Assembly (NCBI RefSeq): GCF_035658495.1
Contig: NZ_CP141944.1
Coordinates: forward strand, 2,010,001 to 2,074,000
Reading direction: 5' to 3'
DNA length: 64,000 nt
From: Novosphingobium sp. RL4
Lineage (GTDB): Bacteria; Pseudomonadota; Alphaproteobacteria; Sphingomonadales; Sphingomonadaceae
In this document: piece after piece, positions 1 to 64,000 of the stretch
Layout of the letters: each line of letters begins with the position of its first letter
Position numbering within the stretch: the stretch's first letter is position 1
Program-made: the position numbers and the translations under genes
The notes under the pieces: generated by a model
Database searches by the model: none
Told to the model about the DNA's origin: nothing
The model's input: only the letters and a program-made list of their open reading frames with translations

Positions 1-880
1 AGAGCGCTTCCGCGCCCGCGATAATTTCAACGAGTTCAGTCGTGATCGCGGCCTGACGGCTGCGGTTGTACTGGATGGTCAGCTTCTTGATCAGGTCGCC
101 CGCATTGCGCGTCGCGTTGTCCATGGCCGTCATCGACGCGCCCTGTTCCGACGCGGCGTTTTCCAGCAGGGCGCCGAAGAGCTGCGTGCGCAGGTAGCGC
201 GGCAGCAGCGCGGCGAGGATCTCTTCCTCCTCCGGCTCATACTCGGTCACCGCATCCGCGCCGGCGGTCGCAACGACGGCCTTGGGAGCGGGAACGGGGA
301 TGATCTGCTGGTCGGTCGGTTCCTGAACGAGCGCCGAGCGGAACTTCGAGTAGAACAGGTGCGCCACGTCGAACTTGCCGGCCTCATAGAGGGCGACCAG
401 TTCGTTGGCGATGCGCTCGGCTTCGTCGAAACCGGGATCGCGTACGTCCGTGGTATCGAACAGGTGTGCGATCTGCTTCGGGAATTCGCGGCGCAGCGGC
501 GCACGGCCTTTGCGACCCACCAGATAGAACAGGACGGTCTTGCCCTGGGCTTCCAGTTCCTTTGCCTTGACGCGGGCGGCCTTGACGATGTTCGAGTTGA
601 ACGCGCCGCAAAGGCCCTTGTCCGAGTTCGCGACGACGAGCAGGTGCACCTTGTCGCTACCGGTGCCGGCGAGCAGCCGGGGGCTGTTCTCGCTGACCGT
701 GATCTTGCTCGCGAGCGAGCCCATCACCTCGGCCAGACGCGCGGCGTAGGGACGCGCGGACTCCGCGGCGGCCTGCGCCTTGCGCAGCTTGGCCGCGGCG
801 ACCATCTGCTTGGCCTTGGTGATCTTCTGGGTCGATTTGACCGAGTTGATGCGGCCCTTGAGTTCCTTGAGCGAAGCCAC
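1..880 (-). CDS. atpG: ATP synthase F1 gamma subunit (stop codon cut by window edge)
   Basis: Gamma subunit, the rotating central stalk of F1 inside the alpha3-beta3 hexamer, on the cytoplasmic face of the membrane. The frame runs from a GTG at 878-880 ([11 protein letters not shown]..., the usual gamma N-terminus) for 293 codons to ...IAGAEAL, the usual C-terminus; only the first base of the stop codon lies inside the window, so the protein is essentially complete. An AGGA lies upstream of the GTG. It follows atpA on the same strand, as in the alphaproteobacterial atpHAGDC order; atpD and atpC should lie beyond position 1. The gap to atpA holds a REP-like palindrome. Identification is firm from N- and C-terminal motifs and context. 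Confidence 0.96.
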
Positions 881-915
881 TCGTTGTTCCTCGTTTCGTC
901 ATCCTGGACCATGGG

Positions 916-970
916 CCGGGACCGCTGGCAGCGTCATGCGACCCTGCCGGCAGTCCCGGCTTTCGCCGGG
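916..970. repeat. REP-like palindrome between atpA and atpG
   Basis: Arms at 916-931 and 944-959 pair in 14 of 16 positions around a 12-base loop. A second perfect 6-bp stem with loop TTTC sits at 955-970 and shares part of the right arm, so two mutually exclusive hairpins are possible. This is the architecture of dispersed palindromic (REP/BIME-type) elements. It lies inside the atp operon, where a hairpin could stabilise the upstream mRNA or reduce readthrough into atpG. No T-run follows, so it is not a classical terminator. Confidence 0.6.
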
Positions 971-983
971 ATGGCGGTTGTAC

Positions 984-3081
<2,098 letters not shown>

Positions 3082-3164
3082 GCGTGTCCTATCCTTACAT
3101 CGGGTGGGCTGGGGCACTTTGGGGCGCACGACAATGACGTGCCCCCCGGCCCGCAGACGGGGCG

Positions 3165-3193
3165 CGCATAGCGACGATAGTGTTACGATGCAA
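3165..3193 (-). promoter_or_regulatory. candidate promoter of the atp operon
   Basis: On the minus strand TTGCAT (3193-3188) and TATGCG (3170-3165) are separated by 17 bp and point to atpH. The predicted start is near 3158, leaving a leader of about 75 bases with a GC-rich inverted repeat. The stretch 3082-3309 holds no gene; a perfect palindrome AAAGCGCTTT sits at 3227-3236, between this promoter and the plus-strand gene at 3310. Confidence 0.45.
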
Positions 3194-3309
3194 GCTGCCG
3201 CAGGCGCGATTGAGACAATGCTTGGGAAAGCGCTTTAAAAGCAAGGGGCGGGAAGTAACAGGATCGCGGGTGCGGCAAGGTCGGGACAAACGATCCTGCG
3301 GAGTTTCCC

Positions 3310-3648
3310 ATGACCTGTCGAATCATCGAATTGCCTGTGCTGCAATTCCAGCCCTTATTCGGGATGGATCCCGCGGAATTGGCCAGACACGAAGCGCAGC
3401 GTATGACTGCCGATGGACAACCGGCTCATCGCTGCCGCGTCAGAAGGGACGACGCCGGGTTGATCGAGAGCCCGGTGCCGCTCGATTGCGGGAGGCACGA
3501 TGACGCTAATCCCTATCGTACCGCTTGCACGATATATATTCCGGAGGACGTGCCGGAAGGTGAGCGCTTCGTCGCCCGCTCGCGGTGGCTGCGTGGTTTG
3601 CGCGGATGTTTCTCTGCGCGGATCGAGGGTCATGGAGGCCAACAATGA
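3310..3648 (+). CDS. short DUF1203-like protein, possibly truncated
   Basis: 112 residues, MTCRIIELPVLQFQPLFGMD.... The pattern F.PLFG..P.ELA at 12-26, then CRV..DDAG near 41-50 and NPYR...I near 66-75, resembles the N-terminal two thirds of DUF1203 proteins, which are normally about 150 residues and have no known function. The C-terminal part of the family is missing or diverged. Its TGA overlaps the ATG of ada in an ATGA, so the two are translationally coupled; ada-linked small genes may share the alkylation response, but that is inference. Family assignment is from memory of the consensus and is moderate. Confidence 0.6.
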   Translation: MTCRIIELPVLQFQPLFGMDPAELARHEAQRMTADGQPAHRCRVRRDDAGLIESPVPLDCGRHDDANPYRTACTIYIPEDVPEGERFVARSRWLRGLRGCFSARIEGHGGQQ

Positions 3649-4697
3649 AGTTCGAGGACATCGGCGTGACTGAGGCAGGCATTACGGACGAGCGGGCATG
3701 GCAGGCGGTGCTCGAACGGGATCGCAGCTTCGACGGGCGCTTCGTTACGGGTGTGCTTTCGACGGGTATCTATTGCCGGCCGTCCTGTTCGGCCCGGCAT
3801 CCCCGGCGAGAGAACGTTCGGTTCTTCGCGCAGGTTGGCGAAGCGGAGTGTTCAGGCTTGAGGGCTTGTCTGCGCTGCCGCCCCAACGACGTGTCGCGCG
3901 ATGAGGAGGCCGTTGCGCATGCGCTGCGGATATTGGATGCGGATGAAGTCTCACCGCGTCTTTCGGAACTGGCCGAAGCGGTGGGATACAGTGCCACCCA
4001 TTTCCAGCGCGTGTTCAAGCGCTCCGTCGGCCTTTCTCCCTCGGAATATCTGCGCGTACGCCGAGTTGAGCGTGCCGGTGATGCCATGAGTGGAGGCGCC
4101 AGTGTGACCGAGGCGATCTACGAGGCGGGGTTCGGCGCGAGTTCGCGGTTCTATCAAGCCAGCGAGGGCAGATTGGGCATGACCCCATCGGCCTGGCGAA
4201 ACGGTGGGCGAGGCGTGACGATTCATTGGGCCGTGGTTCAGACCAGTCTGGGGCGGATGCTTGTTGCCGCGACCGGAAAAGGCGTGTGCCGTCTCTCGTT
4301 CGATGAAGGAGGCGAGGAATTGGCCGGGCGGTTCCCCCATGCGCAGCTCGTCGAGGGGGGTAGCGAATTCGAGAGCCTGCTGGAAAAGGTCGTCGCGGCA
4401 GTGGAGCAGCCGGGCCAGTCTCGCGCGATACCATTGGACGTGCAGGGGACCGCATTTCAGGAGGCGGTGTGGCGCGAGTTGCAACGTATTCCTGCCGGTG
4501 AGACCCGGAGTTACGCGCAGATCGCGGCGGCGGTGGGAAAGCCGGGCGCGGTGCGTGCAGCAGGTTCGGCCAATGGCGCGAACAAGGTTGCAGTGCTCAT
4601 CCCGTGCCACCGCGTCATCAGGGCAGATGGTTCTATCGGCGGCTATGCCTATGGCGAGGCGATCAAGCGAGAACTGTTGAAGCGGGAACGGGGCTGA
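3645..4697 (+). CDS. ada: bifunctional Ada: methylphosphotriester/O6-methylguanine DNA methyltransferase and AraC-type activator
   Basis: Repairs alkylated DNA by moving methyl groups to its own cysteines and, once methylated, activates the adaptive response. 350 residues from the ATG that overlaps the previous stop. N-terminal zinc site Cys44, Cys48, Cys75 and Cys78 (the equivalents of E. coli 38, 42, 69 and 72; the first is the phosphotriester acceptor). AraC-type double HTH at about 105-190 (LSELAEAVGYSATHFQRVF). C-terminal Ogt domain with PCHRV, Cys321 being the O6-methylguanine acceptor, the same number as in E. coli. All three parts are intact. Ends 10 bp before the convergent priA stop. 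Confidence 0.95.
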   Translation: MKFEDIGVTEAGITDERAWQAVLERDRSFDGRFVTGVLSTGIYCRPSCSARHPRRENVRFFAQVGEAECSGLRACLRCRPNDVSRDEEAVAHALRILDADEVSPRLSELAEAVGYSATHFQRVFKRSVGLSPSEYLRVRRVERAGDAMSGGASVTEAIYEAGFGASSRFYQASEGRLGMTPSAWRNGGRGVTIHWAVVQTSLGRMLVAATGKGVCRLSFDEGGEELAGRFPHAQLVEGGSEFESLLEKVVAAVEQPGQSRAIPLDVQGTAFQEAVWRELQRIPAGETRSYAQIAAAVGKPGAVRAAGSANGANKVAVLIPCHRVIRADGSIGGYAYGEAIKRELLKRERG

Positions 4698-4707
4698 ACC
4701 GCTGGGC

Positions 4708-6873
4708 TCATACGAACGAGTATGGATCGATGTCGATGTTTACCCTGACGCTGCGCGGGAATTGAAGCGGCTCCAGCCACTCGCGCAGCATCTTCTGCAA
4801 TTCGGCGGATCGCCGGGCGTTGATGAGCAGGCGGAAACGGTGACGTCCGCGCAGCAGTGAAAGCGGCGCGGGAGCCGGGCCGAGCACCAGCATGTCGGGA
4901 TGGTTGGGCGCGGTACCGCCGATGGCGCGAGCGGCTGCCTGCGCTTCGGACTGGTCTTCGGAAGACACGATGATCGCTGCCCAGCGGCCGAACGGCGGGG
5001 CGCCGGCGTCTCGGCGGGCGTCTGTTTCCGCGGCGTAGAACGCGTCTCGGTCTCCGGCGGCAAGGGCGGCTATAACGGAGGCTTCGGGATGGCGGGTCTG
5101 GATCAGCACCTCGCCCGGCTTGTCGCCGCGTCCCGCGCGACCGGCCACCTGAGCGACTTGCTGATAGGTCCGCTCGGCAGCGCGCAAGTCGCCACCTTCA
5201 AGGCCGAGATCGGCATCGACCACGCCCACCAGCGTAAGGTCGGGGAAGTGATAGCCCTTGGTGACAAGCTGCGTTCCGACGATCACGTCGATCGCCTTGC
5301 CCTCTGCCTTGGCGACGAATTCACCGACGGCCTCGGCCGTATTCATCGTGTCCGACGTGACCAGCGCCACCCGTGCCTCGGGCAGGATTTCCGCTACCTC
5401 GTCGGCAATGCGTTCGACGCCGGGCCCGCAGGCGACGAGGCAGTCGCCCGTGCCGCATTCGGGGCAGGCGTCGGGAACCGGCACTTCGTGGCCGCAGTGA
5501 TGGCAGGCTAGGCGCCCGGAGAAGCGGTGTTCCACCAGCCAGGCCGTGCAGTTCGGGCATTGGAACCGATAACCGCAGTGGCGGCAAAGCGTCAGCGGCG
5601 CATAGCCCCGGCGGTTGAGGAACAGCAGCGACTGTTCGCCCTTCGCCAGCCGCTTCTTCATCTCCTCGACGAGGCGGGGAGCAAGCCATTTGCCGCGCTC
5701 CGGCGCTTCCTGCCGGAGGTCGAGGATCTGGATATCGGGCAGTTGCGCGCCGCCGAAACGGGCCGGCAGGTCGACCTTGCGATAGACCCCCGCTTCCGCA
5801 AGCTGCATCGATTCGAGGGCGGGGGTGGCGCTGGCGAGAACCACCGGAATACCCTCGAACTTGGAGCGCATCACCGCCACGTCGCGTGCGTTGTAGCGCA
5901 CGCCGTCATCCTGCTTGAACGAGACTTCGTGTGCTTCATCCACCACGATGAGGCCCAGTCGGGCATAGGGTAGAAACAGGGCAGAACGTGCCCCTACGAC
6001 CACCTGAGCGTCACCAAGGACGATGGAACGCCACGCCCGCCGCCGTTCGCTGGACTTGAGCGAGGAATGCCAAAGCAGCGGAGGGACACCGAAACGATGT
6101 TCGAAGCGGCGGAGGAAATTTTCGGTGAGAGCGATCTCGGGAAGCAGCACCAGGACCTGTCGCCCGAGACGCAGGGCTTCGGCCACCGCCTCGAAATAGG
6201 TTTCCGTCTTGCCCGAGCCGGTGACGCCGTCGAGCAGGAAGGGGGCGAACTTGTGCGTGCGCACGGCTTCTACGAATATGTCGGCCGCAGCCTGTTGGCC
6301 GTCGGACAGTTTCGGTTCGGCGAACTCGGGCAGGGCCCGCGGATAGGGGCGGTCCAGATCGACCACGACGGGCTCCAGCAATCCCGCGCCGACCATCCCG
6401 CGCAGCACGCCTTCGGAGACGGATGCCAGTTCCGCAAGTTCCTTGATCGAGCCCTGCTCGCCCTGCAGGGCATCGAGAGCGGCGGCGCGCTGGGGGGTCA
6501 GGCGGGCGGGTTCATGCCCCGTCAGCCGGTATTCGGTGGTCGTGCCTCCGCCGCGCAGCGCTGCCATGCTGCCGAGTGCCATGCGCGCGACCGAGGAGAG
6601 CGAGGCACAATAGTAATCCGCCGTCCATTCGATCAATCGGCGCAGTCGTTCGGGAAGCGGGGGTACGGGCAGCACTTCGAGAAGTGGACGCAGTTTGGAT
6701 TCAGGCACTTCCTGCGTGCTCAGGCGTTCCGGCTCCCAGACGATCCCGAGGACCTGCCTTGGCCCGAGGGGCGCGATCACCACGGCGCCGAATTCTATCG
6801 CCATGCCTTCGGGGACGCGGTAGTCGAGGACGCCCAGCGCGGCGTTGAAGACGAGGATTCGGACGCGTTTCAT
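4708..6873 (-). CDS. priA: primosomal protein N', replication restart helicase
   Basis: 3'-to-5' superfamily 2 helicase that recognises stalled forks and reloads the replisome. I chose the ATG at 6871-6873 (MKRVRILVFNAALG), giving 721 residues, normal for PriA; upstream codons overlap the divergent gene and look unrelated. N-terminal DNA-binding domain to about residue 105, winged helix, Walker A GVTGSGKT about 216-223, DEAH at 312-315, then the zinc-binding insertion with paired CxxC motifs (CRHCGYRFQCPNC ... CHHCG ... CPECG), and helicase motifs V/VI (GTQLVTKGYHF, QVAGRAGR). Divergent from the lipoprotein gene at 6922, with only 48 bp between the starts. Confidence 0.97.
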   Translation of the reverse strand: MKRVRILVFNAALGVLDYRVPEGMAIEFGAVVIAPLGPRQVLGIVWEPERLSTQEVPESKLRPLLEVLPVPPLPERLRRLIEWTADYYCASLSSVARMALGSMAALRGGGTTTEYRLTGHEPARLTPQRAAALDALQGEQGSIKELAELASVSEGVLRGMVGAGLLEPVVVDLDRPYPRALPEFAEPKLSDGQQAAADIFVEAVRTHKFAPFLLDGVTGSGKTETYFEAVAEALRLGRQVLVLLPEIALTENFLRRFEHRFGVPPLLWHSSLKSSERRRAWRSIVLGDAQVVVGARSALFLPYARLGLIVVDEAHEVSFKQDDGVRYNARDVAVMRSKFEGIPVVLASATPALESMQLAEAGVYRKVDLPARFGGAQLPDIQILDLRQEAPERGKWLAPRLVEEMKKRLAKGEQSLLFLNRRGYAPLTLCRHCGYRFQCPNCTAWLVEHRFSGRLACHHCGHEVPVPDACPECGTGDCLVACGPGVERIADEVAEILPEARVALVTSDTMNTAEAVGEFVAKAEGKAIDVIVGTQLVTKGYHFPDLTLVGVVDADLGLEGGDLRAAERTYQQVAQVAGRAGRGDKPGEVLIQTRHPEASVIAALAAGDRDAFYAAETDARRDAGAPPFGRWAAIIVSSEDQSEAQAAARAIGGTAPNHPDMLVLGPAPAPLSLLRGRHRFRLLINARRSAELQKMLREWLEPLQFPRSVRVNIDIDPYSFV

Positions 6874-6921
6874 GTGGGTTGCATATAGGCACTGGTTGCA
6901 CGGGGCGTGAAGGAGTTGATG

Positions 6922-7650
6922 ATGGTGAACTGGGGAACAGGGGAAAACGGACTGTCCGAGGGCGAGAATTCGCGCCCTGCCGACTGGAGCCGCCGGGGCG
7001 TGCTGGTCGGTATGCTCGCCACCGGCGTGCTGATGCTGCCCGGCTGCTCGACGCTTGGTGGAAGCAGCTCCGCCGGCGCAGATCCGGTGCGCCGCCTCAT
7101 GCGCTATTCGTCGGAGCGCGCATTCACCTGGCTCGGCCAGCCGGAAGGTTTCTGGACCAGCCCGGTTGCGCGCCTGCCGCTTCCGCTTCTGTTCAGCCGT
7201 CCCGGCCGCACCAACAGCGGGGTGCTGAAGTCGAAGGCCTTCCGTGACAAGCTGCAATATCAGCTCAATCTTTTCGCGGCGCCGGGCGCCCGCGCTGCCG
7301 GGCCGGTGGCGCTCAAGGCCGTTCAGGATATTCCCGTCCGCGAACCCGCCGAAATCCTCAGCGGAGGCAATACTGCGGCGACGACGTTCCTTCGTCGGAA
7401 CATGGGCCCGGCTCTCGTCAACGCCATGATCCCCGAGATCGAGCGTGCCATGCGCGAAGCCCAGGATCCGACGCTGAACCAGGCGATCGCCGCGCTCAAG
7501 GGCGTGACGATCCAGGATGCCGCCCATGCTCTCGCACTCGATGCAGATAACGGCATCTGGTACGAAGTCGGCGCAGCCGAAGCGGCTATCCGGCAAAATC
7601 CGGGGGAAACCAATGACGCAGCGCTGATCGGCGCGCTGAAGCAGGGCTGA
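6922..7650 (+). CDS. DUF4197 lipoprotein
   Basis: 242 residues, predicted periplasmic lipoprotein of the DUF4197 family; function unknown. Start set at the ATG at 6922, six bases after AAGGAG; other ATG and GTG codons lie just upstream. N-terminal SRRGVLVGML is a twin-arginine-like segment followed by a hydrophobic stretch and the lipobox LPGC at about residues 38-41. The mature part is helical, with the family pattern FRDKLQYQLN ... LKGVTIQDA. A gap of about 120 bp with a strong hairpin separates it from the transaldolase gene. Confidence 0.85.
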   Translation: MVNWGTGENGLSEGENSRPADWSRRGVLVGMLATGVLMLPGCSTLGGSSSAGADPVRRLMRYSSERAFTWLGQPEGFWTSPVARLPLPLLFSRPGRTNSGVLKSKAFRDKLQYQLNLFAAPGARAAGPVALKAVQDIPVREPAEILSGGNTAATTFLRRNMGPALVNAMIPEIERAMREAQDPTLNQAIAALKGVTIQDAAHALALDADNGIWYEVGAAEAAIRQNPGETNDAALIGALKQG

Positions 7651-7715
7651 TTCGCCGGAGCAGCGGGGCCAGGGTGGCGCAGAACGCCGCGCATCCCTAT
7701 AGGGAGCGCCAGAAT

Positions 7716-7742
7716 CGACGGGCGCGTTAGACTCGCCCGTCG
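7716..7742. promoter_or_regulatory. perfect 9-bp hairpin upstream of the transaldolase gene
   Basis: CGACGGGCG (7716-7724) and CGCCCGTCG (7734-7742) flank a 9-base loop. The stem ends 15 bases before the AGGA ribosome site of the gene at 7770. No T-run follows on either strand, so it could be a weak terminator of the lipoprotein gene or a 5' mRNA structure. Confidence 0.4.
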
Positions 7743-7769
7743 CAGCCCCGCATCCACAGGAACCGCGCC

Positions 7770-8420
7770 ATGAAGTTCTTCGTCGACACCGCCGACACCA
7801 ACGACATCGCCGATCTGGCCGCCACCGGCCTGCTCGACGGCGTCACCACCAACCCTTCGCTGATCGCCAAGTCCGGCCGCGACTTCCTGGAAGTCACCAA
7901 GGAAATCTGCGGCCTGGTCGACGGACCGGTCAGTGCCGAAGTCGTCGCGCTCGACCATGAAGGCATGATGCGCGAGGCCGAAATCCTCCGCAAGATCGCA
8001 GACAACGTCTGCATCAAGGTGCCGCTGATGATCGACGGCCTCAAGACCTGCAAGAAGCTGACCAGCGACGGCACGCTCGTGAACGTCACCCTCTGCTTCT
8101 CGGCCAACCAGGCTCTGCTCGCGGCCAAGGCCGGCGCCAGCTTCGTCTCGCCTTTCGTCGGCCGTCATGACGACAATGGCTTCGACGGCATGGACCTGAT
8201 CCGCGACATCCGCCTGATCTATGACAACTACGCCTTCGACACCGAAATCCTCGCTGCTTCGATCCGCCACCCTGTCCACGTTCTCGAATGCGCCCGCATC
8301 GGCGCTGACGTGGCGACGATGCCGCCGGCAGTCATCAAGAACCTCGTGAAGCACGTGCTCACCGACAAGGGCATCGAAGGCTTCATGGCCGACTGGGCGA
8401 AGACCGGCCAGTCGCTCTGA
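7770..8420 (+). CDS. small transaldolase (TalC/FSA family)
   Basis: Class I aldolase of the compact transaldolase/fructose-6-phosphate aldolase family, acting on sugar phosphates of the non-oxidative pentose phosphate pathway. 216 residues, family length. Schiff-base lysine Lys83 in CIKVPL, and DTAD and TTNPSL motifs near the N-terminus. Phe129 in SPFVGR replaces the Tyr131 found in E. coli fructose-6-phosphate aldolase; in this superfamily Phe at that site goes with true transaldolase chemistry, so I call it transaldolase although database transfer often says fsa. An AGGAA ribosome site precedes the ATG. A terminator follows. Confidence 0.92.
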
Positions 8421-8439
8421 TCCTGCCGATCTGAACAGG

Positions 8440-8481
8440 AAGGGCATCATTCCGGGGCGAACTCGGAGCGATGCCCTTTCA
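8440..8481 (+). terminator. terminator after the transaldolase gene
   Basis: AAGGGCATC (8440-8448) pairs perfectly with GATGCCCTT (8470-8478), followed by a short T stretch. It sits between the transaldolase stop and the cobT start. A smaller palindrome CCCGG/CCGGG follows at about 8483-8498. Confidence 0.6.
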
Positions 8482-8524
8482 TCCCGGCTTGCACCGGGCG
8501 GACTAAGCCGCCATTGAGCGTGCC

Positions 8525-10339
8525 ATGTCCGAAGATACTCCCGTCGATCGCTTCAAGCTGGCCCTAACCGGCGCCTCGCGCGCCATCGCGCACGATGCCG
8601 AAGTCGAGGTCAACTGGACTGCCGACGCTCCCAGTTCCAGCGGCCAGACCTTTCGCGTGCCCATGCCGGGCCGCTCGATTCCGCGCGGGGCTGCCATGCA
8701 GGCGCGCGGTTATGCCGACAGCTTCGCGCTTCGGCTGCGCCATCACAACGACCGGCTGCACATGCGCAACGCCCCGTCCGATCCTTCGGCCCGGGCCTGT
8801 TACGATGCGGTCGAGGCCGTGCGTTACGAAGCGCTCGGCGCCAACAGTTACGAAGGGATGCGGGCCAATCTCGACGCTTCGCTGGAGGCGCGGATAGCCA
8901 GCGATCCGATTTCGCGCGCGGATAGCCCGGACGGCGTTCCGATCCCGACAGCGCTGGCGCTCCTGCTGCGCGAACGGCTCACCGGCCAGTCGGTGCCGGA
9001 AGCGGCGCAACTTGGCGTGGACATGGTGCGCCGCTGGATCGAATCGAAGGCCGGCGACGATTTCGAGGCTCTGGCCGATTCGATCGAAAACCAGAAGGCT
9101 TTCCAGAAGCTCTCGCTCGACATGCTGATGCATCTGGAGATGACCCAGGCCGAGCAGATCGAGCAGCCGCCCGAAGAGTCCGAGGACATGGACGGCGACG
9201 AGGAGACCGAGGAAGACGAGACCGGCGACGAAAGCGGGCAGGAACAGCAGCCTGCGGAAATGGCCGCCGAGCCTTCCGGCGGTCAGGACGAAGGCGAGAG
9301 CGAGGCCGAGGGCGATAACTCGGAAGACATGGACGACGGCGAGGAAGGCCAGGAGGGCGAGGAGGGCATGTTGCCCGTCCGGCCGAACCGGCCCTGGACC
9401 GATATCCCGGACAGCTTCGACTACCAGGTCTTCACCGAGGCCTATGACGAGGTGGTCGTCGCCTCCGAGCTTTGCGACGATGAGGAACTGACGCGCCTGC
9501 GCGCCTATCTCGACGCGCAGCTCAAGGGCCTGCAGGGCGTTGTCACGCGTCTTGCGAACCGCCTCCAGCGCCGCCTCATGGCGCAGCAGAACCGCTCGTG
9601 GGACTTCGATCAGGAAGAGGGCATGCTCGATGCCGCGCGGCTTGCCCGCGTGGTCGTCTCGCCCGGCCAGTCGCTCTCCTACAAGATCGAGCGCGACGTG
9701 GAGTTCAAGGATACCGTCGTCACCCTGCTGCTCGACAATTCCGGCTCGATGCGCGGTCGCCCTATCTCGATCGCGGCGATCAGTGCCGATGTAATGGCAC
9801 GCACGCTGGAGCGCTGCGGCGTGAAGGTCGAGATTCTCGGCTTCACCACCCGCGCATGGAAGGGCGGGCAGAGCCGCGAGTCCTGGCTTGCGAGTGGCCG
9901 TCCCCAGCACCCGGGCCGCCTCAACGACCTGCGCCATATCATTTACAAGAAGGCGGATGAGCCGTGGCGCCGTGCGCGCAAGAACCTCGGCCTGATGATG
10001 CGCGAGGGCCTGCTCAAGGAAAACATCGACGGCGAGGCGCTGCTCTGGGCGCACAACCGCATGCTTGCCCGCCCTGAGGATCGGCGGATCATGATGGTGA
10101 TCTCCGACGGTGCACCGGTGGACGATTCGACGCTTTCAGTGAACTCCGCAGGCTATCTGGAGGCGCATTTGCGCCGGGTGATCGAATGGATCGAGGCCAA
10201 GAGCCCGGTCCAGCTCGTCGCCATCGGCATCGGCCACGACGTGACGCGATACTACCGGCGCGCGGTGACGATCATGGACGCCGAGCAACTCGGCGGCACG
10301 ATGATCGAGCAACTCGCGGGACTGTTCGAGGAAGAGTGA
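8525..10339 (+). CDS. cobT: CobT-type cobaltochelatase subunit (VWA protein)
   Basis: CobT forms with the AAA+ protein CobS the chaperone complex that works with CobN to insert cobalt into hydrogenobyrinate a,c-diamide. 604 residues. N-terminal helical domain to about 210, a very acidic Glu/Asp-rich linker at about 215-285, then a C-terminal von Willebrand A domain with the MIDAS motif DNSGSM at 404-409. cobS is not next to it, although it often lies just upstream, and no other cobalamin gene is in the window. As many bacteria keep CobS/CobT-like pairs without cobalamin synthesis, the real client is open. Identity of the family is firm; role less so. Confidence 0.9.
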
Positions 10340-10421
10340 TCATTTCCACAAGTCCGAGGAACCGCCGGGCGCATCGCTGATGGCTTGACTGCGCCCGGCT
10401 CCTGCCTAATTGCCCTGCGTC

Positions 10422-11885
10422 ATGACCGAGACGCAAAGCCTGACGCTGTTCAACAGCCTGACCCGCCAGCTGGAGCCGTTCCAGCCCGTCCACGAAGGCG
10501 AGGCGCGGGTCTATACGTGCGGGCCGACGGTCTACAACTACCCCCACATCGGCAACATGCGTGCCTATGTCTTTGCAGACATTCTCGGCCGTACCCTGAG
10601 CCACAAGGGCTACAGGCTCACTCACGTCATCAACATCACCGATGTCGGCCATCTCACCGACGACGCCGACGCGGGCGAGGACAAGATGGAGAAGATGGCG
10701 CGGACCCAGGCCCAGTCCATCTGGGATATCGCCGCGCATTATACGCAGGCCTACTGGGCCGACATCGAGGCGCTGAACATCCGTCAGCCCGCCAAGTGGT
10801 CCATCGCGACAGATTACGTTCCGCAGATGATCGAATTTGCCGAAAAGATCGCGCCAAGGCACTGCTACGAACTGGAGAGCGGCCTCTATTTCGACGTTTC
10901 CACGGTCTCGGATTACGGCCACCTCGCGCGAGCCGTGACCGACGAGGGGGAGGGCCGTATCGAGGCCGTCGAGGGCAAGCGAAACGCCGCCGACTTCGCG
11001 ATCTGGCGCAAGACGCCCGAGGGCGAGAAGCGGCAGATGGAATGGGATTCGCCGTGGGGCAAGGGCGCGCCGGGCTGGCACCTCGAATGCTCGGTGATGT
11101 CCGGCGACTTGCTGGGATTCCCGTTCGATATCCATACCGGCGGGATCGATCACCGCGAAATCCATCACCCCAACGAGATCGCGCAGAACCAGGCGTTCTG
11201 CTGCAAGCCCGATGATACTTGCGGCCTCGACGTTCCCGCAAATTCGGGCGCCCGGGTGTGGATGCACAACAATTTCCTCGTTGAGCGTTCAGGCAAGATG
11301 AGCAAGTCCTCGGGCGAGTTCCTGCGGCTGCAACTGCTGATCGACAAGGGCTACCACCCGCTGGGCTACCGCATGATGTGCCTTCAGGCGCATTACCGGT
11401 CGGAGCTCGAATTCTCGTGGGAAGGCCTTGCCGCCGCGTTGGTGCGCCTCAAGCGCATGATCATCGTGGCCGAACGCCTGGGCGAGGTGGAGGCAGGGGA
11501 CGCCAATCACCCGAAGCTCGCGCCCATGCTCGAAACGTTCGAGAAGGCGATCGGCGAGGATCTCAACACCGCCGTCGCGTTGACGGCGCTGGAAGATGTG
11601 CTCGCCGCCAAGAAGGTGGACCCCTCCGCCAAGCGGGCGGCGATAGAGGCGATGGATTCGGTGCTGGGGCTCGATCTGTTCGGGACGGGCCGTGCCGACT
11701 TGCGTATTCGTCCAAAGGCTGCGGCAATCACCGAGGCCGAAATCGAGGATGTGCTCGCTCGCCGTAAACAGGCGCGCGCGGAGAAGGACTTTGCGAGTTC
11801 CGATGCCCTTCGCGACGAACTCTCGGCGAAGGGTGTCGAGGTGATGGACGGCGATCCGCTCGGCTGGGAATGGAAGCTCGGCTGA
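10422..11885 (+). CDS. cysS: cysteinyl-tRNA synthetase
   Basis: Class I synthetase charging tRNA-Cys. 487 residues from the ATG at 10422 (MTETQSLTLFNSL); an upstream ATG in frame adds four residues without family match. Zinc ligand Cys33 in CGPTVYNYPHIGN, HIGH-like HIGN at 42-45, and KMSKS at 292-296 are all present, as are WHLECS and HTGGIDHREIHHPNE, which carry the remaining zinc ligands and the His cluster. Stand-alone gene following cobT by about 80 bp. Confidence 0.97.
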   Translation: MTETQSLTLFNSLTRQLEPFQPVHEGEARVYTCGPTVYNYPHIGNMRAYVFADILGRTLSHKGYRLTHVINITDVGHLTDDADAGEDKMEKMARTQAQSIWDIAAHYTQAYWADIEALNIRQPAKWSIATDYVPQMIEFAEKIAPRHCYELESGLYFDVSTVSDYGHLARAVTDEGEGRIEAVEGKRNAADFAIWRKTPEGEKRQMEWDSPWGKGAPGWHLECSVMSGDLLGFPFDIHTGGIDHREIHHPNEIAQNQAFCCKPDDTCGLDVPANSGARVWMHNNFLVERSGKMSKSSGEFLRLQLLIDKGYHPLGYRMMCLQAHYRSELEFSWEGLAAALVRLKRMIIVAERLGEVEAGDANHPKLAPMLETFEKAIGEDLNTAVALTALEDVLAAKKVDPSAKRAAIEAMDSVLGLDLFGTGRADLRIRPKAAAITEAEIEDVLARRKQARAEKDFASSDALRDELSAKGVEVMDGDPLGWEWKLG

Positions 11886-11966
11886 GCGCGTGAGCGGGGC
11901 GGGACTGCACTTGCGTTAACCGGGGCATTGGGGGGCTTGCCATTCCATCCGGCTGTCCCGATCAAA

Positions 11967-11996
11967 CGATAAGGGCTTTTAATCGGCCATTTATCG
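11967..11996. promoter_or_regulatory. inverted repeat upstream of the D-2-hydroxyacid dehydrogenase gene
   Basis: CGATAA (11967-11972) and TTATCG (11991-11996) are a perfect 6-bp inverted repeat with an AT-rich centre, with additional GGC/GCC pairing inside. It ends at the ribosome site (CGGAG) of the gene at 12006, where a bound repressor or an mRNA hairpin could affect expression. No regulator is adjacent. Confidence 0.35.
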
Positions 11997-12005
11997 GAGT
12001 TCGCC

Positions 12006-12944
12006 ATGACCGTCGCCGTGATCAACGCCCAGTCGCGCCCGCTTCTGGACGGCCGCCTGCCTGATGGCGTGCAGCCGCTCTGGTTCGACAGCGACAGCCA
12101 GCTTCTGGAGCTTGCGCCGCAGGCGCAAGTGGCGTGGCTCGATCCGGTCGCGCCTGCTGTCGTGGCGGAATTCATCGAGGCTGCCGAAAGGTTGGCCTGG
12201 TACACGGCTCTTTCTTCGGGCGTGGACTGGCTCCCGCTCCGGGTTCTGAGCGAGCGCGGCATCCGGCTTACCAATGGTTCGGGAATTCATGCCCAGTCCG
12301 TCGCCGAATATGCCCTTATGGGCATGCTCACGGTGGCGAAGGGCTGGCGCGAAGTGGTGAGGGCGCAGGACCGGCATGAATGGCTGATGGAACCGCCCGG
12401 CAAGCGCGAACTGCTTGGCTCGAAGGTGCTGGTGGTCGGATCGGGAGAGATCGGCGGCCGTATCGGCGAGATGCTGCGTGTCTTCGGGGCGGAAGTCACC
12501 GGGGTCCGGCGCCGGCCGGGGGCGGGCGAGCTGGGCTCCGACGAGTGGCGGGCCGAGCTTGGCCGGTTCGACTGGGTGATTGCCGTGGTCCCTTCCACAC
12601 CGGAAACCTTGCGCATGTTCGGCGAGGCCGAGTTTGCGGCGATGAAGCCGGGGGCCGTCTTCCTCAATTTCGCGCGCGGAACGGTGATCGAGCAGGATGC
12701 CTTGCTTGCTTCCATCGACTCGGGCCATCTGGGCGGAGCGTTCCTCGACGTTACCGAGCCCGAGCCGCTTCCCGCAGACCATGCGCTGTGGTCGCGTGCA
12801 AATATCCATATATCGATGCATCTTTCCGGCCGCGCGCAGGATGCATTGTTCGAGCGCGGATCGGCGCGTTTTCTCGGCAATCTTCAACACTTCGTTCGCG
12901 GTGAGCCGCTCGAACACCTGGTCGATCTGTCGAACGGCTATTGA
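12006..12944 (+). CDS. D-2-hydroxyacid dehydrogenase family protein
   Basis: NAD(P)-dependent oxidoreductase of the D-isomer-specific 2-hydroxyacid dehydrogenase family, cytoplasmic. 312 residues. Rossmann motif GSGEIGG near 145-151, AEYALMGML substrate-loop helix near 100, and the catalytic triad pattern: Arg in NFARGTVI, Glu in DVTEPEPLP, and His in MHLSGRAQ. GGAG is correctly spaced before the ATG. The substrate cannot be told from sequence; glyoxylate/hydroxypyruvate-type or a longer 2-keto acid are both possible. It lies 76 bp upstream of an acetolactate-synthase-like gene in the same direction and may share its transcript. Confidence 0.85.
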   Translation: MTVAVINAQSRPLLDGRLPDGVQPLWFDSDSQLLELAPQAQVAWLDPVAPAVVAEFIEAAERLAWYTALSSGVDWLPLRVLSERGIRLTNGSGIHAQSVAEYALMGMLTVAKGWREVVRAQDRHEWLMEPPGKRELLGSKVLVVGSGEIGGRIGEMLRVFGAEVTGVRRRPGAGELGSDEWRAELGRFDWVIAVVPSTPETLRMFGEAEFAAMKPGAVFLNFARGTVIEQDALLASIDSGHLGGAFLDVTEPEPLPADHALWSRANIHISMHLSGRAQDALFERGSARFLGNLQHFVRGEPLEHLVDLSNGY

Positions 12945-13020
12945 AGCGCCGGCATGAGCGCCATTGAATTGTGCGCCACATTTCCCGAGACATGTGCAAA
13001 CGGTTTGAGGGAAGGTGCAC

Positions 13021-14694
13021 ATGGCAGAGAGCGACAAGCGCAAGGCGTCCGATCTATTCATCGAATGTCTTGAGGCGGAAGGCGTCGAATATATCTTCGG
13101 CGTTCCGGGCGAGGAGAACCTCGATTTCCTCGATTCGCTCTCACGGTCGCGGAAGATCAAACTGATCCTCACGCGTCACGAGCAGGGCGCGGGCTTCATG
13201 GCGGCGACTTACGGCCGCCATACCGGCAAGGCGGGGGTATGCCTTTCGACCCTCGGCCCGGGGGCAACGAATTTTGTCACCGCTGCCGCCTATGCGACGC
13301 TGGGCGGAATGCCGATGCTGATGATTACGGGCCAGAAGCCGATCAAGAAGTCCAAGCAGGGTCGGTTCCAGATCCTCGATGTCGTCTCGATGATGCAGCC
13401 GATCACCAAGTACGCGCACCAGATGGCAAGTTCGGACAATATCCCGAGCCGCGTGCGTGAGGCATTCCGCATCGCCGAGGAGGAAAAGCCCGGCGCGACC
13501 CATGTCGAACTGCCGGAAGACATTGCCGACGAGTACACCGATTCGCGCCCCATCCTGCGCTCGACGGTGCGCCGGCCAACCGCCGATGTGAAATCGATCG
13601 CACAGGCGGTGGCAGCGCTGGAGAAGGCCAAGCGGCCGGTGCTGGTGATCGGAGCGGGCGCCAACCGCAAGATGACCAGCAAGATGCTGGGTGAGTTCGT
13701 CGAGAAGACCGGCATTCCCTTCCTCACGACCCAACTCGGCAAGGGCGTGATCGACGAGCGCCATCCCCGTTTCCTCGGTTGCGCGGCGCTGTCGTCGGGG
13801 GACTTCGTTCACCGTGCGATCGAGGATGCCGACTGCATCGTCAACATCGGCCATGACGTGATCGAGAAGCCGCCGTTCTTCATGCATAACGACGGTACGC
13901 GGGATGACCGCGTGGTTATTCACATCTCGACCAAGACCGCCGAGGTTGACCCCGTCTACTTCCCGCATGTCGAGGTGATCGGCGATATTGCCAACGCCAT
14001 GTGGCAGATCAAGGAAGCGATCACGCCCTCTGCCAGATGGAATTTCGAAGCCATGCTCGGCTATCGCAAGGCCGAGGTCGAGCATACCGACCGACTGGCG
14101 GCTGACGAACGCTTTCCGATCTTCCCGCCTCATCTCGTTCAGCAGGTGCGTGAAGCACTGCCTGATGATGCGATCGTCTGTCTCGACAATGGGGTCTACA
14201 AGCTCTGGTTCGCTCGTGGTTATTGCGCCTGCAAGCCGAACACCGTGTTGCTGGACAACGCGCTTGCATCGATGGGGGCAGGGCTGCCTTCGGCCATGGC
14301 AAGCGCGATGGTCTATCCGAATCGGAAGATTTTCGCCGTCTGCGGCGATGGCGGCTTCATGATGAATAGCCAGGAGATGGAGACGGCGGTGCGGCTTGGT
14401 CTCAATCTCACCGTTCTGATCCTGAACGACAACGCTTTCGGAATGATCCGCTGGAAGCAGGCCAACATGGGCTTTGCCGACTTTGGTCTGACCTATGGCA
14501 ACCCGGACTTCGTGAAGTATGCCGAAAGCTATGGCGCGAACGGCTACCGAGTTGAAAGCGCCGCGCATCTCAAGGAATTGCTGGCTCATTGCCGGGATAC
14601 GCCCGGTGTCCACCTGATAGATTGCCCGGTCGATTATTCGGAAAACGACCGGATCCTCAATATCGAGATCAAGGACCTTTCGGCAGCGCTTTGA
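13021..14694 (+). CDS. acetolactate synthase-like ThDP enzyme (catabolic AlsS type)
   Basis: ThDP-dependent enzyme expected to condense two pyruvates to 2-acetolactate. 557 residues; start at the ATG at 13021 with GAGGGAAGG ahead of it. Catalytic Glu54 in RHEQGAGFMA; ThDP/Mg site GDGGFMM near 442 with downstream NDNAFGM. The mid-domain (GHDVIEKPPFFM) resembles the FAD-independent AlsS group rather than IlvB. No small regulatory subunit is adjacent, while a full ilvBN pair lies at 50-52 kb. Related genes are often loosely annotated, so another 2-keto acid substrate is possible. A strong terminator follows. Confidence 0.85.
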   Translation: MAESDKRKASDLFIECLEAEGVEYIFGVPGEENLDFLDSLSRSRKIKLILTRHEQGAGFMAATYGRHTGKAGVCLSTLGPGATNFVTAAAYATLGGMPMLMITGQKPIKKSKQGRFQILDVVSMMQPITKYAHQMASSDNIPSRVREAFRIAEEEKPGATHVELPEDIADEYTDSRPILRSTVRRPTADVKSIAQAVAALEKAKRPVLVIGAGANRKMTSKMLGEFVEKTGIPFLTTQLGKGVIDERHPRFLGCAALSSGDFVHRAIEDADCIVNIGHDVIEKPPFFMHNDGTRDDRVVIHISTKTAEVDPVYFPHVEVIGDIANAMWQIKEAITPSARWNFEAMLGYRKAEVEHTDRLAADERFPIFPPHLVQQVREALPDDAIVCLDNGVYKLWFARGYCACKPNTVLLDNALASMGAGLPSAMASAMVYPNRKIFAVCGDGGFMMNSQEMETAVRLGLNLTVLILNDNAFGMIRWKQANMGFADFGLTYGNPDFVKYAESYGANGYRVESAAHLKELLAHCRDTPGVHLIDCPVDYSENDRILNIEIKDLSAAL

Positions 14695-14701
14695 TAATAT
14701 G

Positions 14702-14731
14702 AAAAAGGCAGGGTTTTACCCCTGCCTTTTT
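14702..14731. terminator. bidirectional terminator between the acetolactate-synthase-like gene and the convergent unknown gene
   Basis: A 12-bp perfect stem (14702-14713 with 14720-14731), loop TTTTAC, with A5 on the left and T5 on the right, so it can terminate transcription from both sides. It lies 8 bp after the plus-strand stop and 21 bp beyond the minus-strand stop. Confidence 0.9.
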
Positions 14732-14752
14732 CATTTCAGCCTTTCGGCGATC

Positions 14753-15145
14753 TCAGAAATCCTCAAGCAGCAGCAGTTCCAGTTCCACCGTCATGCGTGC
14801 AGGCGGCCCGGCTTCGTGCGCGACTTCACCGAGCGCTGCATCGGCGACGAGTTGTCGAGGAATGGTGAATTCGTGTTCGGGCAGGGCTTCGATAAGGTTC
14901 TCGCCAGCGGTGATGGCGGCATCGCCGGTAAAGGCCAGAGCGATGGTGTGGCGCGAGCCTGAGAATGTGGCACTGCTCCAGGGGCGCTCGGCATGGCGCA
15001 GGAATTCCACTTCCGGCCCTGCCAGCTTCAGCACTGCCGATAGCAGCGGAAGCCAGGGACCGCGTGCGGCGCCGCCCATGGCTTCCCGAGCGGATGCGTG
15101 CGCCGAGGCCAGCATCGAGCGGTCATGGGCGAGATTAACGTGCAT
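14753..15145 (-). CDS. unknown 130-residue protein in the S24-divergent module
   Basis: 130 residues, MHVNLAHDRSMLASAH..., soluble, no signal peptide or membrane segment, ending in an acidic/Leu-rich VELELLLLEDF. I do not recognise a family. It overlaps the upstream small gene by 11 bp (15135-15145), so both are on one transcript and likely coupled. The pair is divergent from the S24-family gene at 15408, with a palindrome in the shared control region. Base composition and codon use look like the neighbours, supporting a real gene. Confidence 0.75.
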   Translation of the reverse strand: MHVNLAHDRSMLASAHASAREAMGGAARGPWLPLLSAVLKLAGPEVEFLRHAERPWSSATFSGSRHTIALAFTGDAAITAGENLIEALPEHEFTIPRQLVADAALGEVAHEAGPPARMTVELELLLLEDF

Positions 15146-15323
15146 GGGTGCTCTCCAGGTAGTTCGTCATGAATAGTTCGATCCGCGCCGCCGTTCCGGC
15201 GCGGGGCGTACGGCCATTGCGGAGATCGCCGACAAATCGCGGATCATGGGCGGCGAGCCGTCCGAATCTGGTCCAGGCCATGTCTGTCAGGCGCAGGAAG
15301 CGTTCGATCTGGCGAATAAGCAT
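15135..15323 (-). CDS. 62-residue HTH-like small protein
   Basis: 62 residues starting MLIRQIERFLRLTDM. It is mostly helical, basic, and shows the pattern FGRLAAHDPRFVGDLRNGR, which looks like the second and recognition helices of a minimal Cro/XRE-type fold; similar tiny proteins are common in sphingomonads as far as I recall. The stop is inside the next gene (11-bp overlap). It is divergent from the S24 protein, so it may bind the same operator region or modulate that protein. No ribosome site is obvious, leaving the start slightly uncertain. Confidence 0.7.
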   Translation of the reverse strand: MLIRQIERFLRLTDMAWTRFGRLAAHDPRFVGDLRNGRTPRAGTAARIELFMTNYLESTHAR

Positions 15324-15350
15324 CGGGATGAGAGGCTCCGTTCGATGGGC

Positions 15351-15379
15351 TTGCGTTCTCTTTATGTTCCATCTATTTC
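15351..15379 (+). promoter_or_regulatory. candidate promoter of the S24 regulator gene
   Basis: TTGCGT at 15351-15356 and TATTTC at 15374-15379, with a 17-bp spacer, point to the gene at 15408. The -10 element overlaps the left arm of the palindrome at 15375-15396, as expected for autorepression. Confidence 0.4.
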
Positions 15380-15396
15380 CTACTTGTCTAGGAAAT
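15375..15396. promoter_or_regulatory. perfect palindromic operator candidate
   Basis: ATTTCCTA (15375-15382) and TAGGAAAT (15389-15396) form a perfect 8-bp inverted repeat with spacer CTTGTC. It lies in an AT-rich island between the divergent S24 gene and the small HTH-like gene, overlapping the predicted -10 and 11 bp before the S24 start. The dyad and position fit binding by a dimeric LexA/CI-like repressor. Confidence 0.65.
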
Positions 15397-15407
15397 TTCC
15401 TCTTGTT

Positions 15408-16070
15408 ATGGATTACATTATGGAAAGCCCTGAAGTCCGCTCCCGTCTGCTTGAACTGGCCGAGGCTCGCGGTGCTAGCTTGTCCAGTCTTTCACGCATG
15501 ATCGGCAAAAATCAGAGCTATCTTCAGCAATTTATCAAGAAGGGCAGCCCTCGCAAACTGGAGGAGGAGGACCGTGGCCTGCTGGCGCGGTACTTCGGGG
15601 TGGACGAGGCTGAGCTGGGTAAAGCGAAAGAAAAATACGCCGAAGTCGCGGGAAATGTCTCCGGTGGGGATTGGGTGGAAGTTCCGCGCCTTTCAGTGGG
15701 CGCCTCCGCCGGGCCCGGCGCTTTGCCGGATGGCGAGGATGTATTCGGGGCGATTCGGTTTTCGTCCCGATGGTTGCGATCGATGGGGCTGCGCCCGGAC
15801 ATGCTTTCCGCAATCGCGGTCAGCGGCGATTCGATGGAGCCGACCTTGCGTGACGGAGACGAGATTCTCGTGGACCGTGACTGGCGGCCGCTGCGTGACG
15901 GTATCCACGTCGTTCGTCTGGATGATTCCGTATTGGTGAAGCGCCTGGCTGCGGGGCGAGGCGGACGTATCACCTTGTTGAGCGACAATTCCGCCTATCG
16001 CCCGCTCGAATGTGGGCTTGAGGATATCCAAGTGATCGGCCGCGTCGTGTGGAAGGGCGGGCGCATCTAG
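15408..16070 (+). CDS. LexA/CI-like S24-family transcriptional regulator
   Basis: 220 residues from the ATG at 15408 (MDYIMESPEV; a second ATG at 15420 is possible). N-terminal DNA-binding part at about 15-60 (LSSLSRMIGKNQSYLQQFI), linker with ASAGPGAL, then an S24 peptidase domain with Ser142 in SGDSMEPTL and Lys178 in SVLVKRL, the Ser/Lys dyad spaced as in LexA. It probably represses transcription and may self-cleave under stress. Phage genes are absent nearby, so this is a chromosomal regulator rather than a prophage repressor. Divergent from two small genes, with a perfect palindrome upstream. Confidence 0.88.
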   Translation: MDYIMESPEVRSRLLELAEARGASLSSLSRMIGKNQSYLQQFIKKGSPRKLEEEDRGLLARYFGVDEAELGKAKEKYAEVAGNVSGGDWVEVPRLSVGASAGPGALPDGEDVFGAIRFSSRWLRSMGLRPDMLSAIAVSGDSMEPTLRDGDEILVDRDWRPLRDGIHVVRLDDSVLVKRLAAGRGGRITLLSDNSAYRPLECGLEDIQVIGRVVWKGGRI

Positions 16071-16146
16071 CGGCTGTCGGTGACGGTTGCATTGGCCGGG
16101 GCTTGCGGCCATTTCCGCAGGCATGACCGATATTCAGGAGCAGCCG

Positions 16147-16803
16147 ATGCGCGTCGGCATCATTCCCGTTACCCCGCTTCAGCAGAATTGTTCGCTGATC
16201 TGGTGCACGAAGACCATGCGCGGCGCATTCGTGGATCCCGGCGGTGACCTGCCCAAGCTGCGGCAGGCGTTGGAGAAAACGGGCGTTACTCTGGAAAAGA
16301 TCCTCGTGACTCATGGTCATCTGGACCATTGCGGCATGGCCGGCATCTTCGCCAGGGAGATGGGCGTGCCGATCGAGGGGCCGCACGAAGAAGACCGATT
16401 CTGGATTGCCCAGCTCAATGACGATGGCCCTCGCTGGAACATGGAGGCGCAGACTTTCGAGCCGAATCGATGGCTCGAGGATGGCGATAAGGTAACGGTG
16501 GGAGACCTTGAGCTCGATGTCGTCCATTGCCCGGGGCATACGCCGGGCCATGTCGTCTTCCATCATGAGCCCAGCAAGTTCGCCATGGTGGGGGACGTGC
16601 TGTTCCAGGGCGGAATTGGCCGCTGGGACTTCCCGCGGGGCAATCTGGCGGATCTCGTCGATTCGATAACCCGGAAGCTCTGGCCGCTGGGTGACGATGT
16701 CACGTTCGTTCCCGGTCACGGCCCGATCAGCACGTTCGGGGATGAGCGGCGGACGAATCCCTATGTCGGGGATGCTGCGCTGGAGCGGGGGCTTCCGGGC
16801 TGA
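16147..16803 (+). CDS. MBL-fold hydrolase (YcbL / glyoxalase II-like)
   Basis: Metallo-beta-lactamase-fold thioester-type hydrolase. 218 residues from ATG 16147, preceded by CAGGAG at the right distance; an in-frame ATG at 16123 is the alternative. Metal motif THGHLDH at 55-61, then CPGHTPGH, GDVLF with the bridging Asp, and PGHGP near the C-terminus give a complete binuclear site. Length and the LQQNCSLIW start fit the YcbL group, which lacks the C-terminal glutathione-binding domain of classical glyoxalase II. A terminator follows 28 bp after the stop. Confidence 0.9.
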   Translation: MRVGIIPVTPLQQNCSLIWCTKTMRGAFVDPGGDLPKLRQALEKTGVTLEKILVTHGHLDHCGMAGIFAREMGVPIEGPHEEDRFWIAQLNDDGPRWNMEAQTFEPNRWLEDGDKVTVGDLELDVVHCPGHTPGHVVFHHEPSKFAMVGDVLFQGGIGRWDFPRGNLADLVDSITRKLWPLGDDVTFVPGHGPISTFGDERRTNPYVGDAALERGLPG

Positions 16804-16830
16804 AGCGGCCGGGCTTTGGTGCTTTTGAGA

Positions 16831-16859
16831 GGGGCGGCGTCCATGCGCCGCCCCTTTTT
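16831..16859 (+). terminator. terminator after the MBL hydrolase gene
   Basis: GGGGCGGCG (16831-16839) and CGCCGCCCC (16846-16854) form a perfect 9-bp stem with loop TCCATG, followed by T5. Confidence 0.92.
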
Positions 16860-16864
16860 GATTC

Positions 16865-17257
16865 TCAGAACCGTCCCAGCGCGATCAGCAGCGCCATGAC
16901 CGACAGCCCGAGCAGCGTCAGCACTGTAATGATAACGCCGCCTGCCCGCAGCAGGTTGGGCTTGCCGATGTCCATTCCAAGAGCGTGTGCCACACGGCCC
17001 AGCATGAAGATCGAGCCGGCGATCGCCAGCCAGGGGCCGGCCTTGCCCGTCATCTCGATCGCGGCGACGAGGATCAGCAGGAAGGGAGTGCTTTCCACGA
17101 AATTCAGCTGCGCGCGCATGCGGCGGCCCAGGCGTTCGTGACCGCCGTCGCCGAAGAGCACCTTTTCGCGCATGCGCAATTGTCCGATCCGCACTATATG
17201 CCAGAAGGTGATGACACCGGCGGCGGCCGCAAGGCACAGTGTGGTCTGCAGAATCAT
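16865..17257 (-). CDS. MAPEG-family membrane protein
   Basis: 130 residues from ATG 17255-17257 (MILQTTLCLAAAAGV). Four hydrophobic segments with the MAPEG pattern RAQLNFVESTPFLLIL in the middle, and GRVAHALGM following. The family includes glutathione-dependent membrane enzymes in eukaryotes; bacterial members are mostly uncharacterised. It is divergent from rpmF, sharing a 160-bp control region, and its stop lies just past the MBL terminator. Confidence 0.9.
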   Translation of the reverse strand: MILQTTLCLAAAAGVITFWHIVRIGQLRMREKVLFGDGGHERLGRRMRAQLNFVESTPFLLILVAAIEMTGKAGPWLAIAGSIFMLGRVAHALGMDIGKPNLLRAGGVIITVLTLLGLSVMALLIALGRF

Positions 17258-17310
17258 TGGTGCAATTTCCTCTTTGTCGATTTCGCGTTCATGCGGCGGG
17301 GCGGAACGGG

Positions 17311-17338
17311 TTGCAACTCGTGTGAAATCGGTTATAGG
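17311..17338 (+). promoter_or_regulatory. candidate promoter for rpmF-plsX-fabH
   Basis: TTGCAA (17311-17316) and TATAGG (17333-17338) with a 16-bp spacer, about 80 bp before rpmF. This is the only good pair on the plus strand in the gap between the MAPEG gene and rpmF. Confidence 0.45.
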
Positions 17339-17418
17339 CGCGCCTTCGCAAGCCGCCGGTCCGCGAACACGGTTTCCGGCGGCCTTTTTGACATTCAATT
17401 CCAGGAACAGGTGCCGAA

Positions 17419-17598
17419 ATGGCTGTCCCTAAAAGAAAAACGTCCCCGTCTCGCCGGGGCATGCGCCGCAGCCACGATGCTCTGCAGGTTGAAGCGTTCC
17501 ACGAATGCCCCAACTGCGGTGAGCTGAAGCGCCCGCACAACCTCTGCAACGCTTGCGGCCACTACAATGGTCGTGAAATCGTCGCGGTTGAAGTCTAA
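17419..17598 (+). CDS. rpmF: 50S ribosomal protein L32
   Basis: 59 residues, [20 protein letters not shown] at the start, the standard L32 N-terminus. Four cysteines in CPNCGE ... CNACGHY form the zinc ribbon, so this is the zinc-binding form. Ribosome site GGAACAGG lies ahead of the ATG. It is followed by plsX after 27 bp, the widely conserved rpmF-plsX-fabH order that links ribosome and membrane lipid synthesis. Confidence 0.98.
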
Positions 17599-17625
17599 GA
17601 TTACGACGATTCCCGGAGAGTGCCC

Positions 17626-18687
17626 ATGAGTCTGCCGCGTATCGCGATCGATGCGATGGGCGGCGACGAGGGCGTGCGCGTCATGATTGAGGGCGCTGCG
17701 CTCGCGCGCCGTCGTCATGATCGTTTCAAGTTCCTGCTGGTCGGTGATGAGCCGCGGATCAAGGCCGCGCTCGAAAATCATCCGAATCTCAGGGCTTCTT
17801 CCGAGATTCTGCATACCGAAGGCGTTATCAGCGGTGAGGATAAGCCCAGTCAGGCCTTGCGCCGGGCCAAGGGCACCTCGATGGGACGCGCGATCGAGGC
17901 GGTGAAGGCGGGTGACGCCGGAGCCGCCGTCAGCGCCGGCAACACCGGCGCGCTGATGGCGATTTCCAAGCTGACCTTGCGGACCATGCCCGGAATCGAT
18001 CGCCCGGCGCTTGCAGCCCTGCTGCCGACGCTTGGGGACAACGATCTCGTCATGCTCGATCTCGGCGCCAATGCCGAGTGCGATGCCCGCAACCTCGTGC
18101 AGTTCGCGATCATGGGCGCTGCCTATGCCCGCGTCGCCACGGGGCGCGAGCAGCCGCGCGTGCGTCTTCTGAACATCGGTTCGGAAGAAACCAAGGGCAC
18201 TGACATGCTGCGCGAAGCGGCGGCGACCCTCAAGAAAGCGGCTGGCGACCTGTCGATGTCTTTCGACGGGTTCACCGAAGCGGACAAGCTCGGCAGCGGT
18301 TCGATGGATGTCGTCGTAACCGATGGGTTCTCGGGCAACATTGCCCTGAAGGCGGTCGAGGGTACGGCGCGATTCGTGGCGGACCTGCTGCGGCGCGGAT
18401 TTACCAGTTCGCTCCGCTCCAAGATCGGTTTCCTGATCTCGAAGCCTGCTACCGAGCTGCTCAAGCACCACCTCGATCCCAATAACCATAATGGCGCGGT
18501 CTTCCTGGGCCTCAACGGTATTGTCGTGAAGAGCCATGGCGGCGCGAATGCCGCGGGCGTCGCAAATGCCGTGGCGGTGACCGCGCGGCTCCTGGAGGAA
18601 AACGTGACCGAGCGGATATCCGCCGACCTTGCCCGCGTGGGCGGGGCGTCCCTGCGCAAGTCGCGTGTCCAGGAAGAGAGTGCCTGA
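17626..18687 (+). CDS. plsX: phosphate acyltransferase PlsX
   Basis: Makes acyl-phosphate from acyl-ACP for the PlsX/PlsY route to phosphatidic acid; peripheral membrane enzyme. 353 residues. I chose ATG 17626, with GGAGA upstream, over a GTG two codons earlier. Family motifs [12 protein letters not shown] at the N-terminus, [10 protein letters not shown] near 105, LDLGAN near 146, and [10 protein letters not shown] near 230 are intact. The stop TGA overlaps the fabH ATG (TGATG), so the two genes are coupled. Confidence 0.97.
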
Positions 18688-19655
18688 TGATTCGTTCGGT
18701 TCTGGTCGGTACGGGTTCCGCCCTGCCGCGCCGCTCGGTCAGCAACGCGGAACTTGCCGAACAGGTTGATACGAGCGACGAGTGGATCGTCGAGCGTACC
18801 GGCATTTCCAACCGGCACATCGCCGCGCCCGACGAGACCACGTCGAGCCTGGCAACGGATGCCGCACGCAAGGCGATTGAGGCTGCCGGGATCGACGCCT
18901 CCTCGATCGACCTGATCGTGCTCGCCACGGCAACACCCGACCAGACTTTTCCGGCAACGGCTACCATCGTTCAAAGCAACCTCGGTTGCCGGGGCGGAAT
19001 CGCTTTTGACGTGGCAGCGGTGTGCTCTGGATTCCTTTACGCCGTGGGCGTTGCCGATTCGATGTTGCGCTCCGGCATGGCCAAGCGTGCGCTGGTAATC
19101 GGTTCGGAAACGTTCAGCCGCATCCTCGATTGGGAAGATCGCACCACTTGTGTCCTGTTCGGAGATGGTGCGGGAGCAATCATCCTCGAAGCGCAGGAGC
19201 AGGACGGTGATGCGCCGCGCGGCGTTCTTGCCACGCGTCTTCATGCTGACGGTGCGCACAACCAACTCCTTTATGTCGACGGCGGTCCGTCAACCACGGG
19301 GACGGTCGGCAAGCTGCGCATGAAAGGCCGCGAGGTCTTTCGTCATGCGGTGGTCAATCTGGCTGAGGTCCTTAAAGAAGTCCTTGAAGAAGTTGGTCTT
19401 TCTTCAAACGATATCGATTGGCTCGTGCCCCATCAGGCCAATGCGCGCATTCTGGAAGCCACCGCCAGGAAGCTTGATCTTCCACGTGAGAAGGTCGTCA
19501 TGACGGTGGGGCAGCATGCCAATACCTCGGCAGCTTCGGTCCCGTTGGCGCTGGATCAGGCGGTTCGCGACGGACGAATTGTGCAGGGCGACCTGGTCGT
19601 TCTGGAGGCGATGGGCGGCGGTTTCACCTGGGGCGCCAGCCTGATCCGGATGTGA
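18687..19655 (+). CDS. fabH: 3-oxoacyl-ACP synthase III
   Basis: Starts fatty acid synthesis by condensing acetyl-CoA with malonyl-ACP. 322 residues. Catalytic triad visible: Cys113 in AVCSGFLYA, His249 in PHQANARI, and Asn279 in QHANTSAA. The C-terminal motif [13 protein letters not shown] is typical. It overlaps plsX by one base and is followed by ihfA and a MerR gene, a common alphaproteobacterial arrangement. Confidence 0.98.
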
Positions 19656-19700
19656 ATTTGCTCCGGTATGGGGGAGTGCCCGCAATTGCTGCGTGCGGCA

Positions 19701-19728
19701 TTGCTTTTCCCGCATTTTTTCATATTAT
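19701..19728 (+). promoter_or_regulatory. candidate promoter of ihfA
   Basis: TTGCTT (19701-19706) and TATTAT (19723-19728), spacer 16 bp, in an AT-rich patch of the fabH-ihfA gap. The start would lie about 30 bp before the ihfA ATG. Confidence 0.5.
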
Positions 19729-19767
19729 CTTCGTGGGGGTTTGTCGCACGGAGGGGATGCGGGACTG

Positions 19768-20061
19768 ATGCGTTCCACGGACACACTGACGAGGGCGGAG
19801 ATCGCTGAAGCCATCCACAGGAAGCTCGGACTGTCCAGGTCCGAGTCGCTTGCGATGGTCGAAGCGATATTGCAACACATGTCGGAGGCCCTCGCCGAGG
19901 GCGAAAACGTTAAGATTTCCGGGTTCGGAACGTTCCTCTTGCGCGATAAGGGCGAGCGGATCGGACGTAATCCGAAAACCGGGGTCGAAGTGCCTATCAC
20001 GCCGCGCCGGGTCATGACTTTCCGGGCAAGCCAGATGCTGAAGGACCGCATTACTGGCTGA
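19768..20061 (+). CDS. ihfA: integration host factor alpha subunit
   Basis: DNA-bending nucleoid protein that pairs with IhfB. 97 residues from ATG 19768 ([16 protein letters not shown]); upstream codons in frame cover the promoter and are excluded. Contains the [24 protein letters not shown] beta-arm region of the IHF/HU fold. A purine-rich GGAGGGG precedes it. Followed after 29 bp by a MerR gene, probably co-transcribed. Confidence 0.96.
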
Positions 20062-20090
20062 TTGCGGCCAGGAATGCGGAGATTTTAGCC

Positions 20091-20531
20091 ATGGCAGCAA
20101 GTGAAGCGGGCGGCGAAACCGGTTCCGGTTTCGACCCTTTTGGCTTTGACGATGGCAAGGCGCCTGATGCGCTGCGCACGATCGGCGAGGTGACCAAGGC
20201 GTTGGGCATCCGGCAACATGTCCTGCGCTACTGGGAAGAGCAGTTTCCGTCGCTTCAACCCATCAAGCGCAGTGGCAATCGTCGCTATTATCGGCGCGAG
20301 GACGTCGTGCTGATCGCGGCGATCGACCGGCTGGTCAATCGTGAGGGTTATACCTTGCGCGGCGCCCGGATGGCGCTTGAAGAGCAGCCGGCCACGGTCT
20401 TGGCCACGGCGTCCATTTCGGTCGGCGTCGACCCTTCTACGAATCCGAAGCCTGTAGAAGCTATCGACGCTTTCGAAAAAGCGCTGCAGCAAATTCGCGA
20501 GCGATTGGCCCAGGCCCTCGTCGAGGTGTGA
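20091..20531 (+). CDS. MerR-family transcriptional regulator
   Basis: 146 residues. After an acidic N-terminal tail, the MerR winged HTH runs from about 27 to 95 (RTIGEVTKALGIRQHVLRYW, then SGNRRYYRREDV). The C-terminal part is a short coiled coil without Cys residues, so it is not a metal- or redox-sensing member by sequence. The position right after ihfA is conserved in alphaproteobacteria, but the target genes are unknown to me. A small GC hairpin at 20533-20546 follows. Confidence 0.9.
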   Translation: MAASEAGGETGSGFDPFGFDDGKAPDALRTIGEVTKALGIRQHVLRYWEEQFPSLQPIKRSGNRRYYRREDVVLIAAIDRLVNREGYTLRGARMALEEQPATVLATASISVGVDPSTNPKPVEAIDAFEKALQQIRERLAQALVEV

Positions 20532-20549
20532 GGCGGGCTTGCCCGCTAT

Positions 20550-21095
20550 TCAGAATTGAATGTCCGGTCCCAGTTCGGGGTCTAGATCCCGGGGACGGGT
20601 CAGGTGGGCGAGGCGCCCGATGCCTTCGCGGATCTGGTCCCAGGAATCGATGTCCAGTTCCAACACCGCATATGCAGCGGTGGGAAACTTTTCTTCGACC
20701 ACATCGCGCATCGGACTGCTGCCGTCATCCGGCACGAGGTCGAAGATCAGATCTTCCAGTCCGGGGTTGTGGCCAACGAGCATGATCGAACGCGGGTCAC
20801 CCGTCTGTTCGCGCAGCAAGTCTATCAGCGTTGCCGAACTTGCAAGGTAGATGCGGCGGTCCCAGGTGATGGGCGGCATTTCACCTGCAGCTTCGCCTGC
20901 GAGTTCGATCGTCTGCGTGACGCGGACGGCAGGCGATGCGAGGACGCGCTTCCAGCCTATCGCATGATCCCGGATGTGCAATCCCATCAAGGCAGCGCCT
21001 TTTCGTCCGCGCTTGTTGAGCGGGCGATCGAAATCCCGCAGGCGGGCGTCGTGCCAGTCGGACTTGGCATGTCTGAAGATTCCGAGAGTTTTCAT
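20550..21095 (-). CDS. SixA-type histidine phosphatase
   Basis: Small member of the histidine phosphatase superfamily, related to phosphohistidine phosphatase SixA, which dephosphorylates phosphotransfer proteins. 181 residues. The RHG-type motif is FRHAKSD with Arg8 and His9; the second core His is in LVGHNPGLED near residue 110. Lies downstream of the helicase gene on the same strand with a 29-bp gap, so probably co-transcribed. Confidence 0.9.
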   Translation of the reverse strand: MKTLGIFRHAKSDWHDARLRDFDRPLNKRGRKGAALMGLHIRDHAIGWKRVLASPAVRVTQTIELAGEAAGEMPPITWDRRIYLASSATLIDLLREQTGDPRSIMLVGHNPGLEDLIFDLVPDDGSSPMRDVVEEKFPTAAYAVLELDIDSWDQIREGIGRLAHLTRPRDLDPELGPDIQF

Positions 21096-21124
21096 CGAGT
21101 AGTTCGGTTCACACTAGTTCGGGG

Positions 21125-23845
21125 TCAAACGGAAGGTCGGGCCGCATCGCTCTGCTTTTCGCTTTCTCCTGAAACATTCCAGGCGACGCGATGCAAGGCT
21201 TCCTCCAGCGAAATTCGAAGCACCGGCGTTCCTTCAGGGAAAGCGCTCAGCAATCGCGAGGGGAAGGCAGAGGAGAGGACGACAAAATGCCCGCGATCGC
21301 CGCGACTGCGGATCAGGCGTCCAAAAGCCTGCGCCAGTTTTGCGCGGATCAGACTGTCATCATAGGCGGAGCCGCCGCCGGCAACGCGCCGGGCACGGTG
21401 CAGGATGGTGGGGCGCGGCCAGGGCACTTGCTCCATCACCACCAGTCGCAGCGATTCGCCCGGCACGTCCACGCCGTCGCGCAAGGCATCGGTGCCAAGC
21501 AGGGATGCGGCCGGATCGTCGCGGAAGATATCCACCAGCGTGCCGGTGTCGATGGGGTCGACGTGCTGCGCATAGAGAGGCAGGCCCGCGCGGGCGAGCC
21601 GGTCGGCAATGCGGCCATGGACGGCGCGTAAACGGCGAATGGCCGTGAACAGGCCGAGCGCGCCTCCACCTGCCGCTTCGATCAGCCGCGCGTATGCGCC
21701 GGCGAGCGCGGGAATATCGCCGCGAGGCACATCGTTGACGATGAGGACTTCGGCCTGTGCAGCATAGTCGAAGGGGCTGAGATGTTCCGAAAGCTTCGGG
21801 GCAACTTCGATATGACGGACGCCCGAGCGCGCGATGGCCTTATCCCAGTTCTCGCCGTCACGCAGGGTTGCCGAGGTCATCACGACGCCGTGTGCCGGTT
21901 CGAGAACGACGCTGGCGAAAGGCTTCATCGGATCGAGCCAATGACGGTGGATGCCGACATCGTATTCGCGCGCTTCCGAACGATCGAGTGCCAGCCAGTC
22001 CACGAATTCGGGATCGGCGGGGCCGGCGAGTCTGCCGAGCATCGCTTCCCAGGCCAGAAGGATATCCACACGCCAGCCGAGCGATTGCCGGGCTCCTTCG
22101 ATGCGCGCTCGGCCGGGACCATCAAGCCAGTCGGGCCCATCTTCCATCAGCGCTTCCAGCCTGAGGCCGAGACGGACGAGAGGTTGACGCAGTTCGCCCA
22201 GGGCCTCGCGCGCGGCTTCCGCGATCTCGACGAAGGCGCCGTCCAGTCCGGCCGCCTCGGTTTCGAGTCCGTAGCCGGCTTCCTGTCCGCCGCTCTCGTC
22301 GCGGGCGTAGACGGTTGCGCGCACGGCAGCGAGCAGTTCTTCGATCGGGCCGGAGGGCGCGCCTTCGGTGAGGCGCTGCATCCAGCCATCGCCGGGAAGC
22401 GCTTCGGCCGCGGCGCGGGCGGCGTTGATCGCCTTTGCGCCAGCTTCGTCATAGCTGGCGACATCGGCGAGCCGGGCGGAGAGGCCGCGCCGTCGTCCCC
22501 GCGAGGCTTTTTCCGGCCCGATTACCCAGCGGCGAAGTTCGATCGCCTCGGCGCCGGTGAGCGCGGCGGCGAAAGTGGAATCGGCGGCGTCGAAGACATG
22601 ATGGCCTTCGTCGAAGACGATCCGGGTCGGCCGGGCAGCGTGGTCGCGGCCGCGCGCGGCGTTGATCATGACGAGTGCATGATTGCCGATCACGAGGTCG
22701 GCCCCGGCGCTGGCCCGTGCGGCACGCTCGATGAAGCACTTCCGGTAGTGCGGGCAGCCGGCATAGACGCATTCGCCGCGCCGGTCGGTGAGGGCTGTGA
22801 TGCCGCGTTGACGGAACAGGGTACCGAGCCAGCCCGGCAGGTCTCCGCCGATCATGTCGCCGTCCTGTGTATAGGCGGCCCAGCGCGCGACGAGTTGCGC
22901 CATGATTGCCGCGCGCCCGGCGAAGCCGCCCTGCAGGGCATCCTCGAGATTGAGCAGGCAGAGATAGTTCTCACGGCCCTTGCGAACGACGACGGGCTGG
23001 CTGCCGTCCGCGCGCCGTTCCGGCCATGCGCGGCGGCTCTCCTTGCGGAGCTGGCGTTGCAGTGCCTTGGTGTACGTGGAAACCCAAGTGGTGCCGCCGG
23101 ACAATTCGCTCCATAGCGAAGAGGGGGCCAGATAGCCGAGCGTCTTGCCGATTCCGGTACCTGCCTGCGCGAGCAGGACGTGCGGGCGTCCGGAGGATTG
23201 GCGCGGGGCAAATGCAGCCGCGGCTTCTGCGGCATAGGCCTGCTGGGTGGGGCGCTGCTCCGCGCCGCTGCCCGTCAGCCGCGCAAGGCGTTGAAGTACT
23301 TCATCTTTTTCCAGCGTAATCTGCCGGGGTTGTGGAAGTTCGGGGCTTTCTTCCCATTCGGGCAGGCGCGTGAACAGCCAGCGTTCGGCGCGTTCGGGAC
23401 GAGCGATGCGCGATTCCAGCAGATTCGACCATGGCCAGCGCATGCGGACGAGCGATTGTAGCGACGTCCATGCCCCTTCCCGTTCGGGCCAGGTCGGGCT
23501 TTCGCAAATGGCGAGCAGGGCGCCGGCGGCTTCCTGAAGCAGGCGCGGGACGTCGGCATCGTCTTTCGGGATTTCGAGATCGAGCGCCTGGCCGAGACCC
23601 TTGGGCGTCGGCACGACGAAACGCGCAGGATGCACGAAGGCGTAGAGTTCGAGCAGGTCGAGGCCGGACAGGTCGGGATAGCCCAGTCGCGTGGCGACCA
23701 GGGGAGCGTTGAGGATCAGCAGCGGCGTGTCTGCCGCCGCCATCACCGATTCGCCCTTCGAGACAGGCCGGGTGTTGCCGGATCCGTCGCGAAGCCACGA
23801 GCCGCCGTGGCTGGCATGGAGTGCGGGAAGGGGCAGGGCGGCCAT
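21125..23845 (-). CDS. DinG/XPD-type Fe-S helicase
   Basis: Superfamily 2 5'-to-3' DNA helicase with an iron-sulfur cluster, for repair or R-loop removal. 906 residues from ATG 23845 (MAALPLPALHASHGG). Walker A AGTGIGKT with Lys234, DEAH-type DEGH with Asp412, and four cysteines between them (one in NYLCLL and three in the CVYAGCPHYRKC segment) positioned as an XPD/DinG Fe-S domain. The first 190 residues are an extra N-terminal region that I cannot assign. C-terminal motif QAFGRLIRSRGDRG is motif VI. Annotated in many sphingomonads simply as ATP-dependent DNA helicase. Confidence 0.93.
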   Translation of the reverse strand: MAALPLPALHASHGGSWLRDGSGNTRPVSKGESVMAAADTPLLILNAPLVATRLGYPDLSGLDLLELYAFVHPARFVVPTPKGLGQALDLEIPKDDADVPRLLQEAAGALLAICESPTWPEREGAWTSLQSLVRMRWPWSNLLESRIARPERAERWLFTRLPEWEESPELPQPRQITLEKDEVLQRLARLTGSGAEQRPTQQAYAAEAAAAFAPRQSSGRPHVLLAQAGTGIGKTLGYLAPSSLWSELSGGTTWVSTYTKALQRQLRKESRRAWPERRADGSQPVVVRKGRENYLCLLNLEDALQGGFAGRAAIMAQLVARWAAYTQDGDMIGGDLPGWLGTLFRQRGITALTDRRGECVYAGCPHYRKCFIERAARASAGADLVIGNHALVMINAARGRDHAARPTRIVFDEGHHVFDAADSTFAAALTGAEAIELRRWVIGPEKASRGRRRGLSARLADVASYDEAGAKAINAARAAAEALPGDGWMQRLTEGAPSGPIEELLAAVRATVYARDESGGQEAGYGLETEAAGLDGAFVEIAEAAREALGELRQPLVRLGLRLEALMEDGPDWLDGPGRARIEGARQSLGWRVDILLAWEAMLGRLAGPADPEFVDWLALDRSEAREYDVGIHRHWLDPMKPFASVVLEPAHGVVMTSATLRDGENWDKAIARSGVRHIEVAPKLSEHLSPFDYAAQAEVLIVNDVPRGDIPALAGAYARLIEAAGGGALGLFTAIRRLRAVHGRIADRLARAGLPLYAQHVDPIDTGTLVDIFRDDPAASLLGTDALRDGVDVPGESLRLVVMEQVPWPRPTILHRARRVAGGGSAYDDSLIRAKLAQAFGRLIRSRGDRGHFVVLSSAFPSRLLSAFPEGTPVLRISLEEALHRVAWNVSGESEKQSDAARPSV

Positions 23846-23929
23846 GCCGCTCGTCTTAGGCAAGCTGCGGACAAAAGGGAAACCTTGCGAAGCCGGCTAT
23901 CGTCGAAAACCGCAGTGTCGGAACAAAAA

Positions 23930-23982
23930 ATACATCAAGATACATTTTAGGCTCTTGCGAATTTCCCTTTAAGATATATTTT
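23930..23982. promoter_or_regulatory. AT-rich direct repeats upstream of the PadR gene
   Basis: AAGATACATTTT (23937-23948) and AAGATATATTTT (23971-23982) are near-identical 12-mers with start points 34 bp apart; ATACAT also repeats at 23930-23935 and 23940-23945. This is a striking AT island in a GC-rich genome and lies immediately ahead of a PadR regulator, so it is probably its autoregulatory operator and promoter. Confidence 0.55.
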
Positions 23983-23991
23983 GAGGCCATC

Positions 23992-24795
23992 ATGAATTGG
24001 AAAGAAATCGAAATGAGAGATATGCATTCTCACAAGCGCGGCAGGGGCCGCGATCATGGCCATGGCATCGAGCGTGGTGAGGGCCGTTGCGGCCGTCGCG
24101 GGCATCACCGCGAGCACTATTCTTCGGACGAGTTTGCACCGCGCGGCATGCGTGGCCGCGGCGGGTTCGGAATGGGCCGAGGGCCCGATGGCGACAGCTT
24201 TGGCGAAGGTTTCGGCGGCGGATTTCCCGGCGGACGGGGACGCGGGCGTGGCGGCCGTGGCGAAGGCTTTGGCGGATTTGGCGGTGGTTTCGGCGGCGGA
24301 TTTGGAGGGGGTCCGGGTGGCGGACGCCGCAAACGGTTGTTCGATCAGGCCGAACTCCAGATCCTGCTGCTAGCCTTGATCGCCGAGACGCCGCGCCATG
24401 GCTATGACCTGATCCGCGAGATCGAAGGGCTGTCGGGTGGAGATTATGCGCCCAGTCCGGGCGTCGTTTACCCTGCGCTCACTTACATGGAGGAATCCGG
24501 GCTGATCGCGCCGGCTAGCGGTGAAACCTCCCGCAAGTCCTATGAAGCAACCGAGCAGGGCAAGGCCCAGGCAGAAGCGGATGCCGATAAGGCGGTTGCA
24601 TTGAAGGCACGGCTTTCGGCTCTTGCCGAAGCGCGCGAGAAGGTTGATCCCGCTCCGGTGCGCCGGGCGATGCATGCGCTGAAAATCGCGATGTTCGACC
24701 GGCTCTCGAAAGATGGCGCCAATCGGGATGTCATCCTGCAGATCGCAGATGCACTCGACGAGGCCACTCGCAAGATCGAAAGGATCGAGGGATGA
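23992..24795 (+). CDS. PadR-family regulator with His/Gly/Arg-rich N-terminal extension (YqjI-like)
   Basis: 267 residues. The first 115 or so are low complexity: a His/Arg/Cys-rich part (HSHKRGRGRDHGHG, CGRRGHHREH), then Gly-Phe-Arg repeats. The PadR winged helix follows at about 117-190 (ELQILLLALIAETPRHGYDL, SPGVVYPALTYMEESGLI), then a helical tail. The layout matches E. coli YqjI, a PadR protein whose His-rich head binds nickel or iron and represses a ferric reductase gene. Start at ATG 23992; ATG 24013 is an alternative. The stop overlaps the DUF2218 start (ATGA), so the two are coupled. Direct repeats upstream suggest autoregulation. Confidence 0.9.
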   Translation: MNWKEIEMRDMHSHKRGRGRDHGHGIERGEGRCGRRGHHREHYSSDEFAPRGMRGRGGFGMGRGPDGDSFGEGFGGGFPGGRGRGRGGRGEGFGGFGGGFGGGFGGGPGGGRRKRLFDQAELQILLLALIAETPRHGYDLIREIEGLSGGDYAPSPGVVYPALTYMEESGLIAPASGETSRKSYEATEQGKAQAEADADKAVALKARLSALAEAREKVDPAPVRRAMHALKIAMFDRLSKDGANRDVILQIADALDEATRKIERIEG

Positions 24796-25085
24796 ACAGC
24801 ATCGCTACCCGTGTCGCGACCGAAAGCGGTGGCAAATACGTCCGTCAGCTTTGCAAGCACTGGAGCCACAAGCTCCAGACCGAAGTGGATGGTGATACCG
24901 GAACCGTGACCTTTCCTTCCGCCGTGGCCGTCATGGCTGCGGACGAGGGCGGTATCGCGATCACCATTACCGGTGAGAAGCGCGAGGATGTAGAGGGCCT
25001 GACCGACGTGGTCGCGCGCCACATCGATCGCTTTGCTTTCCGTGAGGCCCCGCTCGCTTACGACTGGCAGTGGCAGGAAGCCTGA
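24792..25085 (+). CDS. DUF2218 protein
   Basis: 97 residues, MNSIATRVATESGGKYVRQL..., the DUF2218 family: a small alpha/beta protein with conserved KY..QLCKHW near the N-terminus, IDRFAFRE near the end, and a C-terminal WQW. In other bacteria this domain is found with siderophore-interacting flavoproteins or metal regulators. Here it overlaps the metal-sensor-like PadR gene by 4 bp. A role in iron or nickel handling follows from this context, not from direct evidence. Confidence 0.88.
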   Translation: MNSIATRVATESGGKYVRQLCKHWSHKLQTEVDGDTGTVTFPSAVAVMAADEGGIAITITGEKREDVEGLTDVVARHIDRFAFREAPLAYDWQWQEA

Positions 25086-25096
25086 GTTATCCCGTT

Positions 25097-25189
25097 ATCC
25101 CGGACCTGATCTTCCATTGCCGACGATTGGAGATGCTTCGCTGCGAGCGATGAGTCTCTTTGAGAGCGGCCTTCGATCAGGTTCGGGAT
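25097..25189. repeat. BIME-like palindromic element before lysK
   Basis: ATCCCGGACCTGATC (25097-25111) and GATCAGGTTCGGGAT (25175-25189) are inverted with 14 of 15 matches; the 63-base centre contains a second imperfect hairpin around 25131-25159 (GAGATGC... / ...GAGTCTC). A mosaic of nested palindromes, typical of dispersed REP/BIME elements in intergenic DNA. It ends 73 bp before the lysK ATG. Confidence 0.6.
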
Positions 25190-25262
25190 GAGGGCACTTT
25201 CGAAGGCGAGGCGCATGCCTTCTTGCTTGCGAAATGCGCGCTTTTCGCCAAAGAGCGCTGCC

Positions 25263-26867
25263 ATGACTGAAAACGCCCTGATTGAAGCCGCACGCGTGTC
25301 CAAGGCCTGGCCCTTCCAGGAGGCCCAGAAGCTCCTCAAGCGTTATCCGAACGGCAAACCCGGCGATGCGCCGATGCTGTTCGAGACCGGCTACGGTCCG
25401 TCGGGCCTTCCGCATATCGGCACTTTCCAGGAAGTCCTGCGTACTACGCTCGTCCGCCGTGCCTACGAAGCGCTGACGGGCGGAGCGCCGACCCGTCTTG
25501 TCGCCTTTTCGGACGACATGGACGGCCTTCGCAAGGTCCCCGACAATATCCCGAACGGGGAAGTGCTTGCCGCCAACCTCGGCAAGCCGCTCAGCCGCAT
25601 ACCCGATCCATTCGGCACGCACGAAAGCTTCGCGCATTACAACAACGCGATGCTGCGCGACTTCCTCGATCGCTTCGGCTTCGATTACGAGTTCGTCTCG
25701 GCCAGCGATCGCTACAATTCCGGCGAGTTCGACGCAGCGCTGACGCGCGTGCTCGAGTGCAACCAGGCGATCCTCGATGTCATGCTGCCGACGCTGCGCG
25801 AGGAGCGCCGCAAGACTTATTCGCCGGTGCTGCCGGTTTCGCCCACCAGTGGTGTTGTGCTCCAGGTCCCGGTCGAAGTGCTCGATTCCGCCACCGGCCT
25901 GATCCGTTTTACGGACGAGGATGGCACCGTCGTCGAGCAGTCCGTATTCGGAGGAAAGGCCAAGCTCCAGTGGAAGGTCGACTGGGCCATGCGTTGGTAT
26001 GCGCTCGGCGTCGATTACGAGATGTGCGGCAAGGACTTGACCGACTCGGTGACCCAGTCCGGCAAGATTGTGCAGATTCTGGGCGGTCGTAAGCCGGAAG
26101 GGCTGATCTACGAGCTGTTCCTCGACGAGAATGGCGAGAAGATTTCGAAGTCGAAGGGCAACGGTCTCACCATCGAGCAGTGGCTGACTTATGGCACGGA
26201 GGAGTCGCTGGGCTTCTACCTGTTCCGTGAGCCCAAGAGCGCCAAGCAACTTCATGTCGGGGTGATCCCCAAGGCTGTCGACGAGTATTGGCAGTTCCGC
26301 GGCAATCTCGCCGGTCAGGCGCTCGACAAGCAACTCGGCAATCCCGTGTGGCACCTGCTGCGCGCGAACGGCGAAGATGAAGGTGCTGGCGACACTGTGC
26401 CGGTGACGTTCTCGTTGCTGCTCAACCTCGTCGGGGTTCTCGGCGCGGAGGCGACTGCAGAGCAGGTCTGGTCCTATCTCGGTAACTATGTCGCCGATGC
26501 CACGCCCGAGGCGCACCCGGAACTGGGGGAGATGGTCCGCGCCGCGCTCGCCACCAATCGTGACTTCATTGCACCTACCCTGAAGCGCCGTGCGCCGACT
26601 GCGAACGAGGCCGAAGCGCTGAAGGTGCTGGACGCCGAACTGGAGAAGGCCGGCTCGGAAGCGACCGCAGAAGCGCTTCAGAACGTGGTCTACGAGATCG
26701 GCAAGAACGAGACCTATCAGTTCGAGACGCTGCGTGACTGGTTCAAGGCGCTTTACGAAACGCTGCTCGGTTCTTCGCAGGGGCCGCGCATGGGCAGCTT
26801 CATTGCCCTTTACGGCGTGCCTGAAACGCGCAAACTGATCGCGGAGGCCCTTTCGGCCGCTGGCTGA
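25263..26867 (+). CDS. lysK: lysyl-tRNA synthetase, class I
   Basis: Charges tRNA-Lys; this is the class I enzyme found in archaea and alphaproteobacteria instead of class II LysS. 534 residues from ATG 25263 (MTENALIEAARVSKAWPF). HIGH-like HIGT with His51 in GPSGLPHIGT, and KMSKS-like KISKS at 293-297. An in-frame start 25 codons upstream would run into the palindromic element and is rejected. Followed after 20 bp by a DUF1003 gene. Confidence 0.96.
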   Translation: MTENALIEAARVSKAWPFQEAQKLLKRYPNGKPGDAPMLFETGYGPSGLPHIGTFQEVLRTTLVRRAYEALTGGAPTRLVAFSDDMDGLRKVPDNIPNGEVLAANLGKPLSRIPDPFGTHESFAHYNNAMLRDFLDRFGFDYEFVSASDRYNSGEFDAALTRVLECNQAILDVMLPTLREERRKTYSPVLPVSPTSGVVLQVPVEVLDSATGLIRFTDEDGTVVEQSVFGGKAKLQWKVDWAMRWYALGVDYEMCGKDLTDSVTQSGKIVQILGGRKPEGLIYELFLDENGEKISKSKGNGLTIEQWLTYGTEESLGFYLFREPKSAKQLHVGVIPKAVDEYWQFRGNLAGQALDKQLGNPVWHLLRANGEDEGAGDTVPVTFSLLLNLVGVLGAEATAEQVWSYLGNYVADATPEAHPELGEMVRAALATNRDFIAPTLKRRAPTANEAEALKVLDAELEKAGSEATAEALQNVVYEIGKNETYQFETLRDWFKALYETLLGSSQGPRMGSFIALYGVPETRKLIAEALSAAG

Positions 26868-26887
26868 ACGGAAAGATCGGGGCCTGA

Positions 26888-27418
26888 ATGCACAAGAACC
26901 CCAAGACGCCCGAGGAACTCGCCGAAGAGCTGCTCGGGCGTCGGTTCGATGATCTCGACAGGGAGGACCGGGAGGTCCTCAACCGCATTGCGACCGGCAG
27001 TATCGTTGGCCCCAATGCCGATGAGCTGGCCGCGCTTCATGCAACCCGCGCGGACCGGCTGGCCGACCGGGTGGCGGCGGTCGGCGGAAGCTGGGGCTTC
27101 ATCATCGCTTTCGGCGTGGTGCTGTTCGGCTGGATGCTGCTGAACAGCACGATCCTTCAGGCGATCGGAATCAAGCCCTTCGACGCCTACCCCTACATTT
27201 TCCTGAACCTGATGCTTTCGATGCTGGCCGCCATCCAGGCGCCTGTCATCATGATGAGTCAGAACCGGCAGGCCGACAAGGATCGGATCACCGCGCGGCA
27301 CGACTATGAGGTCAATCTGCGCACGCAGCTTGAGATCATCCGGCTGCACCGGCGTTTCGATCATCTCATGGAGTATCTGGAGGCTCGCCGCTCGGCCGAA
27401 GACGGCGAGGAGTGTTAG
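26888..27418 (+). CDS. DUF1003 membrane protein
   Basis: 176 residues. Two transmembrane helices at about 66-86 and 98-120 (GFIIAFGVVLFGWMLLN and YPYIFLNLMLSMLAAIQAPV), followed by the family signature IMMSQNRQADKDR and a C-terminal helix rich in charged residues. The family is widespread and uncharacterised. The N-terminal ELLGRRFDDLDREDREVL is cytoplasmic. It may be co-transcribed with lysK. Confidence 0.9.
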   Translation: MHKNPKTPEELAEELLGRRFDDLDREDREVLNRIATGSIVGPNADELAALHATRADRLADRVAAVGGSWGFIIAFGVVLFGWMLLNSTILQAIGIKPFDAYPYIFLNLMLSMLAAIQAPVIMMSQNRQADKDRITARHDYEVNLRTQLEIIRLHRRFDHLMEYLEARRSAEDGEEC

Positions 27419-27449
27419 GTCTTTAACTCATGACCCGGTGCCATCGCGT

Positions 27450-28115
27450 TCAGGACCAGTAACGCGCGCGGAACCACTTCGTGACGACATACTTTACGCC
27501 GCGCACCACGGGCCGCGCGGCATGCATGGTCAGGGGGTTGGGAGTACCGTCAGGCAGGGCATTGTTCCAGATCAGGAGCGTTCCCGCGATCGGTTGAACC
27601 TTGAGGCCGAGGTGGACGAAGTCCGTCATCCCGCCTTCGTCCACGGTGTTGAGATAGATCATCGCCGTCCAGCTTCGCTGTCCGCCATTACGCTTTTCGC
27701 GCGGCCAGTAGGGCGCGCTCGTGTCGAACCAGTCCCAATGCTCGTGGTAGAACTCGCCTCGATTGTAGCGCTGACCCTGCGCGGATTCGCCGCAGGCGCT
27801 ATCGATCCCGGTGAGTTCGCTCAGTTTTGTGTCGAGTGCGCGGACGATAAGGTCGTTCGGATCGATGTCGCCCGAAAAACTCGTGCGGTAGCCTTCCCAA
27901 TCCTTTTCTTCGGCCAGGCGGGATGGGCAGGCGACAGCGTCTATCAGGCCGATGAGATGGGAGCAGTGCACCGGCGAGAGGAATTGCTCGGCCGTGTAGA
28001 TTTCCGCCCCTTCCACCGGAACGCGCCTTATCGCCGGGCTCTCGGACAATCGCCCGCGCACGCTGCTGCCTATCCTCGTCAGGGTTTCGCTGTCCGGATG
28101 GATGGTTTTCTGCAT
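27450..28115 (-). CDS. 2OG-Fe(II) oxygenase, prolyl 4-hydroxylase alpha-like
   Basis: 221 residues. Fe(II) ligands His126 and Asp128 (HWD) and His198 (MHAARPV), with Lys208 as the expected 2-oxoglutarate anchor; the double-stranded beta-helix strands AMIYLNTVD and GTLLIWNN lie between. This is the P4Hc pattern, and an intact active site predicts real hydroxylase activity on a protein or small molecule. The bacterial substrates are mostly unknown. Single gene, convergent with DUF1003. Confidence 0.88.
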   Translation of the reverse strand: MQKTIHPDSETLTRIGSSVRGRLSESPAIRRVPVEGAEIYTAEQFLSPVHCSHLIGLIDAVACPSRLAEEKDWEGYRTSFSGDIDPNDLIVRALDTKLSELTGIDSACGESAQGQRYNRGEFYHEHWDWFDTSAPYWPREKRNGGQRSWTAMIYLNTVDEGGMTDFVHLGLKVQPIAGTLLIWNNALPDGTPNPLTMHAARPVVRGVKYVVTKWFRARYWS

Positions 28116-28196
28116 GAAGGCAGGCAGACTACGCGCGCGGCGGGGCCAATCAATTGCTGCTATTCACAAAGTTGTGGCTGAATTGCTGGGCTCAAG

Positions 28197-28228
28197 AAAA
28201 ACGCCCCCGGATCATGCGATCCGGGGGC
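28197..28228 (-). terminator. terminator after the RcnB-like gene
   Basis: GCCCCCGGATC (28203-28213) and GATCCGGGGGC (28218-28228) are a perfect 11-bp stem with a 4-base loop; on the minus strand it runs into T5. It is 10 bp beyond the stop of the minus-strand gene at 28239. Confidence 0.92.
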
Positions 28229-28238
28229 ATCAGGGATT

Positions 28239-29252
28239 CTACCAGAAGAAGTCGTAGATCACGTCGACCACTTCGCCGGAATAGGTATCTACCAGCAGTA
28301 CGTCGTCGTAATACCGGACCCAGCGATAAGGGCCGTAGACCGGCGGCAAACGGTAGGACCACGGATCGTCCAGCCAGTAGTTGCTGCCATAGAACATCGA
28401 GCCCAGGGTAAAGCCGATGCTCAGGCGGCGGTACGAATAGCCTCGATAGGGCGCATAGTAACCGCCGATATGATAGGCCGAGCGATTGCGGTCGCGGTAG
28501 CGCTGCCAGTCGTAACGGTTGTCGCGGCGCCAGTTATCGCGATCCCAGCGGTGGTTGTCGCCATTGGACCAACGACGATCGTTGTCCCGGCGATCCTTGC
28601 CCCATGCGTTGCGGTCGGGACGATTGTCCTTGCCATTCCAGGCGGGCCGATCGTCCGGCCGGTCGTTCCCCGGACGGGTGCCCGGACGGCCATCCGGGCG
28701 CCCATCGGGGCGATCACGGCCATTGCCAGCGTTCCAGCGCCGATCGTCGTCGCGGCGGTCGGCATCGCCGCGGTCAATATTGCCCTTGGCTCTTTGCCAG
28801 GCGCTAGGGGTGCCGTTTCCTTGCCAGCGGTTGCCGGATTTCCAATTCGGCTGCTGATCGGGGCGCTGCTGACCCTGCTGCGGAGGGCGGGCGTTCGACC
28901 AGGAGCGATCCCCTTGCTGCTGGGGGACGGGCCGGGCCTGCTGCTGGCGCTGATCGTTTCCGCGCCATGCGGACTGGGCCTGAGGGCGCTCGGGCGCCTG
29001 CGGGCGTGCCATGTCGGGCCGGGCCTGCTGCATCTGCGGGCGCGGGGCTTCGGGGCGCGGTGCGGGGCGAGACGCGCCGCCGTTTCCGCTGGGGCGTTCT
29101 CCACCGCTGCGCTCCTGCCGGGGCGCACGATCCTGGCGGGGCTCCGCCATTGCGGCTGCGGGAAGGGCCAGACCTGCTACAGCAATCGCCATTGCGCCGA
29201 TCGCGCCCGCAGAGAGAAGCCTGCTCGCCTTCAGAGTATGTTCCTTTTTCAT
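28239..29252 (-). CDS. RcnB-like periplasmic protein with long Arg/Asp/Gln-rich region
   Basis: 337 residues from ATG 29252 (MKKEHTLKASRLL). Signal peptide to about residue 27 (LALPAAAMA). Residues about 30-250 are low complexity, rich in Arg, Pro, Gln, Asp, Asn, Trp and Gly. The C-terminal 90 residues carry the RcnB fold pattern: YHIGGYYAPYRGYSYRRLSIG, then WVRYYDDVLLVDTYSGEVVDVI. In E. coli RcnB affects nickel/cobalt efflux; in sphingomonads this family is abundant and probably structural or metal-related. A perfect terminator follows. Confidence 0.85.
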   Translation of the reverse strand: MKKEHTLKASRLLSAGAIGAMAIAVAGLALPAAAMAEPRQDRAPRQERSGGERPSGNGGASRPAPRPEAPRPQMQQARPDMARPQAPERPQAQSAWRGNDQRQQQARPVPQQQGDRSWSNARPPQQGQQRPDQQPNWKSGNRWQGNGTPSAWQRAKGNIDRGDADRRDDDRRWNAGNGRDRPDGRPDGRPGTRPGNDRPDDRPAWNGKDNRPDRNAWGKDRRDNDRRWSNGDNHRWDRDNWRRDNRYDWQRYRDRNRSAYHIGGYYAPYRGYSYRRLSIGFTLGSMFYGSNYWLDDPWSYRLPPVYGPYRWVRYYDDVLLVDTYSGEVVDVIYDFFW

Positions 29253-29388
29253 TTTTCCGGTCTCCAAACCGGATTTGCCGCCCGGCGATGGCGGTTCATC
29301 CTGAGTGTATTCCTATATGAGATGCGCTGTCGCAGAGGTGAACCGTGGTAATGCCTTCTGTTCATCTTCAGTGCTACCGAAATGAACA

Positions 29389-29421
29389 AGCCGCCGCCCC
29401 GGAGTTTCCGGAGCGACGGCT
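29389..29421 (-). terminator. possible terminator after ettA
   Basis: Arms 29389-29403 and 29407-29421 pair with two mismatches around a 3-base loop, 40 bp beyond the ettA stop. The T tract on the minus strand is weak, so the call is uncertain. Confidence 0.45.
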
Positions 29422-29460
29422 CGTGTTCTTCCGCCGAAGCTGTTCAGCGAAGTGCCGAAA

Positions 29461-31140
<1,680 letters not shown>

Positions 31141-31540
31141 CGGTTTCCTCTGGAAATAGGATCTGGATCTGAAAAGTTGCGCTCGCTCTACAGGTGCGAG
31201 GCCCCGTTGCCAAGGGCAGGGCCGGACGCCCGGAGCGTGTGGCGCGGCGGTTTACACGGAACGTCCGAAATGTGTCGTGCCGCCGGATTTTCAAGTGGCC
31301 GTCATCTGCTGAAAACCGCAGGAAATGCCGGTCGGCCACGACAGGAGGGTGTGAACTTCGGGCAAACGGGAATGTGAAGGGCCATTGGAAGCGGGTTTCG
31401 CGGAGAGAGAATGGTCTCAATCCTCTCAGAATTGCGCCGGGTAGGAAAGCGGCCGGGCCGAGGGCGACAAAGGGGCTTGATCGCAAAGCCGGCAGCGGGC
31501 AGGGCCTTGCCCCCCCTATCCGATCCCCGACGGAGAAAAA
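31141..31540. other. 400-bp gap without a recognised gene
   Basis: Between the divergent ettA and the small membrane protein gene. No open frame with credible codon use or ribosome site on either strand. It must hold both promoters, but I see no clear -35/-10 pair, no tRNA-like cloverleaf and no strong terminator. A purine-rich stretch with CGGAG directly precedes the ATG at 31541. Confidence 0.5.
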
Positions 31541-31780
31541 ATGCAGAAATTACTAAAGGTTGTCACCGTGTTTGTGGTTGCCGGAGCGGTGATGTTCGGT
31601 GGCCGCTGGTACATGTATGTCGCTCAGGGTGATACGCCTTATGATGAAGTCGGCATCGCGCTGAACGGCTATGCCCCCTCGCCGCTACGCAGTTGGGGAT
31701 GCCACAAGATGCAGGCCCGCTTCCCGGGCCAGTTGCCGCCCTATGGCTGCGGCACCCCCGATGGCCGCAACTGGCTGTAG
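31541..31780 (+). CDS. small single-pass membrane protein, unknown function
   Basis: 79 residues, MQKLLKVVTVFVVAGAVMFG..., with a single N-terminal hydrophobic helix (about 5-26) and a short C-terminal tail holding two Cys (SWGCHKMQ, PYGCGTP) that could form a disulfide in the periplasm. CGGAG lies five to six bases before the ATG. I do not recognise the family. It is followed after 15 bp by a GNAT gene in the same direction and may share its transcript. Confidence 0.75.
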   Translation: MQKLLKVVTVFVVAGAVMFGGRWYMYVAQGDTPYDEVGIALNGYAPSPLRSWGCHKMQARFPGQLPPYGCGTPDGRNWL

Positions 31781-31795
31781 CAGGAACCACGGGAC

Positions 31796-32263
31796 ATGAG
31801 CACAATGCACATCCGGCAGGACGATCCCACGGCGGCCCATGTCGCTCCTTTGCTGGAGCATCATCTTCGCGAATTGCAGGAGGTCATGGCCGAACATGCC
31901 TTCGCACTCGATGCGAGCGGCCTTTCGGTGCCGAGCGTGACCTTCTGGACGGCGTGGAACGGAGAGATGCTGGCCGGTTTCGGCGCGCTAAAGGAACTGG
32001 ATGCGCGCCGGGGCGAGGTGAAGTCGATGCGTGCAGCGCCCTCCGCGCGCGGCACCGGCGTGGGGCGGGCCCTGCTCGCCCATATCGTCGAGCAGGCGCG
32101 GGCAAGGGGGTACGATTGCCTGTACCTCGAAACCGGCACGGCACAGCTCCATGTCCCGGCGATTTCGCTTTACCGGAGCGCCGGCTTTATCTCGTGCGAG
32201 GCATTTGCCGACTATGAGCCGAGCCCGCACAACCAGTTCATGCGGCTTGATCTGGTGTCCTGA
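31796..32263 (+). CDS. GNAT-family N-acetyltransferase
   Basis: 155 residues. Acetyl-CoA binding pattern at about 78-95 (VKSMRAAPSARGTGVGRALL, with the RGTGVG P-loop), then YLETGTAQLHVPAISLYRSAGF, the usual GNAT C-terminus. Closest by eye to YsnE/PaiA-like small acetyltransferases. Substrate unknown. Confidence 0.88.
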   Translation: MSTMHIRQDDPTAAHVAPLLEHHLRELQEVMAEHAFALDASGLSVPSVTFWTAWNGEMLAGFGALKELDARRGEVKSMRAAPSARGTGVGRALLAHIVEQARARGYDCLYLETGTAQLHVPAISLYRSAGFISCEAFADYEPSPHNQFMRLDLVS

Positions 32264-32342
32264 TCGAAACCCGGCTGGCCCCCCGGTCCGGGATCGAGAT
32301 GGACCGGTTGGCAGGAGCGACGGGGCGCGTTAGGCATCTGTC

Positions 32343-33728
32343 ATGCAACGCAGATTCTCCCCAGCGGCGCTTCTCGCCGCCTCCTCGCTCCTTGCCGCCG
32401 CTTCGCTCCCGGTTCCCGCTCTGGCCACGCCTGCCGAAGGCTCGGGCGTGGCCTGGGAAATCGTCGAGGGGCTGACCACCGAGATTGGTGCGCGGCTCGC
32501 CGGTTCGCCCGAAGAGGGTCAGGCCCGCCTCTGGGCAGAGGCCAAGCTCAACGCGCTGGGTTTCCAGAACGTCAAGATCGAGCCGTTCAAGACCCTCGTC
32601 TGGACGCGCGGAGAGGAACGCGCGAAGCTGACCGCACCTTATGCGCATTCGCTGGCGATCACGGCCCTTGGCCTTTCGGCCCCCACGCCGGCCAAGGGCC
32701 TTCAGGCCGAACTCGTCTACTTCCCCACGCTCGATGCCCTGCGCGCGGCGCCGGACGGATCGCTCAAGGGCAAGATCGCCTTCGTGGACCACGCAATGCG
32801 CGCGGCGCAGGACGGCTCGGGCTATGGCCCTTACGGCGATGTGCGCCGCCGGGGTCCGTCGATCGCTTCCCAGAAGGGGGCTTCGGCCATTGTCATCCGC
32901 TCGGCCGGTACCGACAGCCATCGCAATCCGCACACCGGCGTTACCGTATTTGCCAAGGACGTGGCCGCGATTCCGGCCGGCGCGGTCTCCAACCCCGATG
33001 CCGACCTGATCGCCCGCATCGCCAAGCGCGGCAAGCCGATGAAGATCGACCTGACCATGCTCGGCAAGCCGTTCCCCGATGCGCCTTCGGGCAATGTGAT
33101 CGCCGACCTGCCGGGGCGCGACCCTTCGCTGCCGAAGATCGTGCTCGCCTGCCATCTCGATTCGTGGGACCTGGCGACGGGCGCGATCGACGATGCATCG
33201 GGTTGCGGCATCGTCACCGCAGCCGCGCTTGCCGCGCAGAAGGACGGCAAGACCCTGCGCACGATCCGCGTGCTCTGGGCGGGTAACGAGGAAATGGGCG
33301 TCACCGGCGGTGGCAGCAAGGCCTATGCCGAGATGCATGGCAATGAACCCCATGCCGTGGCGATGGAGAGCGACTTCGGTGCCGACAAGGTGTGGCAGTT
33401 CCGCCTGACCCTGGCCGAAAGCAACAAGGCCGTGGCCGAGAAGATCAAGGCCGCGCTCTGGCCGATGGGCATCGTCCAACACGACGGCGCGGCCACCGGC
33501 GGAGCGGACGTCTCGGCCATCATCGCCAGGCAGGAACTGGCGGTGGTCGATCTTGGGCAGGACGGGATGCACTATTTCGACCTGCATCACACGCCCGACG
33601 ACACGCTCGACAAGGTCGATCCGGCAGCACTTCAGCAGAACGTCGATGCCTGGACGGCGGTGCTCAAGGTGATCGCCAATGAGCCGGGCGAGATCGCCCG
33701 CGTGCCCGGATCGAAGGGCGAAGGCTGA
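32343..33728 (+). CDS. secreted M28-family peptidase with PA domain
   Basis: 461 residues. Signal peptide of about 29 residues (ASLLAAASLPVPALA). A protease-associated insert lies at about 115-240, and the zinc peptidase domain follows: His271 and Asp273 in CHLDSWD, Asp in GAIDDASG (bridging), the Glu pair in GNEEMG, Asp in MESDFGA, and His in DLHHTPDDT. A complete dinuclear site predicts activity as an aminopeptidase or carboxypeptidase Q-like enzyme in the periplasm. A terminator follows. Confidence 0.92.
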   Translation: MQRRFSPAALLAASSLLAAASLPVPALATPAEGSGVAWEIVEGLTTEIGARLAGSPEEGQARLWAEAKLNALGFQNVKIEPFKTLVWTRGEERAKLTAPYAHSLAITALGLSAPTPAKGLQAELVYFPTLDALRAAPDGSLKGKIAFVDHAMRAAQDGSGYGPYGDVRRRGPSIASQKGASAIVIRSAGTDSHRNPHTGVTVFAKDVAAIPAGAVSNPDADLIARIAKRGKPMKIDLTMLGKPFPDAPSGNVIADLPGRDPSLPKIVLACHLDSWDLATGAIDDASGCGIVTAAALAAQKDGKTLRTIRVLWAGNEEMGVTGGGSKAYAEMHGNEPHAVAMESDFGADKVWQFRLTLAESNKAVAEKIKAALWPMGIVQHDGAATGGADVSAIIARQELAVVDLGQDGMHYFDLHHTPDDTLDKVDPAALQQNVDAWTAVLKVIANEPGEIARVPGSKGEG

Positions 33729-33737
33729 CGGGGAGGG

Positions 33738-33760
33738 AAGGGGGCTATTGCCCCCTTTCT
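33738..33760 (+). terminator. terminator after the M28 peptidase gene
   Basis: AAGGGGG (33738-33744) and CCCCCTT (33751-33757) with loop CTATTG, followed by a short T stretch. Confidence 0.7.
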
Positions 33761-33817
33761 GACGGTGGCGCCACGATCGCGCCGGAAGACGGATGGCTTC
33801 GTCTTGCCGAGGTCGTG

Positions 33818-34705
33818 CTACTTCATCGCTTGAATGAGGCCGGCAACCTCCACCAGCCGCCGCGCCTGTTCCAGGTGGAGCAGCTCTGTCATCTTGCCGT
33901 CCACCCGGATCGCGCCCTTGCCCTGGTTCTCCGGGAGGGCGAACGCCGCGATCACGGCCTGCGCCCATGCGAGATCGGTCTCGCTTGGGGAGAAGACGGT
34001 GTTGCAGGGCTCGATCTGCGCGGGGTGGATCAGGCTCTTGCCGTCGAAACCGAACATCAGCCCCTGGCGCGCTTCGGCCTCGAACAGGCCGATGTCGCGA
34101 AATTCATTGCATACGCCGTCGAGGATCGCGATCCCCTCGGCGCGTGCAGCGGCAACCGCCATCGACAGGAAGGGCAGGAACGGCGTGCGGCACGGCGTGA
34201 GCTGCGCCCGCATCTCCTTGGCAAGGTCGTTGGTGCCCATGATCCAGAGCGACAGCCGCGTGGTGCGGGCCATGGCGGCGATCCGGGGCAGGTTGCCCAC
34301 GCTTTCGCAGGTCTCGATCATCGCCCAGAGCTGCATCTGCGGGGCCGCGCCAAGGAGCGCCGCATCGTACCGGGCGATATCCTCGGGCGAATTGACCTTG
34401 GGGACGAGCACGGCCGCGGCCTGCGATCCGGCGATGGCGGCAAGGTCGGCCGCGCCCCATTCGGTATCGATGCCGTTTGCGCGGATCGCGACTTCGCGGT
34501 GGCCGAAGCCCCCTTCGGCAACGGCGGCGATGGCGGCGGCGCGGGCCTCCTCCTTCGCTTCGGGCGCCACGGCGTCTTCAAGGTCCAGCACCACCACGTC
34601 GCAAGGCAGCGTGCGCGCCTTGGCCAGGGCCTTGGCGTTGGAGGCGGGCAAATAGAGCGCGCTGCGGCGTGGGCGATGGGCAGTATCGGAAGCTGAGGCG
34701 GTCAT
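33818..34705 (-). CDS. CitE-like HpcH/HpaI-family CoA ester lyase
   Basis: 295 residues, TIM-barrel lyase of the citrate lyase beta/malyl-CoA lyase family. Motifs RSALYLPASN at the N-terminus, DLEDAVAP (metal ligands), VRAN-like IRANGIDTEWG, LWAMIETCESVGN with the metal Glu, and GFDGKSLIHPAQI. It lacks citrate lyase alpha or gamma partners, so it is a stand-alone lyase for a malyl-CoA-, methylmalyl-CoA- or citramalyl-CoA-like substrate. Regulation not visible; the 311-bp gap upstream contains palindromes. Confidence 0.88.
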   Translation of the reverse strand: MTASASDTAHRPRRSALYLPASNAKALAKARTLPCDVVVLDLEDAVAPEAKEEARAAAIAAVAEGGFGHREVAIRANGIDTEWGAADLAAIAGSQAAAVLVPKVNSPEDIARYDAALLGAAPQMQLWAMIETCESVGNLPRIAAMARTTRLSLWIMGTNDLAKEMRAQLTPCRTPFLPFLSMAVAAARAEGIAILDGVCNEFRDIGLFEAEARQGLMFGFDGKSLIHPAQIEPCNTVFSPSETDLAWAQAVIAAFALPENQGKGAIRVDGKMTELLHLEQARRLVEVAGLIQAMK

Positions 34706-35016
34706 CGGCAGGGTTTCCTCGCAGTTGCGGACGCATTGCGGAGAGGGGCCGGCAGGTCAAGGCTGCCCGGGCGCTGACCACGGGGGCGATTGGCGCGGGG
34801 CGGAATTCGCGCCACGGACAAGCGAGAGGTTATTCGGTGATGCAATCGTTTGAAACATGCGCTAACGACTGATTCGTCGTTAACGATCGTTCGCATGAGT
34901 GATCGAATTAAGCGTTGCCGGAACTTTTCGGCTGCTGCTGCGATAGCCCTTTACGGGTCGCATATCGTCCCGCGACCGCTCCGGATACAGGCGCGGCGCG
35001 GGACGGTAATTTGCCC
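34706..35016. other. 311-bp gap with palindromes between the CitE-like and SDR genes
   Basis: No credible gene. It contains TAACGAC (34863-34869) and GTCGTTA (34876-34882) as a perfect inverted repeat with a 6-base centre, directly followed by AACGATCGTT (34882-34891), a perfect 10-bp palindrome. Position about 160-185 bp upstream of the CitE-like start fits an operator. An 83-codon open frame on the plus strand (from 34850) has poor composition and was not called. Confidence 0.45.
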
Positions 35017-35946
35017 TCAGCCGGCTGGTTCCAGGATTTTCTCCAAGATTATTTTGCTTTCCTGCCATAGCTTTGCGGCCGCAACATCATCTTGCGCCTG
35101 AGCTGCCGGTTGCTCCTCCGCCAACTCGTGGAAATAGCGTCCGCCTTTGCCGCCTAGTTCCTCGGCAGTGGCCAGCCAGACGATCGTTCGCGCGGGTTGC
35201 TCGGGCGCTGCGCATTCGTTGGCGGCCATGTAGCTCTGCATCGCCTCGTCGCCGTGGCTGGCGAAGTTCGAACCGACCCGGCCGGGATGCATGGAAAGCG
35301 CGACAATACCCTTGTCGATCAGCCGGCGATCCAGTTCGCGCGTGAACAGCAGGTTGGCTAGCTTGGCCTGGCAGTAGGCGGCACTGGCGTCGAAGGCGGT
35401 TTTCATCATCAGATCGTACCAGCGCATCCCCGCACAGGCGCGGTGCCCGCTCGACGAGACGGCGATCACCCGCACCAGTCCCGGAGGTGCATCCCCGGCC
35501 GCGCGTTCGAGCAGCGGCTGGAGTTCGCGCGTGAGCAGGAACGGGGCGAGGTGATTGGCCGCGAACGTGGATTCGAGGCCTTCGGAGGTCTCATGCCATC
35601 CATCCCGCACGCCGCCCGCATTGTTGACGAGAACATCGACCTTGTCGGTTAACGCGCGAATTTCCCCTGCGACGCGGCGGACCTCGTGCATTTCGGCGAA
35701 GTCGCCCCGGAGCATGTCGATGCGGGCGGCTCCCGTTCCGGCAGCGCGGATTTCGGCCTCGGCCTGTTCGCAGCGGCGGGGGGCGCGTCCCGTGCCGATA
35801 ACGTGCCAGCCCATGCGTGCGAAGGCCTGCGCGGTGGCCTTGCCGATGCCGGAACTGGCGCCCGTGACGACCGCGCATCGCTGGCGGGCATCGGACTTTT
35901 CGGCGGGCGGCTTGCTGAGGTCCGGCTGGCCGTCTGATTGCGACAT
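35017..35946 (-). CDS. short-chain dehydrogenase/reductase
   Basis: 309 residues from ATG 35946 (MSQSDGQPDLSKPPAE), with GGGAGAG upstream. Classical SDR fold: TGASSGIG cofactor motif near 30, NNAGG near 108, catalytic Ser in AVSSSGH, and YCQAK as YxxxK near 195. Resembles retinol-dehydrogenase/WW-domain oxidoreductase-like SDRs acting on lipophilic alcohols or aldehydes. It is 28 bp downstream of the TetR gene on the same strand, and both are divergent from the LuxE/LuxC-like pair, suggesting a joint pathway. Confidence 0.9.
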   Translation of the reverse strand: MSQSDGQPDLSKPPAEKSDARQRCAVVTGASSGIGKATAQAFARMGWHVIGTGRAPRRCEQAEAEIRAAGTGAARIDMLRGDFAEMHEVRRVAGEIRALTDKVDVLVNNAGGVRDGWHETSEGLESTFAANHLAPFLLTRELQPLLERAAGDAPPGLVRVIAVSSSGHRACAGMRWYDLMMKTAFDASAAYCQAKLANLLFTRELDRRLIDKGIVALSMHPGRVGSNFASHGDEAMQSYMAANECAAPEQPARTIVWLATAEELGGKGGRYFHELAEEQPAAQAQDDVAAAKLWQESKIILEKILEPAG

Positions 35947-35974
35947 TATCGTTACTCTCCCTTTGAATTCTCTC

Positions 35975-36706
35975 TCAGCGCGGCTCCGCGCCCCGGAGGA
36001 ACAGCCGCACTGCGAAGCGTACCCTGCGATCCACATCCTGCGCCGGAAGCTCGTTCCCCGAAATCAGGAAACGTACGGGGGCGCTGACGACCATGCTCAT
36101 GAAGACATTGGCCGAAAGCATCGCATCCTCGATGGCGAGTCGCCCGGCGAGGGTCTCTTCTTCCAGAAGCTCAGCGAGGAAGCGCACGGTGGGCAGGGCG
36201 GCGATCTCGTAATAGGTCTGGAAGATGTCCGGGAAGCGATAGGCTTCGGTATTGATGAGGCGCTGCAGCTTCACGCCTTCCGGCGTTCCGGCCAGCTGAA
36301 TGCGCAGCAGCGCGATACGCACGAGCGTTTCTTCAAGCGTATCGGCGCGCGTTGCCTTAATCGCCTCGGGGCTCGCCGCGCGGCGTTCCGTTCCGCGGCG
36401 GATTGCGGCGCGGAACAGCGCGGCCTTGTCCGGGTAGCGAGCGTAGACGGTCCGCTTGGTCATGCTCACTTCGGCGGCGATGGCCTCGATAGTGGTGGGC
36501 TCGAACCCCTTTTCAAGGAAATTTTCGAAGGCGCAGTCAAGCAGTTGCGCGTGGCGGGCCTGCGCCTGTTCCCGCGTCGGGCGTCCCGCACGAACGGCGA
36601 CTGGAGCGGAAGTGGCGGCTTCGATCACGTCGGTCTTTTCGGTCATTTCGGCATTGGAACCGATCGGGCTTGCGCTGCCAAGGGGATCGTGAATAATGAA
36701 ACGCAT
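35975..36706 (-). CDS. TetR-family regulator
   Basis: 243 residues if started at 36706 (MRFIIHDPLGS); an in-frame ATG at 36646 (MTEKTDVIEAATS) would give 223 and is equally possible. HTH at about 60-90 (TTIEAIAAEVSMTKRTVYARYPDKAALF). The C-terminal ligand domain resembles the AefR/TetR_C_7 type. It is divergent from the LuxE-like gene with a 75-bp gap and precedes the SDR gene, so it likely represses both transcription units until a lipophilic acid or aldehyde binds. Confidence 0.9.
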   Translation of the reverse strand: MRFIIHDPLGSASPIGSNAEMTEKTDVIEAATSAPVAVRAGRPTREQAQARHAQLLDCAFENFLEKGFEPTTIEAIAAEVSMTKRTVYARYPDKAALFRAAIRRGTERRAASPEAIKATRADTLEETLVRIALLRIQLAGTPEGVKLQRLINTEAYRFPDIFQTYYEIAALPTVRFLAELLEEETLAGRLAIEDAMLSANVFMSMVVSAPVRFLISGNELPAQDVDRRVRFAVRLFLRGAEPR

Positions 36707-36736
36707 GAGTTGCCATTAATCGAGTCGCGGGCCGAT

Positions 36737-36748
36737 GTCCATCTGGAC
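36737..36748. promoter_or_regulatory. short inverted repeat in the TetR/LuxE-like gap
   Basis: GTCC (36737-36740) and GGAC (36745-36748) around ATCT form a 12-bp dyad in the 75-bp gap between the divergent genes. A dyad here is a plausible TetR operator, but it is short. Confidence 0.3.
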
Positions 36749-36781
36749 CGGGCTGCGAAGAAAAGAACGGGAGAGCACCAC

Positions 36782-38131
36782 ATGGCCGAAGCCGCCGACA
36801 AACTCATGGCCCTTGTCGCCGATCCGCAGCGTTTTACCTTCAGCGCCGAAGAACTGCGGGCCACGCAGGTCGCCGCGCTCGATGAGCGTTTCCAGGAGCG
36901 CAAGGACCGTATCAGGCTGCTTGGCCTGCGTGCGCGTGACGCCGGGGTGGAGAGGATTGGCTCGGTTGCGGAGGTGGTGCCGCTGCTGTTCCCGCACACC
37001 GCCTACAAGTCCTACCCGGAGGGTTATCTGATCGAGGAGCGCTGGGACCGGCTGACCAAGTGGCTCGGCACGATTTCGCCCTATCCGATCGAGGGGCTGG
37101 AGCTTGATGGCATCACAGGGATCGATGACTGGATCGCGCGGCTGGCGGCGCTGGGCCATTTCATCTCGTGCTCCAGCGGTACCACCGGCAAGTCCGCCAT
37201 GTTGATCGCGTCGCAGAAGGACATGGACTGGTCGAAAATCGATACGGTCAACGTCTTTGCATGGGGTTCCGGCGTGGCGCCCGCGCAGGACCGCCTCATC
37301 GTTGGCTGCGCGCCGGTCGCCACGGTGCCCAAGAACGCGACGATAGCGCAAGCCCAGTACGAGGCTTTCGCCAATCCCGAGTATCCGCGCTGGAGCTATC
37401 CGGTGCCGCCGATCACCGTGGGGTCGCTGACCTCGATGGTGGTCATGCGCAAGAAGATCGCAGAGGGCACGGCGCGCCCCGAGGAGATTGCCGCCTTCGA
37501 GGAGACTTCTGCCGCGCGGGGGAGGGCAGTGGCCGACGCCATTCCGGCCACGGCGCAGTTCATAATCGAGAACCGCCATCGCAAGCTCCAGCTCTCGGGT
37601 CTCTGGAGCGGGCTATGGCAAGTGGCGAAGGAGGTGCGCGATGCGGGCTACGGCCGGGACGATTTCGATCCGGACAACTCGATCTACGTCGGTGGCGGGT
37701 TGAAGCGTGCGCAACTTCCCGATGATTATCAGGAATATGTGTTCGATACCTTCAACATTCCCGAGGATCGTCACTTTCAGAACTATTCCATGCAGGAACT
37801 GAATTCCGGGATGCCCAAGTGCCGGGAGGGCGGACGCTATCATGTGCCACCCTGGGTGGTTCCGATCCTTCTGGACAAGACCGGCGACAATGCACTCGAT
37901 CACGGACAGGGCGAGATGGAGGGCCGCGCGGCGTTCTTCGATCTTTCGCTAGACGGGCGTTGGGGCGGCATCATCACCGGGGACCGGATTTCGCTGGACT
38001 ACAGCCCCTGCAAGTGCGGCAACCACGGCCCTTCGGTCCGGGACAACATCGTTCGTTACGCGGACCTGGAAGGTGACGACAAGATCGGTTGCGCCGGTAC
38101 GGTCGATGCATACGTGCGAGGTGTGGCATGA
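36782..38131 (+). CDS. LuxE-like acyl-protein synthetase
   Basis: 449 residues from ATG 36782, with GGGAGAG seven bases upstream; the frame is open far upstream but that part is antisense to TetR and SDR. Family signature: SSGTTGK at 131-137 (adenylate-forming loop), GGGLK near 300, and NYSMQELNSGMPKC ... YHVPPWVVP, the equivalent of the LuxE MTE/YHVPxWV region. Near the end, CKCG and KIGCAGTV hold cysteines that could carry the acyl group, as the C-terminal Cys of LuxE does. Expected reaction: acid + ATP to acyl-AMP, then transfer to the partner reductase. It overlaps the LuxC-like gene by 4 bp. No luxA, luxB or luxD is nearby. Confidence 0.88.
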   Translation: MAEAADKLMALVADPQRFTFSAEELRATQVAALDERFQERKDRIRLLGLRARDAGVERIGSVAEVVPLLFPHTAYKSYPEGYLIEERWDRLTKWLGTISPYPIEGLELDGITGIDDWIARLAALGHFISCSSGTTGKSAMLIASQKDMDWSKIDTVNVFAWGSGVAPAQDRLIVGCAPVATVPKNATIAQAQYEAFANPEYPRWSYPVPPITVGSLTSMVVMRKKIAEGTARPEEIAAFEETSAARGRAVADAIPATAQFIIENRHRKLQLSGLWSGLWQVAKEVRDAGYGRDDFDPDNSIYVGGGLKRAQLPDDYQEYVFDTFNIPEDRHFQNYSMQELNSGMPKCREGGRYHVPPWVVPILLDKTGDNALDHGQGEMEGRAAFFDLSLDGRWGGIITGDRISLDYSPCKCGNHGPSVRDNIVRYADLEGDDKIGCAGTVDAYVRGVA

Positions 38132-39549
38132 ACTCCGTTATCCAACCTATTGAAAATAAAGAACTAGTTTCTGCGCCGTTCTTCCTGCGCGGCGAAGTGC
38201 TTCACGGCACCGATGTGATCCAGACATCGCGCGACCTTGGCGTTACCTTCGCCACCCCGCGCATACCCTTCGACCGGGCTGTGCCGCCGCGTACCGAGGT
38301 GCCGCCCCTGCTCAATGTTCCGCTGGACGAGATCATCGACTTCCTCGTCGAGACCGGCCAGCGGCTTACTGCTGCCGACAACGATCACATGCAGGAATGC
38401 ATCGAGAGGATGTGCCGCACGCATATCCTGCCGCGGGCGGTGGTGGAGAATACCGCCCGCCATGCCGCGGCCTATCTCGACAAGAAGGTACTTCGGGCCG
38501 AGGTAGAGCAGAACTTCCTCGATCCGCGCGCACTTGATGAATGGGTGCCCAAGGAGGATTTCACCGGCCGCAGAAGCTTCGTGCGCGCCTTCGCGCCGCG
38601 CCTGATCCATGTCCTGCCGGGCAATTCGCCCGGCGTGGCGGTAAAGTCGGTGGCGCAAGGCTCGATGGTCAAGGCGATCAACCTGTTTAAGATGAGCAGC
38701 GCCGACCCCTTCACCATGGTCGCGATCCTGCGGACCATGGCGGATATCGACCCGAACCATCCGATCGTCCGCTCGATGTCGGCGGTCTACTGGCGCGGGG
38801 GTGACGACGCGACCGAGCGCGTGCTCTATCGCCCGCAGTACTTCGACAAGATCGTCGCCTGGGGCGGCGGCGATGCTATAAACAATGTTATCAAATATTT
38901 GGGTCCAGGATTTCAGCTCGTTTCGTTCGATCCCAAGACGTCGATCTCGTTCGTGGGGCGCGAAGCCCTGGTGGATGATGAAACGGTAGATCGGGTTGCC
39001 GATCTCTGCTCGGCGGACGTCATGACCCTCAATCAGGAGGCTTGCGTCGCCAGTCGCTTCCAATTCGTGGAAGGCAGCGAGGCGGACGTTGACCGTTTCT
39101 GCGAGCGTCTGCACCATCACGTCGCCCGGCGCGCCGCCGAAAGCGGCGATGTCCGCCCGCTGGACCGCGACATGCGTGAGGCGGTGGAGATGATGATCCT
39201 GATGGACGACGAATACGGCGTCTGGGGCAGGACCGACGGCAAGGGGCTGGTGATCCGCTCGGATGAGCCGGTGGATTTCCATCCGATCAACAAGACCGCC
39301 AATGTCGTGCGGGTGGACAGTCTCGACGAGGCGGTGAAGTGGATCAACGTCGCCACGCAGACCGTGGGGTTCTACCCCTTCGACCGGATGGCGGACTACC
39401 GCGACCGGCTGGCGGCGGGCGGCGCGCAGCGCGTCGTCCATCTGGGCGAGGCGGGGCCTTCGACGATCGGCAACCCGCACGATGCGATGTATCCTCTCCA
39501 CCGCTTCGTGCACTGGATGGCGCACGAGGATGGAAAGGCGCCGGGCTAA
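38128..39549 (+). CDS. LuxC-like acyl-CoA/acyl-protein reductase
   Basis: 473 residues from the ATG in the ATGA overlap. LuxC pattern: HVLPGNSPGVAVKSVAQG near 170, FKMSSADPFTM near 195, and the active Cys306 in LNQEACVASRF, equivalent to the acyl-accepting Cys of LuxC. Expected to take an acyl group from the LuxE-like partner and reduce it with NADPH to an aldehyde. Two stretches use rare AT-rich codons: the first 14 codons and about 38873-38922 (ATA, AAC, AAT, GTT, AAA, TAT, TTG in a row), unlike the rest. The product aldehyde could go to the divergent SDR. Confidence 0.9.
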   Translation: MNSVIQPIENKELVSAPFFLRGEVLHGTDVIQTSRDLGVTFATPRIPFDRAVPPRTEVPPLLNVPLDEIIDFLVETGQRLTAADNDHMQECIERMCRTHILPRAVVENTARHAAAYLDKKVLRAEVEQNFLDPRALDEWVPKEDFTGRRSFVRAFAPRLIHVLPGNSPGVAVKSVAQGSMVKAINLFKMSSADPFTMVAILRTMADIDPNHPIVRSMSAVYWRGGDDATERVLYRPQYFDKIVAWGGGDAINNVIKYLGPGFQLVSFDPKTSISFVGREALVDDETVDRVADLCSADVMTLNQEACVASRFQFVEGSEADVDRFCERLHHHVARRAAESGDVRPLDRDMREAVEMMILMDDEYGVWGRTDGKGLVIRSDEPVDFHPINKTANVVRVDSLDEAVKWINVATQTVGFYPFDRMADYRDRLAAGGAQRVVHLGEAGPSTIGNPHDAMYPLHRFVHWMAHEDGKAPG

Positions 39550-39567
39550 GGGGAATTGCCCGGGCGA

Positions 39568-39598
39568 TACCGGCACGATGCCTGATGGCCTGCCGGTA
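39568..39598. terminator. hairpin between the LuxC-like and acid phosphatase genes
   Basis: TACCGGCA (39568-39575) and TGCCGGTA (39591-39598) pair perfectly; a smaller stem CCGGGC/GCCCGG (39541-39546 with 39558-39563) overlaps the stop codon of the preceding gene. No T-run, so possibly a factor-dependent or weak terminator. Confidence 0.45.
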
Positions 39599-39653
39599 CG
39601 ATCCTGTTACTCAAGCTGGAAAAGCGTGAATAACAGAAAAAGGGAGTTCGGCG

Positions 39654-40508
39654 ATGAAGGGTGCAAGGCTGGCAACGCGTATCTGCGGGGTGATCGCAAT
39701 CGCGGCTGGGGCTGCCGGGGTAGCCATGGGTCAGGCGCAAGTCGCGGCGCCTGCCCAGAGTTCGGTTTCCCCGTCCGATGCCAACAAGGCGGCGATGGCG
39801 GAGATAATGCGCCACGGCAGCTACCTTCCGCGAGGCGGCGCGCCGAACAGCCTGCTCTATAACCCGGCGCCCCCGGCACCCGGCTCCGCAGCCATGGCGC
39901 GGGACGAAGAGGCGGCGAAGGCGGCCCTCGCCCTGCATGGCACGCCGCGCTGGGAACAGGCCAAGATCGATGCCGATCTCTTTACGCCGAAACTCACCGA
40001 TACGTTTTCCTGCGCTGCCGGTTTCCGCATCGGCGCGGACACCACCCCGCGGGTTCAGGCCCTGCTGTTCAAGGCCATGATGGACTTCGGCCTCGCCAGC
40101 TATCCCACCAAGAATCATTATAAGCGGGCGCGTCCGTTCATGGAAAACGGCAAGGCGATCTGCACGCCCGATCAGGAGGGGATCCTGCGCAAGGATGGCT
40201 CCTACCCCTCGGGGCACAGCGCCATCGGGTTCGGCATGGGGCTGATCCTTGCCGATCTGGTGCCTGATCGCGCCGGAGAACTGGTCGCGCGGGGGCGTGC
40301 CTTCGGGGAGAGCCGCCGGATTTGCAATGTTCACTGGCTGAGCGATGTCGAGGAAGGAAGGATCGTTGCGACCACTGTCTTCGCCCGTTTGAATGCCGAA
40401 CCGGCTTTCACCGCCGATATCGCTGCTGCGCGGGCAGAACTGGCTGAAAAGCGCGCCTCGTTGCCCGTACCGGACTGCGCGCGAGAAAACGCGGCGCTGG
40501 CGATGTAA
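39654..40508 (+). CDS. class A acid phosphatase (PhoN/PhoC type)
   Basis: 284 residues. Signal peptide to about residue 30, then the PAP2-superfamily triad motifs: KNHYKRARP (KxxxxxxRP), PSGH, and GESRRICNVHWLSD (SRxxxxxHxxxD). Periplasmic non-specific phosphomonoesterase. AGGGAG is well spaced before the ATG. Two cysteines near residues 122 and 164 could form a disulfide. It lies behind the LuxC-like gene but has its own hairpin boundary, so functional linkage is uncertain. Confidence 0.93.
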   Translation: MKGARLATRICGVIAIAAGAAGVAMGQAQVAAPAQSSVSPSDANKAAMAEIMRHGSYLPRGGAPNSLLYNPAPPAPGSAAMARDEEAAKAALALHGTPRWEQAKIDADLFTPKLTDTFSCAAGFRIGADTTPRVQALLFKAMMDFGLASYPTKNHYKRARPFMENGKAICTPDQEGILRKDGSYPSGHSAIGFGMGLILADLVPDRAGELVARGRAFGESRRICNVHWLSDVEEGRIVATTVFARLNAEPAFTADIAAARAELAEKRASLPVPDCARENAALAM

Positions 40509-40613
40509 TCGTACCGGCGAAACCTGCACGCGCCCAGGCTCTCGGCCCTATGCCAGTGCACGGGCGCGCGATAGGCAATGGTCAAAGACATTCGCAAAGG
40601 ATCGAGAAAGACC

Positions 40614-40844
40614 ATGGCCGTTGAAATCCTGCTCCCCAAGATCGGCTTCTCCATGCAGGAAGGGCAGATCGCAGAATGGCTCGCCAAGGACGGGGACGCG
40701 GTTTCCGAAGGTCAGCCGCTTTTCTCGCTCGAAGCGGACAAGTCGACCAACGAGGTGGAAGCGCCGGCTTCGGGCACGCTCAAGATCGTGGCCGCCATCG
40801 GTGAAACCTACGAGGTGGGAACCGTACTCGGCTACATCGAGTAA
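40614..40844 (+). CDS. stand-alone lipoyl-domain protein
   Basis: 76 residues from ATG 40614 (MAVEILLPKIGFSMQEG), with GAGAAAG ahead. It is a complete biotinyl/lipoyl domain: the two half-repeats with Lys43 in the turn LEADKSTNEV, the E2-type lipoylation site (DK, not the MK of biotin domains), and EAPASG after it. No E2 core or E1 gene is nearby. It may be a swinging-arm carrier for a dehydrogenase encoded elsewhere or be a shed E2 head. Function of orphan lipoyl domains is generally unclear. Confidence 0.9.
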   Translation: MAVEILLPKIGFSMQEGQIAEWLAKDGDAVSEGQPLFSLEADKSTNEVEAPASGTLKIVAAIGETYEVGTVLGYIE

Positions 40845-40921
40845 GAGGGGTAATTCCAACCGATAATGGCAACGGGGAAGGGGGCTGGACAGGCCCTCTT
40901 TCCAGGTCCAGATTGCGCCTC

Positions 40922-41464
40922 ATGCGCAAGACTTTTTCCGCCGTCGCCGCCGCTCTGGCTCTCGCTTTTTCTGCCGGTGCCGCCGATGCGGCGCTGCCGG
41001 TCGGCGCCAAGGCGCCCGCCTTTTCGACGCAGGGCGCGAAGGGCGGCAAGGCCATGTCGTTCGATCTCAAGGCGGCGCTGAAAAAGGGGCCGGTCGTCCT
41101 CTATTTCTACCCCAAGGCCTTCACACAGGGTTGCACGCTGGAGGCGCATGCCTTTGCCGATGCAACGGATGATTTCGCCAAGCTCGGTGCCACCGTGGTG
41201 GGCATGTCGAACGACGATCTGCCCACGCTCCAGAAATTCTCGACCGAAGCCTGCCGCGACAAGTTCGCGGTTGCCGTTGCCACGCCGGCGGTGATCAAGG
41301 CCTACGACGTTGCGTTGAAGCGCGAAGGCGCGCCGGCCGGCATGACCGATCGTACCAGCTATGTGATCGCGCGGGACGGAAGGATCGTCATGGTCCATTC
41401 CGACCTCGACTATCGCGACCACGTGAAGCTCACGCTGGAAGCGGTCAGAAAGCTTAAGGGCTGA
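40922..41464 (+). CDS. secreted peroxiredoxin (BCP/PrxQ-like)
   Basis: 180 residues from ATG 40922 (MRKTFSAVAA; a TTG nine bases earlier is possible). Signal peptide to about residue 24 (FSAGAADA). The thioredoxin fold carries peroxidatic Cys71 in PKAFTQGCTLEAH; the second PrxQ Cys five residues later is replaced by His76, and Cys111 in STEACRDKF is the only other cysteine and may be the resolving one. Reduces peroxides in the periplasm. A short dyad follows. Confidence 0.88.
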   Translation: MRKTFSAVAAALALAFSAGAADAALPVGAKAPAFSTQGAKGGKAMSFDLKAALKKGPVVLYFYPKAFTQGCTLEAHAFADATDDFAKLGATVVGMSNDDLPTLQKFSTEACRDKFAVAVATPAVIKAYDVALKREGAPAGMTDRTSYVIARDGRIVMVHSDLDYRDHVKLTLEAVRKLKG

Positions 41465-41465
41465 G

Positions 41466-41483
41466 AGAGCCTTTCACGGCTCT
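41466..41483. terminator. weak hairpin after the peroxiredoxin gene
   Basis: AGAGCC (41466-41471) and GGCTCT (41478-41483) with a 6-base loop, 2 bp after the stop; followed by only TTG, so weak. Confidence 0.35.
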
Positions 41484-41612
41484 TGAACAGCACCCCCATC
41501 AGCGGGTAATAGCGCCGCTTTCGCACGGCTTGCCTGACGATGGGCATCGCGCGCGCTTTACTTACGTCGCCACTGCGCTATGCGCGGCGCTCGTTTCTGG
41601 GAGTTTGAAGTC

Positions 41613-42740
41613 ATGCGTGCCGAAGGGCAGGCCCACATTGCGCGTATCGAGAAGGCCCTCGCGCTGGTCCGCAAGTTCCTCGACTGGGACCGCGCCCTGC
41701 GCCGGTTCGACGAGCTGAACGCGCGCGTCGAAGACCCCACGCTCTGGGACAAGCCCAAGGAAGCCGAAGCGGTGATGAAGGAACGTCGCCGTCTCGAAGC
41801 CTCGATCGGCGCCGTGAACGACATCAGCCGCGAGATGCAGGACGCTGTCGAGTTCGTGGAACTGGGCGAGATGGAAGGCGACGAGGATACCATCAACGAG
41901 GGTATCGCGACGCTGGCTGCGCTGGCTGACCGTGCCGACCAGGACAAGGTCACCGCGCTCCTCTCGGGTGAGGCGGACAGTAACGACACTTATCTCGAAG
42001 TTCACGCCGGGGCCGGCGGAACCGAAAGCCAGGATTGGGCCGAGATGCTCCAGCGCATGTACACGCGCTGGGCGGAGCGTCATGGCTACAAGGTCGAACT
42101 GGTCGATTATCACGCCGGTGAAGCCGCGGGCATCAAAAGCTGCACGCTGCTCATCAAGGGCGAGAACGCCTATGGCTATGCCAAGACCGAGAGCGGCGTC
42201 CACCGCCTGGTCCGCATCAGCCCTTACGACAGCTCGGCGCGCCGCCATACGAGCTTCTCGTCGGTATGGGTCTATCCGGTGATCGACGATACTTTCGAGA
42301 TCGACATCAACCCGTCCGACCTGAAGATCGATACCTATCGCGCTTCGGGTGCCGGCGGGCAGCACGTCAACACCACCGATTCGGCCGTGCGCATCACGCA
42401 CCAGCCATCGGGCATCGTCGTGGCGAGCCAGATCGACCGTTCGCAGCACAAGAACCGTGAAATCGCGATGGGCATGCTCAAGGCACGCCTGTTCGAGGAA
42501 GAAATGCGCAAGCGTGAGGAAGCCGCCAGCGCCGAACACGCGAGCAAGAGCGATATCGGCTGGGGCCACCAGATCCGTTCCTATGTGCTCCAACCCTATC
42601 AGCAGGTGAAGGACCTGCGCACCGGTGTCGTCTCGACCGCGCCCGGCGACGTGCTGGACGGCGCGCTCGATCCGTTCATGGCCGCTGCCCTGTCGCAGCG
42701 CGTCACGGGCGAGAAGGTCGAGGTCGAAGACGTAGACTGA
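41613..42740 (+). CDS. prfB: peptide chain release factor 2
   Basis: Terminates translation at UGA and UAA. 375 residues from ATG 41613 (MRAEGQAHIARIEKAL). The GGQ catalytic motif is at 248-250 and the stop-recognition loop reads SPYDSSARR, where E. coli has SPF. The early region (RKFLDWDRALRRFDEL) is in one frame, without the internal UGA and +1 frameshift used for autoregulation in E. coli. An in-frame ATG 33 bases upstream is not supported by family length. Confidence 0.97.
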   Translation: MRAEGQAHIARIEKALALVRKFLDWDRALRRFDELNARVEDPTLWDKPKEAEAVMKERRRLEASIGAVNDISREMQDAVEFVELGEMEGDEDTINEGIATLAALADRADQDKVTALLSGEADSNDTYLEVHAGAGGTESQDWAEMLQRMYTRWAERHGYKVELVDYHAGEAAGIKSCTLLIKGENAYGYAKTESGVHRLVRISPYDSSARRHTSFSSVWVYPVIDDTFEIDINPSDLKIDTYRASGAGGQHVNTTDSAVRITHQPSGIVVASQIDRSQHKNREIAMGMLKARLFEEEMRKREEAASAEHASKSDIGWGHQIRSYVLQPYQQVKDLRTGVVSTAPGDVLDGALDPFMAAALSQRVTGEKVEVEDVD

Positions 42741-42812
42741 GTTCGAAGCGCGTTCGGACCGCAGCTTGGCAGCCGATTTTGCCAAGCGCGGGCCGAACCG
42801 CTAAAGGGCCGC

Positions 42813-43577
42813 ATGCGCTTGTCATCCCGCCTTGTCTGTCGCGCCGCCATCGCGGTCTCGACGCTTGCTCTGGGGCTTGCCCTGGGGGCGTGCCATCGCG
42901 AGCCGGTGGACGAATCGCGCCCTGAAACCGCGCGGGCCTTTCCGGTGGCGGATCGCCCGATTTCCAAGACGCCAGACGGCGCCGTCGGCACCGAAGTCCA
43001 GCGTGACAGCATGAACGAGGCGCAGGTCGTCATGGACCTCGCCCGGATCGAGCCGGGCATGAGCGTGGCCGATCTCGGCGCAGGCGAGGGATATTACACG
43101 GTTCGTCTGGCCCAGCGCGTCGGCTCCAAGGGGCGCGTGCTGGCTGAGGATATCGATCGTGAAGCGAACGAGCGGCTGGGCAACCGCGTCATGCGTGAAG
43201 AGCTGGAGAACGTCTCCATCAAGCTCGGCACGCAGGATGATCCCAAGCTGCCCGAAAACAGTTTCGACCGTGTCTTCCTGGTACATATGTACCACGAGGT
43301 CACGGAGCCTTACGCCTTCCTCTGGCGCCTGCGCCCCGCGCTGCGCAAGGGAGGCCGCGTGGTCGTGGTCGATGTCGACCGCGCGAGCGACAGCCACGGA
43401 ATTCCACCGCAGCTGCTTTTCTGCGAATTCGCGTCCTTGGGCTTTCGTTTGACGGAATTTGTCCGTAAGCCGGAGTTACAAGGCTACTACGCGCAGTTCG
43501 AGGTCGCAGGAGCGCGGCCGGAACCCGCAAACATCGTACCTTGCCGGATGTCCGGCAACACCACGGCGCAAAAGTAG
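42813..43577 (+). CDS. class I SAM methyltransferase with lipoprotein signal
   Basis: 254 residues. The N-terminus is a lipoprotein signal with lipobox LGAC ending at Cys27. The methyltransferase fold follows, with motif I VADLGAGEGYYT near 90, an acidic residue at the end of beta-2 (AEDIDREA), and FDRVFLVHMYHEV near 150. A SAM enzyme outside the cytoplasm would lack SAM, so either it has lost activity, is retained inside, or the N-terminus is misread. Such predicted lipoprotein methyltransferases are widely seen in proteobacteria and unexplained. Confidence 0.85.
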   Translation: MRLSSRLVCRAAIAVSTLALGLALGACHREPVDESRPETARAFPVADRPISKTPDGAVGTEVQRDSMNEAQVVMDLARIEPGMSVADLGAGEGYYTVRLAQRVGSKGRVLAEDIDREANERLGNRVMREELENVSIKLGTQDDPKLPENSFDRVFLVHMYHEVTEPYAFLWRLRPALRKGGRVVVVDVDRASDSHGIPPQLLFCEFASLGFRLTEFVRKPELQGYYAQFEVAGARPEPANIVPCRMSGNTTAQK

Positions 43578-43654
43578 TGAGCGTCAGTAGCACAGGGCGT
43601 ATATAAGGCCGCTGAACCAGCGTGCCCGACGCCGGGGGAAAGACGAAAGAGAAG

Positions 43655-45061
43655 ATGGGTTTCAAGGGTCTCAAGCCGATTGTCTATGGTGGACGCGAAG
43701 TCTGGCCGCTCGTCGAGGGCGGCAAGGGCGTTGCCGCGACCAATCACATGAGCTCGGGCGCCTGGGCGGCGGCTGGCGGCATCGGCACGGTCAGCGCCGT
43801 CAATGCCGACAGCTATGACGCCGAAGGCAAGATCGTCCCGCAGGTCTACAATGCCCTGACGCGCAAGGAACGCCATCAGGAGCTGATCGACTACGCCATC
43901 GACGGCGCAGTCGAGCAGGTTCGCCGTGCCTACGAGATTTCCGGTGGCAAGGGTGCAATCAACATCAATGTCCTGTGGGAAATGGGCGGCGCCCAGGCCG
44001 TGCTGGAAGGCGTGCTGGAAAAGACCAAGGGAATGGTCACCGGCGTCACCTGCGGCGCGGGCATGCCTTACAAGCTGTCCGAGATCGCCGCGCGTTTCAA
44101 CGTGAACTACCTGCCGATTGTCAGCTCCGCCCGTGCTTTCCGCGCGCTGTGGAAGCGTGCCTATCACAAGGTCTCTGACCTGATGGGCGCGGTGGTCTAC
44201 GAGGACCCCTGGCTGGCCGGCGGTCACAACGGCCTGTCCAACGCGGAGGATCCTCTCAAGCCGGAAGATCCCTATCCCCGCGTGAAGGCGCTGCGCGATA
44301 CCATGCGTGCAGAAGGCATTCCGGACAGCGTGCCGATCGTCATGGCCGGCGGTGTCTGGTTCCTGCGTGACTGGGAAAACTGGATCGACAATCCTGAACT
44401 CGGCTCGATCGCGTTCCAGTACGGCACGCGCCCGCTGTTGACGCAGGAAAGCCCGATCCCGCAGGCGTGGAAGGACCATCTGCGCACGCTGGAACCGGGC
44501 GACGTGCTGCTGCACCGCTTCTCGCCGACCGGGTTCTATTCCTCGGCCGTGCGCAACCCGTTCCTGCGGAACCTCGAAGCGCGTTCGGAGCGCCAGATTC
44601 CCTATTCGAAGGTCGAGGCCGGAGAGCACACCGTGCGTCTCGACGTCGGCGTGAAGGGCAAGAACTTCTGGGTCGCGCCCAAGGATCTCGACCGTGCGCG
44701 CAGCTGGTCGGCCCAGGGGTTCACGGACGGCCTGCGGACGCCTGACGATACGATCATCTTCGTCAATCCGGCCGAGCGTGACGAGATCCGCAAGGATCAG
44801 GCGGACTGCATGGGCTGCCTGTCGCACTGCGGGTTCTCTTCGTGGAAGGATCACGACGACTATACCACGGGTCGCCTTGCCGATCCGCGCAGCTTCTGCA
44901 TCCAGAAGACGCTTCAGGACATTGCCCATGGCGGCCCGGTCGACGAAAACCTGATGTTTGCGGGCCATGCGGCCTACAAGTTCAAGCAGGACCCGTTCTA
45001 TTCGAACGGCTACACGCCGACGGTGAAGGAACTGGTCGACCGCATTCTGACCGGCGACTGA
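43655..45061 (+). CDS. nitronate monooxygenase-family FMN oxidoreductase
   Basis: 468 residues from ATG 43655 (MGFKGLKPIVYGGREVWP); a GTG at 43622 is an alternative. FMN-dependent TIM barrel of the 2-nitropropane dioxygenase/nitronate monooxygenase family (GVTCGAGMPYKLSEI, VMAGGVWFLRDWENW). It is over 100 residues longer than the usual family, with a C-terminal extension containing CMGCLSHCGFSSW, a tight Cys cluster that could bind zinc or an Fe-S cluster. Substrate unknown. A strong terminator follows. Confidence 0.85.
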   Translation: MGFKGLKPIVYGGREVWPLVEGGKGVAATNHMSSGAWAAAGGIGTVSAVNADSYDAEGKIVPQVYNALTRKERHQELIDYAIDGAVEQVRRAYEISGGKGAININVLWEMGGAQAVLEGVLEKTKGMVTGVTCGAGMPYKLSEIAARFNVNYLPIVSSARAFRALWKRAYHKVSDLMGAVVYEDPWLAGGHNGLSNAEDPLKPEDPYPRVKALRDTMRAEGIPDSVPIVMAGGVWFLRDWENWIDNPELGSIAFQYGTRPLLTQESPIPQAWKDHLRTLEPGDVLLHRFSPTGFYSSAVRNPFLRNLEARSERQIPYSKVEAGEHTVRLDVGVKGKNFWVAPKDLDRARSWSAQGFTDGLRTPDDTIIFVNPAERDEIRKDQADCMGCLSHCGFSSWKDHDDYTTGRLADPRSFCIQKTLQDIAHGGPVDENLMFAGHAAYKFKQDPFYSNGYTPTVKELVDRILTGD

Positions 45062-45084
45062 TCGAAGCCGGTGACGGAAAAAGG

Positions 45085-45112
45085 AAAAGGGCGGCTTTGG
45101 GCCGCCCTTTTT
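45085..45112 (+). terminator. terminator after the nitronate monooxygenase-family gene
   Basis: AAAAGGGCGGC (45085-45095) and GCCGCCCTTTT (45101-45111) form an 11-bp perfect stem with loop TTTGG and T-run. Confidence 0.93.
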
Positions 45113-45170
45113 CGTTTCCCGCCCTAGGGGCGCGCGTCCCTTGCTTCGCAAATCTAAAGGCGGAACGCAA

Positions 45171-45204
45171 AAGCGGCGGAAAGCACATCGTGCTCCCGCC
45201 GCTT
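45171..45204 (-). terminator. terminator after leuA
   Basis: AAGCGGCGG (45171-45179) pairs with CCGCCGCTT (45196-45204), with an inner AGCAC/GTGCT stem; on the minus strand it ends in TTTT. It lies 25 bp beyond the leuA stop. Confidence 0.85.
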
Positions 45205-45229
45205 ATGTTCAAACGCGTATGTCTTGCGG

Positions 45230-46903
45230 TCAGATGCGTGCGGTGTTCGCAGCGCTGAGTACTGCGCGGACGCTGGCGGTGGCCACGTCCTCGTCGATGC
45301 CGACGCCCCAGATCACGCGGCCATCGGGGGCCACGCATTCCACGTAGGCCGCTGCACGCGCGTCGGAGCTCTTGCCCATCGAGTGCTCTGCATAGTCGCG
45401 CACGTCGAGCGTGACACCGAAGCTCTCGGCCAGCGTGGCCGTAACCGAAGAGATCAGGCCGTTGCCGCGTCCGGATACCGACTGCTCCTTGCCGTCCACG
45501 CCGATCTTACCGGCGAAGACGCGGGTGCCGTCGGCGGCCTTGGCTTCTTCCCAGTCGATGAGCTGGAAGTGCTGCGGGTCGTCGATGCGGTAGGCCTTGC
45601 GGAAGACCTCCCAAATGTCCGAGGCCTGGAGTTCGCGGCCCAGTTCGTCAGCCAGTTCCTGCACATGCTTCGAGAAGTGCGCCTGCATGCGCTTGGGCAG
45701 TTTCAGGCCCTGGTCCTGTTCGATCACCCAGGCGAAACCGCCCTTGCCGGACTGCGAGTTGACGCGGATCACGGCTTCGTAATCGCGGCCGAGATCGGCG
45801 GGATCGATAGGCAGGTAGGGCACGGACCAGATTTGGTCGTTGCGCTTTTCCTGCGCGGCGAAGCCCTTCTTGATGGCGTCCTGGTGGCTGCCCGAGAAGG
45901 CGGTGAAGACCAGTTCGCCGCCATAGGGATGGCGTTCGCCGACCTTCAGCTGGTTACAGTATTCCACCGTCTGGATCACTTCGTCGATGTCCGAGAAGTC
46001 CAGCTCGGGGTTCACGCCCTGCGTGTACATGTTCATTGCCACGGTGACGAGGCAGCAATTGCCGGTACGCTCGCCATTGCCGAACAGGCAGCCTTCGACC
46101 CGGTCCGCGCCAGCCATCAGGCCCAGTTCGGCGGCAGCGACGCCGGTGCCGCGGTCGTTATGGGTGTGCAGCGAGATCACTGCCGATTCGCGGTTCGGCA
46201 GGTTCCGGCAGAAATACTCGATCTGGTCGGCATAGACGTTGGGCGTTGCCGCCTCGACCGTTGCCGGCAGGTTGAGGATGATCGGATTTTCCGGCGTCGG
46301 CTGGAGAATTTCCATCACCGCCTCGCAGACCTCGATCGAGAAATCGAGTTCGGCGGTCGAGAAGGTCTCGGGCGAGTATTCGAACTGCCACTTGGTGGCG
46401 GGATACTTCGCCGCCTGATCGCGCAGGATCCTGGCGCCGCCTTGCGCGATGCCCTTGATCTCTTGCTTGTCCATACCGAACACCACGTTGCGCCACAGCG
46501 GCGAGACGGCGTTGTAGAGGTGGACAATCGCGGCGTGGACGCCTTCCAGGCTCTCGAACGAGCGGGTGATCAGGTCTTCCCGCGACTGGGTCAGCACCTG
46601 CACCAGCACGTCTTCGGGAATGCGGTCGTTCTTGACGAGGCCGTTGATGAAGTCGAACTCGGTCGCACCCGCGCTGGGAAAGCCGACTTCGATTTCCTTG
46701 AGGCCGACCTTGACCAGCAGGTCGAAGAAGCGGTTCTTCTTTTCGGCGCCCATCGGGTCGATCAGTGCCTGGTTGCCGTCCCGCAGGTCGGTCGAGAGCC
46801 AGCGCGGCGCCTTGGTGATGACCTGCGAGGGCCACTGGCGGTTCGGCAGGTCGATCTGCGGGAAGGGACGGTACTTGACCGAGGGGTCTTGCAGCATGGT
46901 CAT
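45230..46903 (-). CDS. leuA: 2-isopropylmalate synthase
   Basis: First step of leucine synthesis: acetyl-CoA + 2-oxoisovalerate. 557 residues from ATG 46903 (MTMLQDPSVKYRPFP; a second ATG is two codons on). The TIM-barrel domain carries LSTDLRDGNQAL with the metal Asp, and SLHTHNDRGTGVAA with the HxH pair; the C-terminal allosteric domain for leucine feedback is present (GKGGFAWV... AAAYVECV). This is the longer LeuA2 form. It is preceded by a Leu-rich leader peptide and hairpins, suggesting attenuation. Its own terminator follows. Confidence 0.97.
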   Translation of the reverse strand: MTMLQDPSVKYRPFPQIDLPNRQWPSQVITKAPRWLSTDLRDGNQALIDPMGAEKKNRFFDLLVKVGLKEIEVGFPSAGATEFDFINGLVKNDRIPEDVLVQVLTQSREDLITRSFESLEGVHAAIVHLYNAVSPLWRNVVFGMDKQEIKGIAQGGARILRDQAAKYPATKWQFEYSPETFSTAELDFSIEVCEAVMEILQPTPENPIILNLPATVEAATPNVYADQIEYFCRNLPNRESAVISLHTHNDRGTGVAAAELGLMAGADRVEGCLFGNGERTGNCCLVTVAMNMYTQGVNPELDFSDIDEVIQTVEYCNQLKVGERHPYGGELVFTAFSGSHQDAIKKGFAAQEKRNDQIWSVPYLPIDPADLGRDYEAVIRVNSQSGKGGFAWVIEQDQGLKLPKRMQAHFSKHVQELADELGRELQASDIWEVFRKAYRIDDPQHFQLIDWEEAKAADGTRVFAGKIGVDGKEQSVSGRGNGLISSVTATLAESFGVTLDVRDYAEHSMGKSSDARAAAYVECVAPDGRVIWGVGIDEDVATASVRAVLSAANTARI

Positions 46904-46935
46904 GGGTAATCTCGCTCGGAAAAACTTCTTCGGTT

Positions 46936-47006
46936 AAAAGGCTTGCCGGTCCAGTTCAGGCCGGTCTTTCCGGGTCCCCTTGAGCGCCGAGCGCGCCGCA
47001 GGACCG
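46936..47006 (-). promoter_or_regulatory. leuA attenuator hairpins
   Basis: After the leader peptide stop, the minus-strand RNA can form a bulged hairpin (46964-46946, CCGG/CCGG extended by two GC pairs) followed by a T4 run (46939-46936), a weak terminator. The segment CGGTCC at 47006-47001 can instead pair perfectly with GGACCG at 46952-46947, the 3' arm of that terminator. This gives mutually exclusive structures just downstream of the Leu codons, the layout of a transcription attenuator. The fold was judged by eye. Confidence 0.55.
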
Positions 47007-47016
47007 ACGCGTCAAC

Positions 47017-47067
47017 TCACGCCCAAGGGCGGGTAAGTCGCAGGGTAAGGCCTAGAAGAAGGTTCAT
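47017..47067 (-). CDS. leuA leader peptide (16 residues, six leucines)
   Basis: ATG at 47065-47067, stop TGA at 47017-47019; the translation is MNLLLGLTLRLTRPWA. Six of 16 residues are Leu, four coded by CTT and one by CTA, codons that are rare in this GC-rich genome. It lies about 115 bp before leuA on the same strand. Leu-rich leader peptides with rare codons are the hallmark of leucine attenuators. The ATG is only about 2 bases from the predicted transcription start, so it would be translated as a leaderless mRNA, as is known for the trpL leader of Rhizobium meliloti. Confidence 0.75.
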   Translation of the reverse strand: MNLLLGLTLRLTRPWA

Positions 47068-47075
47068 TGCCGGAG

Positions 47076-47104
47076 CCTATGGGCATTCGCTTGGTCGATG
47101 TAAA
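47076..47104 (-). promoter_or_regulatory. candidate leuA promoter
   Basis: TTTACA (47104-47099) and CATAGG (47081-47076) with a 17-bp spacer on the minus strand. The expected start is near 47069, almost at the leader peptide ATG at 47067. Confidence 0.5.
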
Positions 47105-47151
47105 GCGAAAAGGGCCTTTTCCTTCCCGCAGAGGACGACGCACTTCATGAT

Positions 47152-47775
47152 CTAGGCAGGCGGAACCCTGTCGAGGAACAGACGGTCGAGCACGCTCCAG
47201 GGCAGCATCCAGAATACGGCGACAAGTGCCGCGCAGACGATGCCGAGCCACGGGGATACGAAAGTCAGCGGAATGCCGAGGGCATATACTGCCGAAGCGG
47301 CGATCCCCTTGCGGTGCGAGGCCTTGTGATAGCGGCGGCTGGCAGCGGTGCGTGTGCCGGTGGCCGCGATCCGTCCTTGCAGCAGGACATAGGCGAGGGC
47401 AGGCGTCAGCATCGTTGCCAGATAGAGCAGGGTCGCCTCGCGACTGAAGTGATGCTCGCCGAGATAGGCGGTGGAGAAGGGGATCAGCGAGAGGGTGAAC
47501 AGCAGCAGCATGTTCGACCACAGCAGCCCGCTGGTCACGACCCGCGCATGGCCGAGCAGGCGGTGGTGATTGACCCAGTAGATCGCGACGTAGGCATAGC
47601 TCAGCACATAGGCGATGAAGATCGGCCAGAGTTGCCAGAGCGCCTTCAGTCCCTCGGTGACCGGGGTTTTCAACTCCAGCACCATGATGGTGATGATGAT
47701 GGCGAGCACGCCGTCCGAGAACGCCTCGACGCGGGCGAGGCCGTCCTCGCGCTCGATATCGTCAGCTTCGTTCAT
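47152..47775 (-). CDS. TMEM175-family potassium channel-like protein
   Basis: 207 residues from ATG 47775 (MNEADDIEREDGLARV), with CGGAG upstream. Family hallmark FSDGVLAIIITIMVLEL in the first helix (the FSD motif), then five more hydrophobic helices; six in total, as for bacterial TMEM175 proteins. Members conduct potassium without a classical selectivity filter. The gene lies upstream of the leuA leader region on the same strand. Confidence 0.9.
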   Translation of the reverse strand: MNEADDIEREDGLARVEAFSDGVLAIIITIMVLELKTPVTEGLKALWQLWPIFIAYVLSYAYVAIYWVNHHRLLGHARVVTSGLLWSNMLLLFTLSLIPFSTAYLGEHHFSREATLLYLATMLTPALAYVLLQGRIAATGTRTAASRRYHKASHRKGIAASAVYALGIPLTFVSPWLGIVCAALVAVFWMLPWSVLDRLFLDRVPPA

Positions 47776-47851
47776 CCGGGGCTCCGTTACATTCCAGCAA
47801 TGGTGCTTGGAGGAGCGGAGCGCCCGGATCAAGATGTCAGATGGTATGGGA

Positions 47852-48169
47852 TCAGGTGCAGGTGAAGCCCTTGATCTTGCCGTCATCGCCGACCTGGACG
47901 TTCAGGCGGTCGGGCCGGTAGTCCATGGTCACGGCAGAGCCGGGCCTGATGACGCGCATCGGCTTGTCGCCGCGCGATGCGGTGATTGCGGCGATAACCT
48001 CGTCGCTGGCAGGCTGGCCTACGTAGGAAGCGAACTGTTCGGCGCCGCAGCTCGGCTCCATCGACGGCGGGGTTGCATCGGCCACTTTGTCGTTCCCGGT
48101 ACTGGCGCAGGCAGAAAGGGCGAAGAGGGCCGTGGCCAGGGTGATAGTCGCGGTCAGTCTGGTCTTCAT
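47852..48169 (-). CDS. I78-family peptidase inhibitor lipoprotein
   Basis: 105 residues from ATG 48169 (MKTRLTATITL), with a perfect AAAGGAG upstream; eight codons of open frame before it are ignored. Lipobox LSAC at about 17-20. The mature part shows the elastase-inhibitor pattern CGAEQFASYVGQP, RVIRPGSAVTMDYRPDRLNV, ending GFTCT, with two Cys for a disulfide. Probably guards the periplasm against serine proteases. Confidence 0.88.
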   Translation of the reverse strand: MKTRLTATITLATALFALSACASTGNDKVADATPPSMEPSCGAEQFASYVGQPASDEVIAAITASRGDKPMRVIRPGSAVTMDYRPDRLNVQVGDDGKIKGFTCT

Positions 48170-48236
48170 GCCGATCTCCTTTCGAGCGTTCATGCCATGA
48201 GCCCATGGCGCATGGGCCGTGAACGGTCGATGACGC

Positions 48237-48884
48237 TTATTGCTTCTCGAAGGCGGCGTTGATGACCAGTACGGTTTCGTCGGAGACCACCGGCACGTAC
48301 TTGGAAACGCCGAAGTCGGAGCGTTTGATCAGGGCGCGGCCGAGGAAGCCGATCGAATCCTTCTTGCTCATCGGGTTCTGTGCGGCGCCGAAGAAGCGCG
48401 CGATAATGGTGATCGGCTTGCTGACACCGTGGAGGGTCAGCGTGCCGTCGATCGAGGCGCTATCGGGCCCGCGCGGCGTGACCGACGTGGCGACGAAAGT
48501 GGCAGTCGGGAACTTGCCGGCATCAAGCCAGTCGGCGCTGACGAGTTCTTCGGAAAGCTTGCTGCTGGTCGTCTGCACGGAGGTTGTGGGGATGGTGACG
48601 CTGAGCTTGGTGGCCGACAGCTTGTTGGGATCGAGCGTCAGCGAACCGCTCGCGCCCGAGAACGTGCCGGCGAAGGGCGAAATGCCCATGTGCGAGACGC
48701 TGAAGGTGACTTGCGTATGGGCCGGCTCAACGGCGTAAGTCCCGGCCTTGACGTCGGCGGGGGTGCCCGATCCGTGCAGCATTTCCATGCGGTCGCGTCC
48801 ACCGCCGGGGCCAGGCTGGGCGATGACGGGGGCCGCAAGCGCGGCAGCGGCAACCAAAGCGAAAGCGATATGCGGACGGCGCAT
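48237..48884 (-). CDS. YceI-family periplasmic protein
   Basis: 215 residues from ATG 48884 (MRRPHIAFALVAAAAL). Signal peptide to about residue 22 (PVIAQP). Lipocalin-like YceI beta-barrel: YAVEPAHTQVTFSVSHMG at the start, TGTLTLHGVSKPITI-type GTLTLHGVSKPI and DFGVSKYVPVVSDE near the end. Binds isoprenoid or other lipids in related proteins. Alone between the I78 gene and the ilvC terminator. Confidence 0.9.
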   Translation of the reverse strand: MRRPHIAFALVAAAALAAPVIAQPGPGGGRDRMEMLHGSGTPADVKAGTYAVEPAHTQVTFSVSHMGISPFAGTFSGASGSLTLDPNKLSATKLSVTIPTTSVQTTSSKLSEELVSADWLDAGKFPTATFVATSVTPRGPDSASIDGTLTLHGVSKPITIIARFFGAAQNPMSKKDSIGFLGRALIKRSDFGVSKYVPVVSDETVLVINAAFEKQ

Positions 48885-48900
48885 CGGGTCTGCTCCTGAA

Positions 48901-48931
48901 CAAAAGAGGCGGCGCATTTCTGCGCCGCCTC
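48901..48931 (-). terminator. terminator after ilvC
   Basis: GAGGCGGCGCA (48906-48916) and TGCGCCGCCTC (48921-48931) form a perfect 11-bp stem with loop TTTC; on the minus strand it runs into TTTT. It lies between the ilvC stop and the YceI start. Confidence 0.92.
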
Positions 48932-48968
48932 CGATGTTTCGTCAAACGCCAAAGCGTCTGGACGGAAC

Positions 48969-50622
<1,654 letters not shown>

Positions 50623-50653
50623 GATATGTCTTTCGGATCCTGCGCGCGCGTTG

Positions 50654-52396
50654 TCAGACCAAAGCCTTGGCTTCGTCGTCCATCGTGCCGGCGACGGTAT
50701 CGCCGTAGAGGATCATGTCCGTATGGGCCGCGCCCGAGGGGATCATCGGGAAGCAGTTCGATTCCTTGGCGACGAGGCAATCGACGATGACGGGGCCGTC
50801 GTAGTCGATCATCTCCTGGATACCGGCATCGAGCTGGCTTTCGTTCTCGATGCGGATGCCCTTCCAGCCATAGGCCTCGGCCAGCTTCACGAAGTCCGGC
50901 AGGCTGTCCGAATAGGACTGCGAGTAGCGGCTTTCGTACGTCAGCTCCTGCCACTGGCGGACCATGCCCATCCACTCGTTGTTGAGGATGAAGATCTTCA
51001 CCGGCAGGCGGTACTGAGTGGCGGTGCCCAGTTCCTGGATGTTCATCTGGATCGAGGCGTCGCCCGCGATGTCGATGACGAGGCTGTCCGGGTTGCCGAG
51101 TTGCGCGCCGATCGCGGCGGGCAGGCCGTAGCCCATGGTGCCGAGGCCGCCCGAAGTCAGCCACTTGTTCGGACCGAAGAAGTGGAAGTACTGCGCCGCC
51201 CACATCTGGTGTTGGCCGACTTCGGTGGAGATCACCGGGTCCTTGTCCTTCGTCAGCTCGAACAGGCGCTGGACCGCGAGCTGCGGCATGATCGCCTTCT
51301 TCGAGAGCGGGAAGTAGAGGCTGTTCTTGCCGCGCCATTCCTCGACGCGGGCTTTCCAAGGCGCCAGGTCCTGGCCTTTGCGATCACCCCAGAGCGTCAG
51401 GATCTGGTCGAGCACGGTGGCGCAATCGCCGATGATCGGCAGGTCGACGCGGACCGTCTTGTTGATCGATGCGCGGTCGATATCGATGTGGATCTTGGTC
51501 GAATTCGGCGCGAATGCGTCGAGGCGGCCGGTCACGCGGTCATCGAAGCGGGCGCCGATGCAGACGATCAGGTCCGCCTGGTTCATCGCCAGGTTGGCCT
51601 CGTAGGTGCCGTGCATGCCCAGCATGCCCAGCCAGTCGGCATGGTCGGCCGGGAAGGCGCCGAGGCCCATCAGCGTCGAGGTGACGGGCGCGCCGGTCTT
51701 CGCCTGAAGCTCGCGCAGCAGCTCGGTAGCACGCGGGCCGGAATTGATGACGCCGCCGCCGGTATAGAGCACCGGGGCCTTGGCCTTGGCGATCAGTTCG
51801 ACGGCCTGCGCGATCTCGTCCGCCGTGCCTTCGGTGCGCGGCGAATAGCGCTGGCGGCGCTGCGTCGGCGTGTCGTTCCAGATGGCGCTGGCGATCTGGA
51901 CGTCCTTGGGAATGTCGATCAGAACCGGGCCGGGCCGCCCCGAAGTGGCGATCTGGAACGCCTCGTCGATGGTCGCGGCAAGGTCTGCCGGATCCTTCAC
52001 CAGGTAGTTATGCTTGGTGCAGTGACGCGAGATGCCGACGGTGTCCGCTTCCTGGAACGCGTCCGAGCCGATCAGCGCGGTGGGAACCTGGCCGGTGATG
52101 ATGACCAGCGGAATCGAATCCATGAAGGCGTCGGCAATGCCGGTGATGGCATTGGTGGCGCCAGGGCCCGAGGTGACGAGAACGACGCCGGGCTTGCCGG
52201 TCGAGCGCGCGTAACCTTCGGCCGCGTGGGCCGCGCCGGCTTCGTGACGGACCAGGATGTGCCGAAGTCGCTCGTCGCCGAATAGAGCATCGTAGATCGG
52301 TAGCACGGCGCCGCCGGGATAACCGAATACGAATTCGACTCCCTGCTTGACCAGGCTTTCGACCAGGATGTTCGCGCCGCTGCGCTCTTCAGTCAC
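50654..52396 (-). CDS. ilvB: acetolactate synthase large subunit
   Basis: Catalytic ThDP/FAD subunit of the biosynthetic enzyme for Ile, Val and Leu. 580 residues from GTG 52396 (VTEERSGANILVESL), with AAGGA upstream; longer frames to a TTG lack family similarity. Catalytic Glu in LVRHEAGAAHAAEGYA, FAD region GARFDDRVTGRLDAF, and ThDP motif GDASIQMNIQE with NNEWMGMV. Upstream lies a 200-base leader with a terminator hairpin. Forms an operon with ilvN. Confidence 0.98.
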   Translation of the reverse strand: MTEERSGANILVESLVKQGVEFVFGYPGGAVLPIYDALFGDERLRHILVRHEAGAAHAAEGYARSTGKPGVVLVTSGPGATNAITGIADAFMDSIPLVIITGQVPTALIGSDAFQEADTVGISRHCTKHNYLVKDPADLAATIDEAFQIATSGRPGPVLIDIPKDVQIASAIWNDTPTQRRQRYSPRTEGTADEIAQAVELIAKAKAPVLYTGGGVINSGPRATELLRELQAKTGAPVTSTLMGLGAFPADHADWLGMLGMHGTYEANLAMNQADLIVCIGARFDDRVTGRLDAFAPNSTKIHIDIDRASINKTVRVDLPIIGDCATVLDQILTLWGDRKGQDLAPWKARVEEWRGKNSLYFPLSKKAIMPQLAVQRLFELTKDKDPVISTEVGQHQMWAAQYFHFFGPNKWLTSGGLGTMGYGLPAAIGAQLGNPDSLVIDIAGDASIQMNIQELGTATQYRLPVKIFILNNEWMGMVRQWQELTYESRYSQSYSDSLPDFVKLAEAYGWKGIRIENESQLDAGIQEMIDYDGPVIVDCLVAKESNCFPMIPSGAAHTDMILYGDTVAGTMDDEAKALV

Positions 52397-52580
52397 AACA
52401 TATTCCTTTTCCGACTCGTGGGCGTTTCCCGAGGGATGGGCTGCCCTTCGAATGTTGCGCGCCAATCACGGTGCACATTACCAAAAAACCACAGTTCGCT
52501 TGTTGGCGAACTATAATGAAACCGACCCGACACGACGGGCGCCGTGCCGGGTCCTCCCTCTCCTCCCTGCATACTTTCAT
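52389..52580 (-). CDS. possible ilvB leader open frame (63 codons)
   Basis: ATG at 52578-52580, stop overlapping the ilvB GTG start (TGTGACTGA). Translation begins MKVCREEREDPARRPSCRVG, then FIIV coded by TTC ATT ATA GTT; ATA is very rare in this genome. The Ile-Ile-Val codons lie immediately before the 5' arm of the terminator hairpin. Against a classical leader peptide: it has no stop before the hairpin and no ribosome site. The ATG is about 7 bases from the predicted transcription start. I list it as a candidate only. Confidence 0.3.
   Translation of the reverse strand: MKVCREEREDPARRPSCRVGFIIVRQQANCGFLVMCTVIGAQHSKGSPSLGKRPRVGKGICCD
52483..52511 (-). terminator. attenuator-type terminator in the ilvB leader
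   Basis: On the minus strand GTTCGC (52511-52506) and GCGAAC (52499-52494) pair around CAACAA, extended by one A-T pair, then after TGTGG a T6 run (52488-52483). It lies about 90 bp before ilvB and downstream of the predicted promoter, so it acts inside the leader. Confidence 0.65.
52524..52553. promoter_or_regulatory. strong hairpin in the ilvB leader
   Basis: GACCCGACACG (52524-52534) and CGTGCCGGGTC (52543-52553) pair in 10 of 11 positions around an 8-base loop. It is the first of two hairpins in the leader; a polypurine GGGAGGAGAGGGAGG precedes it on the minus strand. Confidence 0.6.
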
Positions 52581-52594
52581 CAGCAGGTGAGGGG

Positions 52595-52623
52595 GCTCTA
52601 AGGGGACGAAAATATTACGTCAA
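52595..52623 (-). promoter_or_regulatory. candidate ilvB promoter
   Basis: TTGACG (52623-52618) and TAGAGC (52600-52595), 17-bp spacer, minus strand. The -35 overlaps the last codons of miaA. The start would lie near 52588, giving a leader of about 190 bases. Confidence 0.5.
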
Positions 52624-53616
52624 CCCCATAACGTGAAATAATCTATCTTGTATGGATTTTTCGTCGAAATATTCGAACTCAATCCTTGTCCAATCTTGCG
52701 GAGGTTGGTGCCGCAGCCAGGTGAACTGACGCTTGGCATAGTTCCGCGTGACCTGTGATCCGCGGGCAATCGCTTCTTCCAGCGTGCTTTCTCCGCGCAC
52801 CACGGCGGCAAGCTCGGGAACGCCGATCGCACGCATTACCGGCAGGTCGGGATCGAGCCTTCTTGCGAGCAGGGCTTCCACTTCGCGCAGGGCTCCGCGC
52901 TCGATCATGCGTTCGAACCGCAAGTTGCAGCGTGCGTAGAGCGCTTTTCGCTCGGGCAGGAGGATCGCGGCGTGAAGCGAGACATCGCCGCCGATGCCGC
53001 CGCTGGTCCGGGCCTGCCAATGGGCGATGGTCAGCCCTGTAGACCGCACGACCTCAAGCGCGCGCGCGATGCGGGCGGCGTCTGCCGGGGCAAGCCTGGC
53101 GGCGCGTTCCGGGTCTTCGGTCTGCAGGGCGGCATAGGCATCTGCAACGGGCAGGGCGCGCACCGTCTCGCGTACATCGGGATCGATGGCCGGTACGGGG
53201 GCGATGCCCTCCAGCAGCGTGCGTATATAAAGCCCGGTGCCGCCAACGAGGACCGGTATGGCGCCTTCGGCATGGACCCCCGCGATGGTTTCGCGTGCGG
53301 CCCGTGCCCAGTCGGCGGCGGAACAGGTTTCGGCGCCGTCCCATGTGCCGAACAGGCGGTGATCGATGCCGCCCATCTCCTCGGGCGCGGGGCGGGCGCT
53401 GAGAACCGTCAGGTCTGCATAGACCTGCGAACTGTCGGCATTGATGACGACCGCGCGCTTTCCGCGCCTTTCCAGTTCCTGCGCCAGGGCAACGGCACAA
53501 TCGCTCTTGCCGCTGGCGGTCGGCCCTGCAATGAGCGCGAGCGGCGGTTTTTGCCCGTTCGGCACATCGCTTGTGGAATTTTCATACGCAGCTTCAAGGG
53601 AATTCGCAGTGCTCAT
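52615..53616 (-). CDS. miaA: tRNA dimethylallyltransferase
   Basis: Adds the isopentenyl group to A37 of tRNAs reading UNN codons. 333 residues if started at ATG 53616 (MSTANSLEAAYENSTS); a GTG at 53565 (VPNGQKPPLALIAG) is an alternative that would remove an overlap with serB. P-loop GPTASGKS at 31-38, then INADSSQVYADLTVL, DHRLFG, and VGGTGLYIRTLLEG. Complete to the C-terminal TRNYAKRQFTW. No ribosome site is clear for either start. Confidence 0.93.
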   Translation of the reverse strand: MSTANSLEAAYENSTSDVPNGQKPPLALIAGPTASGKSDCAVALAQELERRGKRAVVINADSSQVYADLTVLSARPAPEEMGGIDHRLFGTWDGAETCSAADWARAARETIAGVHAEGAIPVLVGGTGLYIRTLLEGIAPVPAIDPDVRETVRALPVADAYAALQTEDPERAARLAPADAARIARALEVVRSTGLTIAHWQARTSGGIGGDVSLHAAILLPERKALYARCNLRFERMIERGALREVEALLARRLDPDLPVMRAIGVPELAAVVRGESTLEEAIARGSQVTRNYAKRQFTWLRHQPPQDWTRIEFEYFDEKSIQDRLFHVMGLT

Positions 53617-54493
53617 TGCGCGGCTGATAGCAGAACCGGACCACCTCACGGCAAGAATCGATGCGGCCCGCACCGAAATGCAGGAAAGAGGCGTACGTCT
53701 CGCTTCGGCGGCGATGCTCGATTTCTGCGGGCAGACCATGCAGCTTGCCTCGCCGGACGAGGATGCGGCGGCGCTGCGCAAGGCGCTCGACGATCATTTT
53801 GCGCCGACCGACGGTCTCGTCTCCGATCATGAGCCGATCCTGCCGGGCGTTTTCATCTCCGACATGGATTCGACCATGATCGGACAGGAATGCATCGACG
53901 AACTGGGTGATTTCGCCGGCCTCAAGGACCGCATTGCCGAAATCACCGAGCGCGCCATGCAGGGCGAACTCGATTTCGAACAGGCGCTGCGCGAACGGGT
54001 CGGCCTGCTCAAGGGGCTTTCCGTCAGTGCCATCGACGAGTGCCTTGCCACCCGCATCAAGCCGATGCCGGGTGCGGAAACCTTGGTGGCGACACTTCGG
54101 AAGTTCGGCTGCCGCACGGTGCTCGTCACCGGCGGTTTCCACCACTTCGCCGATCCCGTCGCCGGGCGGCTCGGTTTCGAGCATGTCGTCGGCAACCGGC
54201 TCGAGGTGGCCGACGACATGCTGACCGGCGGCCTGGTCGGACCGATCGTCGACAGCTCGGTCAAGAAGGCCACGCTGCTTGCCGAGATCGCGGCAGCAGG
54301 AGAGGGCGTCACCAGCCTTGCCACCGGTGACGGCGCGAACGACATTCCCATGCTTGAAGCGGCGACTTACGGTATCGCCTATCATGCCAAGCCCAAGGCG
54401 CGTGCCGCGTCGAACGGCTGGATCGATCGGGGCGACCTCACCAGCGTCCTGCGCCTTCTCGGCATCGACGAACAGGAATGGGTCCGCAGCTAA
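53609..54493 (+). CDS. serB: phosphoserine phosphatase
   Basis: Last step of serine synthesis. 294 residues from GTG 53609 (VLIARLIAEPDHLTA), with AAGGGA at 53597-53602 in front. HAD phosphatase: nucleophile Asp85 and Asp87 in ISDMDSTMIGQE, then VTGGFHHFAD and GDGANDIPML. The 5' end overlaps the divergent miaA start by up to 8 bp, depending on the miaA start. Followed after 14 bp by a DUF1345 gene. Confidence 0.96.
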   Translation: MLIARLIAEPDHLTARIDAARTEMQERGVRLASAAMLDFCGQTMQLASPDEDAAALRKALDDHFAPTDGLVSDHEPILPGVFISDMDSTMIGQECIDELGDFAGLKDRIAEITERAMQGELDFEQALRERVGLLKGLSVSAIDECLATRIKPMPGAETLVATLRKFGCRTVLVTGGFHHFADPVAGRLGFEHVVGNRLEVADDMLTGGLVGPIVDSSVKKATLLAEIAAAGEGVTSLATGDGANDIPMLEAATYGIAYHAKPKARAASNGWIDRGDLTSVLRLLGIDEQEWVRS

Positions 54494-54507
54494 GGGAGCG
54501 ACACGCG

Positions 54508-55167
54508 ATGGCCGGTAGCGGAACTTCGATCCTGAGCCGGCTGTCGCATCCGCGCTACCTGCTGTTCCTTGGCGTGCTGGCGATCTCGGTCTGGCCGCTG
54601 ATCCCGGCGATAGGGCTGGTCGAGGCGATCGTTACCGCCTTCGACCTCGCCGTGATCGCCTTCGTGTTTTCCTGCATCCCCTTGTGGCGGGATGGCAATC
54701 CCGATGTCATGCGGCGTCAGGCCAAGCGTGACGACGCCGGGCAGGTGATGCTGCTCCTGCTGACAGGGGTGATCTCCACGGTGATCCTTGCCGCGCTCGG
54801 CACGCTGGTGCTCGACAACAAGAGCCTCGTTCCCGGCGAGATCGCGCTGCTGGTGGTGACGCTGCTGGCCTGCTGGACATTCGCCAACCTGATCTACGCC
54901 TTCCACTACGCCCGGCTTTATTACTCGTCGCGCGGCGGCGCGGATCACGAGGGTCTCGATTTTCCAGGCGACTGTGTGCCGGACTTTGCCGATTTCGTGA
55001 ACTTCGCCCTCGTGATTGGCATGACCTGCCAGACCGCTGATATCGAGATTACCGATTCGGATGTGCGGCGGGTTTCCACCTTTCACGGGCTGTTCGCCTT
55101 CGCCTTCAACCTCGGCATTCTGGCGTTGACGGTGAATGTGCTCGCCTCGTCCTCGGGCGGGCACTGA
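54508..55167 (+). CDS. DUF1345 membrane protein
   Basis: 219 residues from ATG 54508 (MAGSGTSILSRLSHPRYL), with AAGGGAG upstream. Five hydrophobic helices and the family signature FANLIYAFHYARLYYSSRGG, followed by DFVNFALVIGMTCQTADIEI. Family function unknown. Probably co-transcribed with serB. Confidence 0.9.
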   Translation: MAGSGTSILSRLSHPRYLLFLGVLAISVWPLIPAIGLVEAIVTAFDLAVIAFVFSCIPLWRDGNPDVMRRQAKRDDAGQVMLLLLTGVISTVILAALGTLVLDNKSLVPGEIALLVVTLLACWTFANLIYAFHYARLYYSSRGGADHEGLDFPGDCVPDFADFVNFALVIGMTCQTADIEITDSDVRRVSTFHGLFAFAFNLGILALTVNVLASSSGGH

Positions 55168-55199
55168 GGCGTCGTATCCTCAAACTGTCGGCACCAACC

Positions 55200-55227
55200 A
55201 AAAAGGGCGCCCACAAGGGGCGCCCTT
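55200..55227 (-). terminator. terminator after purL
   Basis: AAGGGCGCCC (55203-55212) and GGGCGCCCTT (55218-55227) are a perfect 10-bp stem with loop ACAAG; on the minus strand it runs into T5. It may also end the convergent DUF1345 transcript. Confidence 0.9.
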
Positions 55228-55254
55228 CCGGTACTGTGTCAGGCGGGAAGGCGA

Positions 55255-57426
55255 TCAGCCCTCCATCCAGTCCTTGAAGAAGGCCTCGTTGGCTTCGCGA
55301 AGTTCGGTCACTTCGTTGCCAAGGACCTTGGTGCCGGCGACCGTGCCGATGCGGACGGCGCCCGGAAGCTCCGTGCCGGCAGTTGCGGTGACGACATAGC
55401 GGCTCTGGTCTTCGCCGAAGGCCTCGGCGGTGGTCAGTTCCACTTCGAGATTGCAGCCCAGGCCGCTGGCCAGCGCCATTTCCGCCAGCGCGACGACGAG
55501 GCCGCCGTCGCTTACGTCATGGACGGCCGTGACCTTGCCGGCGCCGATCCACTCGCGGATCGTGGCGCCGTTGCCGGCCTCTGCCTTGAGATCAACCTTG
55601 GGCGCTTCGCCCGCTTCCTGACCCGCGATTTCGCGCAACCAAAGCGACTGGCCGAGGTGCGAGCCGAGCTTGCCCTCGCCAGCGCCCAGAACGAAGATAT
55701 CGTCGCCGGCGTTCTTGAACGCCACGGTGGCCATCTTGTCGTGATCGACAAGGATGCCCACGCCGCCGATGGCCGGGGTCGGCAGGATCGCCGAGCCGCC
55801 GCCGGTGGCCTTCGATTCGTTGTAGAGCGAGACGTTGCCCGAGACGATCGGATAATCGAGCGCACGGCAAGCATCGCCCATGCCGTTCAGGCAGCCGACG
55901 ATCTGCGCCATGATTTCGGGGCGCTGCGGGTTCGCGAAGTTCAGGCAGTTGGTAATGGCGAGCGGAAGGCCGCCGACGGCGCTGATGTTGCGATAGGTCT
56001 CGGCCACGGCCTGCTTGCCGCCCTCGTAAGGGTCTGCGTAGCAATAGCGGGGCGAGCAGTCGGTGCTGATCGCCAGCGCCTTTTGCGTGTTGTGGATGCG
56101 GACGACCGCGGCGTCGCCGCCGGACTTCTGCATCGTGTCGCCGCCGACCTGGCTGTCATACTGTTCCCAGATCCACTTGCGCGAGGCGAGGTCGACCGTG
56201 CCCATGAGCTTGAGCAGGTCGGCGCCGATGTCGGCGCTTTCGCCCACTTCGCCGAGGGCCGGAACCTTGGCCCAGGCCTTGTATTCCTCAGGCGAGACGT
56301 AGGGGCGCTCGTATTCCGGCGCGTCGTCCGCAAGCGGGCCGAGCGGAATGTCGCAGACCACTTCGCCGTTGAATTCGAGAACCATGTGGCCGGTGTCGGT
56401 CACTTCGCCGATCACGGCGAAGTCGAGCTCCCACTTCTTGAAGATCGCTTCGGCCATGGCTTCCTTGCCGGGCTGAAGCACCATGAGCATGCGCTCCTGG
56501 CTTTCCGAGAGCATCATCTCGTAAGGCGTCATCGCCTCTTCTCGGCAGGGCACGTTGTTCATGTTCAGGCGAATGCCGGCGCCGCCCTTGCTGGCCATTT
56601 CGACCGACGAGGAGGTGAGGCCGGCCGCGCCCATGTCCTGGATCGCGACGATGGCATCGGTGGCCATGAGTTCGAGACAGGCCTCGATCAGCAGCTTTTC
56701 GGTGAAGGGATCGCCCACCTGCACGGTCGGGCGCTTCTCGTCCGAATGCTCGTCGAAATCGGCGGAGGCCATGGTAGCGCCGTGGATGCCGTCGCGGCCG
56801 GTCTTCGAGCCGACGTAAACGATGGGATTACCGAGGCCGGTGGCGGCCGAGTAGAAGATCTTGTCCGTATCGGCGACGCCCACGGTCATGGCGTTGACGA
56901 GGATGTTGCCGTCGTAAGCCTTGTGGAAGTTGGTTTCGCCGCCCACGGTCGGCACGCCGACGCAGTTGCCATAGCCGCCGATGCCGGAGACGACGCCCTG
57001 CACGAGGTGCTTCATCTTGGGATGATCAGGGCGGCCGAAGCGCAGCGCATTCATGTTGGCGACCGGGCGGGCGCCCATGGTGAAGACGTCGCGAAGTATC
57101 CCGCCAACGCCGGTGGCCGCGCCCTGATAAGGCTCGATGTAGCTCGGGTGGTTGTGGCTTTCCATCTTGAAGATGGCGGCCTGGCCGTCTCCGATGTCGA
57201 TCACGCCGGCATTCTCGCCGGGGCCGCAGATGACCCAGGGGGCCTTTGTGGGGAGCTTCTTCAGGTGGAAGCGGCTCGACTTGTACGAGCAGTGCTCGGA
57301 CCACATGACCGAGAAGATGCCAAGCTCAACCAGGTTGGGCTCTCGGCCGAGCGCGTTCAGGACCCGCTCGTATTCCTCGGAATTGAGGCCATGCGCCTCG
57401 ACGACATCGGGGGTGATTTCGGACAT
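55255..57426 (-). CDS. purL: phosphoribosylformylglycinamidine synthase subunit PurL
   Basis: Fourth step of purine synthesis: FGAR + Gln + ATP to FGAM. 723 residues, the small form that works with separate PurS and PurQ, which are not in the window. Starts [19 protein letters not shown]. Motifs [12 protein letters not shown] near 42, [22 protein letters not shown] with the metal Glu, [13 protein letters not shown], and the second AIRS half with HDVSDGGL near the C-terminus. Divergent from xseB with a 139-bp gap that holds no visible gene. Confidence 0.97.
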
Positions 57427-57565
57427 GCGACGCGCCTTAGCGCCGAGCGTGGCTCTTCGCTAGACGTAAAAAGGGGTGTTTTCGCGGCGGCCGATACCGC
57501 GCGCCGGGGCAGTGGCGCATAGTCCCGCCTTGACCGGTGAACGCGCCCGCTCCATTGCGGTGATC

Positions 57566-57820
57566 ATGACTGAGAACAGTGCCGAAATCGCCGAGATGAG
57601 TTTCGAGGATGCGCTGAGGGCGCTTGAAGACGTGGTCCGCCGTCTGGAAAGCGGCGACGTGCCGCTCGACGATTCGATCACGCTCTACGAACGCGGGGAA
57701 GCGCTGCGCCAGCACTGCCAGAAGCGTCTCGACGCGGCGCAGGCCCGGATCGAGCGTATCGTCGCCGGTCCCGACGGGGTGCCCGCCGGCACCCAGCCGT
57801 TCGACGCGGCGGATCGCTGA
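57566..57820 (+). CDS. xseB: exodeoxyribonuclease VII small subunit
   Basis: Small helical subunit that caps XseA. 84 residues from ATG 57566 (MTENSAEIAEMSFEDALRAL); the ATG at 57596 is an alternative. The conserved pattern MSFEDALRALEDVVRRLESGD, LDDSITLYERGEALRQHC and LDAAQARIE is complete. The large subunit is elsewhere. It is followed by ispA, a frequent pair in bacteria. Confidence 0.93.
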   Translation: MTENSAEIAEMSFEDALRALEDVVRRLESGDVPLDDSITLYERGEALRQHCQKRLDAAQARIERIVAGPDGVPAGTQPFDAADR

Positions 57821-57838
57821 TTCGTGGGTGAGGTCGCC

Positions 57839-58732
57839 GTGACCGACCCGATCCTCGCCGAAGGCCTCTCGCGGATCGCGCGGGAGATCGACGGAGCGTT
57901 CGATGCGATGCTGCCGGTGCCGGACGATGCCCGCGCGCGCCTGCTGGAGGCGATGCGCTACGCCGCGATCGGCGGCGGCAAGCGGTTGCGGCCGCTCCTG
58001 CTCACAGCCGTTGCGGATATGTACGGCGTGGTTCGCGAAGCCGCGATCCGGGCCGCCATCGCCATCGAATCGATCCACGTCTATTCGCTGATCCACGACG
58101 ACCTGCCGTGCATGGACGATGACGCGCTGCGCCACGGCAAGCCGACCCTGCATATCGCCTTCGACGAGGCGACCGCCGTGCTCGCGGGCGATTCGCTCCA
58201 TGCATTCGCGTTCGAGGTGCTGGCCGATCCCGCGACGAGCGCGGATCCCTTCACCCGCATCGAACTGGTGCAGGCGCTTGGCCATGCCAGCGGCGCGCAG
58301 GGCATGGCCGGCGGGCAGATGATGGATCTGGTGGCAGAGACGAGCGAGTTCGATCTTCAGACCGTAACCCGGCTCCAGCAGCTCAAGACCGGCGCGCTGC
58401 TTGGCGCGGCGGTGGAAATGGGCGCGATCCTGGGCCGCCTGCCGCCGGAAGGTCGCGCACATCTGCGTGGCTATGCCCGCGATATCGGCCTGGCCTTCCA
58501 GATCGCCGACGACCTTATCGACCATGAAGGCGATGCATCGGTGGCCGGCAAGGCCGTTGGCAAGGATGCCGAGGCGGGCAAGGAGACGTTCGTCTCGCTG
58601 CTCGGCCCCGAACGCGCCCGCGAACAGGCCCGCATGCTGGTGGAGCAGGCCATCGGCCACCTTGCCCAGCACGGCAAGGAAGCCGACCTGCTGCGCGCAG
58701 TGGCGCGCTACATCATCGAGAGGGATCATTGA
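57839..58732 (+). CDS. ispA: farnesyl diphosphate synthase
   Basis: Builds geranyl and farnesyl diphosphate from IPP and DMAPP, feeding quinones, carotenoids and undecaprenyl-PP. 297 residues from GTG 57839 (VTDPILAEGLSRIA), with GTGAGG ahead; a GTG five codons upstream is possible. First Asp-rich motif YSLIHDDLPCMDDD near 82-95 and second DDLIDHEGD near 220. The spacing of the first motif is of IspA type. The stop overlaps the coaD ATG by one base (TGATG). Confidence 0.95.
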   Translation: MTDPILAEGLSRIAREIDGAFDAMLPVPDDARARLLEAMRYAAIGGGKRLRPLLLTAVADMYGVVREAAIRAAIAIESIHVYSLIHDDLPCMDDDALRHGKPTLHIAFDEATAVLAGDSLHAFAFEVLADPATSADPFTRIELVQALGHASGAQGMAGGQMMDLVAETSEFDLQTVTRLQQLKTGALLGAAVEMGAILGRLPPEGRAHLRGYARDIGLAFQIADDLIDHEGDASVAGKAVGKDAEAGKETFVSLLGPERAREQARMLVEQAIGHLAQHGKEADLLRAVARYIIERDH

Positions 58733-59250
58733 TGAGCCTTGGTGAACGCATCGGTGTCTATCCGGGCACGTTCGATCCGATCACGCTGGGTCACGCCGAT
58801 ATCATCCGGCGCGGCGCCAAGCTGGTCGATCGCCTTATCATCGGGGTGACGACGAACCCTTCGAAGAACCCGCTCTTCACGCCCGAGGAGCGCATGGCCA
58901 TGGTCGAACGCGAAGTGGCGGCGCTCGGGATCGAGAACGTCACCGTGGTCGGCTTCAACGCGCTGTTGATGAAGTTTGCGCAGAAGCAGGGCGCCAGCGT
59001 CATCATCAGGGGGCTGCGGGCCGTCGCGGACTTCGAGTACGAATACCAGATGGCGGGGATGAACCAGCAGCTCAACCCCACCATCGAGACCGTGTTCCTG
59101 ATGGCGGACGTCAGCCTTCAGCCGATCGCCTCCAAGCTGGTCAAGGAAATCGCCACGTTCGGCGGAGAGATCGCCAAGTTCGTCAGCCCCACGGTGCGCG
59201 CCGATGTCGTCGCGCGGATCGCCGAGACCGGGCTTCTCGGCGACTATTGA
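58732..59250 (+). CDS. coaD: pantetheine-phosphate adenylyltransferase
   Basis: Fourth step of coenzyme A synthesis. 172 residues from ATG 58732. Nucleotidyltransferase motif GTFDPITLGH near 12-21 and the ISS-like segment ASKLVKEIATFGG near 143. Complete and coupled to ispA by a one-base overlap. Confidence 0.97.
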   Translation: MSLGERIGVYPGTFDPITLGHADIIRRGAKLVDRLIIGVTTNPSKNPLFTPEERMAMVEREVAALGIENVTVVGFNALLMKFAQKQGASVIIRGLRAVADFEYEYQMAGMNQQLNPTIETVFLMADVSLQPIASKLVKEIATFGGEIAKFVSPTVRADVVARIAETGLLGDY

Positions 59251-59350
59251 GAACGCCCAAGAAACGATTGCGACAAATTCATTCATTGTCACGTCAGCAG
59301 CGGGGCACTATCGCCCCTGGCCTGAGCGGCTTCCTTCCTGTGAGTATTCG

Positions 59351-60037
59351 ATGACGTTTCGCCTGACCCTTACCGCGACGATGATCGGCCTGGCGCTGGC
59401 GGCTACGCCCGCCATGGCCAAGAAGAAGGAAGACCCGACCCCGACGCCGCCGGTGGCGGTGCTGCCGACTTTCGTCGATCCCGATGTAACCCATCAGCCC
59501 GAGAACGTGCTCCTGCTCGATCTCTCGGACGGTGGCCGTGTCGCCATTCGTCTCATGCCGGAATGGGCGCCCCATCACGTGGAGCGGATCAAGACGCTCG
59601 CCGGGCAGGGCTTCTACAACGGCCAGATATTCCACCGCGTGATCGACGGTTTCATGGCGCAGACGGGCGACCCGACGGGCACCGGGCAGGGCGGTTCGCA
59701 GCTTCCCGATCTGGCAGCCGAATTCAACGCGATGCCGCACGTTCGCGGCACCGTGTCGATGGCGCGCACCAACGAGCCGAACAGCGCGAACAGCCAGTTC
59801 TTCATCGTGTTCTACCCGCGTTTCTCGCTCGATCGGAAGTATACCAACTTCGGCCGCGTGATCTCGGGCATGCAGTATGTCGACGCGATCCAGCGCGGCG
59901 AACCGCCCCAGAACCCGACCAGGATCGTGCAGGCCTCGCTGGCATCCGAGAACAAGGCGCCGCCGCCGCCCGCCCCGGTCGCGCCGCCGCCTGCGAAAAT
60001 CACGGCCGACCAGCTCAGCAAATCGAAGTCCAGGTAA
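59351..60037 (+). CDS. secreted cyclophilin-type peptidyl-prolyl isomerase
   Basis: 228 residues from ATG 59351 (MTFRLTLTATMIGL). Signal peptide to about residue 23 (ATPAMA). Cyclophilin core: IFHRVIDGFMAQTGDPTGTGQGGSQ in pieces, with SMARTNEPNSANSQFFI, the conserved active-site strand. The tail is Pro/Ala-rich (APPPPAPVAPPPAK), a likely flexible or wall-spanning linker. Periplasmic folding catalyst. Confidence 0.93.
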   Translation: MTFRLTLTATMIGLALAATPAMAKKKEDPTPTPPVAVLPTFVDPDVTHQPENVLLLDLSDGGRVAIRLMPEWAPHHVERIKTLAGQGFYNGQIFHRVIDGFMAQTGDPTGTGQGGSQLPDLAAEFNAMPHVRGTVSMARTNEPNSANSQFFIVFYPRFSLDRKYTNFGRVISGMQYVDAIQRGEPPQNPTRIVQASLASENKAPPPPAPVAPPPAKITADQLSKSKSR

Positions 60038-60103
60038 CCTGACCCGGTGACCTGAAGCGAAAAATGGATGACGCCGCGTGAGTGCGCCCCTAGAGGGCGG
60101 CTC

Positions 60104-61138
60104 ATGCGCGTTGACCTTTTCGACTTCGACCTTCCTCCCGAGAATATCGCCCTCCGCCCCGCGCGTCCGCGCGATTCGGCGCGGATGCTGGTCGCGCAGG
60201 GCCGCGACGAAGGGGCTCTGGTCGAGCGCGTCGTGCGCGATCTTCCCGGAGAACTGCGCCCCGGCGACATCCTCGTGTTCAACGACACCCGCGTCATTCC
60301 TGCCCAGCTCGAAGGGCGCCGCGGCGAGGCCCGCATCGGAGCCACGCTTCACAAGCGGATCGACCTTCGTCGCTGGCAGGCTTTCGTCCGCAATGCCAAG
60401 CGCCTGAAGGCGGGCGATCGCATCGAATTTCCCGCAGACGTCACTGCCGTGGCCGAAGTGCGCCACGATGACGGCAGCTGGACCTTGCTGTTCGAGGGCG
60501 ACGAGCCCGTCGAGGTCTTGCTGGAGCGGGCAGGGCGCATGCCGCTGCCGCCTTACATCGCCGGCAAGCGCGAGACCGACGAGCAGGACGCCAGCGATTA
60601 CCAGACGATGTTCGCGCGCGAGAAGGGTGCCGTTGCCGCTCCCACCGCCGCGCTGCACTTCACGCCCGAACTGATCGAGCGGCTGGATGCGGCGGGCGTG
60701 AAGCGCGAGACGCTGACGCTTCACGTGGGTGCCGGCACTTTCCTGCCGGTCAAGGCGGATGAGACGCAGGACCACAAGATGCATGCCGAATGGGGCCGCA
60801 TCGATGCCGAGACCGCCGATCGCCTGAATGCCGCGCGCGCGGGCGGCGGAAGGGTCATCGCGGTGGGCACCACCAGCCTGCGCCTGCTGGAAAGCGCGAC
60901 GGGCGAGGACGGCGTGATTCGTCCCTTCGAAGGGGACACCTCGATCTTCATCACGCCCGGCTATCGCTTCAAGGCGATCGACGGGCTGATGACCAACTTC
61001 CACCTGCCCAAGTCCACGCTGTTCATGCTGGTTTCGGCGCTGATGGGGCTGGAGCGGATGCAGGCGGTTTACGCCCATGCGATCGCGCAGGGTTACCGTT
61101 TCTACTCCTACGGGGATTCCAGCCTTCTTTTGCCCTGA
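60104..61138 (+). CDS. queA: S-adenosylmethionine:tRNA ribosyltransferase-isomerase
   Basis: Makes epoxyqueuosine in tRNA. 344 residues from ATG 60104 ([16 protein letters not shown]), with GAGGGCGG ahead. Family motifs [41 protein letters not shown] and [16 protein letters not shown]. tgt, the usual neighbour, is not found here. The next gene, an ABC ATPase, starts about 40 bp later. Confidence 0.97.
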
Positions 61139-61180
61139 GGGGACTTGGAACTGTCACCGGTTTCGCGCATCACGCGGGCC

Positions 61181-62116
61181 ATGGAACCCATTCTCGAAAT
61201 CAGCGGTCTGACCAAGACTTACGCCGGGGGCTTCACCGCGCTCCAGGGCGTGGACCTCACGATCAACAAGGGCGAGATATTCGCGCTGCTCGGGCCTAAC
61301 GGTGCGGGCAAGACAACGCTGATCGGCGCGGTCTGCGGCCTCGTGCGGCCGACCAGCGGCACCATGCGCGCCTTCGGCGAGGACATGACTCACAACTGGC
61401 GCTCCCTGCGTGCCCGCATCGGACTGGTTCCGCAGGAACTGGCGACCGACATGTTCGAGACGGTCATCCACTCGGTGAACTATTCGCGCGGCCTGTTCGG
61501 CCTGGCGCCGGACCCCGCGCGGGTCGAGGAAATCCTGCGTGCGCTCAGCCTCTGGGACAAGCGCAAGGCGCAGATCCGCGCACTTTCGGGCGGCATGAAG
61601 CGCCGCGTGCTGATTGCCAAGGCGCTGGCGCATGAACCCGACCTGCTGTTCCTCGACGAGCCGACCGCCGGTGTCGATGTCGAGCTTCGCCGCGACATGT
61701 GGGCGCAGATCGCCGAGCTTCGCGACCGCGGAACCACGATCATCCTCACCACGCACTATATCGAGGAGGCCGAGGAAATGGCCGACCGCGTGGGCATCAT
61801 CCAGGCGGGCAGCATCCGCATGGTGGAAGAAACGCGCTCGCTGATGAAGCGGCTCGGCCGCACCGAAGCACATATCGGCCTGGCCACGCCTCTGGCGCTC
61901 GTCCCCGAAGCGCTGGCCCCGTACAATCTCTCGCTGGGCAATGGAGGGCTCGAACTCGTCTATCGCGGCGGCGACGGTTCGGGCGGAGGCAAGGCGCAAG
62001 TGGCTCAGCTCACCAAGGATCTCGTGGCAAACGGCATCGATTACACCTCGATCGAAATTCGCGAATCGAGCCTTGAGGAAATCTTCGTCGATCTTCTGGA
62101 AGGAGCGGCGGCATGA
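61181..62116 (+). CDS. ABC-2 type transporter ATPase
   Basis: 311 residues from ATG 61181 ([17 protein letters not shown]); a TTG at 61145 with GAGGGG ahead is possible. Walker [10 protein letters not shown] near 38-46, signature LSGGMKRR, Walker [13 protein letters not shown], and His-loop [15 protein letters not shown]. The C-terminal extension [15 protein letters not shown] is of drug/polysaccharide exporter type. Overlaps the permease gene by 4 bp (ATGA). Confidence 0.95.
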
Positions 62117-62886
62117 TCGCCTTCAACGCGCGCAGCACCTGGACCATCTACAAGCGCGAGGTCATGCGGGCCATGCGCACCGCCATGCAGTCCATCCTCG
62201 GACCTGTTCTGACTACGGTGCTCTACTTTGTCGTGTTCGGCGCGGCGATCGGCAGCAAGATGGATTCGGGCATGGCCGGCGTCAACTACGGGGCCTTCAT
62301 CGTGCCGGGCCTGCTGCTGCTGACCCTGCTGAGCGAGAGCACGTCGAACGGCAGCTTCGGCATCTACATGCCGCGCTTCACCGGCGCGATCTACGAATTG
62401 CTTTCGGCGCCGGTGGGCGTTGCCGAAACGCTGATCGGCTTCGTGGGAGCAGCGGCCACCAAATCCCTGATCCTGGCGGCGATCATCCTCGTGACGGCCA
62501 CGTTCTTCGTCGACTACACGATTGCCCATCCATTCTATGCGCTGGGCTTCATCCTGCTGGTTTCGGCAAGCTTCTCCTTGTTCGGGTTCATTCTGGGGAT
62601 CTGGGCGGACAGCTTTGAAAAGCTGGGCATCGTTCCGGTGCTGTTCATCGTGCCGCTGACATTCCTTGGCGGTACGTTCTACTCGATAGACCTGCTGCCC
62701 GAACCTTGGCGTTCGGTCGCCATGGCCAATCCGGTGGTCTATCTGGTGAACGGGCTGCGCTGGTGCTTCTACGGCAGTTCGGACTTCCCCATCGGCCTGT
62801 CGCTCGGCATGACGCTGGGCTTCCTCGCGCTCTGTGTGGCGTTCATCGCCTGGATCTTCCGCACAGGGTGGCGCCTGCGCGCCTGA
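62113..62886 (+). CDS. ABC-2 type transporter permease
   Basis: 257 residues with six hydrophobic helices and the ABC-2 signature VPLTFLGGTFYSIDLLP. The N-terminal YKREVMRAMRTAMQSILGPV precedes the first helix. Forms an exporter with the ATPase gene; substrate not evident (drugs or lipids are typical). Followed after 17 bp by a DUF481 gene. Confidence 0.95.
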   Translation: MIAFNARSTWTIYKREVMRAMRTAMQSILGPVLTTVLYFVVFGAAIGSKMDSGMAGVNYGAFIVPGLLLLTLLSESTSNGSFGIYMPRFTGAIYELLSAPVGVAETLIGFVGAAATKSLILAAIILVTATFFVDYTIAHPFYALGFILLVSASFSLFGFILGIWADSFEKLGIVPVLFIVPLTFLGGTFYSIDLLPEPWRSVAMANPVVYLVNGLRWCFYGSSDFPIGLSLGMTLGFLALCVAFIAWIFRTGWRLRA

Positions 62887-62903
62887 GTCGGTAATATCGT
62901 GTC

Positions 62904-63962
62904 ATGACAATGCGTTTGGCTGTTTCGATTGGTGTGCCTGCCTTGCTGATTGCCGTCCCGGCTCAGGCGGAGCCGCCCCAATCCTTTCAGTTCGAACCCT
63001 TCCCGGATATCGAGATCGTGTCGGTGGTTCCTGTCGTGGAGCTGCCGCTTCGTCTCGTGCTGCCGGACTATGTCTCTCCGCCGCCGTTCATCCCGGCGCC
63101 GCCGCCGCGTCTTCCCCGCAATGTGAAGGCCATGATCGAGGCGGCGGTGAAGACGAAGGATTCGGCCACCGTTGCAGCGGTGGTCAAGGCGGCGCTTGCG
63201 ACACAGCCTTATGACAAGGAAGAAATCCGCACGATGCAGCAGGCGTTCCTCGATGCGAACGCCCGCGAAATCGCGGAGAAGGCGAATGCGGAAACGGAGC
63301 GGATCCGCCGCGCCGCGCTGCTCGAACTCTGGACCGGCAAAGTCGAACTCGGCGCTTTCCGCGCGACGGGAAACACCAGCAATTTCGGCTATACCGGGGC
63401 GGTCAAGCTGGACCGTAAAGGCATCGACTGGCAGCATACGATCCAGCTCAACGCGGATTTCCAGAAGGATCGCGGCTCGGTCACGCGTGAGCAGTACGGG
63501 GCCAGCTACCAGCCGCGATATACCCTGAACGACGGCTTCTTCACTTATGGCCGAATGCAGTACGAAAAGGACCGCATTCAGGGCTATCTGGATCGCTACT
63601 CGCTGTCGGGCGGGCTCGGCTACCGTGTGCTCAAGCGTGACAATGTGACGCTGTCGATGGAAATCGGCCCGGCGCTTCGCCGCACGCGCTATGTCACCGT
63701 GCCCAAGGAAACGACGTGGTCGACGCTGACCTCGCTCGATTTCGACTGGCAGGTCAGCCCGACGATCAAGCTCACGCAGGATGCCTCGTCCTATGTGGAA
63801 ACCGGCAATAGTACCTTCACCTCGGCTACCGGCCTTGAAGCGGGAATGAGCAAGGGGCTGAAGGCGCGCCTGTCCTATTCGATCGAGCACGAAACCTCTC
63901 CGCCGGACGGTTCGCTCCAGACCGACACGATCTCTCGCTTCTCACTGGTCTACGGCTTCTGA
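62904..63962 (+). CDS. DUF481 outer-membrane beta-barrel protein
   Basis: 352 residues. Signal peptide to about residue 22 (ALLIAVPAQA). A Pro-rich segment near 45-75, a helical segment near 75-145, then the DUF481 barrel of alternating strands (KVELGAFRATGNTSNFGYTG, YGRMQYEKDRIQGYLDRYS) ending in a terminal aromatic (FSLVYGF) as required for outer-membrane insertion. Salt-induced YdiY-type family; role unknown. A terminator follows at the window end. Confidence 0.9.
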   Translation: MTMRLAVSIGVPALLIAVPAQAEPPQSFQFEPFPDIEIVSVVPVVELPLRLVLPDYVSPPPFIPAPPPRLPRNVKAMIEAAVKTKDSATVAAVVKAALATQPYDKEEIRTMQQAFLDANAREIAEKANAETERIRRAALLELWTGKVELGAFRATGNTSNFGYTGAVKLDRKGIDWQHTIQLNADFQKDRGSVTREQYGASYQPRYTLNDGFFTYGRMQYEKDRIQGYLDRYSLSGGLGYRVLKRDNVTLSMEIGPALRRTRYVTVPKETTWSTLTSLDFDWQVSPTIKLTQDASSYVETGNSTFTSATGLEAGMSKGLKARLSYSIEHETSPPDGSLQTDTISRFSLVYGF

Positions 63963-63969
63963 AGTCTGT

Positions 63970-63995
63970 AACGGGCGGGTCATGAACCCCCGTTT
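63970..63995 (+). terminator. terminator after the DUF481 gene
   Basis: AACGGGCGGGT (63970-63980) and AACCCCCGTT (63985-63994) can pair with a bulge around CATG, followed by TTT split by C. It is near the window edge, so the T-run cannot be fully seen. Confidence 0.6.
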
Positions 63996-64000
63996 CGAAT

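Follow-up and report, generated by a model that had tools for sequence, protein, structure and literature searches.

Is the synthesis of leucine in Novosphingobium sp. RL4 governed by translation of a short leader peptide in front of leuA? The question is raised by a short interval in the 64,000-nucleotide stretch of DNA that was analysed (the window), for which the original prediction proposed a leucine attenuator started on a leaderless mRNA. The leu leader of E. coli is a classical attenuator with control codons in a short leader ORF. The leuA gene of the window (45230..46903, minus strand) encodes 2-isopropylmalate synthase, the product matching TIGR00970 over the cut-off. Between leuA and a gene ending at 47152 the minus strand contains an ORF running from ATG to TGA (47067-47017) that encodes MNLLLGLTLRLTRPWA, confirming the 16-residue peptide with six Leu residues that had been claimed. 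The six codons comprise four CTT, one CTA and one CTG. CTT and CTA had both been described as rare in this genome, a description that holds for CTA but not for CTT, which is only fairly uncommon: in 38 window ORFs selected by GC3, CTA accounts for 0.8% and CTT for 14.2% of the Leu codons.

The suggested comparison of the leader across sphingomonad leuA loci was made with the loci whose LeuA most resembles that of the window, taken as the best 80 out of 590 confirmed. By record title these belong to Novosphingobium, Erythrobacter, Croceicoccus and their kin, with a few metagenome bins that have wider or odd labels. A counterpart of the leader was present in 80/80, in support of the predicted leucine leader peptide in front of leuA. 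The ATG ORFs of these loci end in LRLxRPWA, LRLxRPRA, LRLxRPRT or LRLxRP and are followed by leuA. The N-terminal residues are variable and the 3' core CGACTTANNCGCCC is nearly invariant; since the third codon positions of the core are included in this near-invariance, its conservation exceeds coding demands. Judged from sequence comparison, the leader peptide is real.

The conserved RNA structure of the leader was missed in the original prediction, and the hairpins named there are not it. The structure consists of P1, a 10-bp helix formed by the last codons of the leader with a downstream segment, closed over an inner hairpin, P2. In the window, the 5' arm of P1 (CCCTTGGGCG, 47029-47020, minus strand) is part of the RPWA codons and overlaps the end of the ORF; it pairs with the 3' arm (CGCTCAAGGG, 46986-46977) at 10/10 positions, one of them G-U. 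The arms of P2 are CGCGTCG (47005..47011) and CGGCGCG (46992..46998), likewise on the minus strand. Generally the 5' arm of P1 overlaps the last codons of the leader, usually including the stop codon. Across relatives CCCTTGGGCG pairs with a downstream CGCCCAAGGG-like segment, and the two arms covary: compensating arm pairs are CCCTTAGGCG with CGCCTAAGGG, where the stop codon is TAG, CCCCTGGGCG with CGCCCGGGGG, and CCCCTGAGCG with CGTTCAGGGG. In a set of 88 loci, comprised of 81 from sphingomonads including the window and 7 from a pattern search of the class, P1 paired at ten positions in 70, nine in 15 and eight in 3 when G-U was allowed and the best placement taken. Only 13 of 1760 shuffled tails reached 10/10 pairs.

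RNAalifold applied to alignment A1 proposed nine P1 pairs unprompted. In alignment A2, 97.7% of the P1 cells and 75.1% of the P2 cells were paired, the latter rising to 85.3% in A4. Sliding an arm out of place in A2 lowered the paired cells from 88.6% to 34-56%. Cells with two-sided change in P1 and P2 of A2 numbered 48, with 20 in P1, against 19.3 in shuffles, none of 500 reaching 48. The number of pairs with two-sided change was 10, a count reached by 35/500 shuffles, which counts against the structure. The class-wide alignment A4 gave 165 such cells, 90 in P1, against 54.4 in shuffles; A4 was fitted to a model and its covariation count favours the structure, while A2 was unfitted with the structure drawn from the same sequences. 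One antisense row (L068) is present among the 89 of A4 and of covariance model R2. The fold z-score in the window was -3.99 for the P1-P2 hairpin and an unremarkable -0.51 for the whole leader.

The leader extends well beyond the family of the window. The pattern search, conducted with 289 genomes of the class, matched 8, of which 5 lie outside the family and have a third arm variant. Covariance model R1 matched in 62/385 sampled Alphaproteobacteria genomes and model R2, based on a wider set, in 117/385 (116 once and one twice), representing 64 families by hand count. Approximately 4 chance matches are expected at E <= 0.01, the E-values being rough owing to a short calibration, and thus chance cannot explain the spread of 117; the 268/385 genomes without an R2 match count against the leucine-leader model set out below. 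A phylum-wide draw yielded matches in 39/249 genomes, all of them Alphaproteobacteria, although the draw's share outside the class is not given. The loci inspected were all 118 class-draw matches, including that of the window, and those of 12 of the 25 matched phylum-draw genomes new to the class draw. Outside the window, 128/130 loci directly precede leuA, as recognized by a LeuA motif downstream. All 128 LeuA are at least 59% identical to one of seven NCBIfam-checked LeuA, the nearest type being TIGR00973 in 117 and TIGR00970 in 11; for the class-wide loci, the start of LeuA was assigned by hand or with a simple Shine-Dalgarno (SD) rule. One exception, L149, has no LeuA motif in the available stretch. 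The other, L228, is the second, weak match in one genome, with a threonine-dehydratase-like gene downstream and no Leu codon at the control place described below. In one genome family (f14) the same leader precedes both TIGR00970-like (L108, L113) and TIGR00973-like LeuA (L172, L190), a pattern that suggests either that the leader stayed in place while the enzyme gene behind it was replaced, or that the leader was gained repeatedly.

Within the genome of strain RL4 the leuA site is the sole match to the leader model at E <= 5. ORFs that by eye look like ilvB, ilvH and ilvC (48969-52465, minus strand) are located a few kb upstream of leuA and share its strand, and no obvious leader ORF rich in Ile, Val or Leu was seen before ilvB. 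A search of window positions 46000-48000 with Rfam 15 gave no match to the leader. It returned a Guanidine-II riboswitch-like match (47706-47752, minus strand) that lies inside an upstream ORF and scored 18.7 bits against a gathering threshold of 32, and is probably due to chance.

The last Leu codon of the leader, CTT at 47035..47037 on the minus strand, lies 8 nt before P1 and is the proposed control codon. With the register assigned automatically and without any demand for CTT or CTA, the corresponding place was CTT in 111 and CTA in 9 of the class-wide loci, together 120/128; the 8 exceptions by eye resemble misplaced arms. A codon pattern that did demand CTT or CTA, so that its own counts of these codons are no proof alone, covered 209 loci with a few registers off. 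The codon preceding the control codon was CGA in 163/209 and otherwise mostly Leu, and the stop codon followed 4 or 6 codons past the control codon in 199/209 and 7 to 21 codons past it in ten, some of the ten with doubtful register. Since the position of the stop varies and the distance to P1 does not, the spacing from control codon to helix is the one that is fixed. Counting back from the control codon in the class-wide set, Leu accounted for 22-88% of residues at codons -2 to -9, compared with 9-15% at -10 to -12. The A after CUU and the uncommon CGA in the core CGACTTA (47040-47034) are nearly invariant, though the residue after Leu varies.

The original prediction also included a good -35/-10 pair and a start of transcription close to the ATG. 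The hexamers TTTACA (47099..47104) and CATAGG (47076..47081, minus strand), the latter 17 nt past the -35 and ending 8 nt before the ATG, fall in blocks at approximately -38 to -31 and -15 to -9 of the ATG. These are the strongest blocks before the last base in 80 distinct upstream regions, with little at -8 to -4. The pair is thus present and conserved in relatives, but a strict sigma-70 scan of the window lists no promoter. Promoter spacing places the predicted transcription start at 47067..47069, at or no more than 2 nt from the leader ATG. Of the 81 sphingomonad leaders, 84% had a promoter-placement score of at least 9, compared with 3% of control positions, and SD-like 4-mers precede the leader ATG in 6/81, results that support the leaderless start. 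The -10 block ends in AGG in 56/81 and, were transcription to begin further upstream, might act as a weak SD; 14/81 sphingomonad leaders, mostly of an Erythrobacter-like group, score below 9, and some have AAGG there, which counts against a leaderless start. Class-wide, 24% of 118 leaders scored at least 9 against 7% of control positions. A leaderless transcript is therefore predicted with good support for most sphingomonad loci and is likely for some other lineages, for example L165, L171, L175 and L191; it is not predicted as general. Public TSS-seq data exist for N. aromaticivorans DSM 12444 and Rhodobacter sphaeroides (GEO GSE150944, cited in PMC7471390).

As far as comparison of loci can establish them, the ORF, P1, the fixed distance from CUU/CUA to P1 and the linkage to leuA are features of this leader. 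They probably belong to a ribosome-mediated leucine leader in which a short Leu-rich ORF and the very stable P1/P2 hairpin are followed by a spacer of approximately 50 nt before leuA. In sphingomonads, RNA polymerase would start at the leader AUG and ribosomes would initiate on an mRNA that has no 5' UTR. A shortage of leucyl-tRNA would make the ribosome wait at a Leu codon. Unwinding of mRNA by the ribosome starts approximately 11 nt from the first P-site base, and P1 would begin 11 nt from that base when the last CUU occupies the A site. Stalling at the last CUU or any earlier Leu codon could then leave P1 folded and leuA expressed. With plentiful leucine the CUU would be decoded and the ribosome would enter P1, with the stop codon inside or just past the 5' arm, so that P1 opens and expression falls. 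The enrichment of Leu codons where a stalled ribosome would leave P1 folded makes it more likely that P1 is the ON structure. Counted against this model is that it gives no reason for the invariance of CGA and CUU-A. Also counting against it are at least five loci (L143, L225, L189, L194 and L167) in which the leader ORF extends beyond the 5' arm of P1, apparently spanning the entire hairpin in L143 and L225.

For the output step, one guess is that Rho loads on the longer unfolded and untranslated stretch once P1 is open; a translational effect is also possible. The median distance to the leuA ATG is 90 nt from the leader stop versus 51 nt from the end of P1 (202/209 loci). The median C/G ratio from the stop to leuA is 1.08, which gives no compositional hint for Rho. 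The mutually exclusive alternative helix expected of an attenuator was not found, the 3' arm of P1 having no conserved partner in the spacer above shuffles (0.268 vs 0.281; 202/209 loci); there was a small excess of partners at the SD (0.111 vs 0.080) and at the coding start (0.112 vs 0.073 shuffled). Exposure of the SD was computed for 137 loci, comprised of the 81 from sphingomonads and 56 of 61 class-wide loci (L112, L126, L141, L145 and L149 left out), as were the terminator and +1-frame tests. The mean was 0.44 for free RNA, 0.49 with a ribosome stalled at CUU and 0.51 with one at the stop (Wilcoxon p 0.006 and 0.00008 versus free), and changes of more than 0.2 were upward in 24 loci and downward in 13. 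Sequestration of the SD switched by ribosome position was rejected, the effect being small and mixed. Exposure of the start-codon region was 0.60, 0.46 and 0.54 for the same three states, and since the two regions shift oppositely these results lend no clear support to an output step. Also considered was a programmed +1 shift at CUU-A. The +1 frame was open through the 3' arm in 121/137 loci, slightly high against 112 +- 4 with shuffled loops, and the idea was dropped since 16 loci are closed.

Of the features of an attenuator, a short leader ORF carrying codons for the amino acid produced is present, and an intrinsic terminator (hairpin and U tract) before the gene was not found. The classical arrangement originally proposed, in which CGGTCC/GGACCG is the antiterminator and a hairpin ending in T4 the competing terminator, is on this evidence highly improbable. 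The two segments do exist in the window (47006-47001 and 46952-46947) but outside it are shared only by the nearest relatives, L002 and L047, while most of the 80 relatives lack GGACCG and keep P1. The CCGGCC/GGACCGG hairpin (46946..46964, minus strand) is local and unconserved, its T4 starts 6 nt beyond the arm, and the scan of the window recognized no terminator-like site there or elsewhere. Among the 137 loci, 5 terminator-like sites were found versus 3.2 in shuffles, and no intrinsic terminator is conserved. A reading with the opposite sign for P1 deserves more weight, although it too is rather unlikely: a ribosome held at the last CUU would keep P1 open with leuA on, and its release at the stop would let P1 close and repress. 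The usual footprint of a ribosome at CUU would cover part of the 5' arm, and the spacing between CUU and P1 does not vary; when exposed, the 3' arm (AGGGG, AAGGG) looks like a sequence for ribosome binding, and masking the 5' arm raises SD exposure slightly. Leu codons, however, are enriched further upstream, where stalls would leave P1 closed and starvation would repress, and a median of 51 nt separates the end of the exposed arm from leuA.

Two further readings assign control to the peptide itself or to a binding partner of the RNA. A TnaC-like arrest peptide, in which nascent L-x-R-P at the stop codon stalls the ribosome on free leucine, would fit the many leaders that terminate in L-x-R-P-stop. 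The invariant C-terminal residues at the stop codon that mark TnaC-like peptides are missing, and the candidate was rejected: the R is sometimes C, G, S, H, V, N or T, the PWA class has two extra residues, and six loci (L165, L171, L175, L191, L206 and L226) have Leu in place of the Pro before the stop, three of them (L175, L191 and L206) with a matching change in the 3' arm. Conservation of the RNA pairing rather than of the residues makes the arrest peptide very doubtful. Slightly less remote, but still improbable, is that P1-P2 is a protein- or ligand-binding RNA with the short ORF overlapping incidentally, similar to the protein binding proposed for the actinobacterial LEU element. The hairpin is compact and stable, with a median of -34 kcal/mol at 30 C (202/209 loci). 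Against a binding role, the loop and P2 sequences vary and it is the coding CGACUUA that makes up the strongly conserved unpaired bases, as seen in comparisons that took in 73/81 leaders and 60/87, and the Leu content of the ORF is conserved.

In contrast to classical Leu/Trp attenuators, the leuA leader has no conserved terminator/antiterminator pair. Vitreschak et al. reportedly dealt with attenuation in proteobacteria in 2004. Among the closest known systems is the actinobacterial LEU element (PMC1262725), compared here by its published description. Both lie before leuA, contain a short ORF with a run of Leu codons, and have a base stem made with leader-ORF sequence. In the LEU element the partner of the run of Leu codons is the Shine-Dalgarno box of leuA, and a pseudoknot has been proposed, whereas in the leader described here the codons after the Leu run, usually with the stop, pair with a segment ending a median 51 nt before the leuA ATG. 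The trpL leader of Sinorhizobium meliloti (PMC7298713 and PMC10117765) is similar to the present leader in having control codons in a short leader ORF; its leaderless transcript starts at the AUG, as predicted for the sphingomonad form. The uORFC-8-2 motif before cysS in Rhodobacterales (PMC8632094) and ilvB-II of Corynebacterium (PMC10272879) likewise are RNA motifs containing a leader ORF with codons for the product amino acid; each has an intrinsic terminator and precedes another gene. Papers containing phrases such as 'upstream of leuA' or 'leuA leader' all dealt with actinobacteria, judging by their titles. A survey of RNA motifs in alphaproteobacteria from 2005 (PMC1273637) mentions an ilvB leader peptide, and its main text has no word beginning 'leu'. 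Literature searches, which did not extend to supplements or to most subscription papers, found no alphaproteobacterial leuA leader. There is an even chance that the leader represents an unreported RNA family of the Alphaproteobacteria, leaderless in several lineages, with an ORF ending inside its own regulatory helix and control exerted without an intrinsic terminator or SD sequestration, in which decoding of a single late CUU or CUA melts the helix, and which is kept with leuA across LeuA families.

Such a family would give leucine synthesis a defined and covarying leader RNA throughout a class for which searches turned up none, apparently without the textbook terminator, which makes the output step a matter that can be tested. 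The sphingomonad form would join the trp leader of S. meliloti as an amino-acid leader that starts directly at AUG. The presence of the leader with two LeuA families suggests a regulator that lasts longer than the enzyme gene under its control.
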